DNA from: Neocallimastix lanati (nom. inval.)
Lineage: Eukaryota > Neocallimastigomycota > Neocallimastigomycetes > Neocallimastigales > Neocallimastigaceae
Direction of reading: 5' to 3'
Length of the DNA stretch: 35,000 nucleotides
Assembly (NCBI GenBank): GCA_016946835.1
Contig: JACVTC010000115.1
Coordinates: 1-35,000, forward strand
A model generated the notes under the pieces. It saw nothing but the letters and a program-made list of their open reading frames with translations, made no database searches and had not been told where the DNA came from. Position numbers and translations under genes: made by a program. Each line of letters begins with the position of its first letter. Position 1 is the first letter of the stretch. Of the stretch, positions 1 through 35,000 are shown piece by piece.

Positions 1-111
1 TTTTAATTCAGTAGCCCAGGACTTTATATCTAAATTGTCCTTGCTAAGCTTCACTATGTCTCGTAATTCTTTCTTTAATTCTTTAAAACTTAAAGTACTT
101 TTAGTAGACAT
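1..111 (-). CDS. gag: Gag N-terminus of element I copy 1 (partial, cut by window edge)
   Basis: The first 37 codons of the element I Gag protein. The start codon is at 109-111 (CAT on the plus strand), and the sequence is the same as the start of the full gag at 8165-8167. The reading frame is open to the window edge, so nothing here shows whether this copy is intact further on. Confidence 0.75.
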   Translation of the reverse strand, partial: MSTKSTLSFKELKKELRDIVKLSKDNLDIKSWATELK

Positions 112-293
112 TTCGTTTTTAGTTAATAATTTTTTTATTGTAAATTAACGAGGTTATTAAATACGAATAAATTTGAAAGTCCAACTTTAAAAATATAATT
201 TAACAAGTAATTTAATATCGAATCAAATTTTAAAACAATATATCTTAGTAATTTTTGAAAATAATAATTTTATTTGCTTTCTTTAGTAAGTAT

Positions 294-481
294 AAGCTCG
301 AAATCCTTATCGACAACTTAGTAGAAATTATAAAGCACGAGGTTCTTTTCGACTACTTTTTTAAGAATAATTTTAAGTTCGAAATCTTTATCGACAACTT
401 AATAGAATAATTTTAAGTTCGAAATCTTTATCGACAACTTAATAGAATATTTTTCAAGCTCGAAATCTTTATCGACCACTT
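294..481 (-). repeat. Leader hairpin array, element I copy 1
   Basis: Five units of about 26 nt start at 294, 333, 375, 415 and 456, a period of about 40 nt. Most units have AAGTT and CGA arms facing TCG and AACTT arms around an 8-nt loop, so each can fold as a short hairpin with a 2-nt bulge. The unit at 333 is the most diverged. The array lies between the conserved leader structure and the gag start, and is repeated in copy 2 at 8350-8537. Confidence 0.7.
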
Positions 482-1058
482 GAATTTTGTAATTTAGTAT
501 ATTTGTAGTAATAAATTTAGAAGCAAAGTTTTATTTATTATTTTCACCTTTCAAAAATTTTTCTTTTTAAACGATAAATATTGTATTGTTATAGCTAATA
601 AAATTATTAATTAATTATAATTATTAAATACAAAAAAATAATCTTTATTGTCGTACAATCTGATAGTACACACTGTCTGACGTGCAGCTTACCTAATGGT
701 GTCATGCCACGCGTGTGCCACGATTACTATATTCAATATAAAATATAGCAGTTCAGAGCCCACTAGCCCAATTACTATGTAGGATAAACTTAATCCGATA
801 ATCTATGTACGGAATAAAAAAATTTTAAAAGTATTCAATAATATTTTTATTAACTAATAAAAATTAACTAAAAACACAATATTTTCAAAGTAAATTAAGA
901 TTCTATTACAGGAATTATATAACAAATAAAGTACCAGTAATAAAAAAAAATAAAAAAAATTTAAATGGCGAAGTTAGCCAAAGTCTGATACTTTATATAA
1001 TAAAGTGCCTTATAACTAGCACAAAGAAAAGTAAAAAAAATTATATAAAAAAAACAAT

Positions 1059-1243
1059 CTTACGCCTTCGGTGACGTAAGCTCCTTATTCGCCAGTGCTT
1101 GGAAAGTACCCGCACCTTCGTGTGTTGAAACGTTGAAGGTTGAACTATTATTACCGGGTCGGTAACCAAATACCTTCGTCTACTTTCCAATTAATCTCCA
1201 AATTAACTACTATTCAATAACCTACTATGAATAGAGTTAATTT
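1059..1243 (-). ncRNA. Structured 5' leader RNA, element I copy 1
   Basis: Second copy of the leader structure described at 9115-9299. The hairpin with stem CTTACG/CGTAAG lies at 1059-1080 and the two-tier stem AAATTAACT-CTATTCA at 1200-1243. It is annotated as a structured part of the element transcript, not as an independent RNA gene. Confidence 0.6.
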
Positions 1244-1483
1244 GTTGCTATCTGAGAATACACTGTGTATGAGCTCTATCCGCTCCTTGTTATAATTTTA
1301 CAAAATTTGTTTTTTTAGAATCTTAATTTTACTTATTTAAAAAAAATTTTTTTTTATATATATATATCAAACAAGCGCCATGGGTTAATCAAAGGATTAA
1401 CGACTTACTTGTTTATCAATATAAAATAAAAAAAAAAATTAAAAAAAAAAATCTATGTTATTTACTATTATTTCTATTTAATT

Positions 1484-1500
1484 CCCCGATATCTCCACCA
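1484..1500 (-). other. tRNA-type primer binding site, element I copy 1
   Basis: Six nt inside the 5' LTR, the sense strand reads TGGTGGAGATATCGGGG. This starts with the TGG that pairs with a tRNA 3' CCA. It predicts a primer tRNA ending CCCCGATATCTCCACCA. I could not name the tRNA. Confidence 0.6.
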
Positions 1501-1506
1501 TATAAA

Positions 1507-1805
1507 TGTTAAGGTTTTAGAGAATTAAATAAAAATAAAGTAAGGAAACACAAATTTTATTTATTTATTTATTATTTTTATTTATAAATTTATTTGATTT
1601 TATTTGATGATATTTAAAAATTAGTAGCAAAATTTACAACTATTTATATTTTTTTTTCAAGGCATAAAAGTTGTTCTTGCCACTAAATTACATTTTATTT
1701 ATTTTTTTTTTTAAAAACTATTAAATTTAAATTGATTTTTATAATTAATTATATAAAATTTAATTATAACAATATAAATAAAATACATTTATAATATTAA
1801 TAAAA

Positions 1806-1863
<58 letters not shown>

Positions 1864-2359
1864 TTATTTATTTAAAAATATCTAAAATATTACTAATAAG
1901 AATTTATTTAATTGGCTATAATTTTTATTACAATCTGTTAAAATATTCAAATAAAAATAAAAATACTATTCTAATATAAAGGTTTTTAATAAAATAAAAT
2001 ATTTTTCAATATAAAATAAAACATTTCGATATAAAATTTTATAATAAAAAGTTAAAATATAATATATAAATTTTTAATTATCAATATATAAAAATATTAT
2101 TAATATAAATTTTCATTATTAATATAAAAAAAATAAGATTTATTATTAATATTGCTAATATAAGTTTTAAATATATAAAAATATTACTATTAATATAAGA
2201 TTTAATATAAAAATATAAAGTTTAATATAATTTTTGATTTAATTTTTGATCTTTGGATTTAAAAATTTATTAAAGTACAAAAATAATAATGTACACATAA
2301 TGTATTAGAAATAAATCGTAGATTTAATTAAGAATGCATTATTTAGTACATTCTTATCA
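1507..2359 (-). repeat. 5' LTR of element I copy 1 (LTR A)
   Basis: 853 bp with the canonical plus-strand ends TG...CA (TGTTAAGG to TTATCA). It holds a poly-T run of more than 50 nt (about 1808-1860). It is recognisably the same LTR as 2364-3239 and 9559-10433 but differs around 1541-1620 and in the T run. It is followed by CATA at 2360-2363. Confidence 0.88.
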
Positions 2360-2363
2360 CATA

Positions 2364-2691
2364 TGTTAAGGTTTTAGAGAATTAAATAAAAATAAAGTAA
2401 ACAAACACAAATTTTATTTATTTATTTATTTTATTTATTTATTTTTTTTTTATTTGATTTTATTTTTATCTTATTTGATTTTATTCGATGATATTTAAAA
2501 ATTAGTAGCAAAATTTACAACTATTTATACTTTTTTTTCAAGGCATAAAAGTTGTTCTTGCCACTAAATTACATTTTATTATTATTTTTCTTTTTATATA
2601 TAAAAACTATTAAATTTAAATTGATTTTTATAATCAATTATATAAAATTTAATTATAACAATATAAATAAAATACATTTATAATATTAATA

Positions 2692-2747
<56 letters not shown>

Positions 2748-3239
2748 CTAATCTATCTAAAATATTACTAATAAGAATTTATTTAATTGGCTAAAATTTT
2801 TATTACAATCTGTTAAAATATTCAAATAAAAATAAAAATACTATTCTAATATAAAGGTTTTTAATAAAATAAAATATTTTTCAATATAAAATAAAACATT
2901 TCGATATAAAATTTTATAATAAAAGTTAAAATATAATATATAAATTTTTAATTATCAATATATAAAAATATTATTAATACAAATTTTCATTATTAATATA
3001 AAAATAAAAAAATAAGATTTATTATTAATATTGTTAATATAAGTTTTAAATATATAAAAATATTACTATTAATATAAGATTTAATATAAAAATTATAAAG
3101 TTTAATATAATTTTTGATCTAATTTTTAATCTTTGAATTTAAAAATTTATTAAAGTACAAAAATAATAATGTACACATAATGTATTAGAAATAAATCGTA
3201 GATTTAATTAAGAATGCATTATTTAGTACATTCTTATCA
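2364..3239 (-). repeat. 3' LTR of element I copy 2 (LTR B)
   Basis: 876 bp with TG...CA ends, almost identical to LTR C including the TTTA-rich stretch and the roughly 50-nt poly-T run (about 2697-2747). It begins 4 bp after LTR A. Confidence 0.92.
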
Positions 3240-3250
3240 AGATGCCCCGA
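3240..3250 (-). other. Polypurine-tract position, element I copy 2
   Basis: The sense strand just before the 3' LTR reads TCGGGGCATCT, 7 nt beyond the pol stop codon (3258-3260). It is G-rich at its start but not a clean purine run. I assign it by position next to the LTR. Confidence 0.4.
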
Positions 3251-3257
3251 CGAAGAC

Positions 3258-6200
3258 TCAAGCTTCTCTGTAAGCGGAGTTAAACTTTACTAAATTTTTA
3301 AAATGAACATTCCTATCGAGTTGTTTCCCAGTTTTCTGATCGATTAAGGTTGCCGTGTTGAATTGAATTTTTAAAATTTTAAATGGTCCATTGTAATATG
3401 GTTCTAGCTTAGTGCGGCTAAAGTTTCTAACAAGAACAAGATCACCAGCTTTTAATTCTTTTCCTTTTTTCATACTTATTTGTTCTTCTCGTCTTGTTGC
3501 CCAATACTTGTTAGCATTCTTCACATTTTCGCATGCTTCTCTAGTCCATTGATAATGACGAACAAATTTTTCCATTAAAATTTCATCATACGATTTACCT
3601 GCATTTTCAATTGTTCTTATGGCTATATCATAAGGCTGTTGGTCTTCTCTTCCATATACTAATTCAAAACTAGAATGTCCGGTAGCTGTGTTTTTGGTAG
3701 TTCGAAGTGCCCATAAAGCAGAAGGTAAAACTTCATCCCAATCTTGATTTTTCCTTCCTAATAAACGAAGTAATTTTCCAATTTCTTTATTTCGGTTTTC
3801 AGTGAGACCATTGGATTCAGGGTGATAGGTAGCTATGAATTTTACATAAACATCATAAAGATCAAGAAAGATTTTAGTCATATCAGAAGTGAATTGGACT
3901 CCATTATCTGTAGTAATAACTTGAGGCACACCATGTCTTGCAAAAACGTTTATTAAAAATTTAATTATATCAGAGGAAGTTATGTTTTCAGTGGGTTCGG
4001 CTTCAACCCATTTGGTAAAGTAATCAACAGTTACTATAATATATTGATTATTATTTCTTGTTTTTGGTAACGGTCCTATAATATCTAATCCTAAATGCAC
4101 AAAGGGACCCTCCACTTTAGTTGGATGGATTTCGGTTGGTTCTGGATATGGTTGAGGACGATTTAACTGGCATTTTTCACAATTACTAACAATTCTTTTG
4201 ATATCTTTAATCATATGATTCCAATAAAAGTTTTTCTTAAGTCTTTGATATGTTTTGTAATATCCTTCGTGGCCAATATTATGAGCTTCTAAAATTAATT
4301 TAAACCTTTCATTTTCGTCCGTTATTAATTTTCTATAATTTCCATTGTCGATAAAGTAATCTTCACCATCAATAACAGTAAACTTTTCATTAATAAATTC
4401 CTTTATAACTTTAGATAATAATTCTTCATTATTTCCATTAGTAATTTTTGTTAATAATATCTTTCTCTCTTCCTTACTTTTCATTCTTGAAAGAGCATCA
4501 GCTAACACATTCTTTTTACCTGATTCATATTTTATATTAATTCCAAGCATACTAGCGGTTAGACACCATCTTGTTTGCCTTGCATTCAAAGGTTCTTTAT
4601 TTTTAAATAAACCAACTAATGGTTTATGATCTGTGTAAATAGTTGTAGGTAATGGATTTCCTTCAATATAAGATTTAAATTTAGTCATACAGTAGAATAA
4701 AGCTGTTCCTTCCAAATCTGTGATACCATAATTCTTTTCAGCTTTCTTCAAACTTCTACTTATAAAGTGTATTGGATGCTCCTTACCGGTTTCTTCTTCT
4801 TTTTGTAAAAGAACTCCACCAATTCCATTATACGAAGCATCAGTTCTAATGATAAAAGGTTTGTCAAATGACGGAAATTTTAGAATAGGTGCATTGATTA
4901 ATTTTTCTTTTAGGAGTTCAAAGCTTTCTTGTTGTTCTTTATTCCATTCATATTTAGTATTCTTTTTCAATAATTTACATAAAGGTGAGGTAATTTGAGC
5001 ATATTTAGGGATAAAGTCACGATAATACCCTATTGCTCCTAGAAATGATCTTAATTCATGAATTGATGAAGGGGCTTCCCACTTCTTAATAGCTGTTATT
5101 TTACTTTCCATGGGACTTAATCCTTTAGTAGTAAGTTTGTGACCTAATACATCAACTTCAGTTTGAAGAAAATGGCACTTTTCAATATTAATTTTTAACT
5201 TGTTTTCTTTAAATACTTCTAATACTTGTTTAATATGAATTAAATGTTCTTCGATACTTTTTGAATAGATCAAAACATCATCAATAAATACATAAACAAA
5301 TTCACCAATAAAAGGGAATAAAATTTTATTCATTTCTCTTTGGAAGGTTGAGGGAGCTCCAGTAAGTCCAAAAGGCATAACCTTAAATTGATAATTTCCA
5401 AACTTAGTAGTGAAAGTGGTTACTTCAACGCTTTCTTCATCCATTAAGATTTGGTGAAAACCAGAAAATAAATCAAGAGTTGTAAATATTTTAGCTCCTC
5501 CGAGACTATCAAAAATTTCATCTATATATGGAACTGAATAAGAATCTTTTTCTGTCATATCATTGACTTTTCGGTAGTCAATGCACAAGCGCCACTTTCC
5601 ATTGTGTTTTAGAATGAGTACTACTGGAGATGACCATTCTGAACAGGATGGTTCTATCAATCCTTTCTTAATAAGCTTTGTAAGTTCTTCTTTTAAGATA
5701 TCTGATTTTAATTTAGTTAACCTATAACTTCTTAATTTTACTGGCTTTGCATTTGCTTTCAAACGGATCTTATGTGGTGAAAGTTTAGAAGGAGTTAGTT
5801 CTTCTGTTGAAGTGGCAACTATGTCAATCATTTCTTTGAGAATTTTAATAATTTGTTCTTTATAATCTTTATTTAAGGTACTTAAAAATTCATCACTCTC
5901 AATAAATTCCATTGGAGTTAATTCCTTTATAATTTCCTTTTCATTATTCGTTTCTTCAACTTTTCTAATAGTGCAGATTATACTTTCTTCATCATAATAT
6001 TGATTATTTATTTTAGCTATTTCTTCGTATTCACTTTCTGACAAAAGTTTACATAGACTGTTTAAGGTTGGATGAATAAATAAACAATGATCGATTTGAG
6101 TTTTAAAGTTTATTAACATATCATAAAATGAGTCTTCTTTCTCAATAATTCTAAAGTCCGCATTAAATTCATAATTATTAATTTTTACTGGTAATCGAAC

Positions 6201-7262
6201 AATAATTCCTTCCGAGTATTCTTCATCTTGTGTTGCTAGTTGGATTCTTCCACGACTTTTTCCAACTATTTCATATTCACCAGGTAATTTATCAAAATAC
6301 TGCTTAGTAACGATGCTTAGGTTACTACAAGAATCAATTAAAAGTTTTCCTAGTACTCCGTCAACACTTGCATCAACCATTGCTAAGTCTTCTTCGGCTA
6401 CTTCATTACTTTTACTTATGTAGCTATGGTCATAGTTATTTACTAATAAAGTTCGTGCTATTACATTGTCTACAGTTCCAATTATTTTAGACTTTTCTAA
6501 CTTTAAACCTTGAGTTAATTGTGAACGAATTTTAGGACATGCATTCAAGAGTTGACCTATCGTAATACTGGATTTAAGATTATTTAAATCATCCATAATA
6601 TTGTAAGGTTCTTTATTATTCATCATTTTGATATTCCTTTTTACTAATTGAGTATTTCCATTATTAGTTTCCTTAGTTTTTGTTGAAATTAATTTTTCCA
6701 AAGTATTAGTTTTATTTTGTTGATTATCTTTATTCATTTCTAGATCTTCTATTTCATTATCGATTACAAGTATATCTTCAGATTCAACTTTTTCCTTTCC
6801 TTTTGATGAATAATTGTTGTTTTCTTCTTTACTTTCTCTTACTCTTGTCATATTTCTTAATTCCTTTTCTTTTTGTTTTTCTTTGTTAATATTTGGTTGA
6901 GTTAAAATTGAAGGAAGTATTTGATTTTTATAAACTTTATTTGGTTTATTATGCAGCTCATTTTCTTTCTTCTTTCTTAAAGCAGGAGTTGCAAAAGGAC
7001 GTGGATTATCTTTTAAACTTTTATGTACTTTCTTGGAATTATTTTCTTCTTTTTCGCTGTTATTATCATTCATTTTTCTTTTTACAGCATTTATAATGAT
7101 ATCATCCTCACTTTCAGTTGTGTCACTAAAATCAGATTCTTCAGATTCTTCGTTAAAGGAATTATTATCAATTGGAGTATTCTTAGTAAAAGTATTATTT
7201 TGTAAATTATTTAATGAAGCTATTGTTTTGTCATTGGGAGTGCTTCTGCTCCCATTTAGAAG
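3258..7262 (-). CDS. pol: Pol polyprotein of element I: protease, reverse transcriptase, RNase H, integrase
   Basis: Ty3 Pol that copies element RNA into DNA and integrates it. The frame is open from 7292, and its first ATG is at 7073 (1271 residues from there). I start it at 7262, where a -1 frameshift from gag would enter. Residues counted from that ATG: protease near 247 (LLIDSCSNL, with Cys where Gly is usual); RT about 440-640 with D534 and FIDD at 596-599; RNase H with D745, E788, D815, D859; integrase zinc site H931, H935, C965, C968; catalytic D997, D1056, E1092 (35 residues between the last two); GPF at 1229-1231. There is no chromodomain. The N-terminal 200 residues are Lys/Asn-rich linker. 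The stop lies 18 nt from the 3' LTR. No internal stops were seen, so it may be active apart from the odd protease motif. Confidence 0.93.
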   Translation of the reverse strand, partial: LLNGSRSTPNDKTIASLNNLQNNTFTKNTPIDNNSFNEESEESDFSDTTESEDDIIINAVKRKMNDNNSEKEENNSKKVHKSLKDNPRPFATPALRKKKENELHNKPNKVYKNQILPSILTQPNINKEKQKEKELRNMTRVRESKEENNNYSSKGKEKVESEDILVIDNEIEDLEMNKDNQQNKTNTLEKLISTKTKETNNGNTQLVKRNIKMMNNKEPYNIMDDLNNLKSSITIGQLLNACPKIRSQLTQGLKLEKSKIIGTVDNVIARTLLVNNYDHSYISKSNEVAEEDLAMVDASVDGVLGKLLIDSCSNLSIVTKQYFDKLPGEYEIVGKSRGRIQLATQDEEYSEGIIVRLPVKINNYEFNADFRIIEKEDSFYDMLINFKTQIDHCLFIHPTLNSLCKLLSESEYEEIAKINNQYYDEESIICTIRKVEETNNEKEIIKELTPMEFIESDEFLSTLNKDYKEQIIKILKEMIDIVATSTEELTPSKLSPHKIRLKANAKPVKLRSYRLTKLKSDILKEELTKLIKKGLIEPSCSEWSSPVVLILKHNGKWRLCIDYRKVNDMTEKDSYSVPYIDEIFDSLGGAKIFTTLDLFSGFHQILMDEESVEVTTFTTKFGNYQFKVMPFGLTGAPSTFQREMNKILFPFIGEFVYVFIDDVLIYSKSIEEHLIHIKQVLEVFKENKLKINIEKCHFLQTEVDVLGHKLTTKGLSPMESKITAIKKWEAPSSIHELRSFLGAIGYYRDFIPKYAQITSPLCKLLKKNTKYEWNKEQQESFELLKEKLINAPILKFPSFDKPFIIRTDASYNGIGGVLLQKEEETGKEHPIHFISRSLKKAEKNYGITDLEGTALFYCMTKFKSYIEGNPLPTTIYTDHKPLVGLFKNKEPLNARQTRWCLTASMLGINIKYESGKKNVLADALSRMKSKEERKILLTKITNGNNEELLSKVIKEFINEKFTVIDGEDYFIDNGNYRKLITDENERFKLILEAHNIGHEGYYKTYQRLKKNFYWNHMIKDIKRIVSNCEKCQLNRPQPYPEPTEIHPTKVEGPFVHLGLDIIGPLPKTRNNNQYIIVTVDYFTKWVEAEPTENITSSDIIKFLINVFARHGVPQVITTDNGVQFTSDMTKIFLDLYDVYVKFIATYHPESNGLTENRNKEIGKLLRLLGRKNQDWDEVLPSALWALRTTKNTATGHSSFELVYGREDQQPYDIAIRTIENAGKSYDEILMEKFVRHYQWTREACENVKNANKYWATRREEQISMKKGKELKAGDLVLVRNFSRTKLEPYYNGPFKILKIQFNTATLIDQKTGKQLDRNVHFKNLVKFNSAYREA

Positions 7263-7268
7263 TTTAAA
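7235..7268 (-). promoter_or_regulatory. Programmed -1 ribosomal frameshift signal, gag to pol
   Basis: Sense-strand slippery heptamer T TTA AAC at 7268-7262 is in the correct gag phase, with only the TTC codon between it and the gag stop. A 7-nt spacer follows, then a hairpin with a perfect 6-bp stem TGGGAG/CTCCCA (7254-7249 with 7240-7235) and an 8-nt loop. Slipping one base back gives TTT AAA CTT CTA AAT GGG, which is exactly the pol frame. A second possible slip site, A AAA AAT, lies a little upstream in gag. The GC-rich stem stands out in this AT-rich DNA. Confidence 0.82.
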
Positions 7269-8167
7269 GACTTTTTGGAATATATTTCTTTTTTATTTTT
7301 TTCCATAATCTTATTTAATTGAGGGCAATAATATGAGTAATGACCTTCTTCCTTACAGAAGAAGCAAGTTTTAACGGATAAATTTCTCATTTTCTGGGTT
7401 GATTCTTCTATAATATCTTGAGGTTTCGGTTTATTATTTGTTTGATTTGTTTGGAAAGTTTCGTTTCTTCTTTTAGGATAAAGTCTTGAAGTAGTACTGT
7501 TTTGATTATTTTGATTATGTTGGGAATTATTAACATTATAGGTATTAATATTATTGTTCCTTACAGAAAGTCTATCTACTTTCTCGGCAATTTTGAAAGC
7601 TTTATCCATACTTATATCATCTTTAAGGGATAATTTCTTCCAGGCTTCATAATTATTTTGAATAGAATCAATATAATCTAGTACACCAATGCGCTTTCTT
7701 CTCTTTTTATCAAGTTTAGTGTACAAAGTTCTATATCTTACATTAAAGTCTTTAATCTTTTCGTTTCTTTTAATTCGCATTGCACGAAGTTCTTTAAGAA
7801 GTAAATTTTGGTCTTCTTTAATACCGTAAAAATTTTCAAGACTTGAAATAATTTTTTCAAGGGAAGGAAATTTAATATCATCATCAACATTTTCTTCTTC
7901 ATCATCATCTTCTTCTTCATCTGATGAATCATCACTTTCATCATCACTATCTTCTCCCAAATCTTCAATAACGCGTTGTACTTCACCAGAGCTGGTAAGT
8001 AAACAAGCATTAAATATTGTTTCCGGATCTGTGATACCTTGTATCTTGATCCAAAGTTTTAATTCAGTAGCCCAGGACTTTATATCTAAATTGTCCTTGC
8101 TAAGCTTCACTATGTCTCGTAATTCTTTCTTTAATTCTTTAAAACTTAAAGTACTTTTAGTAGACAT
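7256..8167 (-). CDS. gag: Gag capsid/nucleocapsid protein of element I
   Basis: A 303-residue Gag that should form the virus-like particle packaging element RNA. Residues 1-200 have the helical retrotransposon Gag pattern, interrupted near residues 80-115 by a very acidic Asp/Glu-rich insert. An Asn/Gln-rich linker (about 205-240) follows. The C-terminus has one zinc knuckle, C268-C271-H276-C281 (CX2CX4HX4C). The ATG at 8165-8167 is the first in frame after the leader. The gag stop at 7256-7258 overlaps the open pol frame by about 37 nt, and a frameshift signal sits there, so Gag should be the main product and Gag-Pol the minor one. Confidence 0.9.
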   Translation of the reverse strand: MSTKSTLSFKELKKELRDIVKLSKDNLDIKSWATELKLWIKIQGITDPETIFNACLLTSSGEVQRVIEDLGEDSDDESDDSSDEEEDDDEEENVDDDIKFPSLEKIISSLENFYGIKEDQNLLLKELRAMRIKRNEKIKDFNVRYRTLYTKLDKKRRKRIGVLDYIDSIQNNYEAWKKLSLKDDISMDKAFKIAEKVDRLSVRNNNINTYNVNNSQHNQNNQNSTTSRLYPKRRNETFQTNQTNNKPKPQDIIEESTQKMRNLSVKTCFFCKEEGHYSYYCPQLNKIMEKNKKEIYSKKSLNF

Positions 8168-8349
8168 TTCGTTTTTAGTTAATAATTTTTTTATTGTAAA
8201 TTAACGAGGTTATTAAATACGAATAAATTTGAAAGTCCAACTTTAAAAATATAATTTAACAAGTAATTTAATATCGAATCAAATTTTAAAACAATATATC
8301 TTAGTAATTTTTGAAAATAATAATTTTATTTGCTTTCTTTAGTAAGTAT

Positions 8350-8537
8350 AAGCTCGAAATCCTTATCGACAACTTAGTAGAAATTATAAAGCACGAGGTT
8401 CTTTTCGACTACTTTTTTAAGAATAATTTTAAGTTCGAAATCTTTATCGACAACTTAATAGAATAATTTTAAGTTCGAAATCTTTATCGACAACTTAATA
8501 GAATATTTTTCAAGCTCGAAATCTTTATCGACCACTT
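8350..8537 (-). repeat. Leader hairpin array, element I copy 2
   Basis: The same five-unit array as at 294-481, ending about 180 nt upstream of the gag start. Repeat-to-repeat changes mostly leave the paired arms intact. It could be a packaging, dimerisation or translation signal; the sequence does not say which. Confidence 0.7.
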
Positions 8538-9114
8538 GAATTTTGTAATTTAGTATATTTGTAGTAATAAATTTAGAAGCAAAGTTTTATTTATTATTTT
8601 CACCTTTCAAAAATTTTTCTTTTTAAACGATAAATATTGTATTGTTATAGCTAATAAAATTATTAATTAATTATAATTATTAAATACAAAAAAATAATCT
8701 TTATTGTCGTACAATCTGATAGTACACACTGTCTGACGTGCAGCTTACCTAATGGTGTCATGCCACGCGTGTGCCACGATTACTATATTCAATATAAAAT
8801 ATAGCAGTTCAGAGCCCACTAGCCCAATTACTATGTAGGATAAACTTAATCCGATAATCTATGTACGGAATAAAAAAATTTTAAAAGTATTCAATAATAT
8901 TTTTATTAACTAATAAAAATTAACTAAAAACACAATATTTTCAAAGTAAATTAAGATTCTATTACAGGAATTATATAACAAATAAAGTACCAGTAATAAA
9001 AAAAAATAAAAAAAATTTAAATGGCGAAGTTAGCCAAAGTCTGATACTTTATATAATAAAGTGCCTTATAACTAGCACAAAGAAAAGTAAAAAAAATTAT
9101 ATAAAAAAAACAAT

Positions 9115-9299
9115 CTTACGCCTTCGGTGACGTAAGCTCCTTATTCGCCAGTGCTTGGAAAGTACCCGCACCTTCGTGTGTTGAAACGTTGAAGGTTGAA
9201 CTATTATTACCGGGTCGGTAACCAAATACCTTCGTCTACTTTCCAATTAATCTCCAAATTAACTACTATTCAATAACCTACTATGAATAGAGTTAATTT
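9115..9299 (-). ncRNA. Structured 5' leader RNA, element I copy 2
   Basis: Within the element transcript. Hairpin 1 (9115-9136) has stem CTTACG/CGTAAG and a 10-nt loop reading TCACCGAAGG in sense. Hairpin 2 (9256-9299) has a 9-bp outer stem AAATTAACT/AGTTAATTT and a 7-bp inner stem CTATTCA/TGAATAG around a loop containing AGTAGGTTA. Further perfect stems are TTACCG/CGGTAA (9207-9221) and GGAAAGTA with TACTTTCC (9157-9164 with 9237-9244). Element II has the same two loops on different but still paired stems (12230-12269 and 12402-12423). Function unknown. Confidence 0.68.
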
Positions 9300-9439
9300 G
9301 TTGCTATCTGAGAATACACTGTGTATGAGCTCTATCCGCTCCTTGTTATAATTTTACAAAATTTGTTTTTTTAGAATCTTAATTTTACTTATTTAAAAAA
9401 AATTTTTTTTTATATATATATATCAAACAAGCGCCATAG

Positions 9440-9457
9440 GTTAATCAAAGGATTAAC
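9440..9457 (-). other. Short perfect hairpin between primer site and leader structure
   Basis: GTTAATC-AAAG-GATTAAC is a perfect 7-bp stem with a 4-nt loop. Copy 1 has it at 1384-1401. Element II has a hairpin at a similar place (12080-12103) with unrelated sequence. Confidence 0.45.
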
Positions 9458-9535
9458 GACTTACTTGTTTATCAATATAAAATAAAAAAAATAAAAAAAA
9501 AAATCTATGTTATTTACTATTATTTCTATTTAATT

Positions 9536-9552
9536 CCCCGATATCTCCACCA
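9536..9552 (-). other. tRNA-type primer binding site, element I copy 2
   Basis: The sense strand reads TGGTGGAGATATCGGGG, 6 nt after the 5' LTR end, matching the site in copy 1. It is the expected position and start (TGG) for priming of minus-strand DNA by a tRNA 3' end. Confidence 0.65.
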
Positions 9553-9558
9553 TATAAA

Positions 9559-9886
9559 TGTTAAGGTTTTAGAGAATTAAATAAAAATAAAGTAAACAAA
9601 CACAAATTTTATTTATTTATTTATTTTATTTATTTATTTTTTTTTTATTTGATTTTATTTTTATCTTATTTGATTTTATTCGATGATATTTAAAAATTAG
9701 TAGCAAAATTTACAACTATTTATACTTTTTTTTCAAGGCATAAAAGTTGTTCTTGCCACTAAATTACATTTTATTATTATTTTTCTTTTTATATATAAAA
9801 ACTATTAAATTTAAATTGATTTTTATAATCAATTATATAAAATTTAATTATAACAATATAAATAAAATACATTTATAATATTAATA

Positions 9887-9941
<55 letters not shown>

Positions 9942-10433
9942 CTAATCTATCTAAAATATTACTAATAAGAATTTATTTAATTGGCTAAAATTTTTATTAC
10001 AATCTGTTAAAATATTCAAATAAAAATAAAAATACTATTCTAATATAAAGGTTTTTAATAAAATAAAATATTTTTCAATATAAAATAAAACATTTCGATA
10101 TAAAATTTTATAATAAAAGTTAAAATATAATATATAAATTTTTAATTATCAATATATAAAAATATTATTAATACAAATTTTCATTATTAATATAAAAATA
10201 AAAAAATAAGATTTATTATTAATATTGTTAATATAAGTTTTAAATATATAAAAATATTACTATTAATATAAGATTTAATATAAAAATTATAAAGTTTAAT
10301 ATAATTTTTGATCTAATTTTTAATCTTTGAATTTAAAAATTTATTAAAGTACAAAAATAATAATGTACACATAATGTATTAGAAATAAATCGTAGATTTA
10401 ATTAAGAATGCATTATTTAGTACATTCTTATCA
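9559..10433 (-). repeat. 5' LTR of element I copy 2 (LTR C)
   Basis: 875 bp with TG...CA ends, one base shorter than LTR B. The roughly 50-nt poly-T run (about 9892-9941) is the likely site of that difference. CATA follows at 10434-10437, then element II sequence resumes. Confidence 0.92.
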
Positions 10434-10456
10434 CATAACTAGTAAATTAGTAACTA

Positions 10457-10539
10457 TGGTTCAATGGTAAGTTACCATAACCATCGGGCTGAACCCTTAG
10501 GGTTCGACACCCACTCTTTCCAAAATTTAATAACTTTTT
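10457..10539 (+). promoter_or_regulatory. Candidate Pol III promoter inside LTR D (A box, B box, T5)
   Basis: TGGTTCAATGG (10457-10467) fits the A-box consensus TRGYNNARNNG. GGTTCGACACC (10501-10511) fits the B-box consensus GGTTCGANNCC. They are 33 nt apart, the spacing in a tRNA gene, and TTTTT follows at 10535-10539. The region also forms two perfect hairpins: ATGGTAA/TTACCAT (10464-10478) and GAACCC/GGGTTC (10491-10505). Acceptor, D and anticodon stems of a tRNA do not pair, so it is tRNA-like only in its promoter. Confidence 0.55.
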
Positions 10540-10570
10540 ATTTATTATAACTAGAATATTAAAGAAATTA

Positions 10571-10610
10571 CTAGTGTTTATCGGTTAAACAATTGAACCG
10601 ATAAAACTAG
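10571..10610 (+). other. Long LTR palindrome (15-bp stem)
   Basis: CTAGT then TTTATCGGTT pairs with AACCGATAAA then ACTAG across a 9-nt loop, with one bulged G at 10576. The same structure is at 15990-16029 in the 3' LTR. It lies between the Pol III-like boxes and the TATA box. Confidence 0.65.
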
Positions 10611-10806
10611 AAAAATCTATTTTATTAATATTTTTTATCATTTTTTATCTAAGATTCATTTTCTAGAAAGAAAACTTGTTTTCTTTAATTTTCTTTAATT
10701 TTCTTTAATTTTCTTTAATTTTCTTTAATTTTCTTTAATTTTCTTTTATTTCTAATAATTACTAATAACAACTGATAACTTAAAATAATTAATTTTCCTG
10801 AAAAAC

Positions 10807-10835
10807 TATAAATAGGTGTAAAATTTCATAATAAA
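10807..10835 (+). promoter_or_regulatory. Pol II TATA box and AATAAA signal of LTR D
   Basis: TATAAATA at 10807-10814 and AATAAA at 10830-10835 lie upstream of 10848, where the self-priming match predicts transcription to start (41 nt from the TATA). The order U3, TATA, start, U5 is as expected. The 3' LTR has the TATA copy at 16226-16233. Confidence 0.6.
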
Positions 10836-11033
10836 ATATTTTTACTTGTGCTTTTATTAATTAATTTTAAAGTAATTTAAAATATTACAATGATTAATTA
10901 ATAAATTAATAATTTATATTTTTACTAATAAAAAAACTTATTTTAATAAAACATATTTTGAATTACTTTAGTGTCGAGAACCTTTTGTGTAAAAAACCTT
11001 ATAACAATCTTAAGTAACATTAAGATTTGTTAC

Positions 11034-11044
11034 AATAAAAGCAC
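11034..11044 (+). other. Self-priming primer binding site of element II
   Basis: AATAAAAGCAC begins at the last LTR base and is the exact complement of GTGCTTTTATT at 10848-10858 in the LTR. No TGG-type tRNA site is present. In Tf1 the first 11 nt of the mRNA fold back on the primer site beside the 5' LTR, so an exact 11-nt match at the right place suggests the same mechanism. Confidence 0.72.
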
Positions 11045-11080
11045 CCATTGACAAAAAACACGAAACCTTCTCGAGACAAA

Positions 11081-11186
11081 TCTACTCTTTTGGAATCTAC
11101 TCTTTTAAGAATCTACTTTTTTGGAATCTACTCTTTTGGAATCTACTCTTTTGGAATCTACTCTTTTGGAATCTACTCTTTTAAAA
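11081..11186 (+). repeat. 15-bp minisatellite
   Basis: About seven units of TCTACTCTTTTGGAA with small changes. It lies in the untranslated region of element II. The unit length is divisible by three, so it gives an apparent small ORF of a five-residue repeat, which I do not take as a gene. Confidence 0.8.
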
Positions 11187-11471
11187 CTTTAAACAACTCT
11201 TGGGCTACCGCTAATAATTATATTATCACCAAAACAATATTTTTTCTGTGGAATACTTCCTTATAAAATTCTATTCTTGAATCTAGTATCTTTTGGATTA
11301 TTTCTTTTTATAGGTTATCTACCTTTCTTTTGTATTCCTTCTTTACTCAAATTCTTGCCCAATTTTTCCTTAGATTCTTCGCTTTCTCTTTATTATAAAC
11401 ATACTTTCAAATTAAATTCTATCTACCTTTGGATTCCTCTTTGAAACTCTACCTATACCTTTTGGATTTTA

Positions 11472-11508
<37 letters not shown>

Positions 11509-11595
11509 TTATTAAATGAATATATAACCCTAACCCTATATTCTATAATATATTTAGGTGAATGAATATATAGTATCTTAGATAAATACTATAAT
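11187..11595. other. AT-rich untranslated stretch of element II
   Basis: No gene seen. It holds a poly-A run of about 38 nt (about 11467-11503) and a telomere-like TAACCCTAACCCT at 11525-11537. Confidence 0.6.
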
Positions 11596-11775
11596 AAAAT
11601 TAATTGAACATATGTACTATTTATTAGATAAATTTATAGTAAAATTAATTGAACAAATATACTATTTATTAGATAAATTCTATAGTAAAATTAATTGAAC
11701 AAATATATTATTTATTAGATAAATTTATAGTAAAACTAATTGAACAAATATACTATTTATTAGATAAATTCTGAA
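11596..11775 (+). repeat. 45-46 bp tandem repeat
   Basis: Four units starting near 11596, 11641, 11687 and 11732, each beginning AAAATTAATTGAACA (third unit AAAATTAATTGAACA, fourth with one change). A more diverged continuation runs to about 11900. Confidence 0.75.
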
Positions 11776-11905
11776 AGAAAATTAAGTGGACATATACATA
11801 ATTTTAGATAAAATTTAACTATAATCTAAGTGAAAGAATATAATATATTTTAGATAAATTAATACTTAAAACTAAATACATATATTAATAATTAGCTAAA
11901 TAATT

Positions 11906-11951
<46 letters not shown>

Positions 11952-12047
11952 TAATAAAATTTACTAATAAGGAGAATCTGTATAGACAATCCTTATTCTC
12001 TTTTATTCTTTTTATTTAATTCCTTAATTTTGTGTTGGCCCTCGCTG

Positions 12048-12429
12048 GTAGGCTCAGACGTAAGCCCTACATCTCAGCTCTTTCAGTTAAAATTCACTGA
12101 AAGAACAGCAACACAAAAAAAAAGAAAAAGAATTTTTAATTTTTAATAAGTTTTCGTGTCCATATTTTTAAGGTAATACGATAAATATACTAGGAGCGGT
12201 TAGAGCTCATAAACAGAGTTTCGGCGTATATTAACTAGTTTCAGTAGGTTAGAAACTATAGTCGTTAATTATTTGAATATAAACGGGCTTCAAAACCCTA
12301 GAGTGTAAAGAGAGTGTGGATTAAAAGAGAACCACATCCTACCAACCAACTTCAACAGTTCGGTGGTTGCTCTATTCGAATAAGCTCTGGCGAATAAGGA
12401 ACTATAGTCACCGAAGGCTATAGGTTGGT
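12048..12429 (+). ncRNA. Structured 5' leader RNA of element II
   Basis: A 380-nt transcript leader upstream of the ORF. It has hairpins GTAGG/CCTAC (12048-12070) and CTTTCAGT/ACTGAAAG (12080-12103). GGAGCGGTTAGAGCTCATA (12193-12211) is shared almost exactly with element I. The two-tier stem ATTAAC-TAGTTTC / GAAACTA-GTTAAT (12230-12269) surrounds AGTAGGTTA. The hairpin CTATAG/CTATAG (12402-12423) surrounds TCACCGAAGG. A closing stem ACCAAC/GTTGGT joins 12341-12346 with 12424-12429. Loops match element I; stems differ but still pair. Confidence 0.68.
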
Positions 12430-12633
12430 CGTGAAGGTAAAGCGACATTAAAATATATAGTTTTTAATTTTATTTTGAGGTCTAGTATATACCTCTAGTT
12501 AGTAGCTTTTGCCGGTTTTTTTTTTTTTTTTAGTTGTAAGGCATTAAAAGCGAAATTTAAATTGTATTTACCTTAAATAAAAGTTCTTCAATAATTAAAT
12601 TATCAAATAAATCTATTTTGAAAAAGCAAGAAA

Positions 12634-15534
12634 ATGGAAGAAGATACCTTTTTAAATGCCAGTGCTACCAATAAAGATGGATTCGCTGGAGATCGTCGTT
12701 ACTTTAAAGGATTTTTAGCAAAAATGAATCTAATATTCATGCTTGATCCCGAACGATTTAATAATGATCCAATAAAGGTTGCGTATATCATTTCTAGACT
12801 CTACGGCTCTGCAATGAACTGGGCTGCTACTTTAATTGAAAATAACGATCCATGTTTAAATAATTATCAACAATTCACCTCAAGATTTAAGGCTACTTTT
12901 GGGAGCTACGATTCGACTTTCATTGCTAACCAGAAATTGAAGACAATTAAACAAAGACGCATCGGTGAAATAACAAACTATATTCTCGAATTCAATAGAT
13001 ATTCTGACGAATCTTCATGGAATGAAGAAGCTAAAATGAATGCTTTCCTCAATGGACTTAACGATCAAATTGCTACCAAAATATATGAAATGTTTCCAGG
13101 ACCAAGATCTCTTTTCGCATTACAAACTATTGCCTCTAGACTAGATAGTCGTATTGCTGCGCATAGACAATTTTCTAATCCACAAAACAGATCAAATAAT
13201 AATAATAATAATGATAACAGAAATAATAACAGAAACAATAATAATAGAAGACAAAATAAAGGGAAAAAGCCTTTCAAATTCAATACCCGAGGTCCTTTGT
13301 CTAATGAAGAAAAGGAAAGAAGAAGAAAAGAACATCTTTGTGCCTATTGTGGATCAGCTAACCATTCCCTTGACCATTGCCCACTAGTAAACAGAAATAA
13401 AGCCTCTTCTAGCAGTTCTCATATCACTAATCTTGAACCTAAAACCATTCCAAGAATAAGAATTTCTGATCAACCCGATGTAAAGCTACCAATTTTTGAA
13501 TTCTCTCTTAATGTTTCCAATATTTCTACAAAAACTAAAATTCTTCTGGACTGCGGCTCTCAACTTAATTTAATGGATGTATACTTCGCAAAAGAAAACA
13601 ATATTCCTTACTCTAGTGAATGTAATCTCCCTAACGTATCTGGAATCGGTGGTATTCAGTCAATCATAGGTAAAACTGCACCAATATCCTTAAAATATAA
13701 AAACCACATATGTAAAACAAGTTTCTATGTTGTTGACCTTCCTTCGTATTGTGCTATTTTAGGCATTGACTGGCTAGAAACTCATAATCCCACTATAGAC
13801 TTTTCCTCAAAAGAACTCTCTTTCAAATCCAACTATTGTATTTCCAATTGTCTTGTACTTCCCAGCGCCTTCACTACTTATGCTCCTTTAAATACTATTA
13901 AAAAGAATTATAAAGAAGAAGAAAATAAAGAAAGTAATAAAATAAATAAATCATTACCAAAGAAATTACTTCCATTTAAGGATATTTTTAGCGAAATATA
14001 TGCAAATGCACTTTCTCGAAGACCTGATTATGCATCAAATGAGGAAGAACTGTCCTCTGACATTCCTTTCAACGTCTTAAAACCTGAAAATTTTTGCGCT
14101 ACCACTTCCATTGCCTCTTTAAATAATCAAATACTCCATGAATACAAGAAAGATAAATATTATAATGAAATCTGCAAAAAACTCAACTCTAAAGAAGACT
14201 TCCCAGAATCTATTAAATTTTCTTTAAGCAACAACTTCTTACTCGTTGATGGAAAAATTTATGTTCCCCTTAACTGTCGTTCTTCCGTATTAAATATCTG
14301 TCATGACTCCCCATCTGCTGGTCATTTTGGTTTCAAGAAAACTTTCTCCTTAATCAATCATGACTTTTGGTGGTCATCTATGCAAAAAGATATTAAAGAC
14401 TATATTAAATCTTGTGAAATCTGTTGTCGTTCAAAGGATTCTAGACACAAACCTTATGGATTTCTGAACCCACTAGAAATTCCTGACCGACCTTGGACTT
14501 CGCTTTCCATGGATTTCATCACTGATCTCCCTTCATCTAATGGATATACTTGTATTTTTGTTGTTCTCGATAGATTCACAAAAATGGGTCACTTCATCCC
14601 ATTTCCTAACGTTCCTTCTTCTGAAGATACTACTAAGGCATTCATGACTCATATTTTCAGACTTCATGGATTACCAAATGAAATTCTTTCAGATAGAGGT
14701 ACTCAATTCACTTCTAAATTCTGGACTTCTATTTGCAAAACTCTCAATATCTCAATGAAACTTTCTTCTCCCTTTCACCATCAAACTAACGGTTTAACGG
14801 AGAGAGTGAACTCCGTTGTAGAACAATTTCTCAGATGTTACTCTAATTTTAAAGGTTCAAATTGGCATAATTATCTATTCCTTGCTGAATTCTGCTACAA
14901 CAATTCTATTCAAGAATCATTAAATAAATCACCTTTCTACGCAAATTATGGTTACAACCCTCGCTTCTCACCAGCTGTGCCAAGTTCTATTGATGTTCCG
15001 CGTGCTGAAGAATTTACAACAAACTTAGCGAAACTTTTCAAACAATTAAAAGAAAATTTAAAACAAGCAAGAAATAAACAAGAAAAATTCGCCAACCAAC
15101 ACAGAATTAAAGCACCTGAATTCAAAGTAAACGACAAAGTTTGGATAAACAGTTCACTCATATTAAGAAATAAAAATAAAAAATTAAAACCAAGAAAGTT
15201 AGGACCTTATAAAATAATTGAAAAAGTCTCTCCAGTAACATACAAAATTGATTTTCCAAAAATTATAAGAATACACCCAATTATCCCTGTATCAGAACTT
15301 GAGCCATACTACAAAGACAATTTTAAAAGAAAAAAGGAACCTCCACCTCCAATTATAGTTAATGATGAAGAAGAATATGAAGTAGAAGAAATACTTGATA
15401 AAAGAAAACATTATGGAAAGATTCAATATCTTATTAAGTGGAAAGGATATCCTTTATCTGAAGCATCTTGGGAACCGGAAGAAAACCTCAACTGTCCAGA
15501 AATACTCAAAAAATTTAATAAATCAAACAAATAA
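12634..15534 (+). CDS. Fused Gag-protease-integrase-chromodomain polyprotein with RT/RNase H deleted
   Basis: A 966-residue open frame. In order: Gag (about 1-180); Asn/Arg-rich linker; zinc knuckle C236-C239-H244-C249; aspartic protease with DCGS at 306-309 and ILG at 375-377; junction near 454; integrase zinc site H557, H564, C594, C597; catalytic D627, D687, E723; a GPY module at 857-859; chromodomain about 914-962 with aromatic candidates Y915, W936, W946. At the junction, LPFKDIFSE (normally just before RT) runs straight into [11 protein letters not shown] (normally the end of RNase H), so about 400 or more residues are missing without breaking the frame. The protein could still make particles, process itself and integrate DNA, but needs RT from another element. 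The ATG at 12634 follows the leader and gives the expected Gag start. Confidence 0.9.
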
Positions 15535-15840
15535 ACTTATATTTAGAAAATGAATCTATAATATTAATTATACAAAAATTTATATTTATTAATATCAAAT
15601 TTATTTCTATTAATATCAATATCAATAATCTTTATTATTTTTACTTATTAATATAAATATTATTTAAATTCATGTAACCTTATTATTAATAATGTATTTT
15701 TATGTTTATCATGTATTGAAATTTTACACCAAATAACTATTAAAATAATTTATATATTAAAATAATTAAATAAAATTTTCTTAGTATAGTTTAGCCTAGC
15801 TTTGAGATTCGTCTGGTATCCGAATCCTAGAGGAGGACCA
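15535..15840 (+). other. 3' untranslated region and polypurine tract of element II
   Basis: AT-rich up to about 15780. A perfect hairpin GATTCG/CGAATC (15806-15811 with 15821-15826) follows. AGAGGAGGA (15829-15837) is the likely polypurine tract, 3 nt before the 3' LTR. Confidence 0.65.
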
Positions 15841-16453
15841 TGTAACGAAACTCATAACTAGTAAATTAGTAACTATGGTTCAATGGTAAGTTACCATAAC
15901 CATCGGGCTGAACCCTTAGGGTTCGACACCCACTCTTTCCAAAATTTAATAACTTTTTATTTATTATAACTAGAATATTAAAGAAATTACTAGTGTTTAT
16001 CGGTTAAACAATTGAACCGATAAAACTAGAAAAATCTATTTTATTAATATTTTTTATCATTTTTTATCTAAGATTCATTTTCTAGAAAGAAAACTTGTTT
16101 TCTTTAATTTTCTTTAATTTTCTTTAATTTTCTTTAATTTTCTTTAATTTTCTTTAATTTTCTTTTATTTCTAATAATTACTAATAACAACTGATAACTT
16201 AAAATAATTAATTTTCCTGAAAAACTATAAATAGGTGTAAAATTTCATAATAAAATATTTTTACTTGTGCTTTTATTAATTAATTTTAAAGTAATTTAAA
16301 ATATTACAATGATTAATTAATAAATTAATAATTTATATTTTTACTAATAAAAAAACTTATTTTAATAAAACATATTTTGAATTACTTTAGTGTCGAGAAC
16401 CTTTTGTGTAAAAAACCTTATAACAATCTTAAGTAACATTAAGATTTGTTACA
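15841..16453 (+). repeat. 3' LTR of element II, complete (LTR E)
   Basis: 613 bp with perfect terminal inverted TGTAAC/GTTACA. Bases 15853-16453 match LTR D throughout. It carries the same palindrome, TATA and six 10-bp repeat units. Confidence 0.92.
15876..15958 (+). promoter_or_regulatory. Candidate Pol III promoter inside LTR E (A box, B box, T5)
   Basis: Second copy of the split Pol III-type signal: A box 15876-15886, B box 15920-15930, TTTTT 15954-15958. Being in U3 of the 3' LTR, it is copied to both LTRs at each new insertion. Confidence 0.55.
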
Positions 16454-17541
16454 GGAAATTAAAGAAGGCACTTTATGGACTTAAACAAGCAGGCCGCCAG
16501 TGGAATGAAAAATTAAATGAAACATTAATAAAAATAAATTTTAAAAGGCTCATTAGTGAACCCTGTGTGTACATAAAAGAAAATAAAAACAAAGAAATTA
16601 TTTGTATATTAACAGTGTATGTAGATGACATTCTAATAATAGGTAAGAAAAATGAAATATTAGATGTGAAAGATCAGATAAAAAATATTTATAAAATTAA
16701 AGATATAGGTGAAGTTGATTTCGTAATCGGCATAAAATTCGAAAAACAAAAGAACGGATATATCCTACACCAAAAAGGATATATAAAGGAATTAATTGAA
16801 AGATACAATTTATCAAATACTAAACCAGTAAGAAATTTAAAACCTGTAAATGAAATTAAAAATAGATACAAAGCTTTCAATGAGACGAGTTATAGAAGTG
16901 CCATAGGAAACTTACTATATTTAGCTGTATGTACAAGACCAGATATAATATTCTCAGTAGTCAGAGCCGCAAGAAAAAGTAAAAACCCAACAATAGAAGA
17001 CTGGCACAATGTGAAGAAAATTTTTAGATATTTAAAGGGTACTTTGAATTATGGTATAAAATTTTCAAATGAAAAAACTTTAAAAGTTTTTGCTGATGCT
17101 GATTATGCCGGAGACGAAGAGACAAGGAAATCAACCTCAGGTTTCGTAATGATGATCGGTGACTCACCAACAAGTTGGTATTCAAAATTGCAACATGTCG
17201 TTGCTACTTCTACAGCAGAATCGGAATATATAAGTATTAGTGATTGTGCAAAACATAGTTTGTGGTATATGAACATTTTTAAAGAATTAAATATCAAAAT
17301 AAAATCCGTGACTATAAATACTGATAATAAGGCCGCTATCTATAATTGCCAGAATAGATCAATTAACGCAAAATCTAAACATATTGATATTAAATATCAC
17401 CACGTAAGAGATTTAATAAGTAAAGGTACAATAAAATTAAAATATATTAAGTCCGAGAACAATCTAGCAGACGGATTCACAAAATACCTAAATAGTACAT
17501 CAATGGATAGATTCAGAAATAATTTACTTTTTAAAATCTGA
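16454..17541 (+). CDS. Ty1/copia Pol C-terminal part: reverse transcriptase and RNase H (truncated)
   Basis: The frame opens in KLKKALYGLKQAGRQW, the standard copia RT block, and is open to the stop at 17541. The RT catalytic YVDD is encoded at 16618-16629. The RNase H part has FADADYAGD, STAESEYIS, NTDNKAAI and a HIDIKYHHVRD block, all typical of copia. An upstream in-frame ATG at 16390 is LTR E sequence and not the real start. Everything before the RT core (Gag, protease, integrase, RT fingers) is absent here because element II inserted. No inactivating mutation is seen in the remaining part. Confidence 0.9.
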
Positions 17542-17616
17542 AAAAATAAGGAATAATAACAATAACTATTAATCAAATCAAACTTTAATATCTAAATGAG
17601 ATTAAAAGTTAGATTT

Positions 17617-17625
17617 GAGGGGGAG
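17617..17625 (+). other. Copia polypurine tract
   Basis: GAGGGGGAG directly abuts the TGTCA start of the LTR, the usual copia arrangement. Confidence 0.75.
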
Positions 17626-17751
17626 TGTCAAATAATATAAAATTAATGTAAATTAAAATAAGCTATCCTACCAATAATATTTAAATAAGCATGTATATAT
17701 ATAAAGTAAAAATTGTATAACGAAATAAAAATCAATCTTAAATTCTTAACA
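17626..17751 (+). repeat. Short copia 3' LTR (end inferred)
   Basis: Starts TGTCAA after the purine tract. I place the end at TTAACA (17751), giving 126 bp with near-inverted ends. An AT-rich TATA-like stretch lies at about 17693-17704. The partner LTR is outside the window, so the end is uncertain. Confidence 0.45.
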
Positions 17752-17957
17752 ATAAAATATTTTAATGTGTTGTTTCTCATTTATTGTGTTTAATATATTA
17801 TTTTAATTAAATTTTTTTTTTATTTAATTTTATTTTTAATTTTTTTTAAAAAAGGTTATAATAATATGGTGTTTGGTAGTGGTTTTTAGAAGTTCTTCTG
17901 ATGGTTCTGGATCTAATATTAATGAATAATATAATGAATAATAATGAATATTAATTA

Positions 17958-17991
<34 letters not shown>

Positions 17992-18508
17992 TAATATATT
18001 ATTTGTTGAAAAGTATAAAAAAAAAAAAAATAAAGAAAAAAAAAAAAAAAGAATAAAATATTAAAACATTATTTTTTAATTAAATATTTATTTTATTTTT
18101 ATAAAATTAATTATTGGGATTCTATTCAATAAAAAATTATAAATTAAATCCAATTTATCATCCTGTTTCAAATTATAGTTATTTTGATAATATATAACAA
18201 TTATTTTTATCAAAGATTATTTTTTTTTATTTTAGAAAAAAATTAATATATGAAAATTATATAATAATTATAATAAGTTATTTAAAAAAACATATAGTTA
18301 AAAAAAATTTTATTTCCTTTTATATGTATAAAAAAAATGAAGTCTTTTATATTATTTTTTTTTTATTAAATAGTGATGAAAATGAATATATATATATATA
18401 TATATATATTATTAAAAGAAAGCCTTTCTTCAAATATACAGCATTAAAATAAATAAATAATTACAAAAACAAAAAAAAGATATAAGATAATAATTAAAAA
18501 ATGATAAT

Positions 18509-18544
<36 letters not shown>

Positions 18545-19092
18545 CATAAAATTTTATAATAAATTAATAGATAATAATCATTAACAGTATTATTATAATA
18601 TTATTATTTTTGAATGTAATAATAAATATTAAATATTAAAATAAGTTTTAATATTTTTTTAAATTTTTTTTATTATTTTATTTTATTATCTTTATTTATT
18701 ATTATTTTTTTCTATTACATTTATAAGAATTAGGAATATAAATGTATTTTTTTTTTTTTTTTTTTTAATTGATATTTTGCTTTTTTTTAATTTTTTAATT
18801 TATATTTTTTATTATTTTTAAATAAAAAGGTTATAAAAATAAGGAAAGTTATAATAATAATTATTACATTTCATATTTTTATATTATTAAAATTATTATT
18901 AAAGATCATAAATAAATAATATTATTTTTATTTTATTCTATTGATAGCTTTATAAGCATTATTATTATTATTATTTTTTAATTTTATAATTATTTTAATT
19001 TTTTTAAAATAATTTTAATTATTTATATCATTATAATTTTATATTTATATTTATATTTATATTTTTATTATTTTTTATTTTTTTTTTTTGTT
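17752..19092. other. AT-rich spacer
   Basis: No gene seen. It has AT dinucleotide, AAT and poly-A/T tracts. From about 18545 it is a diverged copy of 20860-21410, the region downstream of the deacetylase gene. Confidence 0.65.
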
Positions 19093-19590
19093 TCAGTTTA
19101 TTTGTTTTGACCTAAACACTCTGACATGGTAACTGGTGTGTATCCTTTGCTCTTCATATATTTAATTTCTTCACGTGCTGAATTTATTAAATTTTCCTTA
19201 GATACCTTCATAGTAGCAGTGATTCAATGAGATGATAGGCTTGACAAGCTTTTCATTAAACTTACTAATAGCATAGTCGATATCTCCCTTACTGCTCCAT
19301 TACATGGTATCAACATTCCATAAAACAATGGCAGTTATAGCCATGGGTTCACTAATTTTTTTTTTTTTTTTTTTTATAGTCGTGTTGGAGAAATTATTAT
19401 TACAATAATTGAAATTATAATTAACCACTCTTACTACAATAAAGAAAGCAAAGTACCAACAACAACAGTATTCTCTCGAATATTGATCTTCAGGACAAGA
19501 GGTGTTACCATTCTTAGGACCATAATGATAATTTTTTTTTAGAGACAGGGTGGAGAGATGACGATGAAGTCTGAGGACTGAAAATCCCAA
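19093..19590 (-). pseudogene. Decayed CBM18 polysaccharide deacetylase copy
   Basis: Two pieces of the gene at 21413-23203 are joined here. Bases 19100-19355 match the C-terminal deacetylase region (21420-21690) closely, covering the LNH and WNVDTM blocks, but with a frame-breaking indel near the DNA for KESLIKS. Bases 19450-19590 match a CBM18 module and its linker (KNGNTSCPE still readable, then broken). The middle of the gene, including TFDDGP, the His metal ligands and the Thr-rich linkers, is gone, and a poly-T run (about 19360-19376) sits at the junction. The duplicated flank places its origin in a segmental duplication of the neighbouring gene. Confidence 0.85.
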
Positions 19591-20160
19591 TTAAAAATTA
19601 AAAAATAGGAAAAGATTTCCTTATAGGCGGTACCTCAATATTTATCTAGTATATGTCGTAAGACACCAACTATGATTCCAGTGGTAATTCTATTATTACT
19701 TTCACAACTACTTCATAATAATAATTTAAGTAAAAATTGAAAAAGATATAAAAAAATTCAAATTCAACTTGTCATTATCGATGTATTCAATCACCGGCAA
19801 CAAATTATTATTTAAGCTAATTATATTTGAAAAAAATTGATACAATGTCGAACCATGAATCCAATTATGTCGTTTTTGGTCAATCGATAAGCATCATACT
19901 TACTTTGATGATTGATTGTCGTTCTTAATGCCTTATTATTTTAAATATAGATTACAAATTTTTTAAAAAAAAAATAAAAAATAAATGAATAACAATATCA
20001 ATAATAATAATAATAATAATAATAAAAAATATAATATATATATAAGTTTTATATAAAATAGAAATTAATATAAATAAATTTATATGAAAGAATAGTTAAT
20101 TACTAACCACTTCCATCTAATATATTAACAAAAATTCAAAGATTTTACATATAAAAAAAT
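19591..20160. other. Spacer with local duplication
   Basis: No gene seen. 19915-20160 is repeated in the same orientation at about 20470-20715, including ATATGAAAGAATAGTTAATT. Confidence 0.6.
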
Positions 20161-20225
20161 AAAAACTAGTAAAAGTAAGACTATTGAATTTTGTCGGATA
20201 TTTAATCCGCATTTTGGATTAATTT

Positions 20226-20272
<47 letters not shown>

Positions 20273-20709
20273 CAAAAATTATTAAGTAATTATTAAGTTA
20301 ATAAGAAAGGAAAAAAAAAAAGTAAAGTTACTATAAAAATTTATTAAATAATTAAAAAAGAAAATATTAATATTAATGAATAATAAAAAAAAGAGCTGAA
20401 GGGGAACAAGAGTTTTATGAATTGAATTGGTGAATGAGAGAGCCGGGATATAAATTATTGTTTTCCAAGATCGTCGTTCTTAATTCCTTATTATTTTAAA
20501 TATAGATTATAAATTTTTAAAAAACAAATAAAAAATAAATGAACAACAATAATAATAGTAATAAAAATAAAAAATATAATATATAAATAAGTTTTATAAA
20601 AAATAGAAATTAATATAAATATATTTATATAATTAATATTATATGAAAGAATAGTTAATTACTAACCACTTCCTCCTAACCGATTAACAAAATTTCAAAG
20701 ATTTTATAT

Positions 20710-20759
<50 letters not shown>

Positions 20760-20838
20760 AAAAAAAAATTAAAACTAATCCAAAAAAAGCGGATTAAATA
20801 TCCGACAATATTTAATAGTCATATTTTTGCTAGTTTTT
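20161..20838. repeat. Inverted repeat pair, arms of about 70 bp
   Basis: Arm 1 (20161-20230) contains TGTCGGATATTTAATCCGC and runs into a poly-T tract. Arm 2 (about 20768-20838) is its reverse complement with a few changes, preceded by a poly-A tract of about 47 nt. The A-rich and T-rich edges suggest the arm segment was inverted between two copies of a local duplication. Confidence 0.6.
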
Positions 20839-21412
20839 TTTTTTATTTTTTATTTTTTCATAAAAAATAATCATTAGCAGTATTATTATAATATTATTAT
20901 TTTTGAATGTAATAATAAATAATAAATATTAAATAAGTTTTAATATTTTTTTTTATATTTTTTTTATTATTTTATTTTATTATCTTTATTTATTATTATT
21001 TTTTTCTATTACATTAATAAGAATTAGGGATATAAATGTATTTTTTTTTTTTAATTGATATTTTGCTTTTTTTTTAATTTTTTATTTCATTTTTTTTTTA
21101 ATTTTTAAATAAAAAGGTTATAAAAAAATAAGGAAGGTTATAATAATAATTATTAATTCCATATTTTTATATTATTAATATTAATATTAATGATTAAAGA
21201 TCATAAATAAATAATATTATTCTATTCTATAGATAGCTTTATAAACATTATTATTATTATTTTTTAATTTTATAATTATTTTAATTTTTTTAAAATAATT
21301 TTAATTATTTATATCATTATAATTTTATATTTATACTTATTATTTTATTATTATTTATAATTTTATTATTATTATTTTTTTTTTTCGTTTCGGTTTATTT
21401 TTTTTTCTTTAT
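20839..21412. other. AT-rich 3' flank of the deacetylase gene
   Basis: No gene seen. T-rich, with ATTATT tracts. It is a close copy of 18545-19090. Confidence 0.6.
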
Positions 21413-23203
21413 TTATTGGTATGGTTCAAGACCTAAACATTCTGACATGGTAACTGGTGTGTATCCTTTGCTCTTCATATATTTAATTTCTTCACGTGCT
21501 GATTTTATTAAACTTTCCTTGGAGATGCCTTCATAGTAGCAATGATTCAATGAGATGATAGGCTTGCCAAGTTTTTCATTAAACTTACTAATAGCATAGT
21601 CGATATCTCCCTTATTACTCCAGTCCATGGTATCAACATTCCATAAAATAATGGCGGTATAGCCGAGGGATTTAAGTTCAGTTTGAACAGTACTACTACC
21701 TGCACCTTCTCCATAAGGTGGACGAATGAAAGCTGGTTTCACTCCAATGATATCCTTTATCTTTTCATCTAATTTGGTAATTTCTTCTCTAATTTTACTC
21801 CTACTTATAGAGGCGAGACTAGCATGGGAATAGGTGTGACTAGCAATTTCATGACCTTCATTATACATTCTTTTAATAATTCTCTTTCCTTCGGAACTCG
21901 TAATATCCATGACATTGTTACCATTAACAAAGAAGGTGGCTTTAACTCCTTCAGATTTAAGGAAATCAAGGAGTTCTTCATCATATACGTATGGTCCATC
22001 ATCAAAGGTGAGTGCCCATTGATTACTTTTCTTACATTTGTCATAGACTGTAGCTCTATCAGATTTAGAACCATCAGATGAATCACCAGAAGAACCACTA
22101 CCACATACACCGTATTCAGATTGACAACCAGCATCACAATAATCACTGGTAGAACCGCACCAGCCATATTCACTACAACATTCACCATCTGGACAGGCAG
22201 CATTATTATATTCTTTACCACAGCGACCATCGGTTGAGGTAGGATGTGAAGAAGTAGTAGTAGATTTAGTTTTAGTAGTGGTAGTTTTAGTAGTAGTAGT
22301 TTTAGTAGTAGTGGTTTTAGTAGTTGAAGATTTAGTAGTAGTAGTTTTAGTAGTAGTAGTTTTAGTAGTAGTGGTTTTAGTAGTAGAAGATTTCGTAGTG
22401 GTGGTTTTAGTAGTAGAAGATTTAGTAGTGGAAGTTTTAGTAGTTGTGGGTTTAGTAGTGGAAGTTTTAGTAGTAGTAGTTTTAGTTTTAGTAGTAGTAG
22501 TTTTACTAGTAGTGGTAGTAGTAGTTGTAGTAGTTGTGGTAGTTGTAGTGGTAGTGGTAGTGGTAGTATTATTACATTTACCAAATTCTGATTGACAACC
22601 CTTATCACAATAAGCAGATGAAGTACCACACCAACCGTATTTACTACAGCATTGACCTTCAGGACAAGAAGTATTACCATTATTAGAACCACAACGATTA
22701 TCGGTAGAGATAGGATGACCATTTGATGAAGTAGGTGAAGGTTTAGTAGTAGTAGTTGTGGTAGTAGTAGTAGTAGTAGTTTTTGTTTTTGTTTTAGTAG
22801 TTTTTGTTTTGGTAGTAGAAGTAGAGGACGTTGTGCCACCATTAGCACAAGAACCAAATTCGGATTGACAACCACTACCACAATAAGAAATAGAGGTACC
22901 ACACCAACCATATTTACTACAACATTCACCTGGAGGACAAGAAGTATTACCATTCTTAGGACCACAACTACCATCTTCAGAGACAGGGTGGAAAGTTGAT
23001 GATGGAGTCTGAGAATCACGAGTAGAATTACAAATACCGTAACCTTCCTGACAGCCGGTACCACAATACTTATCGGACGTACCACACCAACCATACTTAC
23101 TACAACATTTACCGTCACCACATTTACCAATACCAGGACCACAATCACCAGCGTAAATTCCAGCCACTGAAAGAGCGGCAAATATTAAAGTAGTAAATTT
23201 CAT
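21413..23203 (-). CDS. Secreted CBM18-containing polysaccharide (chitin) deacetylase, CE4
   Basis: 596 residues. A signal peptide (1-18, ending GIYA) is followed by four hevein-type CBM18 modules (about 19-59, 79-119, 169-210, 327-367), each with the CCSKYGWCG-type core and eight Cys. Long Thr/Lys linkers separate them (about 121-160 and 211-322). The C-terminal NodB domain starts near 385: TFDDGP with D401 and D402, metal ligands H456 and H460 (SHTYSH), RPPYG at 494-498, WNVDTMDW at 521-528, and catalytic LNH with H554. All CE4 motifs are present, so activity is likely. The enzyme should remove acetyl groups from chitin or another acetylated polysaccharide outside the cell. Acetylxylan esterase is possible within CE4, but four chitin-binding modules favour chitin. 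A decayed copy lies 1.8 kb downstream. No intron seen. Confidence 0.93.
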
Positions 23204-23622
23204 TCTATTTTTCTATTTATATATTTATAATATAAATATATATACAAATTTATAATATATAATATATTAATATTTAGATTTAAATAATAATTCTAATTAT
23301 ATATAAGTGTATAATTTTTATTTTATATTTTAATATATATATTTTTAATTATTTTTTTTATTTTATAAAATAATTTGAATTTGATGATAAGGAATTATAC
23401 AATAATTAAAAATAATTATTAATAAAATAATAAATTAACATAACAATAGTATTTATTCAACTAAAAAAAAAAAAAATAGTATATAATATTATAATATATA
23501 ATAAAATTTTATTATAAATTTATAATTACATTTTATATTATATATATTTCTATGAATTAATAATGAGATATACAAAAAAAAAAGGTGAAATAAAATTATT
23601 TTTATACCTTTTTTTTTTTAAT

Positions 23623-23657
<35 letters not shown>

Positions 23658-24432
23658 TTACTAATGAGATATAAATAATTATTTATTAATTATTAATCAT
23701 TATTATGATACATTAAAAGTAGTAATTAAAAAGTTTAATTATTAAAAAAAAGTATATATATACATAATATATTTTAAAAAATAATTAATTGAAATAAGAA
23801 AAGTTTATTTTCTATCATCTATTTTATTATATTATTAATAATTAATATATATATATTTTTTTTTGTTTCAAAAAATATTTTATTATTTAGATAAAATTAT
23901 TATTATTATCTAAATAATAAAATTAATAATTAAATTTAAATAATTATATATTTTAGTATTACTTTCATTTACAATTATTATTATTATTAAATACTTGGAG
24001 ATTCAAGAAAAAAGTTTTTATTTTTTATTTATAATTGAAAATAATTGATTGAATTATGCATAATTAATTCATTTACCGAAGAAAATAATTTATATATTTA
24101 TATATTATATATATAATTTGACTTTTTTTTTCTTAATGATAATTTAATTATAATTTAATTAAAAATTGTTCTTAATAATTATTATTATTATTAATTATAA
24201 ATTATTATTAAGTTTATAATTATAAAAACAAAATAGAAAAAAAAAAAAAAAAAAAAAAAGAAGAAACTTTAAATCTACACAATACCTTAAAATTATAAAT
24301 ATTTATATTTTAGAATTTATGAAATAAAATTTTAAATAATAATAATAAAATATATATATTTATAAAAAAAAAAGAAGAAGAAACTTTAATAGATAAAAAA
24401 AAATTTTTTTTTTTTATTAAATTAATGTCTTA

Positions 24433-24496
<64 letters not shown>

Positions 24497-25109
24497 TAAC
24501 AAAAAAAAAAAAAAAAAAAAGAAATTATTTTTTAAATATTGGAGGAAATTTATAAATTAAAAGTTTTTAATTAATATAAAATTTAAATAATATCAAGACT
24601 AAAAGACTAAATTTATAATTATATTTTATTGTTTAATGTTAATATAATTTTATTTTTCATTTTTATACAGAATTAATGAATTAATGTCAATTTGTTAATG
24701 ATTAATTTATCATTATCTTACTCTTCATTAAAAAAAAATTATTATAGTTAAAACATTATAGTTACCCCATTATTACTACATTATTAAAAATAAATAAAAA
24801 AAAATAAAAATATTTCAAATGAATTAATAAAACATATAAAAAATAAAATAAAATAAAATAAAATAAAAAACTAGAAAAATAGGAATAACTATTATGAATT
24901 TTTTCTGGAATATTTATTTCATTTTATATTTTATTATTAATATTATTTTTATAATAATATATTTAAAATTATTAATAAAATGAATTTTTTTTTTTTTTAA
25001 AAAAAAAAAAAATTTCAATTCATTTAAATATAATACGGTTTTATAACTATTATATTATTATATTTTTTATTTTATTATTATTTCTTATTATAGCCTTTTA
25101 TTTCACAGG
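23204..25109. other. AT-rich spacer
   Basis: No gene seen. Contains poly-T (about 23626-23656), a poly-A run (about 24236-24259) and an AAT array of about 18 units (24435-24491). It should include the deacetylase promoter, but no specific element can be picked out. Confidence 0.6.
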
Positions 25110-26500
25110 CCTTAAGATCTAACTTCATCTCCTGAAGTTCCTAAAATTTCTTCTCTTATTGTATAGAAATAGACATTTTTTAATATGTATATTCCTCGTT
25201 TGGTTGTTCTTCATTTTGTGGGTCCTCCAATACCAAAGTATTAAATTTTGGTTCTTTAACAACTTTAAATGGTCCAGTAAAAATATGGTTCTAATTTTGT
25301 ATTTTATAAATAATTTTTTTAAATTCATTTTTAATTCCATCTGGTACATTATTAATTATTTCTTCTAATATATTTCGTTAAATTCTCGTTCTTCTTTTTG
25401 TGAAATGATAATAATTGCATTTGAATTATTATTTCCATTTATATTTTCCTTATTATTTGTAACATTATTTTCATCATTATTTTCTTACATTTCTTTATCA
25501 CTTAATTCTTGTATTTCTTCATCAGTATCTTCACTTTCACTTGAATCTTTTCTCTTCTTCTTTTATTTCTAATTTTTATTTATGTTATTTTACTTATTTT
25601 TTTTTTAATTTAATATTGCTAGTTTTATAATTGATTTATTTGATAAATCTAATTTTTTTTTATTTAATGATTTTGAAGTTTGAGTTTTCTTTTTTTTTTT
25701 TTTTTGTATTGAATTTAGTGTATATGTTATGTTGTTTTCATTATTGATTTGATCTTCTTGAACTACTATTGCAATTTTATTTGTGTTGGGAGATTGCACA
25801 CTCCTATAATTTAGCTTAAATGGTCATTCAAGTTTTCAGTACATTCAGTTTAATCATGTCCTATTCCTAAATAATTTACATAAAAAATTTAATTTTAAAT
25901 CTGATAATTTTCATGTAATTTCATCAATTTCCCTACGACTAAATTTTTTGATTTTGAATATTATTTGTGTCATTATTTAATTTATTTTAATTGAAATTAT
26001 TTGTACATGGTACTCTATTATTATTACTATTGTTAATATTTTTGTTATAATAACTTTTATTTTTATTGTTATTATTAAAATTATTGAATTTATTTGCATC
26101 ATTATTGTCTCAGTTATTTTGTGTATAATCTGAATTATATTTATTTTGATAATTACTATAATTTTCTGATTGTTTTCTTATATTTAAATTATCAGTTTTT
26201 TCTTTTAAATTTGATCCTTTTCCTTTACTATCTTTCATAAGATTTAGAATTTTCTCCTTCTTTTCTGTTATATTCATTGCATCTTCTAAAGAGGTAGGTT
26301 CTTCTTCCATTAAATTTTCATAAATTTTAATCTAATTTCTAAATACGTTAATATAGTATAAAGTAATTATGACATCCGGAATATTAATACTTTTAATTAC
26401 TTGATTCAGGAGTTCAGAGAATCTTAAATCAAAATCTGTGATACTTTCATCTTTCCTAATCATGATGGATGATAATTCAAGTATTTTGGATTTTTTGCAG
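25110..26500 (-). pseudogene. Decayed Ty3-type retrotransposon remnant (gag and pol ends)
   Basis: Read on the minus strand, 26370-26490 gives LSSIMIRKDESITDFDLRFSE, the Gag core block that parallels LRAMRIKRNEKIKDFNVRYR in element I. 26110-26310 gives SLEDAMNITEKKEK then an Asn-rich linker, as in Gag before the zinc knuckle. 25400-25560 gives an acidic Ser/Glu stretch like the gag-pol junction. 25125-25340 gives FTGPFKVVKEPKFNTLVLEDP, matching the GPF module at the Pol C-terminus. Stops and frame changes break every part, and RT and integrase are missing. It is much older than elements I and II. Confidence 0.72.
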
Positions 26501-27270
26501 AAGATTTCTCTTAGTGTTTACTTTCCATTGTTAAAACTTTTGATATAGAAATACGTAAAATACAATCATAATAACAATATTAGTGATGAATATAAATAAT
26601 GAATAAACAAATATAATATTATATATATATATATTACTATAATTAGAATTTACTATTCATAAATTAAATATTTTATTAAAAAAAAAAAAAAAAAAGGAAT
26701 TAGTATAATTATTTTTTTCTTTCTTTCAATTATTATTGTTATTAGGAATTGGTATAAGCAATTAATAGTATTATAAAGAAAAAAAAAAAAAGAATAAAAC
26801 ATGTTTTAAGAAAATGAATTTTTTTTTTTAGATGAATACAGCACTACTTGTTATAAAAAAATATATAATACATCAAGGTGTTTTCAATAATTTGAAATAA
26901 ATGTTTCTAGAAAGGAACCGATAATTTTTATTTGATCGATATAAATTTTTTCTAATTCTTAGACATCTATTTCAATTAAATGAATAATGTTTCGATTAGG
27001 AAATGATTTGTAAGGATAGTTAAATTAACCCATTTCCAATTCAATTGTATTTTGATTTTTTTTTTTGTTGTTGTTGTTTGGTGGAATAACTTTGAATATC
27101 AGCAACATGTGAAACTCTCCACAAACTCTCTGTATCATTGTAAAATTTAAGGTTTCATGTTGAAATACGTAGCCAATAAGATACTTATTTTTAAGTTTTA
27201 GACCAAGAGAAAAAGTCGTTATCGCCATAAATATTCCTTAGAGATAAATCCATTAATGCATTATGTTATA
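26501..27270. other. AT-rich spacer
   Basis: No credible gene. A 67-codon minus-strand frame at 27025-27228 has normal-looking composition but no motif I recognise. It may be more of the neighbouring decayed sequence. Confidence 0.45.
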
Positions 27271-27508
27271 TCATTTGGTAAACGGTACATAAATTATTAA
27301 ATATAATAAAAAAACTATCAAAAAAGTATTTCCTTTATAATCAATAGAAACATTGAAATTAAATTTCTTTGTCACAAAAAAATTCAATTTTTTAAAGTAG
27401 GGTTCATATTTTCCTTCTTCTATTAGATAGATAATGACACTTTTATCTTCATCAATATTAATAGAATCACTTATTATAGCTTTATGTGATTCCAGAATTC
27501 TATATTTA

Positions 27509-27510
<2 letters not shown>
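27271..27510 (-). pseudogene. Ankyrin-repeat gene fragment
   Basis: The minus strand reads IDEDKSVIIYLIEEGKYEP and FNFNVSIDYKGNTFLIVFL. These parallel IDNEGRTAAFYLIEQGNF and FNIAIDEEGNTPLMYFV in the intact ankyrin protein at 30834-32651. Only about two repeats remain, with no start codon of its own (the Met lies before a poly-Phe run from poly-A DNA). A relic of the same family. Confidence 0.62.
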
Positions 27511-27547
<37 letters not shown>

Positions 27548-27639
27548 ACTATCTCCTTAAAATGAGAAGATAAAGGAAAAATAGCAGTCTTTTTTTTTTT
27601 TTATTTTTATTTTTTTATATTTTTATATTTTATTATCCT

Positions 27640-27860
27640 ATACTTAGAAGTTAGGAACTGGAGAAGCACTCAGAGAAAAAGCCTACTAGAAAATTCTCAG
27701 CAATAATATGGATGTCAGAGAGCTAATACTGAACACACTCACTAAGGCCCGTCCAGAAGAGACAATATCCGTCTTAGCAATAGTTTACTGATGTATTGTA
27801 ACACTATTAATATTCCCATACCTTGAAGGGGACTAAAGGAAGGTACACACCGAAAATAAA
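27640..27860. other. Unassigned island of higher GC content
   Basis: About 220 bp of normal base composition in very AT-rich surroundings. On the plus strand 27708-27790 encodes MDVRELILNTLTKARPEETI and a few more residues before a stop. I do not recognise it. A mobile-element relic is possible. Confidence 0.35.
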
Positions 27861-28101
27861 TAAAATAAATATATATATATATTTCTATAAAAATTATATA
27901 CATTTGGAAACGAAATATATATTAAAAAAATAAAAAAAAAATTTTTTTTTGACATATCCACAAATAGATGTTACACAAGTCAATCAAGTAAAACTTGATT
28001 TATTATATAATAATGACAGTTTTTAATTTTATTTAATAGATAATTTTAATTAATAGTCAAAAGTTTTATTTTAAAATTATTAATTATATTACATAATATT
28101 G

Positions 28102-28770
28102 AGTGTGTGTCATTTCGCAAAAATTCATTTCGGAAAAGTTTCATTTCGCAAAATTTTAATAAATAGATAAATAAATAATAAAATAAATAAATAAATAAAT
28201 AATAAAAAAATAAAAAAAAAAAAAGAATTATAAAATATAAAATAAAAAATATAAAATAAAAAATAAAAAATAAAAAAAAAATATAAAATATAAAATATAA
28301 AATATAAAATATAAAATATAAAAATATAAAATATAAAATATAAAATATAAAAATATAAAATAAAAAAAAAAAATATATAAAATAAAATTCTTATATATAT
28401 TTTAAATTATAAAACGTTTAAAACATATGATAAAATATTTTATTTTTTTAAAGCGTTAATTCTAATGAATATTTATTATTATATAATGTATATTTTATAT
28501 ATGTCCATATATATATGTATATTTTTTTTTTAAAAATTTAATTTTAAAATTTATTTATTTATTATAGTTTTATATATTTATTTTTATTTATTTAGTTTTT
28601 TATTTAAATTTTATATATTATTTATTTATTTTATTATTAATTTATTTATTTATTAAAAATTTTGCGAAATGAAACTTTTCCGAAATGAAATTTTGCGAAA
28701 TGAAACTTTTTATGTAAATTTTCCGAAATGAAACTTTCCGAAATGAAATTTTGCGAAATGCTCCTCCCCC
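28102..28770. mobile_element. Foldback MITE with iterated terminal motifs
   Basis: A 669-bp non-coding element flanked on both sides by CATAATATTG (28092-28101 and 28771-28780), a likely 9-10 bp target duplication. The left end has three units and the inverted right end has six units alternating between TTTCATTTCGCAAAA and TTTCATTTCGGAAAAG types. The extreme ends are G-rich (AGTGTGTGT and, inverted, GGGGGAGGAG). The interior is simple A/T sequence. A 9-10 bp duplication suits a Mutator-like transposase as the mobiliser. That is inference. Confidence 0.75.
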
Positions 28771-28784
28771 CATAATATTGTTCA

Positions 28785-29455
28785 TTTAATAATAAATAAT
28801 AAATAATAATTAATGGAATAATAAATAATAAATAATAAATAATGGAATAATAAATAATAAATAATGGAATAATAAATAATAAATAATAAATAATAAATAA
28901 TAAATAATAAATAATAAATAATAAATAATAATAATAATAAATAATAAATAATAAATAATAAATAATAAATAATAAATAATAAATAATAAATAATAAATAA
29001 TAAATAATAAATAATAAATAATAAATAATAAATAATAAATAATAAATAATAAATAATAAATAATAAATAATAAATAATAAATAATAAATAATAAATAATA
29101 AATAATAAATAATAAATAATAAATAATAAATAATAAATAATAAATAATAAATAATAAATAATAAATAATAAATAATAAATAATAAATAATAAATAATAAA
29201 TAATAAATAATAAATAATAAATAATAAATAATAAATAATAAATAATAAATAATAAATAATAAATAATAAATAATAATTAATAAATAATAATTAATAAATA
29301 ATAATTAATAAATAATAAATAATGGAATAATAAATAATAAATAATAAATAATAAATAATGGAATAATAAATAATGGAATAATAAATAATAAATAATAAAT
29401 AATAAATAATAAATAATAAATAATAAATAATAAATAATAAATAATAAATAATAAA
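28785..29455. repeat. 7-bp AATAAAT satellite array
   Basis: Roughly 670 bp of nearly pure AATAAAT units, with occasional AATGGAATAAT variants near both ends. It directly follows the MITE. Confidence 0.9.
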
Positions 29456-30125
29456 ATTTTAACAGGCATAAATAGATAAATAAACATATTTTTTTATGAC
29501 AGATTTTGTAATTTATTAAAGAAAACTTTAAAAATTAATTTTTTAATTATTAGAAGCAATTTTTAACCATTTTATTTACTTTTAGTATTTTATGTTATTT
29601 TATATTAAAGTTAAAAAGATTAAGGTAACTATACATTATTATTAGTTATTATTATTATACTTCATTATTTATTGTGAAATAATTTTTATTCGAAAGTATT
29701 AAGCAGTGTATCGTTTAATATTACCAATAATGTTGGATTATTGTAGAAAAAGGATTATAAATAACAATGTAATGGCATAAAGAAGTTGACCTTTCTTAAT
29801 TTAAAAGCACTATATTAAATAAATAAACACATTATAAAATATATATTTTGATTTTAAGTGTTATAATTTTTTTTATACTTGTTTTATTTATTTATTTATT
29901 TTTATTATTATTACTTTTTAATCTTTTTATTTTTTTTTTTTTTTTTTATCTTTTTTTTTTATTATTATTTTTTATTTTTTATTTTTTTTTTTTTATTTTA
30001 TTTTTTATCAATTTATATTTAAAACTAACGATAAACATTGAGCTATAGTATTAACCAACTATTTTTTTTTATTATTCATTAAAGAAACCTACTTTATAAA
30101 ACCAATTTATATATATTTGAGTTTT
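29456..30125. other. AT-rich spacer
   Basis: No gene seen. The second half is T-rich low-complexity sequence (about 29930-30005). Confidence 0.6.
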
Positions 30126-30312
<187 letters not shown>

Positions 30313-30833
30313 AATATTAATTAATCTAATAAAATATTAGGACAGAATGTCCTTCACATTTTTGGAAATTTTCTCTTAAACAAACAAACAAACAAAACAA
30401 AACAAAAAACAAACAAACAAAAAAAAAAAAAAAACATTTATTCAATTATATTTATTGTATTTAAGATTCCTTATTTTTATTATAATTATTATTATTATAA
30501 TTATTATTATTATTATTATTATAGATTATTATTTTATTCTTAGTCATATATACATGCATTTATGTTTTATATTTTTTTTTTTTGTCTGTTTGTAATAATA
30601 ATTTATAATATTATATTTAGGTGATATTGGAATTTTTTTTTTTTATGTTTTTTTTTTTTTTTTTTTTTAAATTTTTTATAGTTATATTTATATTTTTATT
30701 TATATTTTTATTTTATTTTATTTTATTTATTTTATTTTATTTTCTATTTTTTATATTTTATAAATTTTTTATAGTTATATTTATATTTTTATTTATATTT
30801 TTATTTATATTTTTATTTTAATTTAGAAATTTT
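30313..30833. other. AT-rich 3' flank of the ankyrin gene
   Basis: No gene seen. Contains a small hairpin GGACA/TGTCC (30341-30353), CAAA-rich and T-rich tracts, and a repeated TTTATATTTTTA block just beyond the ankyrin stop codon. Confidence 0.55.
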
Positions 30834-32651
30834 TTAAAAAATAAATGACGTTAAAGCACCTACAATTCTAAAAACATTAAAAAAAACTTCTGGTAATTCT
30901 AATTCTTTTTTACCCGGATTAGTAAATTTATATACTTTTTCATCCTTTTGATAGTAATCATAGGTATCAAATATCTTTTTCATAATAGGTCTGTCAGTAG
31001 GGAAAGGCAAATATAAATTATCTGGCTTTTCCAAGGAGAAACTAGCCATACTTTTATATTTATTAATGTTAGTGATATGTTCAATCATATCCTCTGGTTT
31101 ATTTTTATTAGATTTAAATTTTTTTGATTTTAATTTTGAAGATGATGGTTTATAATTATAGGGAGATTTAGGATGATCTAAAATTTTTAATATGGTTTCA
31201 TTATTTAATTCTTTTGCTAAATCCATTGCAGATACACCCTTATTATTTTTAATATTGAGATCTGCTTTTAAAAAAGCTAAATAATTTACAATATAATCAT
31301 CATTAATATTAATGGCGTAGTAAAGAGCAGTATTACCTAAATTATCTTGTTGATTAAGTTCAGAATTCTTCAAAAGTAATGCTTGAACCATCTTTCTCTT
31401 CCCTAATTTAGAAGCAATAATTAAGGCATTTTCACATTTATCATTAACTTCATTAATTAAATCATCCCTTCTTCGAAGAAGCGTTTCAAATATCGTTAGA
31501 TTATCCAAGAGAATACAATATATGAGTAAATTATTACCATACTTATCATGATAATCAAATTTATTTTGTTTTTTTAAAATGTAATTAATTCTATTGGTAT
31601 CATTATCATCTAGCATTAATGAAAAAAAATATTGACCTTTTTTGTTTTTTATATTATAATCTAATTCATTTTTATAGTTTTTTATTAGATAATAAACGGA
31701 ACAAAAATCCTTCACCATTACAAAATACATTAATGGGGTATTTCCTTCTTCATCAATAGCTATATTAAAATTGGCTTTATTTTTCACTAAAATTTTTATT
31801 ATTTCAATATAAGATATAATATAATTTGGAGATTCGTGATTTCTAGCTTGGTCGATTTTCTTTATTAATATTGACAATGCAGTTTCATTGGTTTTTTTAT
31901 TGACATAATCATAATTAACATTTCGTAAGGTAGAAAGTTGTCTAAAATTCCCTTGTTCAATTAAATAAAACGCTGCTGTTCTTCCTTCATTATCAATTAT
32001 ATTTGTATCTATATCTTCATTTTCTAATAGTATCGGTATAGCGTAACGTTTATCATTTTTACTGCAGTATAAAAGAACACTTTCATGATTTTTATTTAAG
32101 TGATTAATGTCAATTTTTGTTTTCACTAACAACTTTAGTGCTCTTAAATTATCAATGGCATGGAATAATACAGTTTCACCATTAATATCCCCTTTATTTA
32201 ATAAATTATCATAATCACCATATTGATTTAGTAAATATTTTACAACAAATAATAATTCTTCGTTTTTCACAGCATGCATTAGAACTGTCATACCATTCTT
32301 ATCTTCAATGAAAGGATTAATTTCCAAAGTTAAAAGCCAATTTAAAATATTTTCATCGCAATTAATACATGCTCTTATAAATATATCACTTTTTCTTAAA
32401 TGCAAAAGAACATTTTTAAATAAGTCATCCTTTAAAATTTTATCGATTATTTTTAGATTATTATTATTTTCGTCTTGAAAAATTACGTTATAAAGTTGTT
32501 CTGAAAACTTTTTTGTATTATTTAGATTATCTCCTTCAGAAAAATAATTTTCAATATTGTTTTTATTATTTTCAATTATATCAATGCATTCATTTTCATT
32601 TGAATTTCTTAAATTATCAAATAGATTTTTTTCAAAGTCTTCGTAATTCAT
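30834..32651 (-). CDS. Ankyrin-repeat protein
   Basis: 605 residues, built of roughly twelve ankyrin repeats from about residue 85 to 490. Examples are DKNGMTVLMHAVKN, DINGETVLFHAIDN, DEEGNTPLMYFVMV, DKYGNNLLIYCILL and DNLGNTALYYAINI. The N-terminal 80 residues are acidic and Asn-rich; the C-terminal 110 are Lys/Ser-rich, ending in a hydrophobic stretch. There is no signal peptide, so it is probably an intracellular protein-binding scaffold; the partner is unknown. The last residues (IVGALTSFIF) could be read-through into an intron, since the DNA there reads GTAGGT. I keep the simple ORF. Two broken relatives in the window mark it as one of an expanded family. Confidence 0.85.
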   Translation of the reverse strand: MNYEDFEKNLFDNLRNSNENECIDIIENNKNNIENYFSEGDNLNNTKKFSEQLYNVIFQDENNNNLKIIDKILKDDLFKNVLLHLRKSDIFIRACINCDENILNWLLTLEINPFIEDKNGMTVLMHAVKNEELLFVVKYLLNQYGDYDNLLNKGDINGETVLFHAIDNLRALKLLVKTKIDINHLNKNHESVLLYCSKNDKRYAIPILLENEDIDTNIIDNEGRTAAFYLIEQGNFRQLSTLRNVNYDYVNKKTNETALSILIKKIDQARNHESPNYIISYIEIIKILVKNKANFNIAIDEEGNTPLMYFVMVKDFCSVYYLIKNYKNELDYNIKNKKGQYFFSLMLDDNDTNRINYILKKQNKFDYHDKYGNNLLIYCILLDNLTIFETLLRRRDDLINEVNDKCENALIIASKLGKRKMVQALLLKNSELNQQDNLGNTALYYAININDDYIVNYLAFLKADLNIKNNKGVSAMDLAKELNNETILKILDHPKSPYNYKPSSSKLKSKKFKSNKNKPEDMIEHITNINKYKSMASFSLEKPDNLYLPFPTDRPIMKKIFDTYDYYQKDEKVYKFTNPGKKELELPEVFFNVFRIVGALTSFIF

Positions 32652-32673
32652 TAAAGTTAATATTGTATATATC

Positions 32674-32674
<1 letters not shown>

Positions 32675-32736
<62 letters not shown>

Positions 32737-32740
32737 TCTA
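32675..32740. repeat. TTTA microsatellite
   Basis: About 16 units of TTTA just upstream of the ankyrin gene start, in its presumed promoter region. Confidence 0.85.
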
Positions 32741-32854
32741 TATATTTATTTATTATTTACCTATTTATTTATTATTTACCTATTTATTTATTATTTAATT
32801 ATTAATTTTATTAATATTTAATTATTTGGTATTTATTCATTTAATTATTATATG

Positions 32855-32885
<31 letters not shown>

Positions 32886-34199
32886 TTTGTTATTGTATCT
32901 ATTTAATATTATTATCTTATTTATTAATATTTTATATTAAATGAAATTATTTTTAAAAAACCTTTTTAACCAATAATAAATAGTAAATAAAATTTATTAC
33001 TATTTATACTTTTCACATATAGTCAGTTTAATATAAATAAATAATGGATTTAATTTTAATATCATTTCTAATTTATATATATTAATTTAATATCGTAATT
33101 TGTGATACTAAATTAAAATATACATATTAAATATATTTTCTTTATTTTAAAAATATTCCTTTATCAATAATTAATTACCTATTATTAATACTAGCAGTAG
33201 TAGGTGGTAGTGGTAGTGTTTATTGTGAATTACAAGTAGTTTTACGAAATATTTACACAAAAAAAAATAAATTTTATGTGTTTTTTTAAATAAAAATTAG
33301 ATGAATTAAATATTTTGGAGAAATACTTATTAATATTTTTTTTAAGAGAAAAAGCAACTTTATAAAATTAATATTAAATAAAAAATTTAATTATTTAACT
33401 ATTAATAATAATAATAATAATAATTTTTTTAAAAATTTTAATACTTTTTATTTTATATTTGGTTAATATTTATGTTTTCATATCTCACATATTTGTTTTA
33501 ATCTTTGTTAATTCAACTTATGATTTATTCAATATTAAATATAAATTTAACCAACTAATTTAGCCAACTTTTTTTTCTAGGTTAGTCTAGTTTCCCACAA
33601 TTTGATTTGATAATCTAATTTTCACATTCTTCATTTACTAAATAAAATTTTATTATTATTAAGTATTTTGAAACGGTTACTCGCTGATGAAACCTTATTT
33701 AATATTCATATTATTATAAATATATCAAATACATTTATGAATTAATAAAATTATATATGGAGGTATAATTGTATAAAATAATTTTATTTTTCTTTAGATT
33801 ATATTTTAATTTAGATATCATAACATATATATTAAATAATTAATAATAAATTCAAAAAAAAAAAAAAAAAAAAAAAAAACCACTAAAAAGTTTTTTACTT
33901 GGCATCTAATAAAAATCCAATGATGCTTTGATGTAATACGGCTGGTTTAATAGTTACCTTATAATCATAGTTTTTCTATATTCAATTTTATTAATTTTAT
34001 CAATATTTTTTGAGTGGCTTATCTGTATTTTCCTTTTAATTAATATCAAAATCAATAATTTTTATTGGATTCATTCATTTTAATAATATATTTAATGTAA
34101 TTATCATTATTACTAAAGCTACTATTACTACTATAACTGTTACAACTATTTATTCATTTAATTGTTTCCAATTAAAATAGTTTACTTTTTTTTTTTTTT
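32741..34199. other. AT-rich spacer
   Basis: No gene seen. Contains poly-A runs (about 32862-32885 and 33855-33879) and a short GT/AG-rich patch near 33190-33235. Confidence 0.55.
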
Positions 34200-34680
34200 T
34201 TTTAAGTTTACCATTTTTATAAAAGGTTATAGGATGATTTAATATATTTAAAATTTCATAGGCTATAGGATGATTTAATATACATTTAAAATTTTATTAT
34301 CATTAAACTCATTTGCAAAAAAAAAAAATCTAATACGGATTTCCCTTCCTTATTCTTTAAAAATTTACACCAGCGTTTGGTAGAGGCTAAAACTTTTTTA
34401 AAAAGGTTTACAATCCGTTTGTATGACACAATGAATTGCTATATTCCCAAGAAAATCTTGTTAATTTTTGTTGACATCATAATCCAATAAGATGTCAATA
34501 ATCTCTTTATTTTTGAAATCTTGTGTGTTAATTCATTTTTATTATTATTATTATTATTATTAATTATGGCTAAGAAATCTAATATTTTTAGTTAAAATAT
34601 ATATAAACATATATATATATTAATAATTTCAGTATTATTCACAATGGAATAAAGCATTAATAAGTTGTTATCATTGGAAT

Positions 34681-34718
<38 letters not shown>

Positions 34719-35000
34719 TTAATGATTCATTAAAATTTTTATTAAACCATGATTTTTTATAATTTTTAAACTGAGTGAAAATGCACTCTCCCCCTCTTTT
34801 ATTCTTTATGGAAACATCAAGATTTCAACAAAAGGATACAATATAATGAATAATACAAATATCTTTGATCATAATCACAATGAAAGGCATTAATTGAGTA
34901 TTATCTTCTTTGTTAAATAATAAATATTAAAATTACAATTTATTTGCACAAAAAATAACAATTATATTTTTAATGTATGGAATAATACTATATTTTTATT
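34200..35000 (-). pseudogene. Decayed ankyrin-repeat gene (continues past the window)
   Basis: On the minus strand, separated by stops and frame changes: EDNTQLMPFIVIMIKDICIIHYIV then DVSIKNKRGRVHF (about 34920-34780), parallel to EEGNTPLMYFVMVKDFCSVYYLI and DYNIKNKKGQYFF in the intact gene; DSNDNNLLMLYSIVNNTE (about 34680-34625), parallel to DKYGNNLLIYCILL; KEIIDILLDYDVN and DFLGNIAIHCVIQ (about 34525-34425), parallel to the repeat ending DNLGNTALYYAIN. The blocks keep the same order as in the intact protein, so this is a colinear relic. A poly-A run (about 34682-34717) interrupts it. Confidence 0.78.

Follow-up and report, generated by a model that had tools for sequence, protein, structure and literature searches.

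Covariation points to a folded RNA domain, M1, in the leaders of Ty3-type retrotransposons from two reverse transcriptase groups of one fungal genome

Retroviruses and LTR retrotransposons carry Psi/DIS leaders, structured RNA located between the primer binding site and gag, and Psi is usually specific to one Gag lineage. Chromoviruses of the Tf1 type are self-priming. BARE1 and BARE2 are Ty1/copia elements, not Ty3 elements. PMC3735527 describes for this barley pair that one member, deficient in a protein, relies on the other for packaging, BARE2 being unable to make Gag. RNA stability elements are also known in retrotransposons: the ENE of Evade is described in PMC12501189 as a 3' UTR element that binds the poly(A) tail. 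Here we compare with these systems a leader domain, M1, found in two neighbouring Ty3-type elements and in further families of the same genome.

The window, that is the whole stretch of DNA analysed, comprises 35,000 bases (contig C19:1-35000, 21% G+C) of the 199 Mb, 762-contig genome of Neocallimastix lanati. Its two elements differ in gene organization and priming, as a sequence-only reading of the window had stated. Element I has separate genes for gag (7256-8167, minus strand; related to the ORF of family V, E 1e-14, and without Pfam match) and pol (3258-7073, minus strand; RT, RNase H and integrase), gave no chromodomain match, and has a tRNA-type primer binding site of the TGG type (TGGTGGAGATATCGGGG, 9536-9552, minus strand). 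Its LTRs are at 1506-2359, 2363-3239 and 9558-10433, the last being the other LTR of the full copy; at 1506-3239 two copies, arranged head to tail, adjoin each other at their LTRs, with 91.7% identity. Element II, next after the element I copies, is bounded by LTRs of 100% identity (10434-11034 and 15853-16453) and has a single ORF (12634-15534, plus strand) encoding gag, integrase, SH3_Tf2-1 and chromodomain; in the window copy this ORF matched neither RT nor RNase H. Its self-priming site (11035-11044, plus strand), directly after the LTR, is complementary to GTGCTTTTAT within the LTR at 10848-10857. Judged by eye, family III has an LTR-complementary primer site too, as does II', where the letters differ (families described below). 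Since M1 is also present in element I, which has a tRNA-type primer site, it is not part of self-priming. The Ty3/gypsy gene order, RT-RNase H followed by integrase, was found in I, II', IV and VI; in V, RT-RNase H precedes the integrase zinc domain, the integrase core being unmatched. The window also contains a Ty1/copia-type RT fragment (RVT_2, 16454-17541) adjoining the 3' LTR of element II, and an ORF (21413-23203, minus strand) with, by eye, chitin-binding-like repeats and a deacetylase-like end, which together with the base composition would fit an anaerobic gut fungus.

M1 of element II lies at 12193-12423 (plus strand) and had 40 scored genome matches of 95-100% identity; M1 of element I is present on the minus strand at 9115-9342 (copy a) and 1059-1286 (copy b). 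All leader strings quoted in the sequence-only reading were found in the window, and the range 9115-9299 that it gave for element I does belong to the domain, but omits the 5' part reaching 9342. In element II the domain consists of hairpin P1 (12194-12208, GAGC-GGTTAGA-GCTC), stem P2 (12214-12389, CAGAGTTT/AAGCTCTG), which closes a variable inner domain, and hairpin P3 with the loop TCACCGAAGG (12402-12423). In element I, P1, hairpin 2 and the P3 hairpin are at 9327-9341, 9256-9299 and 9115-9136 (copy a) and at 1271-1285, 1200-1243 and 1059-1080 (copy b), all on the minus strand. The two pairs of alternative stems that had drawn attention to these leaders are as described: P3 has CTTACG/CGTAAG in I and CTATAG/CTATAG in II around TCACCGAAGG, and the inner stem of hairpin 2 (12236-12258 in II) has CTATTCA/TGAATAG in I and TAGTTTC/GAAACTA in II around AGTAGGTTA. 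The outer stem of hairpin 2 fared less well: ATTAAC/GTTAAT pairs in II, but one pair is lost in II', where by eye CGGC/GCCG competes. Nor is hairpin 2 a general feature, as III, IV and VI have other hairpins at that place. On the 3' side of M1, element II has hairpin P7 (12477-12495, GAGGT..ACCTC, by eye; comparable to GTGC..GCAC in I and III) and hairpin P8 (12505-12551, loop GGTTTTT..GTTGTAA). Long A tracts are located in the II leader at 11476-11503 and 11925-11946, and similar tracts precede M1 in IV and VI. When the leaders were folded alone, that of element I was unusual for its composition (z -4.5), whereas that of II was not (z -0.9). The case for structure therefore rests on comparison, not on energy.

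For the genome search, loop and joining-strand letters served as anchors and stem letters were left free; families with altered loops would escape such a search. The pattern CTGGCGAATAAGG-N8-TCACCGAAGG with up to 3 mismatches had 542 sites and the reversed control none, a likeness beyond chance. GGAGCGGNTAGAGCTCATA with up to 2 mismatches had 521 sites (control 0), KGTCACCGAAGG 64 (control 7) and HTCACCGAAGG 104 (control 38). The exact anchor pattern gave no match in collections of viral contigs and of genome contigs. Reading of genome loci yielded five further leader families, II' (L011-L023), III (L009, L024-L030), IV (L034, L036 and others), V with V' (L037, L040, L046 and others) and VI (L056-L060), and a single old relic, VII (L063). 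As the families were drawn from part of the matches listed (about 100 per search), their membership is at least that given. In all seven non-relic families M1 is in sense orientation, 5' of a gag-like ORF, and a gag match follows it in 8/8 copies of II (L001-L008) and 13/13 copies of II' (L011-L023). Among the 18 ATCACCGAAGG sites read, 17 were leaders (nine of IV and eight of V-type, one of them truncated); the remaining one, L044, was rejected because it resembles coding sequence, as were both TTCACCGAAGG sites read (L054 and L055). Seven further places comprised four members of VI, a variant of I, a coding-like sequence (L062) and the relic VII. TCACTGAAGG had 77 sites (control 31), and the single site read was a decayed II-like relic (L069); of the two GGCGAATAAGG-NND sites one is VII and the other (L035) is no leader.

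A search with model R1 over 29 sources comprising 185,022 bases yielded 28 matches at E ≤ 1, several of them sequences that had been used to build the model. Twenty-six were below 1e-6, every one in a leader or leader relic; the other two were a leader truncated where the locus ends (L064) and a weak match (L069, E 0.033). No match was obtained for eight of the 29. In two other Ty3-type elements (in L020 and L021) no M1 was found in the stretch ahead of gag, also when the filters were switched off (best E 4.6 and 0.33), so that M1 is common, not universal. The leader of an M1-less Ty3-type element at L020 7230-7360 has a repeated ACTGGGAGTTCGAACCAG-like hairpin. Rfam release 15 had no match in the window at the curated threshold; at E ≤ 1 there was none for leader I, and for leader II one outside M1 (RF02192, 18.6 bits against 45). 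By title and beginning of abstract, in mostly freely accessible papers, no such module was found in the literature on gut-fungal retrotransposons and LTR-element leader RNAs.

The families have a common fold, in which P1 is followed by P2 round the inner domain, a conserved joining strand of the GCGAAUAAGGA type and, on the 3' side, the P3 hairpin, whose loop is UCACCGAAGG. M1 is about 185-250 bases long, and the inner domain including P2 132-193 bases. The P2 stems are CAGUGU/GCACUG (I, V), CAGAGU/GCUCUG (II), CAGAGU/ACUCUG (III), CGUUGU/ACAACG (IV), UAGAGU/GCUCUA (VI) and UAGUGU/GCACUG (VII), and all 42 cells (6 pairs in 7 rows) are paired. P3 has CUUACG/CGUAAG (I, III), CUAUAG/CUAUAG (II), CUUAGA/UCUAAG (IV), CUUAUA/UAUAAG (V) and, with the loop changed too, UUAUAG/CUAUAA (VII); 40 of 42 cells are paired, the exception being the 7-base stem of VI with its two mismatches. 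P1 is paired in 29 of 32 cells (eight rows), all three misses being in V and V', where pairing is poor; in IV and VI its letters differ and still pair. Dealing the 3' strands anew gave on average 23.1 (P1), 35.3 (P2) and 27.1 (P3) paired cells, and the fractions of deals with at least the observed pairing were 0.0013, 0.0021 and 0.0006, respectively. In a MAFFT alignment of the 3' part, 97.6% of the 42 P3 cells were paired (75.7% in shuffles) and the covariation score was 0.738 (0.249 in shuffles), neither being equalled in 500 shuffles. Weaker measures were reached more often: both-side changes, seen at 4/6 pairs, in 15/500, and further pair types in 40/500. Slid registers pair just 22-58%. 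Because the rows are few and related, these statistics are not to be taken as probabilities. Helix registers were set by visual inspection; flanking conserved letters fix those of P2 and P3 and, less firmly, the others.

Among the outer helices P8 is the best supported. Around a GGUUUUU..GUUGURA loop its outer stem is different in each of the five families II, II', III, IV and VI, with 30/30 cells paired (19.0 when dealt anew; 30 reached in 0.009 of deals) and at least two pair types at each of the six pairs; pairing of the inner stem was reached in 0.20 of deals, and by eye no P8 was seen in I and V. P4 (GACGAA-GGT-ATTTGGTT-ACC-GAC in element I, 9214-9236, minus strand) has the stems GGU/ACC (I), UAG/CUA (III) and UCU/AGA (IV). 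The pattern GACGAA-NNN-AUUUGGUU-N'N'N'-GAC with free stems had 426 sites (control 0), and among the matches listed (about 100) just three stems occurred, all pairing. P5 (12348-12360 in II, plus strand, AAC-TTCAACA-GTT) has the loop UUCAACA within CGU/ACG (I), AAC/GUU (II) and CUC/GAG (IV). P4 and P5 comprise three rows each, and strands dealt anew reach their pairing in 0.16-0.17 of deals. With P2, P3 and P8 showing covarying pairs in independent families, M1 and the adjoining hairpin have the features expected of a conserved structured RNA.

Copies with broken stems, which the sequence-only reading had named as evidence against it, do exist. A sublineage of II' present at three places (L021/L031, L032 and L033) has two of the six P3 pairs broken. 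Its copy in L021 has a gag and RT that are 98-99% like those of II', thus the sublineage is not plainly decayed. Single P3 breaks occur in L024, L074 and L075, and L074 has one in P2 as well; L074 and L075 are family II copies at 95-96%. At the level of families, which were found without the use of stem letters, P2 pairs fully in 7/7 and P3 in 6/7 rows, which supports the proposal that selection has acted on RNA structure.

To see how the leaders relate to the genes that they precede, RT-RNase H sequences were compared. They form two groups, one of I, IV and V (56-61% identical) and one of II' and VI (55%), with 38-42% identity between the groups. A copy of family II in contig C744 does have RT; its 601-base RT piece shows 59% identity with VI and 56% with II', compared with 37% with I (over 198 amino acids), which places family II in the second group. 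The leader likeness of II and II' is accordingly no example of a signal borrowed by a family without RT. These two leaders share a 347-column segment at 93.9% identity (1148-1492 of the II leader, 12182-12526 of the window), whereas their Gags are 37% identical and their gag-piece DNA has no match longer than 14 bases. Their integrase and the end of pol have 67-68% DNA identity, and their LTRs show short weak matches only, the II' LTR end not being delimited. III has the Gag closest to that of II (64% identical), and the inner domains of M1 differ between the two; III and I are identical over 40 bases across P3. The Gags of I and V are 29% identical, and among the matches listed at E ≤ 10 there was none between the Gags of I and II. 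Other leader segments recur as well. M3, which in II forms a branched fold on the 5' side of M1 (12031-12115, plus strand; CUGGUAGGCU..CCUACA.CUCAGC), has a relative downstream of P8 in VI (L056, minus strand), in which the stem of the second hairpin differs (CUUUCAG/CUGAAAG vs UUUGGUU/AACCAAA). M4, a segment of the element I leader (8712-8849, minus strand), also occurs in the M1-less element of L021 (about 8690-8845); by eye the two are about 90% alike, and they have in common an AUG and a stem in which the changes match; the Gags are 51% identical. These disagreements between leader and coding histories make the leaders look like mosaics. The sequence-only reading had regarded the module as older than the lineages or exchanged between them; occurrence of the core in two RT groups supports the former, leader segments at odds with Gag histories support the latter, and M1 looks both old and exchanged. 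Leaders of elements I and III recur as oppositely oriented pairs some 3 kb from each other, often near contig ends (L027, L028, L029 and L030), perhaps as a duplicated subtelomeric block.

Several copies with M1 have no RT. In family II these are the window copy and that in contig C63, where a 601-base piece matches the window integrase region at the same spacing and so indicates the same layout. In III, all six copies that cover the stretch from gag to integrase (L024-L028 and L030) have M1 and no RT match there; these six have part of the integrase only. In L026, L027 and L030 the two LTRs of III have 99.7-100% identity. In II', RT of this family was found at high identity in 12 of 13 copies, L014 being the exception. 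The RT-less copies of II and III have kept gag as well as M1, therefore the retention of M1 gives no means of telling packaging from translation.

Taking these observations together, we tentatively interpret M1 as a folded cis-acting domain that may mark the genomic RNA of Ty3-type elements for packaging and/or reverse transcription. The conserved loops and the joining strand would form a recognition surface, through which the genomic RNA could be so marked, and RNAs without an RT of their own might then still be moved. In I and II the domain is located as a Psi would be, between the primer site and gag of the genomic RNA. Dimerization through GAGCTC, a role suggested in the sequence-only reading, is not borne out: the palindrome is lacking in IV, V and VI, and in I-III it is part of stem P1, not of a loop, so that the conserved loop palindrome of a DIS is not found. 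A kissing interaction between UCACC of the P3 loop and GGUNA of hairpin 2 was considered and rejected; it is perfect in V (GGUGA), has one mismatch in I and II, and III, IV and VI have no such loop.

We slightly favour a signal for packaging or replication over a host-directed element, which is nearly level with it. M1 could possibly serve nuclear export, RNA stability or protection and be open to any retroelement lineage of this genome. The similar loops in two RT groups of 38-42% identity with very different Gags speak for this, as does the exchange of leaders between lineages, and the stability elements mentioned above provide a precedent; since the core is alike in lineages with little Gag likeness, a common host partner fits at least as well as Gag. 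On the other hand, the window leaders have no Rfam match at the curated threshold, M1, unlike an ENE, is not a U-rich internal loop situated close to the 3' end, and among the loci read it was seen just in retroelement leaders and their relics.

Less probably, M1 drives gag translation, by internal entry or by shunting of ribosomes past the fold. The leaders of I, II, II' and III are long (about 1.2-1.9 kb, the II' LTR end being estimated), and the stretch between M1 and gag is free of AUG in II, II', III and V, with one AUG each in I and IV (5.3 expected in IV). In VI it contains 11 AUGs (10.7 expected, no depletion), impassable for plain scanning, but entry at M1 would still meet them. AUG is, however, also depleted upstream of and within M1, which internal entry leaves unexplained: summed over I, II, II', III and V there are 6 AUGs upstream, 1 within and 1 downstream of M1, compared with 26-43, 7-35 and 22-49, respectively, for the other five orders of A, T and G. 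The upstream stretch of V in this sum is just 275 bases, and IV and VI, with undelimited upstream stretches, were left out. Depletion on both sides fits scanning ribosomes rather than simple entry at M1, and because AUG is rare on both sides in five families, nothing in the pattern calls for ribosome entry there; the AUGs upstream of an entry site that an IRES tolerates were not seen in these families. Moreover, M1 and gag are separated by as few as 210 and as many as 947 bases.

It is improbable that common descent or recent recombination alone accounts for the likeness, the paired stems being inherited and not selected. Copies within a family are near-identical, I and III share their 40 exact bases, the II' variant with broken P3 persists at three places, and seven related rows are few; against this, the stems differ between families and the loops hardly do, pairing has been kept in P2, P3 and P8, and slid registers pair poorly. 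A self-cleaving ribozyme, which the compact fold and conserved joining strands might suggest, is hardly credible, given that Rfam has no match and that cutting between primer site and gag would, from general knowledge, destroy the genomic RNA.

Returning to M1 as a signal in genomic RNA, one can imagine, as a possibility somewhat weaker than the signal itself, that Ty3 leaders of this genome are composed of a few RNA cassettes that fold independently (M1, P8, M3 and M4) in varied combinations, M3 being reordered, which would be passed between lineages. M1 would be the common key for a shared partner and would keep RT-less copies and families mobile. What is new here is an RNA domain without Rfam match that has covariation support across two Ty3 groups of one genome, with leader and coding histories plainly at odds in one case. 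It makes testable whether one RNA recognition signal can be common to retrotransposon lineages and how RT-less copies stay mobile, and the natural stem variants form a panel at hand with which structure can be probed and binding tested.

Compared with the known systems, M1 resembles Psi/DIS leaders in being structured and in its place, after the primer binding site and before gag, but its core spans two RT groups and it has no conserved palindromic loop. With Tf1-type chromoviruses the likeness is confined to the LTR-complementary primer sites of II and, by eye, II' and III. ENE triple-helix elements are, like M1, structured RNAs in LTR-element transcripts; M1, however, is in the leader, and the U-rich loop of P8 is at its end, not internal. 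The RT-less copies of II and III, which keep the leader, recall BARE2, with the difference that BARE2 is without Gag and these copies, whose dependence on a partner is hypothetical, are without RT.
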